Assembly (NCBI GenBank): GCA_008081045.1
Contig: VMDC01000001.1
Coordinates: 1-64,000, forward strand
Origin: Gammaproteobacteria bacterium
GTDB lineage: Bacteria > Pseudomonadota > Gammaproteobacteria > Pseudomonadales > Pseudohongiellaceae
Direction: 5' to 3'
Length of the DNA stretch: 64,000 bases
In this document: positions 1-64,000 of the stretch, one piece after another
Layout of the letters: every line of letters begins with the position of its first letter
Numbering within the stretch: the stretch's first letter is position 1
Notes under the pieces: model-generated
Databases searched by the model: none
Told to the model about the DNA's origin: nothing
Seen by the model: only the letters and a program-made list of their open reading frames with translations
Program-made: the position numbers and the translations under genes

Positions 1-87
1 CTGATCAGCTGTGACCCCGTCGTGGGCGCATTGAGGAGTTCTCTTTGCGCGCTCCATGCCGCAGTCGCGCCACTGGCGCGCTCACCC

Positions 88-771
88 TCAGGAAAGTGGT
101 TCTGCCCGTCTGGTTTCCACGCCGTCTGCCGTGCCGAGCAGCAGAATATCGGCGCCCCGCTGCGCAAAAAGCCCGTTGGTGACAACTCCGGTAATCTGAT
201 TCAGATCCCGCTCCAGCTGTCTGGGGTCGAGGATGTCCAGATTGTAGACGTCCAGTATGTGATTGCCATTGTCCGTCACGCACCCTTCGCGATAGACCGG
301 ATCACCGCCGAGCTTGACGATTTCCCGGCCCACATAACTGCGCGCCATCGGAATAATCTCGACAGGCAGAGGAAACTCACCGAGCACACCGACCATCTTC
401 GATGCATCCGCGATACAGACGAACTCTTTCGAGGCGGCAGCGAGAATTTTCTCTCGGGTCAGAGCGGCGCCGCCGCCCTTGATCAGCTGCAGGTGCGCAT
501 TGCTCTCATCGGCGCCGTCAACATAGATCGCAATCTGACCGGCGCTGTTGAGGTCAAAGACCGGAATATTGTGTGATTTGAGGCGCCGGGCGGTTTCTTC
601 CGAACTGGCGACTGTGCCTTCGAGCCGGTCACTGATTTTACCGAGTTCCTCAATGAAGAAATTTGCGGTGGACCCGGTGCCCACGCCGAGAATCATGTCG
701 TCTTCCAGTTTGCTCTCGACATAATCGAAGGCAGCTTTCGCTACCGCCTGTTTGAGTTCATCTTGTGTCAT
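88..771 (-). CDS. rpiA: ribose-5-phosphate isomerase A
   Basis: Interconverts ribose 5-phosphate and ribulose 5-phosphate in the non-oxidative pentose phosphate pathway, in the cytoplasm. The 227-residue product is close to the usual 219 residues. The phosphate-binding GTGST (31-35), the DGADE motif (85-89) and the [11 protein letters not shown] block (98-108), which carries the catalytic Glu (107), are all present. It is encoded just downstream of psd on the same strand (24 bp gap), so the two may share a transcript. Nothing recognisable lies between it and the left window edge. The family assignment is secure. Confidence 0.97.
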
Positions 772-795
772 AGTGGCCTCTGTGGGTTCTGGGCG

Positions 796-1638
796 TTAAG
801 TGGATTGTGCAAGCAGTTGACCCATGCGCACGCTAGAGTGGGTCTGCAGGGTGGGGTCGAGTTGAACCGCATCTGGCTCGAACAGCACAATGGCGGTCGA
901 CCCCAGACAGAATCTGCCGAGTTCCGCCCCCTTGGCCAGCTCGACCGGCGGGGCTGTCCCGGCATATTCAGTCAGCCGGCGGGATTTCGCCGGCCCCGGG
1001 CAGACCTGCCCTGACCAGACCGTCTGAATTCCGGCGACAATCATTGCGCCGACCAGCACCACCGCCATCAGTCCCTGATCAGTCTCGAACAGACTTACCA
1101 GGCGTTCATTGCGGGCGAACAGCCCGGGGACGGAATCGGCCGTGAGGCGATTGACGGAGAACAGTTTGCCCGGCACATAGATTGTTCGCAGTAGCCTGCC
1201 CGCAAGCGGCATATGAACCCGATGATAGTCACGGGGCGAAAGATAGACGGTGGCGAAGCTGCCACCGACAAAGCGATGGGACTCCTCATCGGTCAGCAAC
1301 TGCGCCACGGTGTAGTGCTTGCCTTTGGCCTGCAGGATTCTGTTTTCGTCGATGCGGCCCAGCTCACTGATGGTGCCATCAGCGGGACACACCACCGCGC
1401 CGACAGAGGCATCAATGGGGCGGGCGTCGGGCGTCAGTGCGCGGGTAAAAAAGGCGTTGAAGTTGTCGAACTCCGCCGGATCCTGAATGACGGCCTCGCT
1501 CATATCGACCCGGTAACGGCGGATAAACCAGCGGATCAGCCACCTGCTCGCCCACGTGCTTTCTGCCAGTCTGCCGGTCAGGCGGGACAGCCCATGATGC
1601 GGTACCAGATATTGCAGAAGTATAAAGAGTCGCGACAA
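796..1638 (-). CDS. psd: phosphatidylserine decarboxylase proenzyme
   Basis: Makes phosphatidylethanolamine from phosphatidylserine at the inner membrane. The 280-residue proenzyme carries the LGST self-cleavage site (245-248); cleavage before the Ser creates the pyruvoyl group of the alpha chain, leaving a short C-terminal alpha subunit of about 34 residues. Family blocks such as PADGTISELG and SPRDYHRVHMP are intact. The gene is divergent from rsgA, and the psd/rsgA/orn neighbourhood is conserved across gammaproteobacteria. Confidence 0.97.
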   Translation of the reverse strand: MSRLFILLQYLVPHHGLSRLTGRLAESTWASRWLIRWFIRRYRVDMSEAVIQDPAEFDNFNAFFTRALTPDARPIDASVGAVVCPADGTISELGRIDENRILQAKGKHYTVAQLLTDEESHRFVGGSFATVYLSPRDYHRVHMPLAGRLLRTIYVPGKLFSVNRLTADSVPGLFARNERLVSLFETDQGLMAVVLVGAMIVAGIQTVWSGQVCPGPAKSRRLTEYAGTAPPVELAKGAELGRFCLGSTAIVLFEPDAVQLDPTLQTHSSVRMGQLLAQST

Positions 1639-2050
1639 ACCGATTTCCCAATGCGCAGCCGGGCCTATTCTACTCTGTCAGCCGGCCCGACTGATAGGCG
1701 AACGCGACAGTCCGCGACCGGCTGCCCCCTGTTTGTCTGCGGTGTTATCATCCGACGCAATCCACTTCAGTCAATCGCCCGCGCAAACCCGCGCGGTGAA
1801 AAGAACTCATACCGCTCATGCGCGCTGCGACCCAAGCCTTCATGCACACCCCTATTCACCCGCTCAGGTCAATCTGTCAGGTCAGTGGGTCCGTTACGCA
1901 CAGCGGGCAGTGGCCTGTTCACGGCGCGCACGCCCAGTCAGGCGCATGCCGTCTGCCTCGCCCCTGCCGCAGGCTCGCGCGTTCAACCGCTGTGCCCTGC
2001 GCTGGTCGGTTGGCGGCAGCCTCTCGCTCCGGCCGCGTCGGGGGATTGTC
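1639..2050. other. intergenic region between psd and rsgA
   Basis: About 410 bp separate the divergent psd and rsgA starts. An open frame runs upstream of rsgA to 1733, but its translation is Arg/Pro/Ser-rich with no family likeness, so I read it as GC-driven open frame. Promoters for both genes presumably lie here; I see no convincing -35/-10 pair, repeat or RNA gene. Confidence 0.5.
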
Positions 2051-3106
2051 ATGACCGATGCCGCCCTGCGCGCCTACTCGCTTACCGAACTCGGATGGCA
2101 GGGGGTCTTCCGGCAGCAACTGACGCTTGAAGAACACGGCCGGTTGCAGCCAATGCGGCTGATTGAACAAAGCCGTCAGGAGGTGACGCTGATCGGGGAG
2201 CAGGGCTGCTTCACGCTCGCCCTGCTGTCGTCCATGCCGCAGATGGTTGTCGGGGATTGGGTGCTGGTGAACAGCGAAGGCAGCTTTGAGCGCCTGCTTG
2301 ACCGGAGTACCTGCTTTCGACGCATCGCGGCAGGCCACCAGAAGCAGGAGCAGCTGATTGCCTCAAATGTCGATACCGCTTTTATCGTCTGCTCTCTCAA
2401 CGATGACTTTAACCTGAACCGGATCGAACGCTATCTGGCCATGGTGCATGATGCGGGCGCGGAGCCGGTGGTGGTGCTGACCAAGAAGGATCTGCGCACG
2501 GACGGGGACGAGCTGTCAGCTCAGGTGCGGGCACTGTCAGCAAATCTGGTCGTGGAAAGCGTCAACAGTCTTGAGCCTGAAACGGCTCAGATTCTGTCAC
2601 CCTGGTGCCGGCAGTCCCACACCGTCGTCATGCTGGGCTCTTCCGGCGCCGGCAAATCGACGTTGACCAACACCCTGCTGGGCGAACAGCGGCAGCTGAC
2701 CGCACAGATCCGCGAAGACGACAGTAAAGGCCGTCACACTACCACGGCCCGGTCGCTGATTCCGATGGCAGGCGGTGCCATGCTGCTGGATACGCCGGGC
2801 ATGCGCGAGCTGCAGCTGGTAGACATGGAAGCCGGTGTCGCCGCGACATTTTCCGATATTGAGACACTCGCCGGTCAGTGCCGGTTTAATGACTGTCGTC
2901 ATGATTCTGAACCGGGGTGTGCAGTGCAGGCCGCCATTGCTGGCGAAACGCTCTCAGCCCGGCGCCTGGAGAACTATAACAAGCTGATGCGCGAGCAGGC
3001 ATTGAATGCGGCAACACTGGCGCAAAGGCGCGCCAGTGACAAAAGCCAGGGGAAATTCATCAAAAAGACCCTCAATCAGTCCGTCCGCAACAAGCGCGGC
3101 CTCTAG
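2051..3106 (+). CDS. rsgA: ribosome small subunit-dependent GTPase A
   Basis: GTPase that assists late maturation of the 30S subunit. From the ATG at 2051 the product is 351 residues, the normal length; the ORF track extends it to 457, but those extra residues look non-coding. The GTPase motifs occur in the circularly permuted order typical of this family: TKKD (G4, 144-147), then the P-loop GSSGAGKST (196-204), then DTPG (G3, 247-250). The C-terminal zinc site follows (C277, C282, H284, C290), preceded by an N-terminal OB-fold region. orn follows on the same strand after about 150 bp. Confidence 0.95.
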   Translation: MTDAALRAYSLTELGWQGVFRQQLTLEEHGRLQPMRLIEQSRQEVTLIGEQGCFTLALLSSMPQMVVGDWVLVNSEGSFERLLDRSTCFRRIAAGHQKQEQLIASNVDTAFIVCSLNDDFNLNRIERYLAMVHDAGAEPVVVLTKKDLRTDGDELSAQVRALSANLVVESVNSLEPETAQILSPWCRQSHTVVMLGSSGAGKSTLTNTLLGEQRQLTAQIREDDSKGRHTTTARSLIPMAGGAMLLDTPGMRELQLVDMEAGVAATFSDIETLAGQCRFNDCRHDSEPGCAVQAAIAGETLSARRLENYNKLMREQALNAATLAQRRASDKSQGKFIKKTLNQSVRNKRGL

Positions 3107-3256
3107 TCGGACGGATCGACTTCAGCACAGGGTGTCAGATCGGTGCCGTTCTCTGGCCGGGTGCGCCTGTCCATGCCTGTTCCGGTGGCAGGCCGTCGCG
3201 GTTGTGCGGCGGGCTTGCTACACTGCACCCAACGCGTACTGGCTGAGGACACAGGC

Positions 3257-3799
3257 ATGGATAAATCTCAGAATCTGATCTGGATTGATCTGGAGATGAC
3301 CGGGCTGAAGCCCGATACCGACCGCATCATTGAAATCGCCACGCTGGTTACGGATGCCGATCTGAATATCCTGGCTGAAGGTCCGGTGCTGGCGATCAGC
3401 CAGAGTGAAGAGAGGCTTGCCGCGATGGATGACTGGAACCAGCATCATCATGGTCAGTCCGGCCTGATTGATCGCGTTAAAAACAGCACGCTGGACGAAG
3501 CGGCTGCGGCGCAGCAGACGCTCGACTTCCTGTCACGTTACTCAGACAAGAACGCCTCCCCGATGTGTGGTAACAGCATTTGTCAGGACCGGCGCTTTCT
3601 GGCGAACTACATGCCTGAGCTGGAGGCATTCTTTCACTATCGCAATCTGGATGTCAGTTCACTCAAGGAACTGGTCAAGCGATGGAAGCCGGACATTCAG
3701 GCCGGACTGCAGAAAAAGGCTACCCACCAGGCCATGGAAGACATCAAGGATTCGGTGAACGAGCTGATTTACTACCGGGAACATTTTCTGGCGGTGTAG
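3257..3799 (+). CDS. orn: oligoribonuclease
   Basis: DnaQ-fold 3'-5' exoribonuclease that degrades 2-5 nt RNA, including pGpG, and so completes mRNA and c-di-GMP turnover. The 180-residue product from the ATG at 3257 matches the family length; the track start at 3143 adds an unsupported N-terminus. The DEDDh residues are visible: DLE near residue 11, an Asp in CQDRRF, and the HQAMEDI block with the catalytic His and last Asp. A GAGGAC element precedes the start. The gene faces queG, with the heptamer array between them. Confidence 0.96.
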
Positions 3800-3805
3800 C
3801 CTGAG

Positions 3806-3910
3806 CCGGGCTCAGGGCTCAGGGCTCAGGGCTTAGGACTTAGGGTTTGGAGTTTGGGGCTCAGGGCTAACGGTTCAGAGTTCAGGGCTAACGGTTCAGA
3901 GCTCAGGGCG
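3806..3910. repeat. 7-bp tandem repeat array (15 units)
   Basis: Fifteen consecutive heptamers stay in exact 7-bp phase without indels. The commonest unit is CAGGGCT (five copies); variants include TAGGACT, TAGGGTT, TGGAGTT, TGGGGCT, AACGGTT and CAGAGTT. The right-hand part shows a 21-bp higher-order period, CAGGGCT-AACGGTT-CAGAGYT twice. The array starts 6 bp after the orn stop and runs through the queG stop (3903-3905). It is a degenerate microsatellite-like tract between convergent genes; I see no obvious terminator hairpin in it. Confidence 0.93.
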
Positions 3911-4964
3911 CCGCCCCGCCATGCTGCGCCAGCGCCCAGTCAATATGCTCTTTGACCATGGCGCTGGCCGAGTTTCTTCTGCTGCGCAGCGCAGCAAGCA
4001 CCTGCGGTGAACTCTCGGCGTTCCCCAGACCCACCGCCAGATTTCGCAGCCAGCACTCATAGCCAATTCGCCGGATCGGCGAACCTTCAGTGCGCGCCAT
4101 AAATTCCTGCTCGCTCCACATGAACAGATCCAGCAGTGCAGAGCGGTCGAGCGCGTGGCGGGGCGAGTAGTCAGTCTCTTCGCTGATGCGGGTGAATTTG
4201 TTCCACGGGCAGACCAGCTGACAATCATCGCAGCCGAAGACCCGGTTACCCATGGCCCGGCGGAACTCGACCGGGATACTGCCGCGCAGCTCAATGGTGA
4301 GATAGGAGATGCAGCGTTTCGCATCCATCTTGTTGGGCGCGATAAACGCATCGGTAGGGCAGACATCGAGACAGGCGCGGCAGCTACCGCAGTGGTCTGT
4401 TGCGGGTTCATCGACCGGCAGGGGCAGATCGGTGAAAAGTTCACCGAGGAAAAACCATGAGCCGGCCTGCTTGTTAATCAGCATCGTATTCTTGCCGATC
4501 CAGCCCAGCCCGGACTTCTCTGCCAGCGCCCGTTCCAGAACCGGTGCGCTGTCGACAAACGCGCGATAGCCGAACTGGCCGACTTCTGACTGGATTTTAT
4601 CGGCCAGCTTCTGCAGGCGTTTGCGCATGACTTTATGGTAGTCCCGACCCCTTGCGTAACGGGCAATATAGGCAGTGTTGCGCTCCGACAGCGGGGCGAG
4701 AGAATTGTCCGCCACTTTTGCATAGTCCATGCGCACAGTGATGATGCGACAGGTGCCTTCATGCAGGCGTTCAGGATAAAGACGCTTATCGACGTTGTCA
4801 GCCATATAGGCCATGTCGCCGTGACAGTCCTCGCTGAGCCACTGTCGGTAGCTGTCGTGATAGTTACCAAGATCGACGTCGGTGATAGCCAGTTGCGCAA
4901 AGCCAAGCTCATGACCCCACGCTCTGATGGATTTGGTGAGCTGCTTGTAATTCGGTTCTGACAT
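3903..4964 (-). CDS. queG: epoxyqueuosine reductase
   Basis: Cobalamin-dependent iron-sulfur enzyme that reduces epoxyqueuosine to queuosine in tRNA, the last step of Q synthesis. The two [4Fe-4S] ligand blocks are clear, CGSCRACLDVCP and CDDCQLVCPWN, followed by a HEAT-like C-terminal region. I start at the ATG at 4964 (353 aa), 4 bp after the upstream aminotransferase stop, rather than at 5015, which would lie inside that gene. The last codons and stop run into the heptamer array, so repeat drift may have altered the C-terminus. Confidence 0.95.
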   Translation of the reverse strand: MSEPNYKQLTKSIRAWGHELGFAQLAITDVDLGNYHDSYRQWLSEDCHGDMAYMADNVDKRLYPERLHEGTCRIITVRMDYAKVADNSLAPLSERNTAYIARYARGRDYHKVMRKRLQKLADKIQSEVGQFGYRAFVDSAPVLERALAEKSGLGWIGKNTMLINKQAGSWFFLGELFTDLPLPVDEPATDHCGSCRACLDVCPTDAFIAPNKMDAKRCISYLTIELRGSIPVEFRRAMGNRVFGCDDCQLVCPWNKFTRISEETDYSPRHALDRSALLDLFMWSEQEFMARTEGSPIRRIGYECWLRNLAVGLGNAESSPQVLAALRSRRNSASAMVKEHIDWALAQHGGAAP

Positions 4965-4968
4965 GACC

Positions 4969-6108
4969 TTAGAGTGCGCAGAGGATCTCGGCGGCGCGCT
5001 CCAGTGTGCTGTCATCCTTGCAAAAGCAGAAACGGATGATTCGGGTATCAGGTGCCTCCCGATAGAAAGGCGCGAGCGGAATCGCGGCCACGCCTTTCTC
5101 CTGAGTCAGCTCCGTCACAAAAGCCATGTCATCCTTGCTGCTGATTGCACTGTAATCCACCAGCTGGAAATAGGTTCCGTTTGAAGGGCTGAAGCGAAAC
5201 CGGGAATCCTGCAGCAGCGTGCAGAAGTAATCCCGTTTGGCCTGATAGAAGGCAGGCAGCTCGGTTGCGTGCTCGGCGCACTCCTGCATGAAGTCGGCGA
5301 TGGCGTACTGCAGAAAGCTTGTCGTTGTGAAGGTGACAAACTGATGAATTTTCCTGAATTCTTCAGTTAGCGCCGGTCTGGCGATGCAGTAGGCGAGTTT
5401 CCAGCCGGTGGCGTGATAGGTTTTGCCGAATGAAAAAACGGCGAAGCTGCGCTCTCTGAGCAGTGGGTGGCTCAACACGCTCAGGTGCTGCTCGCCATCA
5501 AATACCATATGCTCATACACTTCGTCGGACAGTACCAGAATTGCCGTGTCTTTGATGAGTTCCGCCAGAGCGTCCAGATCGCTCGGCGCCAGCGTCACAC
5601 CGCAGGGATTATGCGGGGTATTGATGATGATGAGTCGTGTTCGTGACGTCAGGCTGTCCGCAACCCGATTCCAGTCAATCGAATAATCCGGCAGCTGCAG
5701 CGGCACCCTTACCGGGATGCCGCCCGCCATCAGAATGGCGGGCTCATAGGAATCGTACGCCGGGTCAAACATGATGACTTCATCGCCGGCCTGTACAGAA
5801 GCCTGCACGGCATCAAACAGCGCTTCGGTGGCACCGGAGGTCACCGTGACTTCAGTCTCATGATCCGCAGCAAAGCCATACAGCGTATCAACCTTGCGGC
5901 TAATCGCCTGGCGTAGAGCGGGTATGCCTGCCATCGGGGGGTATTGATTCCTTCGGTCGTTAAGATAGTGAGACACCAGATCCTTCAATCGTTCGGGGCA
6001 GTCGAAATCCGGAAACCCCTGAGAAAGATTGATGGCACCGTGCTCCTGAGCCATCTTCGACATGACGGTAAAGATTGTGGTGCCGACGTCCGGCAATTTA
6101 CTTTGCAC
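4969..6108 (-). CDS. ybdL: PLP-dependent methionine aminotransferase (YbdL type)
   Basis: Fold-type I aminotransferase of 379 residues closely resembling E. coli YbdL over its whole length. The N-terminus (LPDVGTTIFTVMSKMA, then INLSQGFPDF), NTPHNPCG, SDEVYEH and the PLP-lysine block SFGKTYHATGWK are all present. YbdL prefers methionine, with some His and Phe activity. It is followed after 4 bp by queG, suggesting co-transcription. The divergent neighbour is ovoA; this is not OvoB, which belongs to another PLP subgroup. Confidence 0.9.
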   Translation of the reverse strand: MQSKLPDVGTTIFTVMSKMAQEHGAINLSQGFPDFDCPERLKDLVSHYLNDRRNQYPPMAGIPALRQAISRKVDTLYGFAADHETEVTVTSGATEALFDAVQASVQAGDEVIMFDPAYDSYEPAILMAGGIPVRVPLQLPDYSIDWNRVADSLTSRTRLIIINTPHNPCGVTLAPSDLDALAELIKDTAILVLSDEVYEHMVFDGEQHLSVLSHPLLRERSFAVFSFGKTYHATGWKLAYCIARPALTEEFRKIHQFVTFTTTSFLQYAIADFMQECAEHATELPAFYQAKRDYFCTLLQDSRFRFSPSNGTYFQLVDYSAISSKDDMAFVTELTQEKGVAAIPLAPFYREAPDTRIIRFCFCKDDSTLERAAEILCAL

Positions 6109-6299
6109 AGCGAATCCCCTATGGTGCGTGTCTCCGAGCCTGCAGTATAGCCTCGTCGGGCCTCATTCTAACCGAATATGGCCCGCGCACAGTATGTGTT
6201 AACAGAGTGAATAGATGCAGTTTCAGTCGCAGTTTGTCTGGCGACACTCCCACACGCTGAGCACCAACGATTACTCAAACAGTCTTCCGAAGGTGAATC

Positions 6300-8594
6300 A
6301 TGTCGACTCAACAAGCTTTGCGGGAACCGCCGCAAACCGCAACCCAATCCGCCGATGCTTCTTCCGATGCCGGCTCTTTACCGCTGCTTAATCTTGCGTC
6401 CGGCCGTGAGGCCGTGCTGGAGTATTTTGAGAATACCTGGGCGCTGACCGAACAGCTGTTCTCCAGTCTGGCCAGCGACGAAGCCTACTACGTCAGACCC
6501 TATCACAAGACACGCCATCCGCTGGTTTTTTACTACGCCCACCCGGTGTGCTTTTACGTAAACAAAATGCTGGTAAGCGGCCTGATCGACAAGCCGGTCA
6601 ATCAGGAGTTCGAGTTGCTGTTTGAAACGGGCGTCGATGAAATGAACTGGGACGATCTGCACGAAGGTGAGCAGGACGTCTGGCCGGCACTGGATCAGGT
6701 GAGACAGTATCGCGATGCGGTCTATGAACTGGTGCGAGAGGTGATCCGGACCCATCCCTCGCTGGACAAGCCGATCACCATGGCCTCGCCAGCCTGGTCG
6801 CTGGCCATGGGCTTCGAACACGAGCGCATTCATCTGGAAACCTCTTCTGTGCTGATTCGGGAGCTGCCGCTGGAATATGTCAAGGAACCGGATGTCTGGC
6901 CGGACTGGTTAACCGCACCGGCAGCACAGAACTATGAGCCTGTGGAGGGCGCGGATTACCCCACCAACGAATTGCTGGAGGTAGCGCCTACCCGCGTCAG
7001 TCTCGGCAAGCCGCATGGCTGGCCGACTTTCGGCTGGGACAACGAGTACGGCCAGGATCAGCGTGAGGTCAATTCTTTTCAGGCCAGCAAGTTCCTTATC
7101 AGCAACGGGGAATACTTCCGGTTCGTCAAGGCCGGGGGTTATGAGCAGCGCCGCTACTGGTCTGAATCCGGCTGGGGGTGGCGTCAGTTCAGAAATGTAA
7201 AGTGGCCGACTTTCTGGGTGCAGGATGGCCCGGCAGGCTCTCATCGCTACAAGCTGCGGACAACCTTCAGCGAAATACCCATGCAGTGGAGCTGGCCGGC
7301 CGTGGTCAATTACTACGAGGCAAAGGCCTATTGTGCCTGGCTCACCGAGCAGGATGAGGCGAAGATGCCCTATCGTCTGCTGCAGGAAAGCGAGCATCTG
7401 GCGATTCGGGATCCGGCACTGAGTGCCGCCATCGATTTTGAGCCCGGCGCAGCCGAACAGATTGATCTCGACAGCGTAATGGCCTGCGGCACGGTGCCCG
7501 CAATCAATCACAATCTGCGTTATGGCAGCGAGGGTGCCGTTGACGCGCTCCATGCCAACGAGCAGGGGTTTCACGACACGTTCGGCAATGTCTGGCAGTG
7601 GTGCGAGGACCCGTTTCACCCCCTGCCGGAATTTAAAATTCACCCCTTTTACACCGACTTCAGCACACCCTGCTTTGACGGTGAGCACCAGATGATTTTA
7701 GGCGGCTCCTTCATCAGCACGGGAGATGAGGCGAGCATCTGGTCACGGTTTCATTTCCGGCCCCATTTCTTTCAGCATGCCGGCTTCAGGGTTGTCCTCG
7801 ACACCGGTGCCGCGGGCAAAAAGGGGGACAAGTACGATACCGACGAACTCGTCAATCAGTATCTGCTGTTCCATTTTGGCTCACAGGCGGAGCAGCAGGA
7901 TGAAGCGCTCGCGAAGCGAATTGAATTTCCGTCGGTGGTTAACCTCATCGACCGCACGGTTGAACTGATGAACCAGTTCGCGCCCCGGCGGTTGAGGGCA
8001 CTGGATCTTGGCTGCGCGGTAGGCCGCTCGACTTTTGAATTGGCAAGAACCTTCGACTCGGTGGTCGGACTTGACTACAGCGATGCGTTTATAGATGCCG
8101 CGGAGCATCTGCGGCAACAGCGGTCAATGGAATACAAGCGCTGGGACACCGGCGCGCATCACACCCGCCTTAAGGCGAGCATCGATGAGCGCATTGATCG
8201 GGAGCGAATCGGATTTGTGCAGGGTGATGCGGCTAATCTGGCCGGCGCGCCCATGGTACAGAACAACGAGCAATACGATGCCATATTGCTCAGTAATCTG
8301 ATGTGCCGCCTGTCGGCACCGGCGCACTGTCTGCAGCAGTTCACTGAATCTGATCGCTACCTGAAGTCCGGTGGCATTCTGGTCATCAGTTCGCCGAATA
8401 CCTGGATGGCTCAGTACACCGATCCGGTGAATTTTCTGGATGGTGCAGACAGCGCTGAAACGCTTGCTGCTCTCGGTGAGTGTCTGCCCGGCTTTGAACT
8501 GCTGCATGAAGAGGATTTGCCCTTCATGATCCGCGAACACCGGAGGAAGTACGAGTACATCGTCGCGCAGGTTTCGGTGTGGCGCAAACTCTAG
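6300..8594 (+). CDS. ovoA: ovothiol synthase OvoA (sulfoxide synthase and methyltransferase)
   Basis: Catalyses oxygen-dependent joining of cysteine to C5 of histidine and N-methylation of the thiohistidine product, making ovothiol A with OvoB. The 764-residue protein has the expected three parts: a DinB-like iron-binding domain (about 40-200, with HPLVFYYAH and HERIHLE, H174/H178), an FGE-sulfatase/SUMF1 domain (about 215-500, ending in GNVWQWCEDP and GGSF) and a SAM methyltransferase (about 560-720, LDLGCAVGRSTFE). The start is the ATG at 6300. A bidirectional terminator follows. No ovoB lies beside it. Confidence 0.95.
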   Translation: MSTQQALREPPQTATQSADASSDAGSLPLLNLASGREAVLEYFENTWALTEQLFSSLASDEAYYVRPYHKTRHPLVFYYAHPVCFYVNKMLVSGLIDKPVNQEFELLFETGVDEMNWDDLHEGEQDVWPALDQVRQYRDAVYELVREVIRTHPSLDKPITMASPAWSLAMGFEHERIHLETSSVLIRELPLEYVKEPDVWPDWLTAPAAQNYEPVEGADYPTNELLEVAPTRVSLGKPHGWPTFGWDNEYGQDQREVNSFQASKFLISNGEYFRFVKAGGYEQRRYWSESGWGWRQFRNVKWPTFWVQDGPAGSHRYKLRTTFSEIPMQWSWPAVVNYYEAKAYCAWLTEQDEAKMPYRLLQESEHLAIRDPALSAAIDFEPGAAEQIDLDSVMACGTVPAINHNLRYGSEGAVDALHANEQGFHDTFGNVWQWCEDPFHPLPEFKIHPFYTDFSTPCFDGEHQMILGGSFISTGDEASIWSRFHFRPHFFQHAGFRVVLDTGAAGKKGDKYDTDELVNQYLLFHFGSQAEQQDEALAKRIEFPSVVNLIDRTVELMNQFAPRRLRALDLGCAVGRSTFELARTFDSVVGLDYSDAFIDAAEHLRQQRSMEYKRWDTGAHHTRLKASIDERIDRERIGFVQGDAANLAGAPMVQNNEQYDAILLSNLMCRLSAPAHCLQQFTESDRYLKSGGILVISSPNTWMAQYTDPVNFLDGADSAETLAALGECLPGFELLHEEDLPFMIREHRRKYEYIVAQVSVWRKL

Positions 8595-8642
8595 CACGAG
8601 CCTGAGTGAGTCGCTCCGGTTTGCCGGGCGGCGGCGGGCATT

Positions 8643-8671
8643 AAAAAAGGGCCACACAGTGGCCCTTTTTT
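8643..8671. terminator. bidirectional rho-independent terminator
   Basis: A perfect 7-bp stem (GGGCCAC/GTGGCCC) with a 3-nt loop is flanked by six A on the left and six T on the right. It separates the convergent ovoA and tolC genes and should work in both directions. Confidence 0.92.
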
Positions 8672-8717
8672 ATACCGGGTTGATACCGGCGACGCGCACC
8701 GGTCAGGTGGCGTACCG

Positions 8718-10115
8718 CTAGCCTTCTGACTGCAACCACTCATTCAGGGCAATAATGTCGTCCGGAGTGAGAATGCCGGCAACCTGCTTAAGCAGCAGCG
8801 TGTCCAGCACGTAATTGAACCGGGCATCGGCATATTGTCTGAGTGCGCGGAACAGATTTTCCCGGGCTCTTAGCACCTCAACAATGTTGCGGGTGCCAAC
8901 CTCAGCGCCGAGCTCGGTAGCATCCAGAGCCAGCTGGGCGGAATCAATGGATTGCTGCCGTTGAGCGATAACCAGTACGTCGGTGTTGACACGCCGATAG
9001 GCATTGCGAATATTCTGGGTCAGTTGGCGCCTTGTCAGTTCGAGCGATTCCTGTGCCGCAACGAGATTCTGTTCGGCCTGACGGCGACGTGAGCTGACGG
9101 CGCCACCAGTATAGATTGGAATATTGATACTCAGAGCCAGTGAGGTTCTGTCGAACGCGCCACCGCCGATCTGAATACCCTGACTGATAATCGGAGCAGT
9201 TACGTTGTGACCATACTGTCCCAGAAAGTCTACCGTAGGCAGCCGGTCGGCTTTGCGGGCACGTAGATTTTTGCGCGAGGCTTCGAGATTGTATCGGGCG
9301 GCGGCGATGGCCAGACTGTTGTCTTCGGCCTGATCCTCCCAGTCGATCAGGCTGCCGTCGACCTCAAGTATGGGAAAGTCTGCGCGTAATTCGTCGATGT
9401 CGCCGTGGGGCTGTCCGGTTATGGCTTCGAGCGCCTCAAACCGGGCCCGCAGCAGGTCTCGCTGCAGTATCGTCGTGTTCCGGGCCAGATCATAGGCGGC
9501 CTGGCTGTCGAAAACGTCAGTGATGGCAACCAGGCCAACCTCTTCCCGCTGCCTTGTCTGTTCCAGTGATCGCAGCGCGGCTTCTTCTTCCTGCAGGTTG
9601 GTGGCCAGCAATTCCTGAGCGCGCAGCACATCGAAGTAGGCCATGGCCACACGCATGATCAGATCCTGTTCCTGCGCGGCGAGATTGACCGCAGCTGCGC
9701 GGTCGCTGGCTTTGGCGCTCTGGAAGGTATACCAGCTGGCGAGATTCAGCACACTCTGACTGAGGTTGACGCCCCAACCGTGGTTATTCAGGCCATTGCC
9801 GTAGCTGTGGCGTGGCTGCACCAGCACGCTGGTGGGTGCGCCGGTCAGGGGATCGGGAAAAGTGCGGAAGACGTCATCTGCCGGGCCTGATGTCACCCGG
9901 GAGGTACTGCCACCGGCACCGAAGCTCGGCAACAGCGCGGAACGGCTTTGGCTGAGGTTCTCGCGGTTCGCCCGATACTGAGCCTCAGCTTGTTTCAGAG
10001 TGGGATCATTCTCCAGCGCCAGCTCGAGGATCGTATACAGATCCTGAGCGTAAGCCATCGAGCAGAGCAGGCTGCCGAAAAAAGTCAGTCCAAGGTTCCG
10101 GATAAGGTGTTTCAT
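8718..10115 (-). CDS. tolC: TolC family outer-membrane efflux protein
   Basis: Outer-membrane channel that completes RND efflux and type I secretion systems. The 465-residue product has a signal peptide (hydrophobic stretch ending in SMAYAQ) and the duplicated coiled-coil organisation of TolC, including LALENDPTLKQAEAQYRANRE, a central NIPIYTGG block and a late ARFNYVLDTLLLKQ. In E. coli tolC is the divergent neighbour of nudF-yqiB-cpdA; here that cluster lies 10 kb away, so the ancestral block has been interrupted. Confidence 0.93.
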   Translation of the reverse strand: MKHLIRNLGLTFFGSLLCSMAYAQDLYTILELALENDPTLKQAEAQYRANRENLSQSRSALLPSFGAGGSTSRVTSGPADDVFRTFPDPLTGAPTSVLVQPRHSYGNGLNNHGWGVNLSQSVLNLASWYTFQSAKASDRAAAVNLAAQEQDLIMRVAMAYFDVLRAQELLATNLQEEEAALRSLEQTRQREEVGLVAITDVFDSQAAYDLARNTTILQRDLLRARFEALEAITGQPHGDIDELRADFPILEVDGSLIDWEDQAEDNSLAIAAARYNLEASRKNLRARKADRLPTVDFLGQYGHNVTAPIISQGIQIGGGAFDRTSLALSINIPIYTGGAVSSRRRQAEQNLVAAQESLELTRRQLTQNIRNAYRRVNTDVLVIAQRQQSIDSAQLALDATELGAEVGTRNIVEVLRARENLFRALRQYADARFNYVLDTLLLKQVAGILTPDDIIALNEWLQSEG

Positions 10116-12378
<2,263 letters not shown>

Positions 12379-12410
12379 CGTATGCGGGCGGCGCCATGAC
12401 GGCCGCGGGC

Positions 12411-13553
12411 TCAAGCTTTCCAGTGCAGATAATCAATCATGGCCTGCAGGCAAGACTCTGCCAGCCTGCCTGAGCGCTCCGGCGACCACCCATAATCCGG
12501 GTCCGGCGTTGCGCTCGTGTCCTTGAACGGCATTTCCAGCGTCATCGCCAGACAGCCATAGAGCGCGGCCGTCTGGGCGGTGCTCATGCTCATATTGGCC
12601 TCACCCGGATTTTTTACCGGATAGCCGTACTCCGTTTGAAAATCCGGATTCAGCGAAGCCAGATGCGCCCGGTAATAATCGAGCTGTGCTTGATCCGTGT
12701 CACCCCAACCGGCCAGGCCCTCAGTGCCGGCGATGAAGCAGTAAGGCAGCGATTCATCACCATGGACGTCCATAAAAAAGTCGACACCGGTAGCCGCCAT
12801 CGCCTGCTTGGCGAGAAACACTTCCGGCGCCGATTCCATCGCGGGGTTCACCCATTCACGGTTGAGGTTTCTGCCGGCGGCATTGGTGCGAAGATGGCCG
12901 CGCCGACTGCCGTCCGGATTCATGTTGGGGATCAGATAGAGATCGCAGGATTCCAGTATTTCCCGCGTGAGCGCGTCCTGCACATTCAGCAGCCTTTTTA
13001 TGGCGCCCTCCATCCACCACTCTGCCATGGTTTCACCCGGGTGCTGACGCGCGATAAACCAGCATTGCTTCCTGTTGCCCGGCTTGCCGGTGTCCGGCTC
13101 CAGACTGAACCTGAGCAGATCAAGGTCCTGCCCGTCCAGCGTTTGGCCAAGCAGCCGATGTGAACAGTGTGCCGCTGTCTGAGCCTCCGCGATCAGTCGG
13201 TGATGCCGCTCCATGGAGTAGGGAGCGAAGTAGGCGAAGTACACACTGTCGTGACCGGAGACGAAATCAAAGGACAGGACACCATCCGTCAGATCAGTGT
13301 CGTGGCGCAGCCAGTTTTCGCGATCATAAGAGTAGCAGACGCGATAATCCCGGAAGCCGTCAGGGTAGGCAGCGCCGGCGGCATTCAGAATCCTGATCTG
13401 ACAGCGCGAATCTTTGGCGCCGCTGAGCCGGAAATAGAACCACTGATAAAACTCAGAAGACTGGTCTGACCGAATTTCCAGACAGATCTCATCGGCATTG
13501 CTGCCTGCCAGGACAACGATGTTGCCGCCATCAAACTGCTGGGTGATCTGCAT
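12411..13553 (-). CDS. M14 family zinc carboxypeptidase (cytosolic carboxypeptidase type)
   Basis: Predicted cytosolic M14 metallocarboxypeptidase of the CCP/AGBL-like group. From the ATG at 13553 the product (380 aa) starts with the family's beta-sandwich N-domain (MQITQQFDGG, FYQWFYFRLSG). The catalytic domain follows, with the zinc motif HPGE in RQHPGETMAEWW, an NPDGSRRGHLR substrate-binding block, the second zinc His in FMDVHGDE and a late Glu region (LEMPF). A GGGAGG element lies upstream. The bacterial substrate is not known to me; eukaryotic relatives remove C-terminal Glu residues. It converges with thiC. Confidence 0.88.
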   Translation of the reverse strand: MQITQQFDGGNIVVLAGSNADEICLEIRSDQSSEFYQWFYFRLSGAKDSRCQIRILNAAGAAYPDGFRDYRVCYSYDRENWLRHDTDLTDGVLSFDFVSGHDSVYFAYFAPYSMERHHRLIAEAQTAAHCSHRLLGQTLDGQDLDLLRFSLEPDTGKPGNRKQCWFIARQHPGETMAEWWMEGAIKRLLNVQDALTREILESCDLYLIPNMNPDGSRRGHLRTNAAGRNLNREWVNPAMESAPEVFLAKQAMAATGVDFFMDVHGDESLPYCFIAGTEGLAGWGDTDQAQLDYYRAHLASLNPDFQTEYGYPVKNPGEANMSMSTAQTAALYGCLAMTLEMPFKDTSATPDPDYGWSPERSGRLAESCLQAMIDYLHWKA

Positions 13554-13775
13554 CGGATGATTCCCTCCCGGTCGGTGGTGGTTGTCTGCCATGGCATTAT
13601 CCGCGAAATGACTTCGTAATTCACATTCTGCTATCATTGCCGCCCTTTTTGACCCGCCTGCCGTCAGGCATGCGAAAAGCGTCAGCTGGAACAGTTTTCA
13701 ACCACCGGTGCACCGGCGTAAAACGAGTCGCGAGCCGGGGCAACAGACACAAATCTAGGCGTAACGAGACCGGTC

Positions 13776-14843
13776 ATGACCGCAATGACAGACAATTTAA
13801 ACGTAGAGTCCAACAATCCATTAATTACGCCGCAAATGCTCAAAGCCGAGCTGCCGCTGGCGGGGTCTGCACTGGACACGGTGCAGCAGGCGCGCCAGAC
13901 CATCTTTGATATCCTTGATCGAAAAGACCATCGTCTGTTTGTTGTGGTCGGCCCCTGTTCCATTCATGATCCGCAGGCGGCAATGGATTATGCGCACCGA
14001 TTGAAGGAGCTGGCACCGAAGCTGGCCGACACTCTCTTTCTGGTGATGCGTGTCTATTTCGAAAAACCCAGAACGTCAATCGGATGGAAAGGGCTGATCA
14101 ACGACCCTCACCTTGATGACTCGTTTCAGATCGAAGAGGGGCTGCGCATCGGTCGCAAGCTGCTGTTGGATATTGCAGACCTGGGTCTGCCTACCTCTAC
14201 CGAAGCGCTCGATCCAATTTCCCCGCAGTATTTGCAGGATCTGATTGCCTGGTCGGCGATTGGTGCGCGCACCACTGAATCCCAGACTCATCGGGAGATG
14301 TCTTCCGGCCTGTCTTCTCCGGTGGGTTTCAAGAATGGCACAGACGGTGGTCTTATGGTGGCGATCAATGCGATGCAGTCCGTTTCCAGTCCCCATCGTT
14401 TTCTGGGCATTAACGGTGACGGCCAGGTATCGGTGGTGACGACCCGCGGCAACCCATACGCACACGTGGTGCTGCGCGGTGGCAGTCAGGGGCCCAATTT
14501 CGATCAGGCTCACGTTGCACAGTGCGAGCAGGCGCTGGCGAAGGGAGGCGTAAGCCAGAACATCATGATCGACTGCAGCCATGCCAATTCCGGCAAGAAC
14601 CCTGATCAACAGCCGGCAGTGCTGAAAGATATGACGGAGCAGATTCTGGGCGGGAACCGCTCGATCATCGGCGCCATGCTGGAAAGCAATATTCATCATG
14701 GCAATCAGTCCATTCCGGCCGACCTCGGCGAGCTGAAGTACGGTGTCTCCGTCACTGATGCCTGTATGGACTGGGAAATGACAGAAGCCGCTCTGACCGA
14801 GATGGCGGATAGCCTGAGACCGGTATTGTCTGATCGGGCATAA
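13776..14843 (+). CDS. aroF: 3-deoxy-7-phosphoheptulonate (DAHP) synthase, class I, AroF-like
   Basis: Joins phosphoenolpyruvate and erythrose 4-phosphate in the first step of aromatic amino acid synthesis. The 355-residue product keeps GPCSIHDP, MRVYFEKPRTSIGWKGLINDP, GARTTESQTHRE and the metal-binding block MIDCSHANSGKN. Small differences (STEALDPISPQYL, ESNIHHGNQS, KYGVSVTDACMDWEMT) match E. coli AroF better than AroG, suggesting a tyrosine-sensitive type; that subtype is inference. A second ATG 9 bp downstream could also serve as start. Confidence 0.94.
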   Translation: MTAMTDNLNVESNNPLITPQMLKAELPLAGSALDTVQQARQTIFDILDRKDHRLFVVVGPCSIHDPQAAMDYAHRLKELAPKLADTLFLVMRVYFEKPRTSIGWKGLINDPHLDDSFQIEEGLRIGRKLLLDIADLGLPTSTEALDPISPQYLQDLIAWSAIGARTTESQTHREMSSGLSSPVGFKNGTDGGLMVAINAMQSVSSPHRFLGINGDGQVSVVTTRGNPYAHVVLRGGSQGPNFDQAHVAQCEQALAKGGVSQNIMIDCSHANSGKNPDQQPAVLKDMTEQILGGNRSIIGAMLESNIHHGNQSIPADLGELKYGVSVTDACMDWEMTEAALTEMADSLRPVLSDRA

Positions 14844-14865
14844 AAAAAGGGGCCCGGGGGCCCCT
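14842..14865 (-). terminator. rho-independent terminator for the minus-strand GST gene
   Basis: A GC-only stem (GGGGCCC/GGGCCCC) is followed, read on the minus strand, by seven T. The T-run overlaps the aroF stop codon. On the plus strand there is no T tract, so it should act on transcription coming from 14903-15562. Confidence 0.75.
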
Positions 14866-14902
14866 AACACACTTCACAGGATATCGATCTGGGTGAAAGC
14901 GA

Positions 14903-15562
14903 TTAAGCCGAGCTCGCGTAGGCTACGGTAAGCGGTTCCTTCTCACGCCGGCCCAGCGTTTTCCATTTCTGGACGAAGGGGTTATCCAGCACGGTCTGCA
15001 TATAGGTGTGCGCCTCTGCGCTCAGCTCGGCGCCGTAAGCCTCGAAGCTGATGGCCACCGGAGCAAACATGCAGTCGGCTATCGAAAACCGGCCGAACAG
15101 GTAGTTACCGTTTTCTCCGTAGCGGCGACGGATGCAGCTCCAGATGGCGTCGATGCGCGCAATCTCATTCATCAGTTTATCGGAAGGGCTCAGCTGGCAG
15201 CTGGCCTTACAGTTCATTGGCCACTCTTCTTTCAGCTGCGGGAATTCAGAATGCATTTCTGCGCTGATAGCGCGTGCGCTGGCTTTGCGCTTCGGGCTGC
15301 CTGGCCAGCCGGATCCTCCGAGAAATTGTTCAGAGACATATTCGCAGATAGCCAGAGAGTCCCAGACGGTAACATCTTTATGAAGTAGAACTGGCACTTT
15401 CAAAGAAGGCGAATAAGGGCCAAGTTTTTCGGCAGTATTATCCTGATACAGGGCGATCTGAATTTCTTCAAATTCGATATCGAACATCTTCAGCAGCAGC
15501 CACGGGCAAAGCGACCAGGAAGAGTAGTTTTTATTGCCAGTGACGAGTCGGACATCTTTCAT
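14903..15562 (-). CDS. glutathione S-transferase family protein
   Basis: 219-residue protein with an N-terminal thioredoxin-like GST domain (NYSSWSLCPWLLLK, then SLKVPVLLHKDVTVWDSLAICEYV with the expected cis-Pro and D-S glutathione contact) and an all-alpha C-terminal domain (GRFSIADCMFAPV). The substrate cannot be read from sequence. It is followed by its own terminator and preceded by a short gap to pdsO (36 bp), so it may be read from pdsO transcription. Confidence 0.88.
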   Translation of the reverse strand: MKDVRLVTGNKNYSSWSLCPWLLLKMFDIEFEEIQIALYQDNTAEKLGPYSPSLKVPVLLHKDVTVWDSLAICEYVSEQFLGGSGWPGSPKRKASARAISAEMHSEFPQLKEEWPMNCKASCQLSPSDKLMNEIARIDAIWSCIRRRYGENGNYLFGRFSIADCMFAPVAISFEAYGAELSAEAHTYMQTVLDNPFVQKWKTLGRREKEPLTVAYASSA

Positions 15563-15598
15563 CAGTGTATCTCCAATTGCATACCGGATTTGTACGGC

Positions 15599-16384
15599 TC
15601 AGTCTTCTCTGGAGTCGGTAAGCAACTGCTGACTGGTATCAACCAGACGAACAATTACCCGTCGATCAAAGAAATCGGTTTCCACGCTCTGGGTGTCATG
15701 CAGAGGCCGGGATTCACCGTAGGCAACGGTGGTGATGACTTCACTGTCCAGCCCCAGGCCCTCAATGAATGATTTGACGCTGGCGGTTCTGGATTCGGAC
15801 AGTCTCAGATTGGCCTCGGCGTCTCCGTTCCGGTCGGCGTACCCGCTGATTTCTATGGCGCCCGTTGGCAGTTGCTCAGCGATCGCGGCGAGCGCGGTGA
15901 GCTGTGCCTGATAGTGCGCCTCTACGGTGCTGGATCCGGTGCGGAAGTGCAGCGATATCGACGAATCGTTAAACAGGCCCGCGTCGGGCGAGCTGCTCAG
16001 AAAGGCGGGCAGGACCTGGGCCGGAGCATCCCGGAGTCTTGCCAGTTCAGCCTGTGCCTCCCGGTTTTCCCGCTGCAGACTGGCGAGCTGCGCCCGCGCC
16101 TCATCGGCTTCAAGCTGGAGTGAGATCCACGCCGCCTCAATGTCCCGGTATTCGCGCTTGGTAATCCAGCCGTCACCGACAAAAATGCCGAGGGCGGCAC
16201 CGATTACTGCGCCGGGCGGGCCGCCGGCTGCAGCCCCGATGAGGGCTCCGCTCATCAGACCGACGGTTTCCTCCTTCTCGGGGATCTGACGACGGTCGGA
16301 CTCCGCGTTGGCGGTGGCTGACAGCGTGCCGGCAAGCACGGTCACGGCGAGGATGGCGGCAAGGGGTGCTGGATGATGCTTCAT
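15599..16384 (-). CDS. pdsO: sortase-associated OmpA-like protein PdsO
   Basis: Envelope protein of the Pds (proteobacterial dedicated sortase) system family. From the ATG at 16384, which has a GAGGA element before it, the product is 261 aa: signal peptide (ending ATANA), a glycine-zipper segment (GALIGAAAGGPPGAVIGAALG), a coiled coil rich in Glu/Ala/Leu (about 90-120) and a C-terminal OmpA peptidoglycan-binding domain (ISGYADRNGDAEANLRLSESRTASV). The call rests on this architecture plus the divergent PdsR and PdsS. Outside that context it would only be a glycine-zipper OmpA-family protein. Confidence 0.8.
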   Translation of the reverse strand: MKHHPAPLAAILAVTVLAGTLSATANAESDRRQIPEKEETVGLMSGALIGAAAGGPPGAVIGAALGIFVGDGWITKREYRDIEAAWISLQLEADEARAQLASLQRENREAQAELARLRDAPAQVLPAFLSSSPDAGLFNDSSISLHFRTGSSTVEAHYQAQLTALAAIAEQLPTGAIEISGYADRNGDAEANLRLSESRTASVKSFIEGLGLDSEVITTVAYGESRPLHDTQSVETDFFDRRVIVRLVDTSQQLLTDSRED

Positions 16385-16724
16385 GGTAGAAATCCTCAAT
16401 TGTTGGGGGTTCGTACTGCGAACCGGGAACAAATCCGAGTGTTACAGCGTGTTAGCACGGCCTACGGCAGGTAGGTGAGACAGGGAGCGCTGATGAGTTC
16501 GGTGAGGGTATTAAACAAAAGCATTATTACCAGCCGGGGGAGGTTTTGAGGCCATGTGGTGATTAAATATGGCAGAATGATGGCAAAGCGGTCCAAGGCA
16601 GAACCAGCACTCTGTTTCCGGGGTCGAATACAGTATAGTCGCCGCCGAAGCGACTGATATTTGGCGTAAAAATCCGCCAGTATCGATTGAGGCAACTGAC
16701 AAGCCAGAAGGTTTTGGAACCAAA
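16385..16724. other. pdsO-pdsR divergent intergenic region, without sortase genes
   Basis: 340 bp between divergent pdsO and pdsR. It is noticeably more AT-rich than the flanks and probably holds both promoters. TATAGT at 16634 is a possible -10, but no good -35 stands at the right distance. The minus-strand ORFs here (16462-16723) have no family likeness. There is no sortase and no sortase-substrate gene in the gap. Confidence 0.5.
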
Positions 16725-17441
16725 ATGAGCCGAAGAATAGCTATCGTTGAAGACGAAGCGGCGATCCGTGAAAACTACGCTGACGTGCTGCGCAAGCAGG
16801 GTTATGAAGTCCAGACCTATGCCAATCGGAAAGACGCCATGGCGGCGTTCGACATCCGGCTGCCCAATCTGGCGATCATTGATATCGGGTTGGAAAATGA
16901 AATCGACGGCGGCTTTATGCTGTGTCAGGCCCTGCGCTCGATGTCCGACACGCTGCCGATCATCTTCCTGACTGCTCGTGACAACGATTTTGACACTGTC
17001 TCCGGATTGCGCATGGGCGCGGATGACTATCTCACCAAAGACATCAGCCTGCCGCACCTGACTGCACGCATTGCGGCGCTGTTTCGCCGGCTCGATGTGA
17101 TCGATCAGCCAACCTCTCCGGAGAATTTGCTGCAAAGAGGGAAGCTGTCTCTGGATATTGGCCGGCTTACCGTGCAGTGGGAAGAGCAGCCGGTGCCGTT
17201 GACGGTGACCGAATTCTGGATGGTCCATGCGCTGGCAAAATTCCCCGGGCATGTGAAAAGCCGGCAGGTCCTGATGCAGGAATCCAAGATTTTTGTGGAT
17301 GGCAGCACCATTACCTCCCACATCAAACGGATCCGGAAAAAATTTGTCCAGCTTGATGGCGCGTTCGACTGTATTGAAACGGTGTACGGTATGGGTTATC
17401 GCTGGAACGTAGAAACGGCCCCGTCGGAGCAGTGTGCCTGA
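16725..17441 (+). CDS. pdsR: response regulator PdsR (Pds sortase-system type)
   Basis: OmpR/PhoB-type DNA-binding response regulator, 238 aa. The receiver domain (1-120) has the acidic pair (VEDEA), the phospho-acceptor Asp in LAIIDIGLE (about residue 52), Thr in FLTARDN and Lys in ADDYLTKD. A C-terminal winged helix follows, ending CIETVYGMGYRWN. It is placed 37 bp before a histidine kinase of the dedicated-sortase class. Its usual partner genes, sortase and VWA-type target, are absent here. DNA targets are unknown; divergent pdsO is the obvious candidate. Confidence 0.85.
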   Translation: MSRRIAIVEDEAAIRENYADVLRKQGYEVQTYANRKDAMAAFDIRLPNLAIIDIGLENEIDGGFMLCQALRSMSDTLPIIFLTARDNDFDTVSGLRMGADDYLTKDISLPHLTARIAALFRRLDVIDQPTSPENLLQRGKLSLDIGRLTVQWEEQPVPLTVTEFWMVHALAKFPGHVKSRQVLMQESKIFVDGSTITSHIKRIRKKFVQLDGAFDCIETVYGMGYRWNVETAPSEQCA

Positions 17442-17478
17442 GCGCACAGAGCCTGCGCCCGTCACCGGTAGCTAGCCC

Positions 17479-19662
17479 ATGTCTCTTGCCCTGAAAAATC
17501 CGTTCGGCATCCGCTCCAAGCTGGTCTTCCTGTCCAGTTTTTTGCTGGTCATCCCCTGGCTCGGCTACCAGTACATTCTTGGCATGGAGGATTACCTCCG
17601 TCGCGGTCAGGAGCAAACTGTTCTGGGGACTGCACAGGCGCTGGCTACCGCGCTCAACGAACGACCGGAACTGTTCAACGAGGGGAGTTACAGCCCGGCA
17701 ACACGCAGTGAAGATCTGTACGTCTATCCGATCTACTCTCCACTGTCTCTGGTGGACTCTTCTTTGAATGACTGGGGTGCCTATCAGCAGTATGAGGTGC
17801 TTCATGACAATCGCGACTTTCTGGCAACCGATCTGAATCCGGCCCGTCTGTACGTGGATGATGAGTCGCTGCGCTTTGAAAGTATGCTGGGTGAGTACAA
17901 CGGCAATCTCTATGCGTACTTCAAGGTGACTGATGATGCAGTGATCTATCGCGATCAGGATGCCTTGACGGTTTACCGGTCTGATTTTCTGCAAATCTCC
18001 ATGCTCTCCCGGGAGGGCAATGAGGTGACGCGCTATGTCATCGCGCCCTATCAGGCAGAGCCGGTGTACCCCTTCCGGGTCGAGGAAGACTACTCAAACC
18101 CGGTCTATGAAGATCGGATCATCGGCCAGTGGTACGACACCAGTGACGGCTATGTCGTTGAGCTGCGAATACCGATGGAAATGCTCGGTGACCGTCTGGG
18201 CTTTGCCGTCTTCGACGTCGATGACCCGGAGTCGCGCACGGTGAGCACTGTTGTTGCAACCTACCGGGCGGATGACGCGGAGCGACTTGGCTCCCTGCGC
18301 CTGCCGACACCGGAGATTGACCGTATCGTGGCAGGCATGGGTTACAACAACTCCCGGATTCAGATTGTTGACCGTACTGGCCGGGTCTTGCTCACGGCCG
18401 GAGATATTCAGTCCGCTACGGGCATTCAGCTGGCGTCGGTGGCAGACGGTGAGAAGGTGAACAAGTACTGGCTGTTTCTGCAGAATAAAATTCTTGACCC
18501 GCTGTACTATCAGATCCTGACAAAGCCCAGCAATGATTTTATTGATGAGCTGTACTCAGAAGTCACGCGGGAAGGTGCGCATATCAGCTCCGCCTTGAGA
18601 GGCGCGCCCCTGACGCAGTTCCGCAATCTCTCCGACTCTCAGACCAGGCTGCTGGAGGCGGCTCATCCGATCATGGCAAACAATGAGGTGATGGGCGCGG
18701 TGGTGGTTGACCAGAATATGAACGGGCTGCGCACCTTTCGAAACGAAGCCCTGGAACAGCTATTCAATACGCTTATCGCTGTGATGCTCATCGTGGTGCT
18801 GGGGCTGTTTTTCTTTGCGTCACGTATCTCGACGCGGATTCTCGGACTCAGAAATCAGGCTGAGGCAATCATTGACGACGCCGGTCGGGTTCAGAATACG
18901 ATTGTCCCGTCACGGAATTCCGATGAGATAGGTGACCTTTCCCGCAGCTTCTCCAGTATTGTTGAGCGTCTGACGCAATACACCAATTATCTGGAAAACA
19001 TGTCATCAAGACTATCCCATGAGCTTCGCACGCCGGTCACCGTGGTGCGCTCTTCCATCGAGAATCTTGGCCTGACAGAAAAGAGCGCAGAGTCTGCCGT
19101 GTACATCGAGCGCGCAGAAGAGGGCATAAACCGCCTGAATCTGATCCTCACGAATATGAGTGAGGCCACACGACTTGAGCAGATGCTGCAGACATCAGAA
19201 AAAGAAAAGATTGATCTGGTGAAGGTCATCAGCGGCTGTGTTGAGGGCTATAAACTGGCGTATCCGGATGCCAGCTTTGAGCTTGACGCGCCCGACAGCG
19301 TCATCCATGTGGCCGGCGTGCCTGAATACATTGCCCAGCTGCTGGATAAGCTCATTGCCAATGCGGTCGAGTTCACCTATCCGGATAAGCCGATTCTGAT
19401 TGACTGTCGTGCGCTTCGGGATCACGCTGTGATCAGAGTAAGCAACGCGGGCCCGCTACTGCCGGAAGAAATGAAAGACCGTTTATTCGATTCGATGATC
19501 TCGGTGCGCCCACAGGAAAAACAGCGCCAGCCGCACCTTGGCATGGGGCTGCATATTGCCCGGTTAATTTCAGATTTTCACGGCGGCCAGATCCGCGCCG
19601 AGAACCGGCAGGATCAGGAAGGGGTCACCATTACGGTCGTGATTCCGCTGTTTTACAAGTAA
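17479..19662 (+). CDS. pdsS: sensor histidine kinase PdsS (Pds sortase-system type)
   Basis: Inner-membrane sensor kinase of 727 residues, close to the length typical of the dedicated-sortase kinases. An N-terminal membrane segment (about 15-35) is followed by a long periplasmic sensor region of about 390 residues whose first half resembles a carbohydrate-binding beta-sandwich (YVDDESLRFE, GNLYAYFKVTDDAVIYR). A second membrane segment (about 430-453), HAMP, HisKA with phospho-acceptor His about 514 (SHELRTPV), N box LIANAVEFT and a G-rich MGLHIARLI ATP-lid region complete it. It pairs with pdsR and ends 5 bp before the convergent DUF2889 gene. Confidence 0.87.
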   Translation: MSLALKNPFGIRSKLVFLSSFLLVIPWLGYQYILGMEDYLRRGQEQTVLGTAQALATALNERPELFNEGSYSPATRSEDLYVYPIYSPLSLVDSSLNDWGAYQQYEVLHDNRDFLATDLNPARLYVDDESLRFESMLGEYNGNLYAYFKVTDDAVIYRDQDALTVYRSDFLQISMLSREGNEVTRYVIAPYQAEPVYPFRVEEDYSNPVYEDRIIGQWYDTSDGYVVELRIPMEMLGDRLGFAVFDVDDPESRTVSTVVATYRADDAERLGSLRLPTPEIDRIVAGMGYNNSRIQIVDRTGRVLLTAGDIQSATGIQLASVADGEKVNKYWLFLQNKILDPLYYQILTKPSNDFIDELYSEVTREGAHISSALRGAPLTQFRNLSDSQTRLLEAAHPIMANNEVMGAVVVDQNMNGLRTFRNEALEQLFNTLIAVMLIVVLGLFFFASRISTRILGLRNQAEAIIDDAGRVQNTIVPSRNSDEIGDLSRSFSSIVERLTQYTNYLENMSSRLSHELRTPVTVVRSSIENLGLTEKSAESAVYIERAEEGINRLNLILTNMSEATRLEQMLQTSEKEKIDLVKVISGCVEGYKLAYPDASFELDAPDSVIHVAGVPEYIAQLLDKLIANAVEFTYPDKPILIDCRALRDHAVIRVSNAGPLLPEEMKDRLFDSMISVRPQEKQRQPHLGMGLHIARLISDFHGGQIRAENRQDQEGVTITVVIPLFYK

Positions 19663-19667
19663 GCCGA

Positions 19668-20255
19668 TCAGCTTTTCTCGTCCTGCGCGGGCTTCCCGGT
19701 AAAGTATTTAGGCGCATTCTCCCTGACAACGGGCGAATCCGAAGCCCAGGCATGACAGGTATCCAGCACGACGGGGCGCTTACCCTGAGGTTGCTTCTCT
19801 TCAGTATCGGATTCCTGCTTTCGCTTGCTCCTGATCGGCCAGATGGTCTGCATGGCCACGGTTGCCATGGGAAACAGCAGCTCAGTCAGGTGTGTGCAGC
19901 CTTCCGTGCCGCCAACTTTCATGCGAATCGCCTTGCGCCAGCCGGGCCCCATTTTGATGCCGATCAGCTTTTTGTAATTGGGCGCAATCGCGGGACACAT
20001 TTGAAAGGGACTGTGCTCTGTGGCGGCGAAAATGTCCTGAATTACGAAGCTGTCATCGATCGTGACGCGCAGCAGCATTTCATGCATCGGCTCCCCGACC
20101 GGCACGGTTCCCCGCCACTTGTTACTGAACTCGTAGGTTTTGGTATCGGTCATGTGTGCTTCGATATCCCAAAGACCGTCTTCGCGCTCGTAGCCGCGGT
20201 AATCAATGGCGCGGGTATGAACATGTTTGCGGGGTGAAGCGTCTGGAAAGGGCAT
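19668..20255 (-). CDS. DUF2889 domain protein
   Basis: 195-residue cytoplasmic-looking protein that matches the DUF2889 pattern: RGYEREDGLWDIEAHMTDTK, EPMHEMLLRVTIDD, IQDIFAATEHSPFQMCP and GGTEGCTHLTELL. Homologues often sit near oxygenase or lipid/aromatic metabolism genes, but the biochemical role is unknown. The C-terminal 40 residues are Lys/Glu-rich and less conserved. It converges with pdsS; the gap is only 5 bp and no terminator is visible between them. Confidence 0.82.
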   Translation of the reverse strand: MPFPDASPRKHVHTRAIDYRGYEREDGLWDIEAHMTDTKTYEFSNKWRGTVPVGEPMHEMLLRVTIDDSFVIQDIFAATEHSPFQMCPAIAPNYKKLIGIKMGPGWRKAIRMKVGGTEGCTHLTELLFPMATVAMQTIWPIRSKRKQESDTEEKQPQGKRPVVLDTCHAWASDSPVVRENAPKYFTGKPAQDEKS

Positions 20256-20469
20256 GATTTTACCTAGCGATGTTGGCTGCTTGCTGCGGTGTGAATTGGC
20301 GCTTAAGTAGGCATTCTACCGACTACAAGCTCATGGTGGGGCTTGGGCGGCGGCGCATTATAACGCATTGTGTGATCTCTTTCTGTCAATCGGGCATAAT
20401 GCCGGCTCGGGCCCGGATTGATCTGACGATCAATTAACCGCCAGCCACTTCATGATGCAAGGAGAATGT

Positions 20470-20748
20470 ATGACTACTGCAACAGCGCGCCACATTCTGG
20501 TGGACACAGAAGCTCAGTGCCTCGAGCTCAAAGAGAAGATTGAAAACGGTGAAGACTTTGCAGACATTGCCAGACAGTTCTCCAGCTGTCCCTCTAAAGC
20601 GCAGGGTGGAGATCTGGGTCAGTTCGGACCCGGGATGATGGTGAAAGAATTCGATGAAGTGGTGTTCAGCGCGGAAGTGAATTCGCTGCAGGGCCCGGTG
20701 AAAACCCAATTTGGCTATCACCTGCTGGAAGTGACCAGCCGCAGCTAG
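20470..20748 (+). CDS. ppiC: parvulin-type peptidyl-prolyl isomerase
   Basis: Single-domain cytoplasmic parvulin of 92 residues like E. coli PpiC, which speeds cis-trans isomerisation of proline bonds. Family blocks ARHILVDTEAQC, FADIARQFSSCPSK, GGDLGQFGPGMMVKEFDEVVF and KTQFGYHLLEV are all present. The start at 20470 has a strong AAGGAG element 6 bp upstream; the track start (20452) lies before it. The stop is 6 bp before the ArsC-Nudix fusion, so the two are probably translationally coupled. Confidence 0.94.
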   Translation: MTTATARHILVDTEAQCLELKEKIENGEDFADIARQFSSCPSKAQGGDLGQFGPGMMVKEFDEVVFSAEVNSLQGPVKTQFGYHLLEVTSRS

Positions 20749-20754
20749 TGCGCC

Positions 20755-21822
20755 GTGCACATCCTGTTTCTTTGTACGGGTAATTCCTGTCGATCACAAA
20801 TGGCAGAAGGCTGGGCACGTGCCTCAGCGGCGCAGCTTTCTGACCCGGAGGCTTTTTCCTTCTCCTCGGCCGGGCTGGAAGCACACGGCCTCAATCCCCG
20901 CGCCGTTGCTGTTATGGCCCAGAATGGCGTCGATATCAGCGCGCACACCTCTGACATTCTGACAGACGAGATGCTGGCCGCCGCCGATCTGGTTGTGTCG
21001 GTGTGCTCCCATGCGGATACCAACTGCCCTCTGTTGCCAGCAGGGACCGCAAAGCGTCACCTGCCTTTTACCGATCCGGCACAGGCAACGGGCCCGGAGG
21101 CAGATATCAATGCCTGCTTTGAGTCGGTATGCGGTGAGATTCGCGATGCCATGGCCGATCTGATTCACGAACTCAGTGCGAACCGGCAGATGTCTGTCAG
21201 ACAGGATTCAGATGAACCGTTGTTTCAACAAAGTGACGTGGAGATCCAGAGCCAGTCTGCCGTCTACCAGGGCTTTCTGAAAGTCGAAAAGCTGCACCTC
21301 AAGCATCAGTTGTTCGGGGGCGGCTGGAGTGAGCGTCTTGAGCGCGAGCTACTGATCAAGGAGCAGGCCGTCGGAGTGTTATTGCTCGACCCGGATACTG
21401 ACCGGCTGGTGATGGTGCGCCAGTTCAGAGCGGGGATGCTGTGGCAGCCCGAATCGCCCTGGCCGCTGGAACTGGTGGCCGGAATGGTGGACAAGGAAGA
21501 GACGCTGGAGGCCGTTGCCCTGAGAGAAACCCGGGAAGAAACCGGTCTGACGGCCAGCGGGCTGGTCAAAATCTGTGAATACTTCAACAGTCCGGGGGCC
21601 TCGACTGAAAAGGTCACGCTGTTCTGTGCGAAAGTCGACGCTGAGGCTGCCGGCGGCATTCATGGCCTGGAACAGGAGCATGAAGACATTAAAGTCGTTG
21701 TATTGCCGCGTGAGCAGGCGCTGCAAAGGGTAAGATCCGGCGAAATCAATAATGCCATGTCAGTGATTGCGCTGCAGTGGCTGGAACTCAATCAGAAAAC
21801 TCTCCAGAAAACATGGACCTAG
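20755..21822 (+). CDS. fusion of arsenate reductase (thioredoxin type) and ADP-ribose pyrophosphatase (NudF)
   Basis: One uninterrupted 355-codon frame with a GTG start encodes two enzymes. Residues 1-140 are an ArsC/low-molecular-weight phosphatase domain: P-loop CTGNSCRS (C7), plus C84 and C91 in CSHADTNCP, the three cysteines expected of thioredoxin-coupled arsenate reductase. Residues about 150-355 are a NudF-like ADP-ribose pyrophosphatase with a full Nudix box GX5EX7REXXEEXGX (about 243-265) and the C-terminal NAMSVIALQWLELN block of NudF. The linker (about 140-150) is Ser/Gln-rich. An internal ATG at 21190 lacks a good ribosome site but could give free NudF. The nudF-yqiB-cpdA order is conserved. 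Confidence 0.9.
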   Translation: MHILFLCTGNSCRSQMAEGWARASAAQLSDPEAFSFSSAGLEAHGLNPRAVAVMAQNGVDISAHTSDILTDEMLAAADLVVSVCSHADTNCPLLPAGTAKRHLPFTDPAQATGPEADINACFESVCGEIRDAMADLIHELSANRQMSVRQDSDEPLFQQSDVEIQSQSAVYQGFLKVEKLHLKHQLFGGGWSERLERELLIKEQAVGVLLLDPDTDRLVMVRQFRAGMLWQPESPWPLELVAGMVDKEETLEAVALRETREETGLTASGLVKICEYFNSPGASTEKVTLFCAKVDAEAAGGIHGLEQEHEDIKVVVLPREQALQRVRSGEINNAMSVIALQWLELNQKTLQKTWT

Positions 21823-21858
21823 TCTCATACGGGCCGGCGCGAACCGGGGAAAATTCTC

Positions 21859-21886
21859 ATGACAATCGCGCCTGATTGGTTAAAAT
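21859..21886 (+). promoter_or_regulatory. candidate sigma70 promoter upstream of yqiB
   Basis: ATGACA and TAAAAT are separated by 16 bp. It lies 37 bp after the ArsC-NudF stop and would give a leader of about 195 nt before the yqiB ATG. No known riboswitch pattern is recognised in that leader. Confidence 0.4.
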
Positions 21887-22087
21887 GTGATGCTGTCGAC
21901 AGTTGTCGCCAAAGCCGCATGGTAGCTTTAGTCTGCCGTCCGTAGGCGGTGAATTACCCGAGGCTCTGGGTCCGGCAGGTCGCAGTCGCAGCACCGTGTC
22001 CGGCGGATCGCCCTGCTGAATGCCGGGAGCCGGCAAGTGTCGCCTAAGCCTGTCGGGAAAATCGTAAAAACGTATACCAGAGAATCA

Positions 22088-22645
22088 ATGCCAAAATCCG
22101 ATTACAGTGTCGATCTGATCAAGCAGATGGCCGAATGCGACGCCAATTACATTCGCTTGCTCAAGCTGGTGCCTGAAATGAGCGCCTACCTCGACCGCTC
22201 CTTTGCGGACATTGCCTCGACCGATGAGGGCCCGGGTCAGGCGATTTCAGACGAAGAGCCGGAGAAGGCGCTGGAAGGCCGGGTCACCCGCTTTTGTCTG
22301 GCAGACTATGATGACATGGACGGAGTGAATGAGCCGGTCACCGTAGAGATCAAGATCCTTGAGGCATTCAAATACACCAGCACTCTGGAAATTGTGCAGA
22401 AGCCCGAGTTAACAAAATGGATGACCAACCCGTCCATGCTGGTGCGCGTTTACCATGATGCCAGCACTGCGGAAGTGGTCTCCTATCAGGGCCATCGTAA
22501 GCTTAAGCCCCGTTATGCCAAGCCAAACCCCGAGATGTATCACTCGGATGAAAAAATGCAGGTTAATCAGTTTTTGGGCGAGTGGCTGACGCACTGCCTG
22601 AAATCCGGTATCAGTGAGAAGGTGCCAGAGCTCACCTATTCCTGA
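22088..22645 (+). CDS. yqiB: DUF1249 family protein (YqiB)
   Basis: 185-residue cytoplasmic protein of unknown function, always found beside cpdA and nudF. The YqiB core is clear: MAECDANYIRLLKLVPEM near the start, SMLVRVYHDASTAEVVSYQGHRKLKPRY, and DEKMQVNQFLGEWLTHCL at the end. An acidic insertion (about residues 40-70) makes it longer than the roughly 140-residue E. coli protein. I chose the ATG at 22088; the track start at 22037 adds 17 unsupported residues. cpdA follows after 20 bp. Confidence 0.9.
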   Translation: MPKSDYSVDLIKQMAECDANYIRLLKLVPEMSAYLDRSFADIASTDEGPGQAISDEEPEKALEGRVTRFCLADYDDMDGVNEPVTVEIKILEAFKYTSTLEIVQKPELTKWMTNPSMLVRVYHDASTAEVVSYQGHRKLKPRYAKPNPEMYHSDEKMQVNQFLGEWLTHCLKSGISEKVPELTYS

Positions 22646-22665
22646 GTGAGCCTGTGAAATAGCAG

Positions 22666-23481
22666 ATGGCAAAAGATCAACACAGTCCGGTCCGAATCGT
22701 TCAGATAACAGACACTCATCTGTACAGTGAGGGGTCGGGCACGCTGTTGAAAATGAACACCAAGCACAGTTTTGAACAGGTGCTTGAGCTGGTCCGGATG
22801 CATGACAGCCCGCCTGATCTGATCTTGGGTACCGGTGACATCGCACAAGACGCCTCCGAGCCAGCCTATGAATACTTCAAGTCCAGTATCGGGATGCTGA
22901 ACGCGCCTTTCATGTGGCTGCCCGGAAATCATGACAACGCGCTGCTGATGCGGTCGTTGGCTGAAGGGACGTCGGCGGCACACAAGCATATGCAGTTGGG
23001 CCACTGGCTGATTGTGATGCTTGATACCAGCGTGGACGGGCAGGTGCATGGCGCGCTCTCAGAGGATGAGCTGGCGTTTCTCAGTGCCCAGCTTGAAGCA
23101 TCGGAGCTCAGCGATTCAGTGGATCATATTCTGGTCAGCATGCACCACAATCCCGTCAAAGGCACAGCCGGCTGGATGAAAGACATCGGTCTGCAGAATC
23201 CTCGGAATTTCTGGGAGACAGCCAAAACATCCAGCAAGCTCCGGGCGGTAGTTTATGGTCACATCCATCAGGAGCTCGATTTCGAGTTTGAGGGTATCCG
23301 GTGTCTGTGTACCCCCTCCACCTGCATTCAGTTCAAACCTGATGTGGTTAACTTTGCGCTGGACAAGCAGAATCCGGGCTATCGAAATCTGGTGCTTCAT
23401 TCGGATGGCAGTATTGAGACTCAGGTGATACGCGTCGCCGGTGAGCAATTGGAAGCAGATTTCAGCAGCGGTGGCTACTGA
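22666..23481 (+). CDS. cpdA: 3',5'-cyclic-AMP phosphodiesterase
   Basis: Class III cyclic nucleotide phosphodiesterase that hydrolyses cAMP, lowering CRP-dependent signalling. The 271-residue calcineurin-like metallophosphatase has all the dinuclear metal motifs: DTH (16-18), GDIAQD, GNHD, the HHNP His and GHIH. It is in the conserved yqiB-cpdA-yqiA-parE order. No strong ribosome site precedes the ATG, which fits coupling to yqiB. Confidence 0.94.
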   Translation: MAKDQHSPVRIVQITDTHLYSEGSGTLLKMNTKHSFEQVLELVRMHDSPPDLILGTGDIAQDASEPAYEYFKSSIGMLNAPFMWLPGNHDNALLMRSLAEGTSAAHKHMQLGHWLIVMLDTSVDGQVHGALSEDELAFLSAQLEASELSDSVDHILVSMHHNPVKGTAGWMKDIGLQNPRNFWETAKTSSKLRAVVYGHIHQELDFEFEGIRCLCTPSTCIQFKPDVVNFALDKQNPGYRNLVLHSDGSIETQVIRVAGEQLEADFSSGGY

Positions 23482-23561
23482 TCTGCTGCCCTGCGCGCCT
23501 CGTTTTCCGTTCCGGGCTATCTCCCTTCTCCCGCCAGTCGCTGCTGTGCTGAGATACTGTC

Positions 23562-24164
23562 ATGGGCACTGATCATCATATTCTGTATCTGCACGGGTTT
23601 TTGAGCGCGCCACAGTCCAGTAAGGCCCGTGAGACAGTGGCCTACTGTAACGGCAGAGGCATGTCGGACCGGATTCACGTGCCGTTTATGAAGCACGGCC
23701 CGGCCGCCACCATGGCAGAACTCACGGCGCTGATTGATAATCTGCCACAAGCCAAGTTGGGCCTGATTGGCAGCAGCCTTGGCGGATTCTACGCCGCTTG
23801 CCTGTCTGAGCAGTTCAATCTGCCGGCGGTGCTGATCAATCCCGCGGTTGGCCCATTTGACAGGTGGGAATCCTATCTCGGTGATCATCAGAATTACTAC
23901 ACTGACTCTGTTCATACGGTGACGCCTGCTTATATCCGGGAACTGAGACAACTCGACTGCAAGACGCTCAGGTATCCGCAAAATTTCAGAGTGATGGTGC
24001 AGACCGGTGACGAGACTCTCGATTACCGTCTGGCCGCTGAAAAGTTCAGTAAAGCCGAACTGGTAATCCGGCAAGGAGGCAGTCACAGTTACGACGGATA
24101 TGCAGAGGAATTGCCTGCGATAGAGGCGTTTTTGCTATCAAGAATTACTGAATCTGTGCGATAG
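23562..24164 (+). CDS. yqiA: YqiA family alpha/beta-hydrolase esterase
   Basis: Small (200 aa) cytoplasmic alpha/beta-hydrolase. The N-terminal ILYLHGFLSAPQSSKA strand and oxyanion region, the nucleophile elbow GSSLGGFYA and the late His in GGSHSYDGY form a complete catalytic triad set with an Asp in QTGDETLDY. E. coli YqiA has esterase activity with acyl-CoA and nitrophenyl esters; the physiological substrate is unknown. parE begins 50 bp later. Confidence 0.93.
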   Translation: MGTDHHILYLHGFLSAPQSSKARETVAYCNGRGMSDRIHVPFMKHGPAATMAELTALIDNLPQAKLGLIGSSLGGFYAACLSEQFNLPAVLINPAVGPFDRWESYLGDHQNYYTDSVHTVTPAYIRELRQLDCKTLRYPQNFRVMVQTGDETLDYRLAAEKFSKAELVIRQGGSHSYDGYAEELPAIEAFLLSRITESVR

Positions 24165-24172
24165 AATATTAT
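24145..24172 (+). promoter_or_regulatory. candidate sigma70 promoter for parE
   Basis: TTACTG and TATTAT are spaced 16 bp apart, overlapping the end of yqiA and 43 bp before the parE ATG. Found by eye. Confidence 0.4.
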
Positions 24173-24175
24173 TGA

Positions 24176-26134
<1,959 letters not shown>

Positions 26135-26170
26135 TCGTCATGCAACCTGCGGTTGCTAGCGAGCAAACCT

Positions 26171-28423
26171 ATGAACGAAGACATTATCCTCAGTGACGAC
26201 GGCGTCGAACAGATAGCTCTGCGCAGCTATACGCAGCAGGCCTATCTGAATTATTCGATGTACGTCATCAACGACCGTGCTCTGCCCAGTATCGGTGACG
26301 GGCTTAAACCGGTTCAGCGCAGAATCATCTATGCGATGTCTGAGCTTGGCCTGAAGGCTTCGGCTAAGTTCAAGAAGTCAGCCCGAACCATCGGTGATGT
26401 TATCGGCAAGTTTCACCCGCACGGTGATTCCGCCTGCTATGAAGCCATGGTGCTCATGGCGCAGCCGTTTACCTATCGATATCCGCTGGTGGATGGACAG
26501 GGTAACTGGGGTTCGCAGGACGACCCAAAGTCTTTTGCGGCGATGCGCTATACGGAATCGCGACTGCGTAATTATGCAGATGTACTGCTGGGTGAGCTAG
26601 GCCAGGGCACGGTCGAATGGAAGCCGAATTTCGACGGCACACTGGACGAACCGGAAATGCTGCCGGCACGGTTGCCTAATGTGCTGCTTAACGGCGGTAG
26701 CGGGATTGCTGTGGGGATGGCGACAGACATTCCACCGCACAATCTTCATGAAGTTGCCCAGGCGCTGATCCATCTGCTCGATAACCCCAAAGCAACGCTG
26801 CAAGACATCGGCAAGCACATCAAGGGTCCGGATTTTCCCACTGAAGCGGAGATCATCACCCCTCAGTCTGAAATTGAAGAAATGTACCGCACCGGTCGCG
26901 GAACCATGAAGGCCCGCGCGACCTACGTGAAAGAAAATGGCGAGATTGTCATTACCGCACTGCCATATCAGGTTTCCGGTGCCAAGATTCTTGAGCAGAT
27001 TGCTGCGCAGATGCAGAAAAAGAAGCTGCCTATGGTGGTTGATCTGAAAGACGAGTCGGACCATGAAAACCCGACGCGAATCGTCATTGTGCCGCGCTCG
27101 AATCGGGTGGATATCGACAGTGTCATGTCGCACTTGTTTTCCACCACGGACCTGGAAAAGAACTATCGTGTGAATTTCAACATGATAGGGATCAACAAGC
27201 GCCCTCAGGTTAAAGACCTGGTAAGTCTGCTGAAAGAATGGCTGCAGTTCCGAACTGTCACGGTCCGGCGCAGACTCCAGTTTCGTCTCGACAAGATACT
27301 TGATCGTTTGCATATCCTTGACGGCCTACTGATTGCTTTCCTGAATATTGATGAGGTCATCAAAATTATTCGTCAGGAAGACAAACCCAAGCAGGCGTTG
27401 ATGAAGGCGTTTAAGATCAGCGAGCGCCAGTCAGAAGCAATCCTTGAGCTGCGCCTGCGACAGCTGGCCAAGCTTGAGGAGATCAAGATTAAAACCGAGC
27501 AGCAAGAGCTGAGTGACGAACGTAAAACTCTGGAGCAGCTGCTGAAGTCAGCTACCCGCCTGAAAACGTTTATCAAGAATGAAATCAAGACCGATGCGGA
27601 AAAGTTCGGCGACGCACGGCGCTCCAGGCTGGTGGAGCGCGAAGAGGCCAGAGCCTTCAGTGAAACCGAGCTGCTCTCTACCGAGCCCGTCACCATTGTT
27701 CTGTCGGAGCGCGGGTGGATGCGCTCGGCCAAAGGTCACGATGTGGATCCCCGCGCACTGCAGTACAAATCGGGGGACGGTTTTAAAATCGCTGCGCGTG
27801 GGAAAAGCAATCAGCTGGCCATTTTCCTCGATTCCACCGGTCGGGCTTACTCTCTGCCCGCGCATACCCTGCCTTCGGCACGCGGCCAGGGGGAGCCGGT
27901 TTCCGGTAAAGTGAACCCGCCGTCGGGTGCAACGTTCGAGGGAGTTGTGATCGGCGATGACGACAGAGATGTCTTGCTGGCCAGTGATGCCGGTTATGGC
28001 TTCGTCGCCAAGCTCGGAGACCTGATCAGCAAAAACAAGTCAGGTAAAGCCATCTTGCGCTTGCCGAAAGGGTCGGTATTGCTGCCGGCTGTGATGATTC
28101 AGAATTATGACAGCGATCGAATTGTTTCGGTGACCAACGAGGGACGCATGCTCATGTTCCCTCTGAGTCAGCTTCCCCGTTTAGCCAAAGGCAAGGGCAA
28201 CAAAATCATTAACATCCCGAGCGCCCGTGTTGCCGAGCGGATTGAATTTGTTGTCGCCATGACAACGGTGACCGCGGAAGACACCCTGACGGTTTATGCC
28301 GGTCGGCGTCATCATAATCTGAAACCGGCTGATCTGCAGCACTACCAGGGTGAGCGCGGGCGCCGCGGTAATAAGTTGCCCCGGGGCTTTCAGAATGTGG
28401 ATCGCATCGAAGTCCTGACATAG
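26171..28423 (+). CDS. parC: DNA topoisomerase IV subunit A
   Basis: DNA-cleaving subunit of topoisomerase IV, 750 residues from the ATG at 26171 (the track uses a TTG six codons earlier). The breakage-reunion domain has the catalytic Tyr in [10 protein letters not shown]. The quinolone-resistance region [12 protein letters not shown] keeps Ser and Glu at the usual mutated positions, so it looks wild-type. A coiled-coil tower and a C-terminal beta-pinwheel region (ending [12 protein letters not shown]) follow. Transcription probably ends at the hairpin after the stop. Confidence 0.97.
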
Positions 28424-28434
28424 CCGGGTGCGCT

Positions 28435-28458
28435 CGCCGCAAGCGCGGCGCCTGTTTT
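28435..28458 (+). terminator. candidate rho-independent terminator after parC
   Basis: Stem CGCCGC/GCGGCG with AAGC loop, followed after two bases by TGTTTT. The T tract is short, so strength is uncertain. It lies between convergent parC and the YtjB/AhpA-like gene. Confidence 0.5.
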
Positions 28459-28483
28459 GCCGGACTGCGGTGAAGTAAGGAAC

Positions 28484-29923
28484 CTAGTCAGCGAACAGCG
28501 TCACCAGCTGCATCGCCTGCCGCTCTATCAACGGTTTGTATTCGGCCATTGGCTCCCTCGCGAGAAAGGTGGCAATGCGCACGTCATCGCCAATCTCGAA
28601 CTCTTCCTCGGCGTCCAGTCGGCTCAGACCGCCGGCCTGCTCAAAGCTGACCGCTGAAATCAGCAGGGCATTGTCCGGGCAATGCTGACAAATTGTGCGT
28701 GCCTCATCCAGCGTCTCGCCGCTGAGGTTATTGCTGGACTGTGTGATGGGCGAATAGAGACTGTTGAGCGACTGCCCGCTGTGCACTGCTATTCGGTATT
28801 TTGCAGGTATCGGGTCGTCTCCCACGTCATTGACATCGCCAATTATTTGTAGAAACAACTGTGCGCAGCAGGCTCCGAAAAAGGCCTGATCCTCTTCCAT
28901 TTCAACGTCATTGAAATGGATGACAGCTTCACCGTCTGCACAGAAACAGACGCTGCCGTTATAGAGGCGAGAAGCTTTGTCGATGTAGAAATAATATTTG
29001 TTGAGCAGTTCAAAGAGCGTCTCGCCGGGCAGCGTCGAGGCAAGGTACTGGTAGTTCGCCATGCTGATTACCAGCAGGGTTGTGGCCTGCCCGCCGGCCG
29101 CTGTGCCTGAAGACTGATGGTCCGCACTGGGTGCTCGGGTGCTGAGCTGGTTCAGAAAGGTATTTTGGGCAAGAAATTCTGCGGTTGCATTGTACTGCCG
29201 AATGGCTGCGCTGAGTTCATGATTGGATTCCGGCTCCGGGCAGGTATCGATCTCGCCCTTGCGGATATTGCTGAGAGCGAACGCCAGCAGATTGGCCGGG
29301 AAACTCACCACATACTGGAAGTAGATTCCGCTCAGCAGCACACAGACCGTCAGCAACAGAAAAGTGGCACCGACAATCAGCAGAAGACTGTTCGCTGCTC
29401 CCGCCTCGATATAGTCGAGGTTAAGCTCAAGCCGCACCGTCCCCGCAACCGCGCCGTTGAGCGTAATCGGTGCTTCATATTCTGCGCGAATGGATGCCTG
29501 CGGGACGGGCAAAGGCACCAGTGGGCGTATGGCTTCTTCGCGACCCTCCGCTTCGGCCAGCACGGCATCATCGACGCTGAGTACTGAGATTCGCTGAATG
29601 CCGGTGGCTTCAGTCAGGCTGTTGAGGACCACGTTCATGCTGATCAGATCGTTAGCCAAAACCAGTTCGGTCAGCTGCATGGCGGTTTGCTCGGCGAGAG
29701 CCTGACCGAGCCCGTCTGCTTGCTGCTGCAATAAACTGCGATTGCTGTAGCTGCTGATCAGCCAGAAGACGCACATGGCGAGGACCAGAAGCAGACATCC
29801 GGTGACCGTAAATTTGGTCGAAACCCGGCTCAGCGTCGGCCTGTGCTGAGAAGGTGCTTCTGCGTCTGTGTCAGGTGTTTTTGTCAAGCCAGAAAATCTT
29901 TTCGATGCGCCATGCAGGGGCAA
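28484..29923 (-). CDS. YtjB/AhpA-like membrane protein with degenerate nucleotide-cyclase domain
   Basis: 479-residue inner-membrane protein. An N-terminal cytoplasmic tail and membrane segment (about 40-60) precede a periplasmic region of about 120 residues, a second membrane segment (about 178-202) and a HAMP-like linker, as in the YtjB/AhpA family found near serB and parC in Pseudomonas. Residues about 275-450 resemble a class III cyclase homology domain (LFELLNKYYFYIDKASRLYNGSV, AKYRIAVHSGQ), but the first metal-binding Asp position reads VISMANY, so cyclase activity is unlikely. Function unknown; perhaps a sensor. The domain reading is by eye. Confidence 0.65.
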   Translation of the reverse strand: MPLHGASKRFSGLTKTPDTDAEAPSQHRPTLSRVSTKFTVTGCLLLVLAMCVFWLISSYSNRSLLQQQADGLGQALAEQTAMQLTELVLANDLISMNVVLNSLTEATGIQRISVLSVDDAVLAEAEGREEAIRPLVPLPVPQASIRAEYEAPITLNGAVAGTVRLELNLDYIEAGAANSLLLIVGATFLLLTVCVLLSGIYFQYVVSFPANLLAFALSNIRKGEIDTCPEPESNHELSAAIRQYNATAEFLAQNTFLNQLSTRAPSADHQSSGTAAGGQATTLLVISMANYQYLASTLPGETLFELLNKYYFYIDKASRLYNGSVCFCADGEAVIHFNDVEMEEDQAFFGACCAQLFLQIIGDVNDVGDDPIPAKYRIAVHSGQSLNSLYSPITQSSNNLSGETLDEARTICQHCPDNALLISAVSFEQAGGLSRLDAEEEFEIGDDVRIATFLAREPMAEYKPLIERQAMQLVTLFAD

Positions 29924-30065
29924 GAATAACAGGAGCGTCGCATTGTCCCAAACAGTTGGAACGTGGCCGATCGACGCGGTATGCGAAAGCGAGGCCTCTC
30001 AGGCGGGCAGATGCCGCTATACCCCTCCTGAATGACGCAATCTGGCAAGCGCTACTGATGAATAC

Positions 30066-31091
30066 TCAGCCCAGTCGCGTTTTACTGTCACTGCCCGGGT
30101 CTTCTCTGACCAGCCGAGGGACCAGATAGCCGGGCAGCAGGGCACGGATTTCGGTGATCAGGTTCAGGCCTTCTTGTTCGTCGACCAGAAAATGTCCGGT
30201 TCCGGCAACCCGATCCGGCAGGTGCAGATAGTAAGGCAGTACATTCATGTCAAACAGTTTATGACTCAGCGAAACCAGACATGCTGCATCATCATTGATG
30301 CCTTTGAGCAGTACTGACTGATTCATCAACGTTGCGCCCGTTGCTCTGAGCTTTTGCATGGCGAGCTGCACCGAGGAGTCAATCTCCTGACCGTGGTTGC
30401 AATGAATGACAATTACCAGTTTGCTATTCAGCGACGCGAGCGTCTGGCACAGACTGCGGGTAATCCGCTGCGGGATCACTACCGGCAGACGGGTGTGGAT
30501 ACGAATGGTGGTGATCTGTCTGAGTGTGTCGATCTGAGTCAACAGCCAATTGAGATAGTTGTCTCCCGCGGCCAGCGGATCACCGCCGCTCAGAATGACC
30601 TCGGAGATGCTGCTGTCCCTGCCGATCTGCCCCAGAGTTTCCTGCCACTGCTGCTTGCCCGGCGTGTTGGTCGCATAGTCAAAGTGTCGCCTGAAGCAAT
30701 ATCGGCAGTGCACTGCACAATGAGGCGCTGCGGTAAGCAGAACACGACCCCGGTATTTTTGCAGCAGTCCTTGCGCCTGATTGAAGCTTCTTTCCTGCAG
30801 GGGATCTTCACTGAGCGAGGAATCCACCTCCTCTTCCAGCTGGCTCGGCCAGACCTGCCGCAACAGTGGGTCGTCCCATTTGCCCGGCTGCATGCGCCGC
30901 GCAAATGGTCTGGGCACCTTGAGAGAAAACCTGTCCAGTCCGGACTGGGCCAGTAGGCTATCGGAGCCCTGGTTGCTGTCGAGCTGGAGAATTTCGGTTA
31001 ATTCCTTTGGATCTGTGATGAGATCAGCTAATATTTCCTGCCATTTTTCAGGCGGGTCAGAAGTGATGACCGATAGGGCAGCGTTGCTCAT
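30066..31091 (-). CDS. epmB: EF-P beta-lysylation protein EpmB (lysine 2,3-aminomutase)
   Basis: Radical SAM, PLP-dependent lysine 2,3-aminomutase that produces (R)-beta-lysine for elongation factor P modification. The 341-residue product has the CX3CX2C cluster motif in HCAVHCRYCFRRHF, the LSGGDPL block, and the PLP region PYYLHLPDRVAGTGHF. It resembles E. coli EpmB along its length (KLRATGATLMNQSVLLKGIND). It is divergent from efp, with 180 bp between, and epmA follows efp, so the complete modification module is here. Confidence 0.96.
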   Translation of the reverse strand: MSNAALSVITSDPPEKWQEILADLITDPKELTEILQLDSNQGSDSLLAQSGLDRFSLKVPRPFARRMQPGKWDDPLLRQVWPSQLEEEVDSSLSEDPLQERSFNQAQGLLQKYRGRVLLTAAPHCAVHCRYCFRRHFDYATNTPGKQQWQETLGQIGRDSSISEVILSGGDPLAAGDNYLNWLLTQIDTLRQITTIRIHTRLPVVIPQRITRSLCQTLASLNSKLVIVIHCNHGQEIDSSVQLAMQKLRATGATLMNQSVLLKGINDDAACLVSLSHKLFDMNVLPYYLHLPDRVAGTGHFLVDEQEGLNLITEIRALLPGYLVPRLVREDPGSDSKTRLG

Positions 31092-31271
31092 GACTGGATA
31101 CGGGCGTTAACTGTTCGGAATTCAGACCGGGTCACAATTTGTGCGGTGGTTTCGTCGCATCATAGCAACAATGCGGATGACAAGCAGGCTTATCCGTGAA
31201 AACACAGGTAAACTTTTCGTCCGGGGTCCGGTCGCCTCCGAGATACCCAGACAGAAGAAAGGAGACAGCAA

Positions 31272-31844
31272 ATGGCAAGCTACGCAACCAACGAATTCAA
31301 ATCAGGACTGAAAGTGCTGGTCGACGGAGAGCCCTGCTCTATCCTTGAAAACGAGGTGGTTAAGCCCGGTAAAGGCCAGGCTTTCAATCGCGTGAAATTT
31401 CGCAATCTGCGTAACGGCAGAGTCTGGGAACGTACGTTTAAATCCGGAGAGTCGATTGAAGCGGCCGATGTCATGGAAATCGACATGGAATATCTCTATG
31501 CGGACGGTGAGTTCTGGCACTTCATGAAAACTGACGGTAGTTTCGAGCAGGTGGCGGCGGACGCAAGCGCAATCTCTGAGGCGAAAGACTGGCTCAAGGA
31601 ACAGGATGTCTACCAGGTGATTCTCTGGAACGAGGCGCCAATCTCGGTGTCGCCACCGAATTTTGTTGAGCTTGAGGTCACGGAAACAGACCCCGGACTT
31701 AAAGGCGACACGGCTCAGGGCGGCACCAAGCCGGCTACTTTGAGCTCGGGCGCGGTGGTCAAGGTGCCACTGTTCGTCAATATCGGCGATGTGCTGCGTG
31801 TCGACACCCGCACGGGTGAGTATCAGAATCGCGTCAGCAAATAA
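31272..31844 (+). CDS. efp: elongation factor P
   Basis: Relieves ribosome stalling at polyproline stretches. The 190-residue protein has the three expected beta-barrel domains: N-terminal KOW-like domain with the modified Lys34 in VKPGKGQAF, a central OB domain and the C-terminal OB domain ([28 protein letters not shown]). An AGGAG-type element (AAAGGAGA) precedes the start. It sits between epmB and epmA, so Lys34 is expected to receive (R)-beta-lysine. Confidence 0.98.
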
Positions 31845-31875
31845 ATCACCATCCGCCTTTGAGCGTTGACTTAGC

Positions 31876-32823
31876 GTGGCTGAAAGGAAGCATCACTCCT
31901 TGCCGGGTAGCCTGAAGTTGCGTGCCTCGGTGCTGGCCGAGGTCAGGCGCTTCTTTGCTGAGCGGGAGGTGATGGAAGTTGAAACGCCGCTGCTGGGAAC
32001 CAGTACCGTCACGGATGTGCATTTGCATTCCTTTGAGGTGCGTACGCATGATCCTTCGCAGCTCCCCTTGTTTCTTCAGACCTCACCTGAGTACGCGATG
32101 AAGCGGCTGTTGGCCGCGGGCTCGGGCCCGATTTACCAGATTGCCAAAGCCTTTCGGGCCGGCGAGCGAAGCCGCTTGCATAATCCGGAATTCACGCTCA
32201 TTGAATGGTATCGTCCCGGGTTCTCGCTGGCTGATCTGATGGATGAAGTGGAGCAGCTCATTGCTCGTTTGTTGAGCCGTCAGAATATTCCAAGAGTTAC
32301 CTACGGAGAATTATTCAGGACGCATCTCAATCTTGATCCGCACACCATCGCCCTTGAGGAACTGAAGCAGCGCAGCGATGAGTTGATTGATGTCCGCAGC
32401 GCTGATCTGGATGCGACCGATTATCTACAGCTGTTGATGGGTCAAAAAATTGAGCCAAGCTTGCCGGATAGCTGCTTTATCTATGAATATCCAGAAGCGC
32501 AGGCCGCACTGTCGGTTGTAGCGCCTGATGCTGAGGGCGTTCCTGTCGCGCAGCGCTTTGAACTCTATGTAGACGGCATGGAGCTGGCCAATGGTTACTT
32601 CGAGTTGACTGACGCGGCAGAGCAGCGGGCGCGGTTTGAGAGGGACCTTGTCAGACGGCAGCAACTTGGCCTGCCGGCTGTGCCTGTCGATGAAGAACTG
32701 CTTGCTGCTATGGAGGCGGGCCTGCCGAGCTGCGCAGGTGTTGCGCTCGGTCTCGATCGTTTATTGATGGCGCTCGGTCAAAACCGGGATATTTGCGGTG
32801 TAATCAGCTATCCGCTGGACTGA
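31876..32823 (+). CDS. epmA: EF-P--(R)-beta-lysine ligase EpmA
   Basis: LysRS paralogue (PoxA/GenX) without an anticodon-binding domain that attaches beta-lysine to EF-P Lys34. The 315-residue product starts at a GTG, 31 bp after efp. Class II synthetase motifs are visible: motif 1 region (EVETPLL), motif 2 FRAGERSRLHNPEFTLIEWYRPG, and motif 3 GVALGLDRLLMAL. Length fits E. coli EpmA (325). It ends 4 bp before the convergent aminotransferase stop. Confidence 0.96.
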   Translation: MAERKHHSLPGSLKLRASVLAEVRRFFAEREVMEVETPLLGTSTVTDVHLHSFEVRTHDPSQLPLFLQTSPEYAMKRLLAAGSGPIYQIAKAFRAGERSRLHNPEFTLIEWYRPGFSLADLMDEVEQLIARLLSRQNIPRVTYGELFRTHLNLDPHTIALEELKQRSDELIDVRSADLDATDYLQLLMGQKIEPSLPDSCFIYEYPEAQAALSVVAPDAEGVPVAQRFELYVDGMELANGYFELTDAAEQRARFERDLVRRQQLGLPAVPVDEELLAAMEAGLPSCAGVALGLDRLLMALGQNRDICGVISYPLD

Positions 32824-32827
32824 ACGT

Positions 32828-33685
32828 TCAGCCCTCGCGCGCCTCCTGCAACACCCGGTCCGTATACATCGCGCGCATTTTCATTGTGACAGGGCCGGGT
32901 GTCCCATTTCCTATCCGGGTCCCATCAATCTCAACAACGCCAAGCGCCATAGTCGTCGCGCTGCTGATGAACGCTTCGTCCGCTGCCAGCGCCTCTTCCA
33001 CGGTAAACAGTCGCTCCTCAATCTCGATGCCTGTTTGCTCGGCCAGCTCTAACAGCGTTCTGCGTCTGATGCCCGGCAAGATGGAGTTGGACAGCGGTCG
33101 GGTGACAATCTTATCGCCAATGACAATATAGGCAGAGGAAGACACCCCCTCAGTGACATAACCGTCTTCCACCATCCAGCCTTCTTTCGCCCCTTTGCTG
33201 ACCGCGTCCTGCTTCGCCATGCACTGTCCAAGCAGGTTGATCGATTTGATGTCGCGCCGTTTCCAGCGCAGATCAGGAGTGGTTGCGACTTTGATACCTT
33301 CAGTGGCAGCCGGGTTGTTGAGCAGGTTCATCTGGGATGAAAACGCCATGAAGCCGGGCGCGGTATCGGCGGGGAACGGGAAATCCCGCTCGGCAATGCC
33401 CCGGGTCACCTGAGAGTACACCACGCCTTCGCGAAGATTATTGCGGCTCACCAGTTCTGACATCACGTCAAGATACGCCTGCTGACTGCAGGGCCAGTCG
33501 AGCTGAATCTGGCTGAGGCTCCGATCAAGACGCTCCAGAAAATAGGCTTTGTCGACAACGGCTCCTTCGAATACAGGGACGACTTCATAGACGCCGTCGC
33601 CGAAAATATAGCCTCGGTCAAAGATGGAGACTTTGGCTTCATCGGCAGGCAGATACTCGCCATTGAGATAAACAATTCTGGTCAA
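32828..33685 (-). CDS. D-amino acid aminotransferase (class IV, D-alanine transaminase type)
   Basis: Fold-type IV PLP aminotransferase, 285 aa. The N-terminal block VYLNGEYLPADEAKVSIFDRGYIFGDGVYEV, the PLP Lys in RRDIKSINLLGQCMAKQDA, EGVSSSAYIV and the C-terminal SSATTMALGVVEIDG match D-alanine transaminases better than branched-chain enzymes or ADC lyase. It probably interconverts D-alanine and D-glutamate with 2-oxo acids. It lies in a window with a D-amino acid deacylase-like gene 25 kb away; a link is only speculative. Confidence 0.85.
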   Translation of the reverse strand: MTRIVYLNGEYLPADEAKVSIFDRGYIFGDGVYEVVPVFEGAVVDKAYFLERLDRSLSQIQLDWPCSQQAYLDVMSELVSRNNLREGVVYSQVTRGIAERDFPFPADTAPGFMAFSSQMNLLNNPAATEGIKVATTPDLRWKRRDIKSINLLGQCMAKQDAVSKGAKEGWMVEDGYVTEGVSSSAYIVIGDKIVTRPLSNSILPGIRRRTLLELAEQTGIEIEERLFTVEEALAADEAFISSATTMALGVVEIDGTRIGNGTPGPVTMKMRAMYTDRVLQEAREG

Positions 33686-33787
33686 AGCAGGGTCCTTACT
33701 GGGTCAATAATCAATACGATCGCTCAAGCGTGTGCGGTGCGTTAAGGGTCCGGCAGCCATCAGGCCGGCGGGGAATAACACATGCGC

Positions 33788-34291
33788 TCAGAATTCTCTG
33801 GCGAAGCTCGCCAGGGCTTCGCCATCAAGCCGCTGCACTGTCCATTCATCCATAGGTGCTGCTCCGATCGAGCGGTAGAACTGGATCGAAGGTTCATTCC
33901 AGTCCAACACCGACCACTCAACGCGCGTGCAGCCCTTGTCGACAGCCAGTCTGGCAAGATAGGCCAGCAGGCACTTACCAAAACCTTTGCCACGCATGTG
34001 CGGCTGTACATATAAATCTTCCAGATAGATACCCGGTCTCCCGGTGAAGGTGGAGAAATTATGAAAGAACAGGGCATAGCCGACCGCAGTACCCTGATAT
34101 TCTCCGATGACAGACTGGGCATAGGCCACCTCACCAAACAGGGTTTCTTCCAGTGTTTCAACGCTGGCGACGACTTCGTGCAGCAGCTTCTCATATTCCG
34201 CCAGTTCCCTGATGAAACTCAGGATTAGGGGACAGTCTTCGACCGTTGCCTTTCGCAAGACAAAGTCCGGTAGTGAAGTGTTTATGATCAT
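33788..34291 (-). CDS. GNAT family N-acetyltransferase (diamine/aminoacid acetyltransferase-like)
   Basis: 167-residue GNAT protein resembling the spermidine/spermine (SAT) acetyltransferase branch: VLRKATVEDCPLILSFIRELAEYEK at the N-terminus, the acetyl-CoA pyrophosphate loop in IYLEDLYVQPHMRGKGFGKCLL, then ARVEWSVLDWNEPSIQFYRSIGA-like region. The substrate cannot be told from sequence; polyamines or thialysine-like amines are known for relatives. It stands alone between the transaminase and icd. Confidence 0.87.
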   Translation of the reverse strand: MIINTSLPDFVLRKATVEDCPLILSFIRELAEYEKLLHEVVASVETLEETLFGEVAYAQSVIGEYQGTAVGYALFFHNFSTFTGRPGIYLEDLYVQPHMRGKGFGKCLLAYLARLAVDKGCTRVEWSVLDWNEPSIQFYRSIGAAPMDEWTVQRLDGEALASFAREF

Positions 34292-34361
34292 TTTTTACCC
34301 GTTGCGGCAGGTGGTTCCGGCGCTATAAGGCTCGACCCGGCGTTTGCGCACGCTTCTTCAG

Positions 34362-34390
34362 TTTTAACGGTATGCCTGGACTGCTATAAT
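34362..34390 (+). promoter_or_regulatory. candidate sigma70 promoter for icd
   Basis: A consensus -10, TATAAT, lies 56 bp before the icd ATG; the best -35 at 17 bp spacing is the weak TTTTAA. The perfect -10 makes this the clearest promoter in the window. Confidence 0.55.
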
Positions 34391-34440
34391 CCGCGCCTCT
34401 TTTTTCAGGTCGATCGCCAGGTCGAGTGCGCGCTAATTAA

Positions 34441-36678
<2,238 letters not shown>

Positions 36679-36789
36679 GTGCGCTCTGAGGCAGCGTGAG
36701 GGCCTTCGATAGACCTGTCCGCGGTACAGGTCGCGACTGAAGGCAACTGAAGCTAGAAGGTAAAGGTGCCTGGATTCAGCCCGAGGCAT

Positions 36790-36819
36790 AAAAAAGCCCA
36801 CCAGATGGTGGGCTTTTTT
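36790..36819. terminator. bidirectional rho-independent terminator
   Basis: Perfect 7-bp stem GCCCACC/GGTGGGC with AGAT loop, flanked by six A and six T. It separates convergent icd and the NHL-repeat gene. Confidence 0.93.
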
Positions 36820-36834
36820 GTGCGCGCAGTCGGC

Positions 36835-37899
36835 TTATTTTACTGCTCTGAGGTAGCGCTTGATTCCGCCTACCGGGCCTACTTCTGCGCCAAAGATGTT
36901 GCCATGACTGTCGGCGACCACGCCTTCAGCGGTGCAGGTGCCGCGGCAGTCTGGCTGAGGGTCCGGGATCAGGAATTCGACCTCCCCGGTAATCGCACTG
37001 CCGATCCGTATCCCCCGGGTCCAGTCTCCGTGATCGGGGTTTACCGAGCCGGACTCCGAGTCCGCTGCATAGAGCACATCGTTGTCATCAATAAAGATTC
37101 CGCTGTTGCGGCTGAACTGATACCAGACGTCGAGCAGATTGCCGTCCTGGTCAAATATCTGGATGCGGTTGTTGCCGCGGTCAGAGACAAACAGTCGCCC
37201 CTGAGAATCCATGGCAAGCGCATGCGGCTGACGGAAATTGCCGGGCTCCATGCCCCACTCACCCCATTTCTTGATCAGATTGCCTTCGGCATCATACTTG
37301 TACATGGCATTAGGTGTGCCCTCGGCGCTGGAGTGACCTTCACCGATGAAAATGGAGCCGTCCGGTGCAACCAGCACATCGTTCGGGGTATAGCAGCATT
37401 CCCCGTTGCTGCCGCCGCCCTTCACGCCGATAGACATCAGATGCACGCCGGTCGGGCTGAATTTGTGGACCTGATGACCGTAAGGTTCGCCGTCATAGCC
37501 CTCGATCTGGTTGGTGCCGCGGGCATCGGCAATCCAGACATTTCCGTCATGATCGACCTCAATGCCATGTGGCCAGGTGATATAGCCGGCGCCGAAGCTG
37601 CGAACCATATTTCCATCTTTATCGAACAGCATCACCATGTTGGTGTCAGGGCTGTTGACGCAGGCGTTGATGTTGCCGCCGCAGCGCTCGGCAATCCAGA
37701 TACTCTCGCCATCCGGATGAACATCCACTGTGCTTGAGGAGCCCCAGTCACGTCCGGCCGGCATCTTAAAATAGCCTGACTGGGTAATGTAGGGGTTGGG
37801 CAGATCATTGACCGGAGGCATGTCTGCCTGTGCGAAGACCAGAGCGGGTGCCGCCAGTAGCGCGAGGCAAGCTGCTTTGAAACGCGTGTGATTAGACAT
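36835..37899 (-). CDS. secreted NHL-repeat beta-propeller protein
   Basis: 354-residue exported protein with a signal peptide (ending ALVFAQ) and a six-bladed NHL-type propeller. Repeats are clear: HGIEVDHDGNVWIADARG, NDVLVAPDGSIFIGEGH, HALAMDSQGRLFVSDRGNNRIQIFDQDG, GVVADSHGNIFGAEVG. It resembles the catalytic core of peptidylglycine amidating lyases, but no companion monooxygenase is nearby, and many bacterial homologues have no assigned activity. I start at the ATG at 37899, behind a GAGAGAAAA element; a second ATG lies 15 bp upstream. Confidence 0.8.
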   Translation of the reverse strand: MSNHTRFKAACLALLAAPALVFAQADMPPVNDLPNPYITQSGYFKMPAGRDWGSSSTVDVHPDGESIWIAERCGGNINACVNSPDTNMVMLFDKDGNMVRSFGAGYITWPHGIEVDHDGNVWIADARGTNQIEGYDGEPYGHQVHKFSPTGVHLMSIGVKGGGSNGECCYTPNDVLVAPDGSIFIGEGHSSAEGTPNAMYKYDAEGNLIKKWGEWGMEPGNFRQPHALAMDSQGRLFVSDRGNNRIQIFDQDGNLLDVWYQFSRNSGIFIDDNDVLYAADSESGSVNPDHGDWTRGIRIGSAITGEVEFLIPDPQPDCRGTCTAEGVVADSHGNIFGAEVGPVGGIKRYLRAVK

Positions 37900-38251
37900 C
37901 GGATTTTCTCTCATTGTTGTTGTAGTAGGACCAGCATCAGAGGATAAACCAGCAATCCCGCAGGTTCAATCGCAGCCCGGTGCTTCTTTCTGATAGTTCA
38001 ATCTGGCCGGTGAAGGCGAGACGGTCACTGACTGGGTTGAGGGCTCTCTGATCTGGCAGAGGCTTTGTTATGGCGCTGATTGAGGGTCAGGTAGCCCAAT
38101 TTACTGTACCGGATATGTTGAAAAACAGTACCTGGTTGAGTGCGTTTCTGACCCTGAGGGGCATGCCGGGGCCTGGCTTGATCTGACATGCGGGTTTAAG
38201 CCTGCGTGGTTGATGTCTGAAGCCGCCTGCGCCGAGTCGCAGAGCGCGCGG
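37900..38251. other. intergenic region with no recognised gene
   Basis: About 350 bp between two minus-strand genes. The short ORFs across it have no family likeness. I see neither hairpin-plus-T-tract nor convincing promoter; the NHL gene promoter should lie at its left end. Confidence 0.45.
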
Positions 38252-38689
38252 TCAGCTACGCTGCGAGACAAGAATGCCGAACTGATCAATCTCGACCAGG
38301 ACATTCCCGAAGTCAGTAATCTCTATGGGTGGGCGTGTCGAGCTGTCATGCTGTCCAAAGACGAACACTTTTATCGCCTGGCCACGACGCTGCGGCAGGC
38401 TGGCCATTTCAGAGTCGAATCCCTGCGGAACAAAAATGCTGACCAGGTCGATGTTGTCCCCGGCAGATTCCAGAAAGCTTCTCTTATTGGCATACCATTC
38501 AGTTTTTGTTGTCGGAAAATTCTCCAGTATTGAATCGTTGTAAACGAATACCACATCAACTTCCGTAATCAATATGGCGTTGTAATCGAGCCGCGACTGC
38601 ACGAACACAGACTGCACTTCTGCCTGCGCGGTCATGCCTGTGAGCGCCATAAGCAGGAGAACTACCCGGCGGAGCCTGGCTATTTTCAT
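38252..38689 (-). CDS. small exported protein of unknown function
   Basis: I do not recognise this gene. From the ATG at 38689 it would be 145 residues with a clean signal peptide (RRVVLLLMALTGMTAQA) and a mature part of about 120 residues containing alternating hydrophobic strands: NAILITEVDVVFVYND, IDLVSIFVPQ, AIKVFVFGQHD, NVLVEIDQFGILV. That pattern suggests an alpha/beta or beta fold in the periplasm. There is no Cys. No strong ribosome site is visible, so the start is uncertain (38695 and 38725 are alternatives). Confidence 0.55.
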   Translation of the reverse strand: MKIARLRRVVLLLMALTGMTAQAEVQSVFVQSRLDYNAILITEVDVVFVYNDSILENFPTTKTEWYANKRSFLESAGDNIDLVSIFVPQGFDSEMASLPQRRGQAIKVFVFGQHDSSTRPPIEITDFGNVLVEIDQFGILVSQRS

Positions 38690-38769
38690 GACCATTTTGG
38701 AGATTTGCGGGGAATGAATGCGCATGTTCGGAGCAGGGAAATTACGCCAGATCGGTTCGGTTCGCAAAT

Positions 38770-38800
38770 AAAAAGCCGGCTCGCTTCTGCGGCCGGCCTT
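38770..38800 (-). terminator. rho-independent terminator for the 38832-39839 gene
   Basis: GCCGGC stem with an 11-nt loop and, read on the minus strand, a TTTTTATTT tract. It stands 30 bp past the stop of the minus-strand gene. Confidence 0.7.
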
Positions 38801-38831
38801 TTGCCCGAGACCATGCTGATGAGTGCCGGTG

Positions 38832-39839
38832 TTACTCGGAAGTCGGCACAACGCCGGTGTCAGATTTAGGCGAGCCATCGCCGTTGAAGCCCATGACCTC
38901 ATAGCGACGCCAGCCGGCCAGGATGCCCATCAGACCGTGATTGCCCTCGTGGCAGGCGTACTCGAATACCGGATCCGGCGAAGCGCGAAGGGGAACCCGC
39001 GCTGACCAGGGCTCGTCCCACGACAAGGGGTCGGTTACGGTGAAATCATATTCCAGCGTGTTGTCGTCCGCTCTGCTGAAGCGCTCAACCACGTACGCCT
39101 CATTGGACATGCCACGCAGATTGTAGGTGTGGTACCAGCCCTTGGTTTCGATGACCAGCGTGTCATCTTCCCAGCGCGCAATGGAGTTGCCTTCCCACTT
39201 GCCCTGCTTGATGTCGAAGTCATCGGCGTAGGGAATGATGCGGGCGGTATGCACCATCTCATTGAGAATCATCACGTGATCCTCGGTCTGCACCAGCTGC
39301 ATGTTGTTGTTGTAGGATCCCGGTATCATCGGTGGGCCACCGACGAAGCCGGTGATACAGCGGTCTACCGTCGTGCGCCCCTCAGGACCGGCACTTTCAA
39401 AAACCATCTGCTGGTAGGCAGACCGGCGCTGCTGTCCCGCCTCATTCAGGCTGGGAATGCGGCCGTTAGGCGGGTCGTAAATCAGTGAGGTACGGCGATC
39501 GGCGATGGTCTCGCTGCCGCGCTCATACCAGAATTCATTATAGGAGATGACCCCCGGGGGATAGCCAGCTCCACCGACCGAATCGATGATGAGATCACGG
39601 TTCTGACGCCGGTTCTCATAAGCTTCCCATTCTTCCGCCTGCTCAGGCGTGAGCACCTCCAGATTTTCCAGTTCCCGCGGACGCTGCAGGGGCGTGATGG
39701 TCCGGAACGTATAAAAACCCTGAAAATCCGGGTGGCCGTACTCGGTCCTCGGAATCTCGCTGTCCTGAGCGGACAGCAGCGGCGCCAGGCATAAACCGGC
39801 TGCAGCCAGCGTGAGTTTGGTCAGGCTTTGCTTGCACAT
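38832..39839 (-). CDS. exported protein of unknown function (335 aa)
   Basis: Exported protein with a signal peptide (LTLAAAGLCLAPLLSAQ) and a 310-residue mature part rich in Tyr, Trp and acidic residues. Blocks such as YGHPDFQGFYTFRTITPLQRP, ERGSETIADRRTSLIYDPPNGRIP, WEGNSIARWEDDTLVIETKGWYHT and LRGMSNEAYVVERFSRADDNTLEYDFTVTDP recall a large uncharacterised family seen in many copies in marine gammaproteobacteria and acidobacteria. No enzyme motif is visible. The start at 39839 has a good GGAGG element. Confidence 0.8.
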   Translation of the reverse strand: MCKQSLTKLTLAAAGLCLAPLLSAQDSEIPRTEYGHPDFQGFYTFRTITPLQRPRELENLEVLTPEQAEEWEAYENRRQNRDLIIDSVGGAGYPPGVISYNEFWYERGSETIADRRTSLIYDPPNGRIPSLNEAGQQRRSAYQQMVFESAGPEGRTTVDRCITGFVGGPPMIPGSYNNNMQLVQTEDHVMILNEMVHTARIIPYADDFDIKQGKWEGNSIARWEDDTLVIETKGWYHTYNLRGMSNEAYVVERFSRADDNTLEYDFTVTDPLSWDEPWSARVPLRASPDPVFEYACHEGNHGLMGILAGWRRYEVMGFNGDGSPKSDTGVVPTSE

Positions 39840-40021
39840 GGCAACCTCCAAATCTTGTTATTCAACTGCCGCTTTGTTACGGCCAGAGCATCGAAATTAC
39901 GCCTGTTTTACCGCTTTTTCAAGGCTGATGAAGGCCGGCCAAATCTGCCGGGTCAAATTGAATTGGCCCGATAGCTGGTTTATCCTCTGGCTGGTCGTTT
40001 TGAGTGGGCACGAGGAGCAGT

Positions 40022-41611
40022 ATGGCCACCCTTGCACAAAGTCACACCAAGCAGGCAACTGAGCCTTCAGGATCCCCTGAGGCGGACATCAGTCTCAGCC
40101 CCTATAAATTTTCCGCCGCGCTTACCGCTGGTCTGTTCCTGCTGGCCTTTACGCCGCGGGTGCAGAGCAATGAGACGCTCGCCTATTCAGTGATCGGTGC
40201 CGCGCTGGTACTGGGCGTCTGGCAGATTTTCCAGATTCTGACGGCGCGTCGAACAGGCCAGACTTTTGGTTTCAACGTGGTGTTGCGCCAGCAGCACTAC
40301 ATCCAGATGATGGTGCAGTTCAGCGTCTATCTCTACTGGGGCTACTACTGGAGACCGGTCTACGAACATCTCTGGTTACTGGCGGCGCAGGTATTGTTTG
40401 CCTTCAGTTTCGATATGCTGCTGTCCTGGTCGCGCAAACGCAATTACACCCTCGGTTTTGGCCCGATTCCGATCATCTTCAGCACCAATTTGTTCATGTG
40501 GTTCCGGGATGACTGGTTCTATCTTCAATTTTTGATGATTGCCGTCGGCTTCATGGGTAAAGAGTACGTTCGCTGGCACCGGGAGGGGCGCAATGTCCAT
40601 ATCTTCAATCCCTCGGCCTTTGCGCTCGGTATCTTTTCGCTGCTGTTGATAGCGACCAACACCACCAGCATTACCTGGGGTCAGGAAATTGCGTCCACAC
40701 TGACCCTGGCGCCCAACATTTACACATTCCTGTTTCTGATTGGCCTGGTGGTAATGTATTTTTTCTCCATCACTCTGGTTGCCGGCATGGCGGCAATTAC
40801 GCTGTTCAGTTTCTCAACGCTTTACTCCTTCGGTGCCGGTGTTCCTTACTTCATTGATTCGGATATTCCAGCGGCCGTATTTCTCGGCCTGCATCTGCTG
40901 GTGACTGACCCGTCCACTTCGCCCCGGACTCCGCTGGGCAAGCTGATGTTCGGCATGCTTTATGGTATCGGCGTGTTTGCCCTCTACACACTTTTGGATC
41001 TGGTCGGCGCGCCGACCTTCTATGACAAGCTATTGTGTGTGCCTTTGCTGAACCTCAGCGTCATTGTCATAGACAGAATGGTGCGGTCGATTGATTCAGA
41101 GGCGGCGCTGAACCTGTGGAAAAGCTCGTGGTTCGGTGGCCGCGGCAATCTGGCCCACATGAGTGTCTGGATTCTGGTGTTTGGCCTCATGAGTGTCATT
41201 GGTAAAACAGACGGCAAGCACACCGGTGACAGCCTGCCGTTCTGGCAGCAGGCCTGTGCAGACGGGGTTGCGAACAGCTGTCAGCGGCTGGTCCAGCTGC
41301 AGTCAACCTACTGCGCTGACAATGCCGGCTGGGCCTGCAACGAGTTGGGTATCCTGTATCGCTCAGGAGCCGTTGTTGCGAAAGATGAAATGCTGGCCAG
41401 CGCCTATTTTTCCCAGTCCTGTGAGCTGAAGTTTCAGGCGGGCTGTCTGAATCTGCTGGCGGAAGACCGGTTTGCCAGTGCTGATCCCAGACCCCTCGAC
41501 CTGCGCCTGCTGTTGCGCGAAGGCAGCCGCAATCTCCTTCAGTGGTCGGAAGCCGATCTCTACGCACGGGCCTGCGAGCACGACTGGTCCTTTGCCTGCA
41601 GTAAAAGCTGA
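40022..41611 (+). CDS. NqrB/RnfD-like polytopic membrane protein with cysteine-rich C-terminal domain
   Basis: 529-residue inner-membrane protein. Residues about 25-400 contain roughly ten membrane segments and resemble NqrB/RnfD and the related UnbU-like proteins, including DPSTSPRTPLGKLMFG at the position where RnfD carries its flavin-attachment region. No Rnf or Nqr partner genes are nearby, so it is not part of a standard pump. Residues about 405-529 form an extra Sel1-like, Cys-rich domain (eight or more Cys, e.g. WQQACADGVANSCQRL, WACNELGILYRSG). GAGGAG precedes the ATG. A SUMF1-domain gene follows after 9 bp. Confidence 0.75.
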   Translation: MATLAQSHTKQATEPSGSPEADISLSPYKFSAALTAGLFLLAFTPRVQSNETLAYSVIGAALVLGVWQIFQILTARRTGQTFGFNVVLRQQHYIQMMVQFSVYLYWGYYWRPVYEHLWLLAAQVLFAFSFDMLLSWSRKRNYTLGFGPIPIIFSTNLFMWFRDDWFYLQFLMIAVGFMGKEYVRWHREGRNVHIFNPSAFALGIFSLLLIATNTTSITWGQEIASTLTLAPNIYTFLFLIGLVVMYFFSITLVAGMAAITLFSFSTLYSFGAGVPYFIDSDIPAAVFLGLHLLVTDPSTSPRTPLGKLMFGMLYGIGVFALYTLLDLVGAPTFYDKLLCVPLLNLSVIVIDRMVRSIDSEAALNLWKSSWFGGRGNLAHMSVWILVFGLMSVIGKTDGKHTGDSLPFWQQACADGVANSCQRLVQLQSTYCADNAGWACNELGILYRSGAVVAKDEMLASAYFSQSCELKFQAGCLNLLAEDRFASADPRPLDLRLLLREGSRNLLQWSEADLYARACEHDWSFACSKS

Positions 41612-41620
41612 TCTGCGCGG

Positions 41621-42586
41621 ATGAGTCAGGGCAGTCCGTCAATTGAAACGCCCGTACCCAGTCGTACGCTGGGTTTCATGCTGATGAGTGCGGTGATTGT
41701 GGCGGTGGCACTGTTTCTGGCGCAGCAGCGCAAGCAGCAGGACGCTGATGGGCAGATACCGGCCTTGCCGCTGCCGGCAAGTTTGCCGGGATTCTCAGCG
41801 GAGCACTGGTATCTGCCGGACGACTCGGCCCTGGGCTTCGTCCACATCCCGGCGGGTCGCTTCACCATGGGCAGCAATCCGGCGGTTGATCCGATGGCCT
41901 ATGGGAATGAACGCTGGTCAGCGACCCGCCGACAGGGTCGTCCGGAGTTGCCTTCCTATTATATTGCCCGCTATGAAACGAGCGTTGCGCAGTTTGCGGC
42001 TTATCTGAATGCCACCGGTCAGTCCTCGAGTGCCGTTGAGGGATTGGCACCCGACTTGCCGATTACCGGAATCACCTGGCCTGAGGCCCTGGCCTATACC
42101 CGCTGGCTTGACCTTGTCCTGCGGCAGTCTGATCAGACGCCGGCAGAGCTGAGAGCCTTTCTGGAAGGCGGGGGTCGCGTAACGCTCCCGTCGGAGGCGG
42201 AGTGGGAGAAAGCCGCGCGTGGCACCGAGGGCCAGGTTTTTCCCTGGCGCAGCGGGCCGCCGCCGGAGAGTGTCAATTTTAATGGCGGCGAAATACGCGC
42301 TGTCAACGCGGTGGACTGTTCTGAATGCGTCTGGGGATTGTCCGACATGGCGGGCAACGTCTGGGAAATGACCGCGAGTCCCATGCAGCCCTATCCCTAC
42401 TCTGAAGCTGATGATCTGGAAGCCCGCGATGGCGAGGCGCTTTGGGTCATGCGGGGCGGATCGTTTGCGGACGGTATCGGTAACGTCCGAGCTGCGGTCA
42501 GAGGTGGCGTCGACCCGGGTGTGCGCAACGAGGCCATCGGTTTCCGGCTCGTCATCAGCGCCCGCCCCTCTGCTCGGAATCCGTAA
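41621..42586 (+). CDS. membrane-anchored SUMF1/FGE-sulfatase domain protein
   Basis: 321-residue protein with an N-terminal membrane anchor (about 17-35) and a periplasmic formylglycine-generating-enzyme-like domain: GFVHIPAGRFTMGSNP, ITGITWPEALAYTRW, LPSEAEWEKAARGTEGQVFPW, GLSDMAGNVWEMTASP, WVMRGGSF, GFRLVIS. The C-terminal catalytic copper Cys pair of true FGE is not evident, so it is more likely a binding domain or an EgtB/PvdO-type relative. It is co-oriented with, and 9 bp behind, the RnfD-like gene, so the two probably act together. Confidence 0.82.
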   Translation: MSQGSPSIETPVPSRTLGFMLMSAVIVAVALFLAQQRKQQDADGQIPALPLPASLPGFSAEHWYLPDDSALGFVHIPAGRFTMGSNPAVDPMAYGNERWSATRRQGRPELPSYYIARYETSVAQFAAYLNATGQSSSAVEGLAPDLPITGITWPEALAYTRWLDLVLRQSDQTPAELRAFLEGGGRVTLPSEAEWEKAARGTEGQVFPWRSGPPPESVNFNGGEIRAVNAVDCSECVWGLSDMAGNVWEMTASPMQPYPYSEADDLEARDGEALWVMRGGSFADGIGNVRAAVRGGVDPGVRNEAIGFRLVISARPSARNP

Positions 42587-42697
42587 ATTTCCTGTCAACC
42601 AATCTTTGTTCGTCGCGTTCTAATAAGCAAGCCAAGACAGTTGGTGTTTATTGAACCGCCTGGACTATCCGGTGGGACTTGAACAGGAGATGAAAAA

Positions 42698-43120
42698 ATG
42701 AAATCGCTTATCCTCGCAGCAATCCTGGGCGCTTCGATGACCCTTGGACTGAATTCAGCCGAGGCGCACCCAAGGTCCGGGCCTCATCGGCATACCACGC
42801 GGGTTGTTGTTACCAAGCCCGTCATCGTCAGACCCGCTCCGGTTCGCACAGTGGTCACCCGGGCTGTCGTCGGGCAGTTTTTTGAGTCGGTGCCGGGGCC
42901 ACACATCCGGGTGGTTCACGCAGGTCGAACGTACTTTGTTCATGATGGGGTCTACTACGCCAGGCAAGGCCGTGGCTACACGGTGGTCAGACCGGTAGCC
43001 GGTGTCAGAGTGACGACTCTGCCGCGCGGAGTCGCGAAAGTCCGAATCGGTGGCAGAACGCATTACCGTTACCAGAATGTGACTTACCGGCGGGTCAATA
43101 GTTACTACGTCGTCGTCTGA
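42698..43120 (+). CDS. small exported Arg/Val-rich protein (DUF6515-like)
   Basis: 140-residue exported protein. Signal peptide (MKSLILAAILGASMTLG...SAEA), a basic segment rich in Val, Arg, Pro and His, then a C-terminal repeat pattern of the type GVRVTTLPRGVAKVRIGGRTHYRYQNVTYRR seen in DUF6515-like periplasmic proteins. No catalytic motif is visible. An AGGAGA element precedes the start and a terminator follows, so it is a monocistronic gene. Function unknown. Confidence 0.78.
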   Translation: MKSLILAAILGASMTLGLNSAEAHPRSGPHRHTTRVVVTKPVIVRPAPVRTVVTRAVVGQFFESVPGPHIRVVHAGRTYFVHDGVYYARQGRGYTVVRPVAGVRVTTLPRGVAKVRIGGRTHYRYQNVTYRRVNSYYVVV

Positions 43121-43150
43121 CTCCGGTGCTGTCGTCAGCACGGCGCTTAT

Positions 43151-43189
43151 CCGGGGATCAGGGTATGCTCTGACCCCCGGAGTCTTTTT
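43151..43189 (+). terminator. rho-independent terminator
   Basis: A ten-pair stem (CCGGGG plus TCAG against CTGA plus CCCCGG, one small bulge), an 8-nt loop and TCTTTTT. It ends the 42698-43120 gene. Confidence 0.85.
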
Positions 43190-43207
43190 CTGATTCGGGT
43201 GCGGCCG

Positions 43208-43696
43208 CTACCGAGGCCGGTCAGCTGAGCCTGGACCCTCAACACCTTCTTTTGTCATCTGTCTGATTCGGCGGATGGCGTCCTCATCAAGCTGCCGATA
43301 GGCGGCTTGTAAATAGACGCCGATGTCCGATTGTTCATCAGATTCGCTCAGATCACGCTGATAGAAAAAGAGCACGAACAGCGCGCCCTCTTCAGGTTGC
43401 TCGATGCGGGTTCTGCTCTGAGCCGAGAATGGGTTGTCCCGTGCCGTTGTCCGGGTGACTATCTGCCTTTCAGGATAAAGGATTACCTCTTCGCAGAAAC
43501 TGTCCGCGCCTGCCTCGATGGTCCGTTCAAAGGTATTGATGCCGGTTGCTCTGGTGGTGCAGCGTAAGTGGGGGTTGAAAGCCTGTGGTTCTCGGGCACG
43601 CAGCACCAGACCCTGCCACAACTCGCTGCGGCTGATGGGCGGTAGAGCGCAATCGCCGGGACAGTTCACCTCGATAGTATGTTCAAATTCCAGCAT
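43208..43696 (-). CDS. DUF1857 (SRPBCC-like) family protein
   Basis: 162-residue cytoplasmic protein of the START/SRPBCC superfamily, DUF1857 (AtaL-like) type: ISRSELWQGLVLRAREPQAFNPHL, FERTIEAGADSFCEEVILYPERQIVTRT, EEGALFVLFFYQRDL. I start at the ATG at 43696, which has AGAGG five bases upstream; an ATG at 43717 is an alternative, and the track's 43978 start is too far upstream. Members may bind small hydrophobic ligands. It is divergent from the Old Yellow Enzyme gene. Confidence 0.78.
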   Translation of the reverse strand: MLEFEHTIEVNCPGDCALPPISRSELWQGLVLRAREPQAFNPHLRCTTRATGINTFERTIEAGADSFCEEVILYPERQIVTRTTARDNPFSAQSRTRIEQPEEGALFVLFFYQRDLSESDEQSDIGVYLQAAYRQLDEDAIRRIRQMTKEGVEGPGSADRPR

Positions 43697-43910
43697 TGAG
43701 ACCTCTGCATTGTTCATACCCTGCTCGGCAGTCGGGCGCAGGCCGCCGAGGGAAACGTTCACCCGGTCCGGCCCGCTGAGGCGGCACATCCGCCGACCGC
43801 TCGCTGAGCAGAAAATGCGGTAACCCGGAGCTACCTGCATTCGACAAACAGTGGTCTGACTCAGTAGACTGCCGCTTCCCAGTTTTATGCGCGTTGATAA
43901 CGGAATACTA

Positions 43911-45005
43911 ATGAATACGGACATACTTTTCAGACCCTTTACGCATCCTAAACTCCAGCTGCCCAATCGCATTGCCATGGCACCGATGACGCGACAGTTC
44001 TCGCCACAGGGAATTCCCGATGCCGCGGTGTGTGATTACTACCGCCGCCGCGCAGAGGGAGAGGTCGGCCTGATCATCACAGAGGGGACTACGGTTCCCC
44101 ATCCGGCGGCTTCGTCTCATATTCAGATTCCAAAATTTCATGATGAGTCACTGGAGGGGTGGGCGAAAGTCGTTGAGACCGTGCATGCTGCGGGGAGCAA
44201 AATTGCGCCGCAGCTCTGGCATGTTGGCGTGATTCGCAAGCCGGGCCAGGGCCCGTATCCGGACTATCAAACCGTCTCTCCGTCCGGCTACCTGCGGCCC
44301 GAGAAAAAGGTGCTGCAGCCGCTTTCAACTGCTGAAATAGACCAGATTATTCAGGCATTCACCCAGTCCGCGGCCAACGCGAAAGAGCTGGGATTCGATG
44401 CGCTTGAGCTGCACGGAGCGCACGGGTATCTGATTGATAATTTCTTCTGGGAAGGCACCAATGTTCGCGAAGATGAATATGGCGGTTCTCTGGTCAAGCG
44501 CACCCGATTTGCGGCAGCGATCGTCGAATCGATCAGAGCAGAAATTGGCGAAGACTTTCCGATTATCCTGCGATTCTCCCAGTGGAAGCAGCAGGATTAT
44601 GAAGCGAAGCTTGCTCACTCCAAAGAGGAGCTGGCGCAATTTCTTACGCCGCTGTCCGACGCCGGCGTAGACATTTTTCACTGCAGCACCCGACGCTTCT
44701 GGGAACCGGAATTCGAAGACTCACCCCTAAATCTGGCTGGCTGGGTCAAACAGATTACCGGCAAACCGACCATCAGCGTGGGCAGCGTGGGGCTGTCCGA
44801 AGAATTCGTGGCCACTTATCGGGAGGGCACTGCAGAAGTTCGCGGAATCGAAGATTTGCTTGCCCGCATGGAAAAGGACGAGTTTGATCTGATTGCGGTC
44901 GGTCGAGCGCTCCTGGCGAATCCCGACTGGCCGAAACTGATTCGGGCGGGTGAAACCGATAAACTCAGGACCTTCAACAAGGAACAGCTTGCGGAACTGA
45001 TCTAG
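43911..45005 (+). CDS. Old Yellow Enzyme family NADH:flavin oxidoreductase
   Basis: FMN-dependent ene-reductase, 364 residues from the ATG at 43911. TIM-barrel motifs are typical: LFRPFTHPKLQLPNRIAMAPMTRQFS, GLIITEGTTVPHPA, DALELHGAHGYLIDNFFWEGTNVREDEYGG (FMN/substrate HGAH), IILRFSQWK, SVGSVGL, and FDLIAVGRALLANPDW. A diheme cytochrome c gene follows after 14 bp, which hints at a linked redox route, though the cytochrome would be periplasmic. Native substrate unknown. Confidence 0.93.
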   Translation: MNTDILFRPFTHPKLQLPNRIAMAPMTRQFSPQGIPDAAVCDYYRRRAEGEVGLIITEGTTVPHPAASSHIQIPKFHDESLEGWAKVVETVHAAGSKIAPQLWHVGVIRKPGQGPYPDYQTVSPSGYLRPEKKVLQPLSTAEIDQIIQAFTQSAANAKELGFDALELHGAHGYLIDNFFWEGTNVREDEYGGSLVKRTRFAAAIVESIRAEIGEDFPIILRFSQWKQQDYEAKLAHSKEELAQFLTPLSDAGVDIFHCSTRRFWEPEFEDSPLNLAGWVKQITGKPTISVGSVGLSEEFVATYREGTAEVRGIEDLLARMEKDEFDLIAVGRALLANPDWPKLIRAGETDKLRTFNKEQLAELI

Positions 45006-45019
45006 ACGGAACTGTTGGC

Positions 45020-45901
45020 ATGAATAGATTCTCAGTAACGCTCTTATTGTCAGGCCTCACGGTCATGGCCGGCACGTTATTCTGGGTGTTCGCCCCTCCG
45101 CCTGCTGCAGTTAACGCCACGATCCCGAGCGGCGGCGAGGCACTGGCGCGTGGGGAATATCTGTTCAGCGCCGGCGGCTGTATCAGCTGTCACAAAGGTG
45201 AGGAGCGTGCTGAAAGCCCCAGCGGGGGTCTTGCGTTGCGCACAGATTTCGGGGTTTTTTATGCTCCGAATATTACGCCCGATCCGGTCAGCGGCACCGG
45301 TAGCTGGTCCGGCGCCGACTTTATCAATGCGATCAAGCACGGCCGGGCACCGGACGGCAGTTATTATTTCCCTGTATTCCCCTATCGCTCCTACGCCGGA
45401 TTGAGTGATGAAGATGTGCTGGATATGGCGGCTTACATCCTATCGCTGGATGCAGTTGATTTCCGGGCACCAGAGCCTGAAGCGGCGCCATGGTTGCGTC
45501 GCTGGATGATTGCCGGTTGGAACAGGCTTGCTGATCTGTCGCAGCCGGACAATGAGGTATTTTCTGATGAAACTGTGGCTCGTGGCGCCTATCTTGCAAG
45601 AAATCTCGGGCATTGCGGAGAATGTCATACCCCCAGAAACGACCTTGGTCTACCGGACTGGAGTCGCGAGTTCGGCGGCAGTCAGCTGGGTGATGAGATT
45701 ATTGAGCCCATTGACTCAGACGCACTTGCGCACTGGACTGCTGCCAATTTTGACCTGTTTCTCATTCTGGGTATGAAGCCTGAAGGTGAATTTGTCGGTG
45801 GTGACATGAACGAAGTGATTGAGTTCAACACCAGCAGACTGACCGACGAAGACCGTGGGGCACTGGCTGCATTTTTCACGCGCCACCAGCGCCCTGACTG
45901 A
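45020..45901 (+). CDS. periplasmic diheme cytochrome c
   Basis: 293-residue exported protein with an N-terminal signal/anchor and two class I heme sites, CISCH (about residue 54) and CGECH (about 196). The pattern GEYLFSAGGCISCHKG, YAPNITPDPVSGTGSWS, YRSYAGLSDEDVLDMAAYILSLDAV matches the cytochrome subunits of membrane alcohol, gluconate and nicotinate dehydrogenases and related standalone diheme proteins. It probably passes electrons from a periplasmic or membrane dehydrogenase to the respiratory chain; no dehydrogenase lies beside it except the Old Yellow Enzyme. Confidence 0.9.
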   Translation: MNRFSVTLLLSGLTVMAGTLFWVFAPPPAAVNATIPSGGEALARGEYLFSAGGCISCHKGEERAESPSGGLALRTDFGVFYAPNITPDPVSGTGSWSGADFINAIKHGRAPDGSYYFPVFPYRSYAGLSDEDVLDMAAYILSLDAVDFRAPEPEAAPWLRRWMIAGWNRLADLSQPDNEVFSDETVARGAYLARNLGHCGECHTPRNDLGLPDWSREFGGSQLGDEIIEPIDSDALAHWTAANFDLFLILGMKPEGEFVGGDMNEVIEFNTSRLTDEDRGALAAFFTRHQRPD

Positions 45902-46149
45902 CAGCGGCGGCTTGCCGGGTTAACCCGGATTTCTCATTATCTGATTTCGCCTGTCAGGCCGGCGGATGTCGCCAGCGCTGTCGGCGGCGCGGTACCCCAG
46001 CATTGTCTGCTCTCCTGCACAGCCGGAGCGTATCAGTTTCGTGCGCGGGCCAGCTTCACGCGCTGCGTCATCTCATGAAAGCTGCGATGTGCCAGTGCTT
46101 CGCTAAAATCTGACCGGAGTGAACCCGTTGTGTCCGGTTTTGCCAAAAA

Positions 46150-46180
46150 TTGTTAGCTTTCGTGAAAATTTGTCTACACT
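46150..46180 (+). promoter_or_regulatory. candidate promoter for the microcin-like cassette
   Basis: TTGTTA and TACACT lie in a local AT-rich stretch. The 19-bp spacer is longer than ideal, as for promoters that need an activator. It stands about 155 bp before the 46336 start. Confidence 0.3.
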
Positions 46181-46208
46181 GAAGGCGTCGCACCGGTAGT
46201 GTCAGGGC

Positions 46209-46226
46209 GTTGACCCCTGGGTCAAC
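46209..46226. promoter_or_regulatory. perfect 18-bp palindrome, candidate operator
   Basis: GTTGACCC-CT-GGGTCAAC: two perfect 8-bp arms about a 2-bp centre. It is centred about 38 bp downstream of the candidate -10 and 118 bp before the microcin-like start, a position that would suit a repressor site. No T tract follows, so it is not a terminator. Confidence 0.6.
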
Positions 46227-46335
46227 AGTCCGAGGGTTATTCCGGCAGGTGAAGTCAATCAGCTTTGCCGGGGTGTCCGGGGCTGCCGGTGCTGCTGAAA
46301 TCAGAAGCAGAGTGATTCACACAAGGAGATGGTAG

Positions 46336-46599
46336 ATGAGGGAACTCACACTCGAAGAAATGGAACAGGTGGCCGGTGGGCTGGGTCCGGCCGGTGCCGT
46401 GATTGGCGGTGTCGCCGGCGGGTTAAGCTCATACGTCGGCAGTGTCGGTGGCATCATCGGCGGTGCAACGCTAGGAGCAGTCGGAGGATTCTTCGGCGGT
46501 ATTGCCTCGGCAACAACAGGGTTGGGCCGGGCCATGTTCGGAGGCTACGCAGTCGGGGCAAGCGTTCTGGGCTCGGCAACCGGAGAGCCCAGCTCGTAA
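46336..46599 (+). CDS. microcin-like precursor with double-glycine leader
   Basis: 87-residue peptide. The first 15 residues, MRELTLEEMEQVAGG, form a classic double-glycine leader that is strikingly like that of microcin V (MRTLTLNELDSVSGG). The remaining 72 residues are very rich in Gly, Ala, Ser and Val with many GG and GxxxG motifs (GGIIGG, GGFFGG), one Arg and no Cys, as expected for a class II membrane-active bacteriocin. A strong AAGGAGA site precedes the ATG. A small membrane protein follows 11 bp later. No C39 peptidase/ABC exporter is in the window. It could also be a secreted glycine-rich peptide with another role. Confidence 0.75.
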   Translation: MRELTLEEMEQVAGGLGPAGAVIGGVAGGLSSYVGSVGGIIGGATLGAVGGFFGGIASATTGLGRAMFGGYAVGASVLGSATGEPSS

Positions 46600-46610
46600 C
46601 AGGGGGTATT

Positions 46611-46916
46611 ATGGAGACGGTTTACTTGAACGCCGTGGTGATTTCTTTGTTCGCAACCTGGTTCATCCCGGCTACGATTCGAGACCCCCACAGCGGAGAG
46701 TTTCTGGGGTTTGCTCATGGAAAGTTCCTGGGCTTACTGGCCGCATTAACCCTCGTGGAAAGCTTCGTGGTCTCGCAGAGCTTCGGGTTCGGGCTTGAGG
46801 CGCTGCTGAGAGTGATCGCACAGGTCCTGATCGCTGTGTTTGCCGGGCTGATTTTTGTGAAATATACCCATCCCCGACTGTTCGGTTCGAGCATCAACTT
46901 TACCAAATGGTGGTAA
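46611..46916 (+). CDS. small membrane protein, candidate immunity protein
   Basis: 101-residue protein from the ATG at 46611 (site AGGGGG upstream), in a different frame start from the track ORF 46329-46916. It has three hydrophobic segments (VVISLFATWFIPATI, FLGLLAALTLVESFVVS, VIAQVLIAVFAGLIFV) and a short polar tail ending in NFTKWW. I do not recognise a family. Size, topology and its place directly behind the microcin-like gene fit an immunity protein, but this is inference. Confidence 0.65.
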   Translation: METVYLNAVVISLFATWFIPATIRDPHSGEFLGFAHGKFLGLLAALTLVESFVVSQSFGFGLEALLRVIAQVLIAVFAGLIFVKYTHPRLFGSSINFTKWW

Positions 46917-47013
46917 TCGCTCGGGCCGTTCGGGGCAGTCAGGCGGGTTGCAGAAGTTGTAGGTCTGCGCCTCCCGAGCAGGGCTAAAGACGGGGCTTGA
47001 GTCAACACACGAC

Positions 47014-47037
47014 AGCGGGGCAGCTGCCTGCCCCGCT
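47014..47037. terminator. strong hairpin between convergent genes
   Basis: A perfect 10-bp stem (AGCGGGGCAG/CTGCCCCGCT) with a CTGC loop. No T tract follows on either strand, so intrinsic termination is unsure. It closes the microcin-like cassette against the convergent cytochrome gene. Confidence 0.45.
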
Positions 47038-47062
47038 ATTGTGCGCCTACCTGATGGAATAC

Positions 47063-47545
47063 TCAGTCGTTGTCGACCCGGTAGGTATCATGACAATTGC
47101 CGCAGGAGCCGCCCAGCGCACGGAAGGCGCCCATCGCGGTTGCAAACTCCCCGGTTGAAGCCGCTTCGGCAAACGCAATCGCATTGTCTTCCAGTGCCTG
47201 AGCCTTATCGCTGAGGTCACTCATGTTGTCCCAGATACTGTCGAGCGCGGTGGTCTCTACCGCGAACCCCCGTGTGTCTTCTGCCATTACTTCCGGAATC
47301 ATGCTGGCGATCGCGGCTATTCTCCGAGCGTTACGCTCGGCGACTTCCGCATTAAAAGGCGCGCCCTGAGCCATACCGGCGATAGGGATCAAGTTAAAAC
47401 GGAGTGTCTTAAACAGGGCCTTGCGTTGATCAACAGCTTGCGCTGCGCGTTGCTCGGGAGTGATGTTGTCTTGCGCAGACACGACCATCAGCAATCCGGA
47501 AACAGTCACGCAAAACGCGGACACCAGAATCAGTATTTTTCTCAT
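47063..47545 (-). CDS. cytochrome c' (class II cytochrome c)
   Basis: 160-residue exported cytochrome with signal peptide (MRKILILVSAFCVTVSG...) and the heme motif CGNCH near the C-terminus, followed by DTYR, as in the four-helix cytochrome c' family. Relatives bind NO and CO and may protect against nitrosative stress. The ATG at 47545 has a GGAGG element 6 bp upstream; the longer track start is not supported. Confidence 0.9.
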   Translation of the reverse strand: MRKILILVSAFCVTVSGLLMVVSAQDNITPEQRAAQAVDQRKALFKTLRFNLIPIAGMAQGAPFNAEVAERNARRIAAIASMIPEVMAEDTRGFAVETTALDSIWDNMSDLSDKAQALEDNAIAFAEAASTGEFATAMGAFRALGGSCGNCHDTYRVDND

Positions 47546-47707
47546 TATTGAACCTCCACCTAGGTGAGTTTGCAGGCCAGACGGATCGATATAGCAGCTT
47601 GGAACCTGCGGGATTGGCTGATTACCCCCGAATGCCACGGGAACCCGTTCAGCGTGGGCTGACTATATTACAAAGCGTGAGGGCATGCCATTGGCGAGGG
47701 TGTTCGC

Positions 47708-48808
47708 CTAGCTTGCCACTTCTTTCCAGAGGAAGAGCCGGGTGGCAGCCAGGAAACTGATCGCCAGCCACACAGCGATACCCAGCAGACTTGGGAGAAT
47801 GTCAGTCAGAGCAGCTCCGGCGTTGGCGATTTCGCGCATCCCAGTGGAAACGAAAGACAGCGGCAGCAGTTGGGCCAGCGGTTGTATCCATTCGGGCATC
47901 GACTCTATCGGATAAAAGATCCCTGACAGGAATATCTGCGGCATGATGACAATGTTGCCAAGTGCGCCGATAGTCTCCTGAGTTTTTGCCAGACTGCCCA
48001 AGCTGAATCCGAGGCACAGAAAGACTACCGTCCCCAGAATGACGACAAAATAGTAAGCGAAGAAATTGCCGACAATCCGGATATCGAGCAGCACCACTGC
48101 CAGAACAATCAGCACGGTAAGCTGAACCAGAACGATGGTCATCCGGGCAAAGACTATCGCAGTGATAAAATCTTTTGGCTCAATCGGGGTGACGAACAGC
48201 CGCTTAAGAATGCCCTTGCGGCGATATTCCACAATGTTGAAACCACTGCCGGCAATAGACAGGTTCATCAGTGTCAATGCCATCAAGCCCGGCAGCAGAA
48301 AATCAATATAGCGCTGCGATCTGGCCTGGACATCTTCTATGGCGATGGTAAACAAAGGCGCGATTCCGCGAAATTCTCGCTCTATGGACAGTAGCGTTTG
48401 TTCCAGCACAGGCATGATCAGACCTAACTGGCTCACCTGGGCCGCATCCACCACCACGTTGATCTCAGAACTGCGCGTCTCAGGGGACTGACCGAAATCA
48501 GTGGGCAACTCCAGCACCATCGTCTGATCGCCGGCAATCAGCGCTTCTCTGAGTGGAGCCGACTCGCCGATGACAGTATTGAATACCGGAGAATCGCTCA
48601 GCCTCTGGACAAAATCTGAGGCGACCTGGTTTGACGACAGGTTGGCCACTCCAATGTTGATGGGCTCCTGTTCACGATCATTTGCCAGACTGAAGACGGT
48701 CATGAATATGACCGGGAAGAATAAGCTGAAGAAGATTGAGCGCCGATCTCTCAGGAAAATTTTTAAAAAGACCGACGTCAGATGTCGCTGGAGGGGATTG
48801 AGGATCAT
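47708..48808 (-). CDS. ABC-2 type transporter permease
   Basis: 366-residue permease of the ABC-2 type: an N-terminal membrane segment (FFSLFFPVIFMTVFSLAND), a large extracytoplasmic loop (about 45-170), then five membrane segments, with the family block MPQIFLSGIFYPIESMPEWIQPLAQLLPLSF. It is three bases downstream of its ATPase. Such exporters move drugs, polysaccharides, lipids or peptides; the substrate here is not known. It lacks a C39 peptidase domain. Confidence 0.92.
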   Translation of the reverse strand: MILNPLQRHLTSVFLKIFLRDRRSIFFSLFFPVIFMTVFSLANDREQEPINIGVANLSSNQVASDFVQRLSDSPVFNTVIGESAPLREALIAGDQTMVLELPTDFGQSPETRSSEINVVVDAAQVSQLGLIMPVLEQTLLSIEREFRGIAPLFTIAIEDVQARSQRYIDFLLPGLMALTLMNLSIAGSGFNIVEYRRKGILKRLFVTPIEPKDFITAIVFARMTIVLVQLTVLIVLAVVLLDIRIVGNFFAYYFVVILGTVVFLCLGFSLGSLAKTQETIGALGNIVIMPQIFLSGIFYPIESMPEWIQPLAQLLPLSFVSTGMREIANAGAALTDILPSLLGIAVWLAISFLAATRLFLWKEVAS

Positions 48809-48811
48809 TGG

Positions 48812-49576
48812 TTACTCCCTCAAGCCGTGGCCTGTTAAGGACAGAAAAACGTCTTCGAGGTTGCCGTGCAGCGGGGCTTCAGGTGGCTCGGGTGCAAATT
48901 CGAGTATCAATGCTTCAGGCGTACCTTCCGCGATGATCTTGCCGTGGTCCATGATGGCGATGCGATCGCAGAGCTCTTCAGCCTCTTCCATGTTATGGGT
49001 GGTCAGCACAATGGTCATGCCACCCTCATTCAGGCCCTGCACCAGATCCCACAGATTGCGCTTGGCCTGAGGGTCGAGGCCCGTGGTTGGCTCATCAAGA
49101 AACAAGACCTTAGGCTCGTTTACCAGCGCACAGGCGATTGAGAAGCGCTGTTTCTGACCGCCCGACAGAGCTGCAGGTTTTGCTCTGGCTTTATCTTCCA
49201 GCTGAACTTTGGCGAGCAACGCCATGGGGTCTATCGTTCTGTGATACAGCGCGCCGAACAGTGAGAGGAGCTCTTCAAGGCTGACGTTGTCGAAATATTC
49301 GTTGGCCTGGAGCTGAACGCCAATGCGCTCTTTGACCCGGTAGGGGTTGGTCCTGACGCTGATGCCGTCAATAAGAGCTTCTCCGCCGTCGATATCGTTC
49401 AGGCCCTCGATCATTTCCAGCGTGGTAGTCTTGCCGGCTCCGTTAGGGCCGAGGATACCGAACACCTCGCCCTGCTTTATCGAGAGGGACACGCCGTTCA
49501 CGGCAAAGAATTTTTGCGATTTGTCATCCGGCAGAGGGTATTGCTTCTGCAGGTTACAGACTTCGATGATGGGCAT
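48812..49576 (-). CDS. ABC transporter ATP-binding protein
   Basis: 254-residue ATPase with Walker A GPNGAGKTTT, signature LSGGQKQR, Walker B VLFLDEPTTGLD and H-loop THNMEEAEEL. The C-terminal 30 residues, PLHGNLEDVFLSLTGHGLRE, carry the EDVFL motif common in ABC-2 export ATPases (DrrA/CcmA/NatA-like). It forms a two-gene operon with the permease that follows. Confidence 0.95.
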   Translation of the reverse strand: MPIIEVCNLQKQYPLPDDKSQKFFAVNGVSLSIKQGEVFGILGPNGAGKTTTLEMIEGLNDIDGGEALIDGISVRTNPYRVKERIGVQLQANEYFDNVSLEELLSLFGALYHRTIDPMALLAKVQLEDKARAKPAALSGGQKQRFSIACALVNEPKVLFLDEPTTGLDPQAKRNLWDLVQGLNEGGMTIVLTTHNMEEAEELCDRIAIMDHGKIIAEGTPEALILEFAPEPPEAPLHGNLEDVFLSLTGHGLRE

Positions 49577-49869
49577 GGTAGGTCTAGTCCGGCGGCATTA
49601 CTGGGCGGCGATGATAACCTAACTTGACCACTGAATACGCGGCTAAAGCGCAGTGCGATTGCTTTTCCAGTACCAACAGTCCTTTCGCTGTTGTGAGAAG
49701 ACTCCAATCAACGGGATTCCTTGAATGTTGCTCTTGCCAACCTCTGAATTCATCCGACTGACAATCGATTTCTGAGGATGGGTTCAAACTGCGGGTCGCA
49801 TTTCTGCCGTTCATCCGGTGGCGAGAACAAACGTTCGGAAATTACTGAGCCCGCTGAGCACGGGATAAT
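49577..49869. other. intergenic region with no recognised gene
   Basis: About 290 bp before the ABC ATPase. Short open frames on both strands show no family likeness. Presumably holds the ABC operon promoter; no clear site seen. Confidence 0.4.
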
Positions 49870-50277
49870 CTACAGTAGGGGGTGCAGTTCGATTGGAATC
49901 GAGTCGTTCCTGCCTCCCACCAGCGCCCCGATGTATGTGTCGCTCCAGGTGTATTTCGCCTGCATCAGGGCGTTAATTCGGCTGCTTTTGTCTTCCCGGA
50001 GCACGGTTCGATAACGAATAGTTTCACCGTTCCGGGTCAGTTTGACAGCATTGCTTGACAGGATGCGGTTAAACCAACCTGATCCGTCAGCACCTACCCT
50101 GAGATACTGTAACCCTTCATCATCGACGATCCAAAGCCTCGTAGTCTGCTCTTCTCCCGACTCATCCGTGGTGTGAAGTTCCACCACTTCGACTCGCTCA
50201 GCGGCCATGCGCTCCAATTCCGCGACCAACAGCAACAAGCAAACAAAGATCCCAATTCCCCAATGGAGTTTGTTCAC
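49870..50277 (-). CDS. membrane-anchored split-barrel (nitroreductase/DUF2255-like) protein
   Basis: From a GTG at 50277, 135 residues: an N-terminal membrane anchor (WGIGIFVCLLLLVAEL), then a domain with VEVVELHTTDESGEEQTTRLWIVDDEGLQYLRVGADGSGWF..., matching the flavin split-barrel type seen in deazaflavin-dependent nitroreductase-like and DUF2255 proteins. Residues TWSDTYIGALVGG near the end fit this family. The track start at 50481 would overlap the next gene, so I reject it. Function unknown; possibly a quinone or flavin binding protein. Confidence 0.65.
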   Translation of the reverse strand: MNKLHWGIGIFVCLLLLVAELERMAAERVEVVELHTTDESGEEQTTRLWIVDDEGLQYLRVGADGSGWFNRILSSNAVKLTRNGETIRYRTVLREDKSSRINALMQAKYTWSDTYIGALVGGRNDSIPIELHPLL

Positions 50278-50306
50278 AAGCAGCTCTCTGATGTTAATAA
50301 TCTTTT

Positions 50307-50597
50307 TCAATAGTGATACTGGCCAAACCGATCGCTGAACCGTTTGGGTTTGATGGGCGCGAGGAAAAAGTAGAATACCCAGGCAAACCAGCTTAAACAG
50401 ATCATGGCCAGGAGCCAGGCGATTTTCTCGAATCCCGTTGTCTTCTCGGAGGTTGCAATGATCCAGAAAGGCAAGAACCACAGTGCCAGACAGAAAATGC
50501 TGAGCACAATGCCGGCACCCGTCGCGGCGAGCGGAATGAGTGCCAGTGTGCCGAGTATGACCAGAAAGATGACGACTAAGTTGCCCAGTGTTTTCAT
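50307..50597 (-). CDS. small membrane protein (superinfection immunity/PLDc_N-like)
   Basis: 96-residue protein with three hydrophobic segments (LVVIFLVILGTLALIPL, IVLSIFCLALWFLPFWIIA, IAWLLAMICLSWFAWVFYFFLAPI). The FEKIAWLLAMICLSWFAWVFYFFLAPI end resembles the short PLDc_N / superinfection-immunity type membrane families. It is 29 bp before the split-barrel gene on the same strand, which suggests an operon. A role in defence cannot be claimed. Confidence 0.65.
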   Translation of the reverse strand: MKTLGNLVVIFLVILGTLALIPLAATGAGIVLSIFCLALWFLPFWIIATSEKTTGFEKIAWLLAMICLSWFAWVFYFFLAPIKPKRFSDRFGQYHY

Positions 50598-50857
50598 AAT
50601 TGTGCTTCGCTTTCGCGACCCTGCCTTATATGTTTGAGTTGAATCACAAAATGACTAGTGTCCCGTTAGCATTGCGAAGGGCGTGCCAATATACTATGAG
50701 CAATAAAAACAGAGACTTAGCTGCAGTCGCTTCGCAGCCGAGTTGGCAAAAAGCACGAAAAGTGGCGGATTTCGCCACAATAATAGGCTCCTGTCAGCGT
50801 CTTGGCTGAGCGTTCGTTGGCAAGGAAAAACAGAAAATCGGTGACAGGTGATCATTG

Positions 50858-51367
50858 GTGAGTGTTCCACAGGATACAGACCGTCTTCAGCTTCGACAGG
50901 CCCAAGTTGAAGACGCCCCGTTTATGCTGAAACTGCTCACGGAGCCGGCCTGGCGAAAGTTCATCAGTCAGCATGAGGTGAAGTGCGAAGCGTCTGCCCT
51001 GCGCTACATGGAAGAGCGTATTTTTCCGCCGTACCGTGAGGCTCTGGGGTTCTGGGTGGTTGTCTTTCGGGACACGCAGCAGCCGATTGGTATTTGTGGC
51101 CTGGTCAAGCGGCCTTATCTGGAGAAACATGATCTCGGCTTTGCTTTTTTGGAAGAAGTATGGGGCACTGGCGTCGCCAAAGAAGCGGCGGTGTCTTGCC
51201 TGAGCTACGCCAGGGACAGTCTTGGCTTGGCCGAGATATGGGCAATTACCGTCGAGGAAAACATACAGTCGATTGGTCTGTTAAAGAAACTGGGATTCAG
51301 GTTTCTCAAACACACCGTCAACCCTGATGAAGAAACCCTGGAAGTGTACAGCCGGATCTTGGGCTGA
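50858..51367 (+). CDS. GNAT family N-acetyltransferase (RimJ/RimL type)
   Basis: 169-residue acetyltransferase from a GTG at 50858 (a TTG one codon earlier is the track start). Blocks: RLQLRQAQVEDAPFMLKLLTEPAW, YREALGFWVVVFRDTQQPIGICGLVKR, LEKHDLGFAFLEEVWGTGVAKEAA, ITVEENIQSIGLLKKLGFRF. Such proteins acetylate N-termini, amino acids or antibiotics; substrate unknown. The serine hydrolase gene starts 35 bp after its stop. Confidence 0.85.
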   Translation: MSVPQDTDRLQLRQAQVEDAPFMLKLLTEPAWRKFISQHEVKCEASALRYMEERIFPPYREALGFWVVVFRDTQQPIGICGLVKRPYLEKHDLGFAFLEEVWGTGVAKEAAVSCLSYARDSLGLAEIWAITVEENIQSIGLLKKLGFRFLKHTVNPDEETLEVYSRILG

Positions 51368-51401
51368 GGCGCTTCTGGTCAAAGATTCGGAGAATAGGTC
51401 G

Positions 51402-52541
51402 ATGACAAGCTGGCGCGCCCGGTTTTCGGGCTTAACACTCATTGTTGTTCTGGTGCCTTCCCTCGCCGGAGCCGACGATTTCAACGACAGTGTGGATGCC
51501 ATATTTGCCCAGATAGACGCTGCCACTGATCCCGGCTGCAGTGTCGGTGTCATTGCGGAAGGTGAATTGATCCACCGGTCCGGGTATGGCTTGGCTAACC
51601 TTGAACTGGATGTCCCGCTCGATGGCACGCAGGTACACCGGATCGGTTCGGTATCCAAGCAGTTTACCGCGTTTGCAGTTCTGCTCCTGGCCGAAGAGGG
51701 TAAGGTTGATCTTGAAGAGGATATCCGGGTGTACTTACCGGAACTGCACAGTTACGGCTACCCCGTCAGTATCAATGCGGTGCTCGGACATGTTGCCGGC
51801 ATGGCAGACTATGACTATGTCTCCGGAGGTGATGACGGTCCGGTCGAGGGAGGGCTGAATCTTAGCTCCGTTGCCGGAGGGCCTTTCCGACTCGGCAATG
51901 AGGACTATCTCAGCATCCCGGAGTTCTTCGACGTGGTGAAACAGATTCCGTTGCGACAGGCGCCGAATGAATCCTATCGCTACAGCAACCTTGGATATTT
52001 TCTGCTTTCCATGCTGATAGAGACAGTGTCCGGTGAATCGTTGCGGGAATATGCCGCCAGGCAGATCTTTGAACCTCTTGGGATGCGCAACACTTTTTTC
52101 AGTGACGATCCGGTTGAAATTGTAAAGAACAGAGCCAGTGGCTATCGCCCTGAGGCCGGTGGCTATGTGACTGATATGACCAATCTCTTTTGGGTCGGGG
52201 ATGGTGGTTTACATACTAATGTAGATGACCTGGCGCTTTGGGATGCTCATTTTTATCATCCGACTCTGGGTCTTAACCCCGAAGCGCTGATGGCCCGGTT
52301 TCTGACACCCAACAGCCCGCTTCCGTCCGCGCCGGATACGCTGTATGCCAATGGCCAGAACATCGGCAGAGCCAACGGTAAAGAGCGGATTTATCATTCC
52401 GGCGGATGGCTCGGAGTGACCACTTTTTATGCGCGTTATCCCGCGGAACAATTTTCGACCGTCCTGCTGTGTAATGACGTCAGCCAGTCTCCGTCCAGCT
52501 TGTCAGAGCAGATCGAGCAACTTTATTTCAGCTCGAGATAA
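51402..52541 (+). CDS. serine hydrolase of the class C beta-lactamase/PBP family
   Basis: 379-residue exported protein from the ATG at 51402 (the track's 51327 start overlaps the GNAT gene). Signal peptide (LTLIVVLVPSLAGA), catalytic SVSK (S-x-x-K) in HRIGSVSKQFTAFAVLLL, YSN (Y-x-N) in YRYSNLGYFLLSMLIE, and HSGG at the third motif. This is the broad beta-lactamase/D-aminopeptidase/esterase fold. Real beta-lactamase activity is not implied; the D-peptide processing neighbours would suit a peptidase or esterase role. Confidence 0.9.
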   Translation: MTSWRARFSGLTLIVVLVPSLAGADDFNDSVDAIFAQIDAATDPGCSVGVIAEGELIHRSGYGLANLELDVPLDGTQVHRIGSVSKQFTAFAVLLLAEEGKVDLEEDIRVYLPELHSYGYPVSINAVLGHVAGMADYDYVSGGDDGPVEGGLNLSSVAGGPFRLGNEDYLSIPEFFDVVKQIPLRQAPNESYRYSNLGYFLLSMLIETVSGESLREYAARQIFEPLGMRNTFFSDDPVEIVKNRASGYRPEAGGYVTDMTNLFWVGDGGLHTNVDDLALWDAHFYHPTLGLNPEALMARFLTPNSPLPSAPDTLYANGQNIGRANGKERIYHSGGWLGVTTFYARYPAEQFSTVLLCNDVSQSPSSLSEQIEQLYFSSR

Positions 52542-52543
52542 CA

Positions 52544-53653
52544 CTAGGGAAAGTCGATGTCTTCGTTGATGTCTTCCAGGGGAATGTAGTCGAGGTCAAA
52601 CCCAAAGGCGCGGGGCTCGGTTACGGACAGTGCCTGTGCAGTGCGGTAGTGTTGGGTACAGCCTATGCCAAAAACGGCGATTCTCTGTCCATACCGCATG
52701 CGTTCAGCATTCAGAGGTCGCGCCGTTTCCTGCTCTACGATGCAGATAAGATCCGGTACGCTGGCCACCGTCCGGCCATTAATGCTGGCGACGAGATACT
52801 CGTTTTTAATCAGGAGTTCCATCCTGCGGCCGGCGTCTTCAAAGCTTTGCACAGTGGCTGTGCCTACATCGTATCCGCCTACGATCTTCCGGGTGGTATC
52901 AATCACTTTGCCGGTGAACAAGCGCTTGATAACGCCATAGTCGCTTGCCTCAAACAGCGCAAAAAGTTCTGGCTCAATGGCGTCAATGTGGCCGTCATGG
53001 TGACGCAGCAGCGCGCCGAGTCTGGTGGCGAAGCTGAGGGTGTGCGGAATCGCACTGCGCTTCACCAGAGCGCCGGTCATCCCGTGTTCCGCGGAAGTGA
53101 CCATGCCGCCCATGGCCACTGCCTTGGCACGAATTTCCTTTTCAAAACTCATCGCGTCCGCGCATTCCAGCAGTTCCCAATTACCGAATGCATCCATGAT
53201 GACGGCGGGCGTCGGCTTGGCACCGTATATCGGAAAAGTCATCATCTGGGCCTCGGGGAGTGCCCGACCCATGCCGTCGCCATCGACGCAGGGAATGCCT
53301 TTCATTGCAGCGACGAAGGGCGGAATGGTGCTGTTTCCGCCGCCGACTTCAAATGGAATGACGGCATCGATATGCTTTCCCGTCACAGCTTCATAGCGGT
53401 TCAGTGCTCCGATAGCCTCATCGACAGTCGGCAGTTGCTCCAGGGTCACCGTGGGTGCACCAACCATGCCGATGCTCACCACGAACGCATCGTCCCGCAA
53501 ATCTCCGGGAGAGATAAGCTGAGCCGGTCCCACCTGATGCAGTATCCGTTCGGCCAGTAATTGCGAAACATAGGGGTCGCCGCCTCCGCCGGTTGCGAGA
53601 AATGCCGCACCGGTGCACAGGTCCTTGATGTGCTCTGCTCCGATAGTTTTCAT
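52544..53653 (-). CDS. DUF917 (S-methyl-thiohydantoin desulfurase-like) protein
   Basis: 369-residue cytoplasmic protein of DUF917, named after S-methyl thiohydantoin desulfurase. Blocks include TGAAFLATGGGGDPYVSQLLAERIL at the N-terminus, GGGNSTIPPFVAAMKGIPCVDGDGMGRALPEAQMMTF, and ALSVTEPRAFGFDLDYIPLEDI at the end. Its ATG overlaps the hydantoinase stop (ATGA), so the two are translated together. The usual partners are exactly the hydantoinase and a permease, as here. It is 3 bp from the convergent serine hydrolase. Confidence 0.86.
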   Translation of the reverse strand: MKTIGAEHIKDLCTGAAFLATGGGGDPYVSQLLAERILHQVGPAQLISPGDLRDDAFVVSIGMVGAPTVTLEQLPTVDEAIGALNRYEAVTGKHIDAVIPFEVGGGNSTIPPFVAAMKGIPCVDGDGMGRALPEAQMMTFPIYGAKPTPAVIMDAFGNWELLECADAMSFEKEIRAKAVAMGGMVTSAEHGMTGALVKRSAIPHTLSFATRLGALLRHHDGHIDAIEPELFALFEASDYGVIKRLFTGKVIDTTRKIVGGYDVGTATVQSFEDAGRRMELLIKNEYLVASINGRTVASVPDLICIVEQETARPLNAERMRYGQRIAVFGIGCTQHYRTAQALSVTEPRAFGFDLDYIPLEDINEDIDFP

Positions 53654-55194
53654 GGTGAGTGACGAAGGTCTCCGACAACCTTTACCCGAATTCTTGCCGC
53701 ATCATCATCCATATAGCTTACGCTGGTCTCTTCGATGTCCAGCACACGTAGCGTCTTCGGCTCGGCGCCTGCGGCGACCGCTTTGGCCTGTGCTTCTCGG
53801 GTCATATCTGCCAGCACGCGGTCCCGACTGTGCTTACTGAAGCTGACCAGCTGTTCGACCTCACCTCCAACCTGTGCGATGGCCGCACCGATGGCATTGG
53901 CGACACCCGCATGCTCTGGCACGATGACGCTGGATGCAGTTGCCAACTCACGGGACACCAGAATAGCGCCACCACCGACCAGGATGACCGGTACCGGTGC
54001 TTCGCTGGGGCGCATCTTGTCGATGGCCTCGTCGATCATCCGGTGAATGCGCTGCGTTGCCCGCTCCACTACCGCTCGATCCAGCGTCTGTACGCGGGCG
54101 GGCTGGCCGACGCTGACCGAACCATTGGCTACTGCGATATCGGTTGCCGTCAGGGTTGAGCCACCGAATACCAGCGCCTCTTCGACCAGTCTGTGGCCGA
54201 CGGACTGTGGCCCCACCGAGGCGCCTTCGTCGGCGATCAGGCTGCCGCCGCCCAGACCGATAGGAAGAATGTCGGGCATTCTGAAATTGGTCCGTACTCC
54301 GCCAACTGTGATATGGCTGTTACTCTCTCTTGGAAATCCATTCGCCAGCACGCCGACGTCCAGCGTGGTGCCGCCGATATCGACGACCAGCGCATCTTGC
54401 ATGCCGGAGAGAACCGCGGCGCCCCGAAGACTGTTGGTTGGCCCGCTTGAAAAGGTCAGGGCCGGATAGCGTGCGATGAACTGGGCAGACATCAAAGTCC
54501 CGTCATTCTGACTGATATAGAACGGGCAGCGTAAGCCGCGTTCAGCAAGAGCAGCTTCCATGTTCGAGACGACCTTTGTAGCAAGTTCGCCGAGACTGGC
54601 ATTCAGCAGCGCTGCATTTTCCCGCTCAAGAATGCCCAGACGGCCAATTTCATGGCTCATGGAGATATTGGCGTCAGGGATGCGCCGTCTGATTCGTGCA
54701 GCTATCTCGAGTTCATGGGCATTGTCGGCGGGCGAAAACGCCGCAGAGACCGCAATGGATTTGACGCCACTGTGGATGATATCGGCAATTGCTTCATCCA
54801 GTGCCGTTTCATCAATCGGAGCGATTTGCCGGCCGTCAAACATATACCCGCCGCCGATCATGTGGCCGTGATTACCCAGCGCGGAGGCGATGTCGGTGGG
54901 CCAGTCACACAGCGGAGGAAGCCCCGAGCCGGTCGGGAGGCAGGCTCTGATGATGGCTGTCGGACTCAACTGCTTGCGCTCAATGACGGCATTAGTAAAG
55001 TGGGTCGTGCCGATCATTACAGCCTCAATCGCCGTTACATCGACCCGGCCTTCAGTCATCACCCGGTCAAGCGCCTCGATAATTCCCTGACGCACATCGC
55101 TGCTGGTCAGTGCTTTATGGGCGCAGAGGATTTCCATGCCGTTCATCAGAACCGCATCAGTATGGGTACCACCGACATCTATACCGATTCTCAT
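53650..55194 (-). CDS. hydantoinase/oxoprolinase family protein (ATP-dependent N-methylhydantoinase A-like)
   Basis: 514-residue protein with an acetate-kinase/HSP70-like fold: MRIGIDVGGTHTDAVL at the start, GTTHFTNAVIERKQL, SSGPTNSLRGAAVLSG, VDIGGTTLDVGVL, and VGGGAILV. This is the HyuA/OplA A-subunit type, which opens hydantoin or 5-oxoproline rings using ATP; the large HyuB-like partner is absent here, and DUF917 takes its place. The start at 55194 is fixed by an ATGA overlap with the permease stop; the track start at 55242 is not needed. Confidence 0.88.
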   Translation of the reverse strand: MRIGIDVGGTHTDAVLMNGMEILCAHKALTSSDVRQGIIEALDRVMTEGRVDVTAIEAVMIGTTHFTNAVIERKQLSPTAIIRACLPTGSGLPPLCDWPTDIASALGNHGHMIGGGYMFDGRQIAPIDETALDEAIADIIHSGVKSIAVSAAFSPADNAHELEIAARIRRRIPDANISMSHEIGRLGILERENAALLNASLGELATKVVSNMEAALAERGLRCPFYISQNDGTLMSAQFIARYPALTFSSGPTNSLRGAAVLSGMQDALVVDIGGTTLDVGVLANGFPRESNSHITVGGVRTNFRMPDILPIGLGGGSLIADEGASVGPQSVGHRLVEEALVFGGSTLTATDIAVANGSVSVGQPARVQTLDRAVVERATQRIHRMIDEAIDKMRPSEAPVPVILVGGGAILVSRELATASSVIVPEHAGVANAIGAAIAQVGGEVEQLVSFSKHSRDRVLADMTREAQAKAVAAGAEPKTLRVLDIEETSVSYMDDDAARIRVKVVGDLRHSP

Positions 55195-56489
55195 GCTGCA
55201 GACGGACTCCGGTTGAGTCGAGAGGGCCAGCATCTGCGGCAAACGAGATAAATAGGAGCAGTCACCACCAGCGCGTCCAGACTCGGGATATTAGACACAG
55301 ACACTTCGGTGACGAAAATGATCGCGGAGAGGATGGTGCCTATAACCCAGGCAGCCATCGCTGCCCGATCATAGTCGGGAAGGGAGGCGCGCAATTCCGA
55401 TGGGAATCGCTGTTGTCCGAGCAGAAAGTAGTCGACGAGATAAATGCCAGCGATCGGCGGCACAATCACGCCCAACCACTCCAGAAATTCGATGAAATGA
55501 TCGGTAATACCCAGCATGGCCAGGCCTGTTCCGACCGCGCCACTGACAAGCATCAGCTGCCATTCCGGTGTTTTCGTCCGGACAACGGCCACCGCGAGAG
55601 TCGTGCTGTAGAGATTGACGCTGTTGGTTGTCCAGGTTGCAAAGACCAGAATGATGAATGCGCTGCCAGCCAATCCGAGGGCGATCATATAGGCCATTGG
55701 GTCAACCAGGCCGGTGATCATGGCGGGGAGCACTCCCATGAGCATGGAAAAGAAATTGCCCAGACCATTGCCCAGCAGCGAGGCGGAAACACAGTCTCCT
55801 GTGGTGCGGGCGTACCTTGACAGATCAGGCATCAGGACCACACCAACGATCAGGCTACCGACTACGGTCGAGACGGCAGTGTAGAAGTAGTCCGGATTGG
55901 CGCCCCTGATGTTCAGCACCGCGGGCCAGCTGACGTCGGTCATGGCAAGCTTGCTGACATAGATGAGAAAACAGATCAGTAAAGGCACCGCAAACAACGC
56001 CAGACGATCAATGGCTTTGAAGCCAAAAAGAGTAGTCACAAGAATCAGTGCCGAGGAGACCAGGGTAAGTGACCAGGTCGGCGGCGCGAGGCCCCAGATT
56101 TCCTCAAGTGCAATAGCGAGAGTCTGACCGAAGAATCCCGCGGTCACTGCGAACCAGCCCAGCAGTGTCAGAGCCAGCAGGATATTGACATAGTCAGACC
56201 CTTTTTTGCCGAACACGAATTCGATGATCAGGTAGCTGCTGAGTCTGGTTTGGGCACCAACAATGGCGGCAGGAATTGACATCAGGGCCAGTACTGCAGA
56301 GGCCAGCCCGATTGCTTTCGCAGCATCGACAAAGCCAAGTTGCTCGGCAGTAATTGCTCCGGTGTACAGCGTAGGCAGAGTGAGACAGATGCCAAAGAGA
56401 ACCAGCCCGACGGACCAGCCGGACACTGTGTCCTCTGCTGTCACCGCAGTTCGTGCGCTTTCGTCAAGTAGCTGGCTTAAATGGCTCAA
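55191..56489 (-). CDS. NCS1/CodB-type nucleobase or hydantoin permease
   Basis: 432-residue inner-membrane transporter with about twelve membrane segments, matching the NCS1 cation-symporter family that imports cytosine, purines, allantoin and hydantoins (Mhp1). Blocks: SVGLVLFGICLTLPTLYTGA, VVGSLIVGVVLMPDLSRYARTTGD, FATWTTNSVNLYSTTLA, IVPPIAGIYLVDYFLLGQQ. It overlaps the hydantoinase by 4 bp, so uptake and ring opening are coupled. Hydantoin-type substrate is inferred from that context. Confidence 0.9.
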   Translation of the reverse strand: MSHLSQLLDESARTAVTAEDTVSGWSVGLVLFGICLTLPTLYTGAITAEQLGFVDAAKAIGLASAVLALMSIPAAIVGAQTRLSSYLIIEFVFGKKGSDYVNILLALTLLGWFAVTAGFFGQTLAIALEEIWGLAPPTWSLTLVSSALILVTTLFGFKAIDRLALFAVPLLICFLIYVSKLAMTDVSWPAVLNIRGANPDYFYTAVSTVVGSLIVGVVLMPDLSRYARTTGDCVSASLLGNGLGNFFSMLMGVLPAMITGLVDPMAYMIALGLAGSAFIILVFATWTTNSVNLYSTTLAVAVVRTKTPEWQLMLVSGAVGTGLAMLGITDHFIEFLEWLGVIVPPIAGIYLVDYFLLGQQRFPSELRASLPDYDRAAMAAWVIGTILSAIIFVTEVSVSNIPSLDALVVTAPIYLVCRRCWPSRLNRSPSAA

Positions 56490-56606
56490 AGTCTATTTCT
56501 CTCCGCCCCGGCAGGCGGTGTCCGTGCGATGCTGTTACCATCTCTGTGATCTGCCGGACTCATCCAGCCCGAGGAGTGGTTGCGATATCCGCCGCGCTTT
56601 GTCATC

Positions 56607-58160
56607 TCAGTTTCTGCCCAGTTGGGTCAGCACGACTCCGTAAACCATCATCGCATCCCAGAGATTCTGCAGCCGAAGATTTTCATTCTCTCCATGCTGA
56701 TTGTTGTCATGATTGGCCAGCGGCAACACGATGATCGGCGTTTCCATGCGGTTGGCGAACGCGTTCAGGGGCAACCCGCCTCCCATGGTCGGAGTCAGAA
56801 TGAGCTCCGGCGTCAGTTCCCGCATCACACGGATCAGACGTTGAGCCATGGGGCCATCCATTGAAGTTCTCAGTCCGGGTGATCCGCCGCCGCGCCAGTC
56901 CAGTTTGACGACCTTGGAGTTGGCCCGAAGAATGTCGTCAGTGGGATCCTCGTAAACAATGAAATATCCCTCCCCGGTGATGTGGTTCTCGATGATCTGG
57001 CGAATGCGCTCGGGTCGCTGATTCGGGACGAGGCGCAGATTCAGTGAAACCGTCGAGCTGCTCAGGATAATGTTGCGGCCCTGATCGCCGACACCGCCGC
57101 CCGCGACACCTCTGGCATTGAAAGCAGGCAAGGTGACGAGCTCCTCAATTCGCGTGCCACCGCCTTCCGGCGTATGCACGGCCAGTTCATCCTTGAGCCG
57201 GGCCTCTATGTCCGGCATGGCATCGATGGCCGCGCGCTCCGACTCGGTCAAGGCTGCCACGTTGTCATAATACCCCTCAACCAGAATGCGGCCTGTTTCA
57301 TCGCGCATGCTGGTTAACAGATACGCCATGGACATGATTGGGTTGGGGGCCCAGTTTCCGTAGTGGCCAGAGTGCAGTGGCCGATTGGCACCGTAGGTCG
57401 TGATATCGAGAGTGCGGCCGCCACGCACGCCAAATACCAGCTGCGCCTGGCGCGACTGGTGCATGGGTCCATCGCAGAAAAGCAGCAGGTCAGCATCGAA
57501 CAGACCGGGATTGTCATCAATCACCCTGCCCAGAGTCGGTGAGCCGCGCTCTTCTTCGCCATCCAGCAGCAGCTTGAGGTTGACTGACAGTTCCATGCCG
57601 TTTGCCCGAAGCGCGTCAAGCATGTGGATCAGTGCGATCACGGGCATCTTGTCGTCACCGGCGGATCGGGCATAGATGCGCCATTCTGGATCGAACTGAT
57701 CTGCGACTGAACTCAGGTCGACGGGTTTGCCTCCCTCCTGAATCAGACCGTCCAGCAGGGTTGGTGTAAAAGGCGCGTAGGTCCAGTTTTCGCTCTGCAC
57801 AGGTTGTCCATCAAAATGCGCATAGATAAGAACCGTTTCACTAGCGCCAGGTGAACTTAATTCAGCAAATACATAAGGCGCTCCACCTGAGCGCAGGGTG
57901 CGCACAGTAAATCCTCTCGGTTCAAGCAGCGCGGTGATGTGCCGGGCATTCGCCTGCATATCCGGCAGGCTGCTGGCCACATTGGGCAGCGCGAGAAACG
58001 CAGTGAAGTCCTCAATGATCTGTCTTTCGCGTGTGGCCCGAAAGGTATTGACCGCGTCTGCGACCTCTAACACTGAAGAAGTCTGGCCCAGACAGGAAAA
58101 TGCCTGTAGCGAGAGCAGGCACGTGAGCGCCCAACAGGTGGTTGATTTGGCGGGTATCAC
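56607..58160 (-). CDS. M20 family metallopeptidase, exported
   Basis: 517-residue exported dizinc peptidase with GTG start, AGGAG site 7 bp upstream and signal peptide (TCLLSLQAFSCLGQ). Metal and catalytic motifs of M20 are present: LIYAHFDGQPVQ, RSAGDDKMPVIAL, GEEERGSPTL and the late H in VLPLANHDNNQHGENENL. The inserted dimerisation domain is intact. It is probably a di- or oligopeptidase, or an amidohydrolase for acyl-amino acids. It is upstream of the NCS1 gene by 118 bp in the same direction. Confidence 0.9.
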   Translation of the reverse strand: MIPAKSTTCWALTCLLSLQAFSCLGQTSSVLEVADAVNTFRATRERQIIEDFTAFLALPNVASSLPDMQANARHITALLEPRGFTVRTLRSGGAPYVFAELSSPGASETVLIYAHFDGQPVQSENWTYAPFTPTLLDGLIQEGGKPVDLSSVADQFDPEWRIYARSAGDDKMPVIALIHMLDALRANGMELSVNLKLLLDGEEERGSPTLGRVIDDNPGLFDADLLLFCDGPMHQSRQAQLVFGVRGGRTLDITTYGANRPLHSGHYGNWAPNPIMSMAYLLTSMRDETGRILVEGYYDNVAALTESERAAIDAMPDIEARLKDELAVHTPEGGGTRIEELVTLPAFNARGVAGGGVGDQGRNIILSSSTVSLNLRLVPNQRPERIRQIIENHITGEGYFIVYEDPTDDILRANSKVVKLDWRGGGSPGLRTSMDGPMAQRLIRVMRELTPELILTPTMGGGLPLNAFANRMETPIIVLPLANHDNNQHGENENLRLQNLWDAMMVYGVVLTQLGRN

Positions 58161-58374
58161 GTAGCACTCCTCTTATCGATCCATCAGTCCGGGGTTCGGC
58201 GCATTAAACCATCAGTCTCAGCACACTGGATAGCCCCGGTGACCGGCAGTGGACGGCGACATTCGGTGGCGCGCAGATGATCCGTCGCGATCCGGCAAGC
58301 GGGGTGCTGACGGCAGCGGCAGACCCGAGGCGAGAAGCCTACGCCATTGCCTACTGACAGTCAGGCAGAGGGTT

Positions 58375-59976
58375 TTATCTGGCGTTATATCCCGGTCCGT
58401 GCAGTATGCGGCCGGGCCTGCTACCGGTATGGACTCCGTCTTCGACAACCAGCTCTCCATTGACCAGCACAAACTTCATCCCTGTCGCATACTGATGGGG
58501 TTGCTCAAAGCTCGCGCGGTCGATGATTTCGTCTGCATCGAAGATTGCCACATCGGCAAAGTAGCCTTCGGTAATGAGTCCGCGATCGTGAATCCCCAGT
58601 CTCCGGGCAGACTGACTGCTCATCTTCTTGACGGCTTCTTCCAGCGAAATGACGCCGCGTTCCCGGACATAGTGTCCGAGGACCCGGGCAAACGTGCCAT
58701 ACTGCCTGGGATGGGGCGCGCCTTCGCCAAACACTCCGACCGGCCCGTCCGACCCGATGGCAGTCGCTGGATGACGCATGATCCGGTCAACATCCTCTGG
58801 CCCGATGGCGTGATAAACAGCAGTGGCGCCGCCACCCCGTATAATGTCAAAGACAACCTCTGCAGCGTTTTCCGGTGTGGGTTCCATGCCGGCTTCCAGG
58901 GTCAGCTCCGCCAGATTCTTGCCCGCCATGTCCGGATTCCAACTGTTGCGTGAGATAAATACGTTTTTCGGGTCACCACCTCCGCGGTCATAGAGAATTT
59001 TGGCGACGACTTCGTTCTTGATCGTGGCCCGGGTTTCCGGGCTGTTGATGCGGGTCAGCATCTGATCCCTGCCCCCTTCTTGTGCCCACTGCGGAATCAG
59101 GGCAGTGATTCCTGTCTGCGACGCGGTGTACGGATACTGGTCAATCGAGACGTCGATGCCTCTGCGTCTTGCTTCATCGACCAGGCGCAGGCTCTCTACC
59201 GAGGCGCCCCAGTTGTCCACCCCAATAACCTTGTGGTGCGTCATCTGCACTGGGATATCCGCTTCTTCTCCGATGCGGATCGTTTCGCTGACTGAATCAA
59301 TCAGCCTGGCGGCTTCTTCTCTCATGTGAGAGATGTAAATACCACCGTATTCGGCTGCCACTCTGGACAGTTCGATCACCTCTTCCGTTGAGGTGAAGCT
59401 GCCCGGCACATAGAACAGGCCGGTAGAGATACCGAGAGCTCCCTGCTCCATGGCGTCTCTCACCATCTGCTTCATCTGCTCCATTTCTGCCGCTGTGGCT
59501 GCACGGTCTTCGGCGCCAATGACTGTCTGGCGAATCGTGCCCTGTCCGACGAACACAGCCCAGTTGGGACTGATTCCCAGTTCGGCTATCTCGGCATAAT
59601 GTTTATCGATAGGGTAGGGCGAAGATCCGTCATTGCCTTCCGTAAGCGTGGTGACGCCCTGGAGTAGCGCGCTTTCCGCGTTGGGTACCTCGAATATGCC
59701 ACGCAGGGCATGGGTGTGAGGATCGATGAAGCCCGGTGCCACGACCAGGCCCGCTGCATCGATGATGCGCTCGGCACTCGCCTCAGAGAGATTGCCAACG
59801 CGGGCAATCCGGTCGTCCACGATGCCGACGTCGGCTTCGTACCAGGGCGTGCCTGTGCCATCAACGATGCGCCCGTTCTTGATCAGCAGGTCAAAAGATT
59901 CCTGAGCTGCAGCATAAAGGGGCAGCATCGCTGTTGAGATAGCCAGAAAGGTCAGTGAATGAAGTTTCATTTTCAT
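58375..59976 (-). CDS. exported N-acyl-D-amino-acid deacylase-like amidohydrolase
   Basis: 533-residue amidohydrolase of the D-aminoacylase group, with a signal peptide ending near LYAAAQ. Metal motif DPHTHA (about 82-87), ISHMREE, THHKVIG and AIGSDGPVGVFGEGAPHPRQYGTFAR. The position of the bridging Cys in characterised D-aminoacylases (GNCG-type) reads TEGNDGSSP, so the metal site differs and the substrate may as well. Other family members hydrolyse acyl-D-amino acids. It is same-strand with M20 and the transporter operon. Confidence 0.88.
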   Translation of the reverse strand: MKMKLHSLTFLAISTAMLPLYAAAQESFDLLIKNGRIVDGTGTPWYEADVGIVDDRIARVGNLSEASAERIIDAAGLVVAPGFIDPHTHALRGIFEVPNAESALLQGVTTLTEGNDGSSPYPIDKHYAEIAELGISPNWAVFVGQGTIRQTVIGAEDRAATAAEMEQMKQMVRDAMEQGALGISTGLFYVPGSFTSTEEVIELSRVAAEYGGIYISHMREEAARLIDSVSETIRIGEEADIPVQMTHHKVIGVDNWGASVESLRLVDEARRRGIDVSIDQYPYTASQTGITALIPQWAQEGGRDQMLTRINSPETRATIKNEVVAKILYDRGGGDPKNVFISRNSWNPDMAGKNLAELTLEAGMEPTPENAAEVVFDIIRGGGATAVYHAIGPEDVDRIMRHPATAIGSDGPVGVFGEGAPHPRQYGTFARVLGHYVRERGVISLEEAVKKMSSQSARRLGIHDRGLITEGYFADVAIFDADEIIDRASFEQPHQYATGMKFVLVNGELVVEDGVHTGSRPGRILHGPGYNAR

Positions 59977-60017
59977 CGTGTTGGCATGCCCCCTGAACAG
60001 TTTTGGTTTTTCAGTGC

Positions 60018-60047
60018 AAAAAAAGGGTAGCTACAAGCTACCCTTTT
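60018..60047. terminator. bidirectional rho-independent terminator
   Basis: Perfect 8-bp stem GGGTAGCT/AGCTACCC with ACA loop, flanked by seven A and four T. It lies between the M13 peptidase stop and the amidohydrolase start, so on the minus strand it ends the peptidase transcript. Confidence 0.85.
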
Positions 60048-60060
60048 CTGCCCTATTGAT

Positions 60061-62178
60061 CTACCAGATCCTGATGCGTTGCTCTGGCGGCAGGTAAAGC
60101 GCTTCATCAGACTGTACGTTGAAAGCCTCGTACCACTCAGTAAAGTTGCGCACGACGCCGTTCACTCTGAATTCAGACGGAGAATGTGGATCGGTCGTCA
60201 GCCGCTGGATGAGAGCATCCTCGCGGTATTTGCGCTGCCAGACTTGGGCCCACGCCAGAAAGAAACGCTGGTCGCCGGTCAAGCCTTCGATCACCGGCGC
60301 TTCCTCGCCGTTGAGTGCCATTTTATAGGCTCGGTAGGCCAGTGACAGACCACCGACGTCACCGATATTTTCTCCGAGGGTAAAGCGACCGTCGATGAAG
60401 TAGCCGGGCACCGGTTCGAACTGGCTGTATTGCTCGGCGAGGGCATCGGCTTGGGACTCGAAGTTGGCGCGGTCCGCATCAGTCCACCAGTTACGCTGGA
60501 CTCCCTGCCAATCTGATTTAGAGCCTTGGTCATCGAAGCCATGGCCCATTTCGTGGCCAATCACTGCACCGATGCCGCCATAGTTGACTGCAAGGTCAGC
60601 AGCAGGGTCGAAAAACGGTGGCTGCAGAATACCGGCCGGAAAGACAATCTCATTGAAAGAGGGATTGTAATAGGCATTGACTGTTTGTGGCGTCATGCCC
60701 CATTCCTCGCGGTCAGTCGGCTGACCCAGCCGGCCAATTTCGTCCTCATAGTTGAACAGTCGGATGTTCTGCGCGTTCTGAAACAGGTTGTCCCTGCTGA
60801 TAGCGATAGACGAAAAATCTTTCCATTCATCTGGATACGCGATTTTCGGTCTGAAGGCTTCCAACTTTTTATAGGCTTCCTCTTTGGTATCTGCACTCAT
60901 CCAGTCGTTCTGTTCAATGCTCTGACGCAGTGCTGTACGAAGATTCTCCACCAGCTCATCCATCTGTGCCTTGGCAGATTCGGGAAAGTGACGTTGGACG
61001 TAAACTTGTCCGATCGCTTCGCCCAGGCTGCTCAGGGAGCCAACCCGCATCACGCCTCGCTCCCAGCGTTCGCGCTGCTCAGGCACGCCATTCAGCACTG
61101 TCGAGTAGAAATGGAATGCCTCTTGATCAATCTCTTCCGACAGTACGCTCGCGCTGTCGACGATAAAGCGGTAGGTCATGAAGCTCTTCCATTCTTCCAC
61201 GGGCCGTGAGGCAACAAGCTCAATGATGGGAGACATGGCGCTTGGGTAGGACACGTTGAGGTCAGTAAGATTCTCTATGCCTGCCGCGGCGAAATAGCTG
61301 TCCCAGTCGAGGCCGGCATACTCGGCCTTGAAATCCTCATAGGACATCGGATTGTAGGTTAGATCGCGATTACGTCGCTGGGACCTTGGCCAGGTATGCT
61401 CCGCAACCCGCGTTTCGAGTGCCAGTATCGCTGCTGCTTTGGTGTCGCTGTCTTCAATGCCGGCGAAATCCAGAATCCGGGTGATATGTGCAACATACTC
61501 TTCACGGACTTTGATGAATTCTTCGGTGTCTTCAAGGTAATAATCACGATCCGGCAACCCCAGACCACCGACCGACAGGTTGAGCTGATGGCGGTCTGCA
61601 TCGGAGCGGTCAGCGCCGATATAAAAGCCGAAAGGGCTGGCGGTATTGTCAATCTGTGCTCGACCGAGGGCGGCGATGAGTTGCTCGCGAGTCTCAATCT
61701 GATCGAGCGTGGTCAGACCCGGCAGCAGGGGACTGATTCCCAGCTCATTCAGGGTTTCGACATCCATGTAGCTCAGATAGTAATCGCTGATCTTCTGTTC
61801 GATTGAGCCCATGGCCGGCTCTCTGGAGGACAGATCGTCGATAATGGTGCGAACACGCTGATCGGACCGGTCACTCAGAACCGTAAACGACCCGTAGTTG
61901 CTGCGGCTGGCCGGCAGCTCAAAGCTGTCCAGCCATTTGCCGTTGGCGTAGCGGAAAAAGTCATCCCCCGGGCGAATGTCCGGATCCTGATGGCTCAGGT
62001 CTACGCCAAAACTGCCAAGTTCGGGTCCGGCATTCTCGGACTCGCCGCCAGCGCCGGCGCTTTGCGGGGTTGCAGCGGTGACTTGAGGGCTGGCCTCCGG
62101 GGCGGGCGTGTCTTCAGAGCCGCAGGAAATCAGTAGTACACAGAAGATGGCTGCTAATACTTTTACAGGCGATGACAT
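60061..62178 (-). CDS. pepO: M13 (neprilysin/PepO) family metallopeptidase lipoprotein
   Basis: 705-residue zinc endopeptidase. The ATG at 62178 has GGAGGA nearby; the track start adds four residues. The signal ends in the lipobox LISC, so the mature protein is probably membrane anchored by Cys, followed by a Ser/Ala/Glu/Pro-rich linker and the FRYANGKWLDS block. Catalytic motifs: HEMGH (HExxH), ENIGDVGG (ExxxD) and NAYYNPSFNEIVFPAGILQPPFF. It cleaves oligopeptides of less than about 40 residues. Clean terminator downstream. Confidence 0.93.
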   Translation of the reverse strand: MSSPVKVLAAIFCVLLISCGSEDTPAPEASPQVTAATPQSAGAGGESENAGPELGSFGVDLSHQDPDIRPGDDFFRYANGKWLDSFELPASRSNYGSFTVLSDRSDQRVRTIIDDLSSREPAMGSIEQKISDYYLSYMDVETLNELGISPLLPGLTTLDQIETREQLIAALGRAQIDNTASPFGFYIGADRSDADRHQLNLSVGGLGLPDRDYYLEDTEEFIKVREEYVAHITRILDFAGIEDSDTKAAAILALETRVAEHTWPRSQRRNRDLTYNPMSYEDFKAEYAGLDWDSYFAAAGIENLTDLNVSYPSAMSPIIELVASRPVEEWKSFMTYRFIVDSASVLSEEIDQEAFHFYSTVLNGVPEQRERWERGVMRVGSLSSLGEAIGQVYVQRHFPESAKAQMDELVENLRTALRQSIEQNDWMSADTKEEAYKKLEAFRPKIAYPDEWKDFSSIAISRDNLFQNAQNIRLFNYEDEIGRLGQPTDREEWGMTPQTVNAYYNPSFNEIVFPAGILQPPFFDPAADLAVNYGGIGAVIGHEMGHGFDDQGSKSDWQGVQRNWWTDADRANFESQADALAEQYSQFEPVPGYFIDGRFTLGENIGDVGGLSLAYRAYKMALNGEEAPVIEGLTGDQRFFLAWAQVWQRKYREDALIQRLTTDPHSPSEFRVNGVVRNFTEWYEAFNVQSDEALYLPPEQRIRIW

Positions 62179-62333
62179 GTTTTCCTCCAATCATCATTTG
62201 TCGAGCGAGGCGGAAGTATACCCGAATCCCGGGGACAGTTGGCCCGGGTGCTCCCCGAACCTCCGCAACGTTGACGGTTCACTGCCACTGAGTGATTGAC
62301 TGTGTCGAAGCGTTTACCTACCGCTGGTCTCGC

Positions 62334-62401
62334 TTTATCAATAGTCTTACTTTATCAATGGTCTTACCTTATCAATGGTCCTACCTTATCAAAGGTCTTT
62401 G
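62334..62401. repeat. 17-bp tandem repeat, four copies
   Basis: Four head-to-tail 17-mers with consensus YTTATCAATGGTCTTAC: TTTATCAATAGTCTTAC, TTTATCAATGGTCTTAC, CTTATCAATGGTCCTAC and CTTATCAAAGGTCTTTG. The unit is not a multiple of three, so it is not coding. The last copy forms the left part of a perfect palindrome. The array lies about 76 bp before the amidohydrolase start at 62478. Confidence 0.9.
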
Positions 62402-62405
62402 ATAA
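62386..62405. promoter_or_regulatory. perfect 20-bp palindrome, candidate operator
   Basis: TTATCAAAG-GT-CTTTGATAA: 9-bp arms about a GT centre. The left arm is the fourth 17-mer unit, and the preceding copies repeat TTATCAA half-sites at 17-bp intervals. No T tract follows. This looks like a regulator-binding site about 73 bp before the 62478 gene. Confidence 0.6.
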
Positions 62406-62477
62406 CGATACACTGCCGCCTGATCAGAAGACGCGGCTACCAGAGTCATACGCAGGTTCAGAGCAGGAGGTTGACCC

Positions 62478-64000
62478 ATGACGCGAATTACCCGCATTTT
62501 GGCGTATCAGATTGTTTCCACTGTGGCCGCAGTGACACTGTTCAGCAGTCTCACAGTTCAGTCCACGGCTCAGGAAACCTCGACGCCAAACGGCATTGCC
62601 GATAATCGCGCCGGTGCGTACGCGCTGACGAACGCCCAGCTCTATCAGTCAGACGGCAGTTACCGTAACGGCAGCCTGTTAATCAGGAACGGTCGCATTG
62701 TTTCAGTGCAGGACAATGAACGGGTTCCTGACGGCTTTTTTGCGATTGATCTGGGTGGGAAGTATCTGTATCCCGGTCTGATTGATATTTACACCGATTT
62801 GGGCTTGCCTGAACTGGAGTCAGTCGACGGCAATGGTGCGGCAGAAAATCTGTTTCCTTCCAACGGCGCACTGAATGCCAACGATGCGATTCGCGCCAAC
62901 TTCCGCGCCAGTACTGCTTACCGCACCGATGAAAATGCCGTGCGCAACTTTCGTGAACTGGGGTTTTCCACGGTGCTCAGCCATCGCGCGGACGGTATTG
63001 CCCGCGGCACATCTGCGCTGATTACGCTGGGTGACCAGAATGCGAATGAGGCCATTATTCTGCCTGATGTGGCAGCGCATTATTCACTGGATAAGGGCAG
63101 TTCGACTCAATCCATGCCAACCTCTCTGATGGGGTCATTCGCCCTGATCAGGCAGACCTTTCTGGATGCAGCCTGGTTCACGAAGCAGCAGCCGCGACCG
63201 TTTACTGATGACACGCTTGAAGCGTGGCAGGCGATTCAATCACTCCCCCAGATTATGGAAGTAGAAAACTGGCAGCAGGCGCTGACCGCAGACAAAGTTG
63301 GGGATGAATTCGATACCCAGTACATCCTGAAAACGGCCGGAGACAGTTACAAACGCGCCGATCTGATTGCGGCAACCAATGCTTCTCTGATCGTGCCCCT
63401 GAATTTCCCGGAAGCGCCTGAGGTGACTGATCCGATTGCGGCGGAAGATGTCTCTCTGGACGCGCTCAAGCATTGGGAGCTGGCACCGTTTAACGCGCGC
63501 CTGCTCGTCGAAGCCGGTATAGAGTTTGCGCTGACCAGTGGTGCCGATCCCGGCTTCTGGTCCGATTTGAGAAAGGCCGTGGCCAGCGGTCTGTCCGAGG
63601 CTGACGCCATCAATGCGCTGACCAGCGTACCGGCGGCGATGCTTGGCGCATCCGATCAGATCGGGTCTCTGCGGGAAAATGCACTGGCGAATTTTCTGAT
63701 TACCAACGGGCCGCTACTGGAGGAAGAAACGGTCCTGCTGGAAAACTGGATAGCGGGCGAGCGTTATCTGCTCAACGAAGATTTTGACAACCGGGCCGGT
63801 CGTTACCAGCTGAACGTCGGCTCTGAGAGCTACGAACTCTCTCTGACTGTTGACGGTGGCGAGCCCAGTGCAGAGCTGCTGTTGCCGGGTGAGCAGACCC
63901 GTCCGGTCAATCTGGAGCTGGGCCCTGATCTGATTACCCTCAATTTTGTCTACGATGAGGAAGGAAATCAGCTGCGCCTGACAGGCTGGTCGACCGAGCA
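62478..64000 (+). CDS. exported amidohydrolase-fold protein, truncated by window end
   Basis: A 507-codon open frame runs from the ATG at 62478 (CAGGAGG 7 bp upstream) off the right edge. A signal peptide is present (ILAYQIVSTVAAVTLFSSLTVQSTAQ), then an amidohydrolase composite domain: ALTNAQLYQSDGSYRNGSLLIRNGRI, and YLYPGLIDIYTDLGLPE where active members have an HxH metal motif. Here the His residues are missing (IDIYTD), so this half may be non-catalytic. Members like this are often about 1000 residues; the rest is outside the window. The ORF track does not list it because there is no stop. Confidence 0.8.
   Translation, partial: MTRITRILAYQIVSTVAAVTLFSSLTVQSTAQETSTPNGIADNRAGAYALTNAQLYQSDGSYRNGSLLIRNGRIVSVQDNERVPDGFFAIDLGGKYLYPGLIDIYTDLGLPELESVDGNGAAENLFPSNGALNANDAIRANFRASTAYRTDENAVRNFRELGFSTVLSHRADGIARGTSALITLGDQNANEAIILPDVAAHYSLDKGSSTQSMPTSLMGSFALIRQTFLDAAWFTKQQPRPFTDDTLEAWQAIQSLPQIMEVENWQQALTADKVGDEFDTQYILKTAGDSYKRADLIAATNASLIVPLNFPEAPEVTDPIAAEDVSLDALKHWELAPFNARLLVEAGIEFALTSGADPGFWSDLRKAVASGLSEADAINALTSVPAAMLGASDQIGSLRENALANFLITNGPLLEEETVLLENWIAGERYLLNEDFDNRAGRYQLNVGSESYELSLTVDGGEPSAELLLPGEQTRPVNLELGPDLITLNFVYDEEGNQLRLTGWSTE

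Follow-up and report, generated by a model that had tools for sequence, protein, structure and literature searches.

Arsenate reductases (ArsC) have been described in fusion with several other proteins, namely in ArsR-ArsC, in Acr3-ArsC of Mycobacterium, in AqpS-ArsC of Salinispora and in ArsN-ArsC (PMC6205960, PMC6514093). For ADP-ribose pyrophosphatases, fusions with NMN adenylyltransferase and with NMN deamidase are known (PMC3680494). Coupling of overlapping or very closely spaced genes by termination-reinitiation is also well documented (PMC10666635). Our literature search, which covered mainly papers outside subscription journals, returned no paper that apparently describes an ArsC-Nudix protein, so the pairing of ArsC with NudF looks new as a domain combination, while the kind of event is already known. 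We analysed such a gene in a gammaproteobacterium of the Pseudohongiellaceae, in the first 64,000 nucleotides of contig VMDC01000001.1 (hereafter the window). It is a true ArsC-NudF fusion, which probably arose when arsC lost its stop codon and has two autonomous enzymes in one chain, with ArsC carried along.

As the earlier note had proposed, arsC and nudF are joined in frame: positions 20755..21822 of the forward strand form a single reading frame of 355 amino acids with a GTG start, open throughout, with neither stop nor frameshift at the junction (Table 1). Pfam recognised LMWPc at residues 3-135 (71.5 bits) and NUDIX at residues 204-323 (55.1 bits), both above their gathering cut-offs. 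The ArsC active site comprises the P-loop CTGNSCRS (C7 to S14), the redox cysteines C84 and C91 and the pair D107-P108, and alignment with B. subtilis ArsC (1jl3) confirmed the three cysteines previously read from the sequence, with C7 as the nucleophile (C10, C82 and C89 in B. subtilis numbering). A PDB search with this half likewise retrieved ArsC structures, that of B. subtilis among them. The NCBIfam profile arsC_pI258_fam gave 142 bits across residues 3-135; for the equivalog TIGR02691 (thioredoxin-coupled ArsC) positions 1-128 of 129 were matched, but the 142.4 bits stay below the cut-off of 174.3, so the domain is homologous yet not a member by threshold. Other fused ArsC domains (see below) scored 145 bits (G137) and 135 bits (G086) with this profile.

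The second half carries the complete Nudix box (pattern G-x5-E-x7-RE-xx-EE-x-G) and the NudF-type C-terminus that the earlier note had described: TIGR00052 (nudix YffH/AdpP) reached 161.7 bits against a cut-off of 79.55, and PRK10729 (NudF, ADP-ribose diphosphatase) matched residues 153-355 with profile positions 7-209 of 210, although at 205 bits it remains under the equivalog threshold of 248. The best PDB matches of this half were the K. pneumoniae and E. coli ADP-ribose pyrophosphatases, which also headed the Foldseek matches of the predicted structure (E about 1e-28). A search for a separate nudF across the genome returned a single match, the window gene itself, so there is neither a separate nudF nor a separate thioredoxin-type arsC. 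AlphaFold2 modelled two confident domains with pLDDT below 50 at residues 145-154 and a pTM of 0.51; no fixed arrangement of ArsC relative to NudF is thus predicted.

Table 1. Features of the arsC-nudF locus, in window coordinates.
Feature	Position	Strand	Basis or remark
ppiC-type peptidyl-prolyl isomerase gene	20452..20748	+	same frame as arsC-nudF
ArsC (thioredoxin-type arsenate reductase) domain, residues 1-145	20755..21189	+	Pfam LMWPc, NCBIfam TIGR02691/PRK13530
CAG (Q145), at the arsC stop position (TAG/TAA/TGA) of seven congeners	21187..21189	+	junction alignment
Linker, residues ~145-158, predicted to be poorly ordered	21187..21228	+	pLDDT <50 at 145-154
ATG (M146), nudF start before the fusion, not preceded by a Shine-Dalgarno-like sequence	21190..21192	+	junction alignment
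NudF ADP-ribose pyrophosphatase domain, residues 153-355, Nudix box GMVDKEETLEAVALRETREETG	21211..21819	+	TIGR00052, PDB, Foldseek
DUF1249 (YqiB-like) gene, next in the conserved nudF locus	22037..22645	+	Pfam PF06853

The suggestion that the gene occupies the same locus as nudF of E. coli held as well, since the downstream gene order agrees: the neighbourhood nudF-yqiB-cpdA-yqiA-parE was recovered (DUF1249 by Pfam, the others by their ORF translations), and the window locus corresponds to that of nudF in E. coli, preceded here by ppiC-arsC. The genes further downstream, recognised from their translations, we take to be those for CpdA, YqiA and ParE. The ppiC TAG lies 6 nt upstream of the arsC GTG. 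At positions 20746-20755 ppiC, arsC and nudF share one frame, with this TAG, two codons before the GTG, as the sole separator, so that one further stop loss would yield a three-domain protein.

Among 84 congeneric genomes (a Pseudohongiella-like genus whose named relatives are uncultured Pseudohongiella-type Gammaproteobacteria such as AG-916-F08, MED581 and others), the whole frame runs without a stop in six, at 76-95% identity: G000, which is the window's genome, and G006, G067, G061, G064 and G010 (clade A). In G005 and G094 the frame is interrupted by contig ends, and G086 has its own, longer ArsC-NudF fusion. The two-domain architecture sought in other genomes was therefore found in five more clade-A species, in G086 and in G197, G137 and G169 of f47, a different family within the order. 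The bearers form a small uncultured group that is probably marine. In seven congeners (G002, G022, G080, G088, G024, G082 and G093) a stop codon directly abuts the in-frame nudF ATG, as in GTC TAG ATG, GAC TGA ATG or GCT TAA ATG. Looser arrangements also occur: the two genes overlap in different frames in G011, lie close together in G009, G087, G103 and G104, and are about 6 kb apart in G021, G029, G017 and G083. Wrecked arsC copies are truncated (G012), carry frameshifts or stops (G022, G066, G068) or are frameshifted (G062); thus, decay of the unfused gene in G022, G012, G066 and G068 takes the form of frameshifts, stops or truncation, and the fused copies of clade A show none of these.

Two further loci deserve mention. 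At L124 (G062, reverse strand) arsC is frameshifted in mid-gene, yet its last ~60 codons run stop-free and in frame into nudF; this may be a fourth case of stop loss, in an arsC that has decayed. At L149 (G249:C55, reverse strand 1067-2728) the frame of a TypA/BipA-like GTPase continues into the last 162 residues of a NudF that has 87% identity with the window's clade though the genome is assigned to another family; this is a probable assembly chimera or misbinned contig.

In the NudF tree the six fused species are monophyletic (100/100) and have the stop-ATG pair G002/G022 as their sister group, and G086 falls with another stop-ATG pair, G080/G088. AU tests on NudF rejected a single clade of clade A with G086 (p = 0.006) and of clade A with f47 (p = 0.0006). 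With ArsC alone, neither a shared origin of f47 and the genus (p = 0.14) nor clade A with G086 (p = 0.16) was rejected, and the ArsC tree shows the genus as its own clade (100/99). Judged from these phylogenies, there are at least three independent ArsC-NudF fusions (clade A, G086 and f47), separated by NudF only and not by ArsC. In evenly drawn samples from the order (392 genomes), the class (369) and the phylum (399), about 1,100 genomes together, no further ones were seen among the matches listed. Across 80 named loci, the Pseudohongiella-like ones and L043 were the only ones with nudF next to arsC. Three independent fusions at the least could point to some benefit; at a same-frame stop-ATG junction, however, a single base change suffices to fuse the two genes, and no functional pull is required to explain recurrence within the genus.

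Long NudF frames in a further family, f2, were considered as ArsC fusions and turned out to be fusions of a NadD-type nucleotidyltransferase with NudF. At L145:779-2017 (+), L146 and L147 NudF follows a NadD/NMN-adenylyltransferase-type nucleotidyltransferase (L145: PRK08887 136 bits and PRK10729 237 bits, NCBIfam), and at L148 (G043) the same two genes overlap unfused. This gives the order a second type of NudF fusion, one that makes functional sense, as NadM-Nudix does.

These arrangements suggest a simple path to the window gene. In the ancestor, ppiC, arsC and nudF would have been tightly packed and co-directional, with the arsC stop abutting a same-frame nudF ATG that had no ribosome-binding site, so NudF was probably translated by termination-reinitiation; an arrangement of this type, with the stop abutting the nudF ATG, is present in living relatives. 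A point change at the arsC stop would then have converted coupling into one polypeptide of about 39 kDa, and as the window triplet before the ATG is CAG, TAG to CAG is the simplest path. The ArsC part is predicted to act as an autonomous thioredoxin-dependent arsenate reductase, in which C7 would attack arsenate and C84 and C91 relay electrons, and the NudF part, behind a flexible linker, as an autonomous pyrophosphatase converting ADP-ribose to AMP and ribose 5-phosphate. Fusion would alter expression and linkage and leave the chemistry unchanged. Since NudF would now depend on the arsC start, the ArsC frame would have to stay open even if ArsC activity were no longer needed, and we infer that it is held by selection on NudF.

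The evolution of the ArsC half is consistent with such a passenger role. In the window, none of 43 positions invariant in unfused relatives has changed, and both catalytic sites are intact here as in G006, G067, G061, G086, G197 and G137. Nevertheless, two of the six clade-A species have lost a catalytic cysteine and kept the fusion (C7G in G064, C84S in G010), although both are incomplete drafts (83-84% complete) and G064 has Ns, so these single residue losses could be errors. All three cysteines and R13 are gone in G169 of f47, again with the fusion kept. NudF of each fused congener has at most one change at positions invariant in unfused relatives. On a fixed tree the ArsC/NudF branch-length ratio is 1.73 within the fused clade versus 0.88 elsewhere, a relative rate ratio of 1.95 (95% range 1.37-2.71; at or below 1 in 0 of 100 bootstraps), and pairwise dN ratios are 0.67-0.77 in close unfused pairs and 1.2-3.4 in fused pairs. 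ArsC of the fused clade is still under purifying selection (omega 0.14-0.25); by these rates, its constraint is relaxed, not gone. The G169 gene without the three catalytic cysteines lies at L142 (reverse strand 1530-2852), and elsewhere the same genome has both an unfused ArsC-like gene of the thioredoxin type and a glutaredoxin-type ArsC, one of these loci being G169:C60:5045-5422.

In the window's genome no Acr3 was found and no ArsM above cut-off; an ArsB Pfam hit belongs to a CitMHS/NhaD-like transporter (81 bits, where the ArsB cut-off requires 457), and a second LMW-PTP, considered as ArsC, is an ordinary LMW-PTP adjoining a kdsB-like gene. With NudF as the partner, not a protein of arsenic sensing or efflux, and a genome without Acr3, the gene does not fall among arsenic-resistance ArsC fusions. 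Glutaredoxin-type ArsC (TIGR00014) exceeded its cut-off in 11 of 11 unfused congeners examined and in none of seven fused ones (G000, 96% complete; G086, 99%; G006, G067, G061, G064 and G010). The naive Fisher p of 3e-5 for this difference takes no account of phylogeny, and the fused genomes stand for no more than two independent lineages. G000 has none, which leaves the fused ArsC as the one recognised arsenate reductase of the window's genome, in agreement with the intact ArsC site. G064 and G010, judging from their gene content, may be without any arsenate reductase.

The earlier note had imagined that the fusion links arsenate (or phosphotyrosine-like) chemistry with ADP-ribose. In this form, ArsC would couple arsenate reduction or the thioredoxin redox state to ADP-ribose hydrolysis in a bifunctional enzyme, for example as a redox switch or to remove toxic products when arsenate disturbs nucleotide metabolism. 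The repeated origin, the seven genomes with both sites intact and the missing glutaredoxin-type ArsC speak for it. Loss of the ArsC active site in several fused relatives, however, argues against linked chemistries, as do the faster ArsC evolution in the fused clade, the lack of a predicted fixed interface, the ease of recurrence within the genus at a same-frame stop-ATG junction and the empty literature search; the proposed link found no support and is improbable, and we regard a bifunctional enzyme as unlikely. To a like degree it is doubtful that the recurrent fusion is adaptive, with thioredoxin-type ArsC as the sole arsenate reductase after loss of the glutaredoxin type and the tie to NudF setting dosage or control. 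If true, ArsC dosage would be fixed to NAD/ADP-ribose turnover, or NudF would be under thioredoxin-responsive control.

Another alternative holds that free NudF is made from the ATG at 21190 (M146) besides the fusion, and that the physiological enzyme is still the stand-alone NudF. In the junction comparison (aligned DNA of 23 genomes) this ATG is retained in four of the six clade-A species, and relatives with an equally weak context presumably start NudF there after termination. It has become CTG in G061 and GCG in G010, and the latter has no in-frame ATG, GTG or TTG from residue 118 to 161. At 21190 the anti-Shine-Dalgarno energy amounts to -1.7 kcal/mol, weaker than the local median of -3.3, so the dominant ribosome site that the earlier note considered for this position is not seen. 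A Shine-Dalgarno-like sequence is also missing at the nudF ATG of most unfused stop-ATG relatives, so the weak context alone does not exclude free NudF, and some initiation at 21190 is possible in the window gene. Once the stop is lost, however, ribosomes no longer terminate there and cannot reinitiate. Most of the product should therefore be the fused chain, and we consider it quite unlikely that a stand-alone NudF is the physiological enzyme. That the ArsC half now serves NudF as a non-catalytic solubility, stability or binding module might explain why its length and frame are kept despite the cysteine losses in G064, G010 and G169, but neither the window protein nor its closest relatives have lost any active-site residue and G169 is extremely diverged, as drift would give, which makes this very unlikely. 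Finally, the earlier note had reasoned that the fusion would fall if homologues were two genes with a stop at the junction and sequencing error explained the open frame: the first part holds, with the stop exactly there in seven congeners, but error or a missed stop, conceivable in drafts from uncultured organisms, is ruled out for the clade and has a negligible probability, as six separately assembled species share the open junction with diverged in-frame linkers, G086 and f47 do so independently, and a 355-codon frame kept in six species excludes chance.

The preferred reading, stop loss between two autonomous enzymes, offers a natural series from abutting stop-ATG genes to a fused gene, with living intermediates and independent repeats. 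It makes a general idea testable: a dispensable enzyme can become locked into the genome when the stop at a translationally coupled junction is lost, since a needed enzyme encoded downstream then depends on its frame. A fused partner that loses its active site also cautions against deducing function from fusion ("Rosetta stone" logic). For arsenic biology, these are organisms with a fusion protein as their only recognised arsenate reductase and no recognised arsenite exporter.

Compared with known systems, the ArsC half shares with thioredoxin-coupled ArsC of the pI258/B. subtilis type (1jl3, 1ljl; TIGR02691, PRK13530) the P-loop CTGNSCRS, the DPA motif, the spacing of the three redox cysteines and a full-length alignment; it differs in its C-terminal NudF extension, in its score of 142 bits (<174) and in a genome without recognisable Acr3, ArsB or ArsM. 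The other half shares with NudF/AdpP (E. coli 1g0s, K. pneumoniae 9b1z; TIGR00052, PRK10729) the whole catalytic domain, the Nudix box and the locus, but 145 ArsC residues replace the free N-terminus and PRK10729 gives 205 rather than 248 bits. Like NadM-Nudix (cited in PMC3680494), the window gene joins an ADP-ribose pyrophosphatase to another enzyme; NadM, however, is metabolically tied to ADP-ribose recycling, whereas ArsC is not. With the ArsR-, Acr3-, AqpS- and ArsN-ArsC proteins it shares a small ArsC that has acquired an in-frame fusion partner repeatedly in evolution; in those the partner handles arsenic, whereas NudF is a Nudix hydrolase of NAD recycling, and some of the ArsC-NudF proteins have lost catalytic ArsC cysteines.
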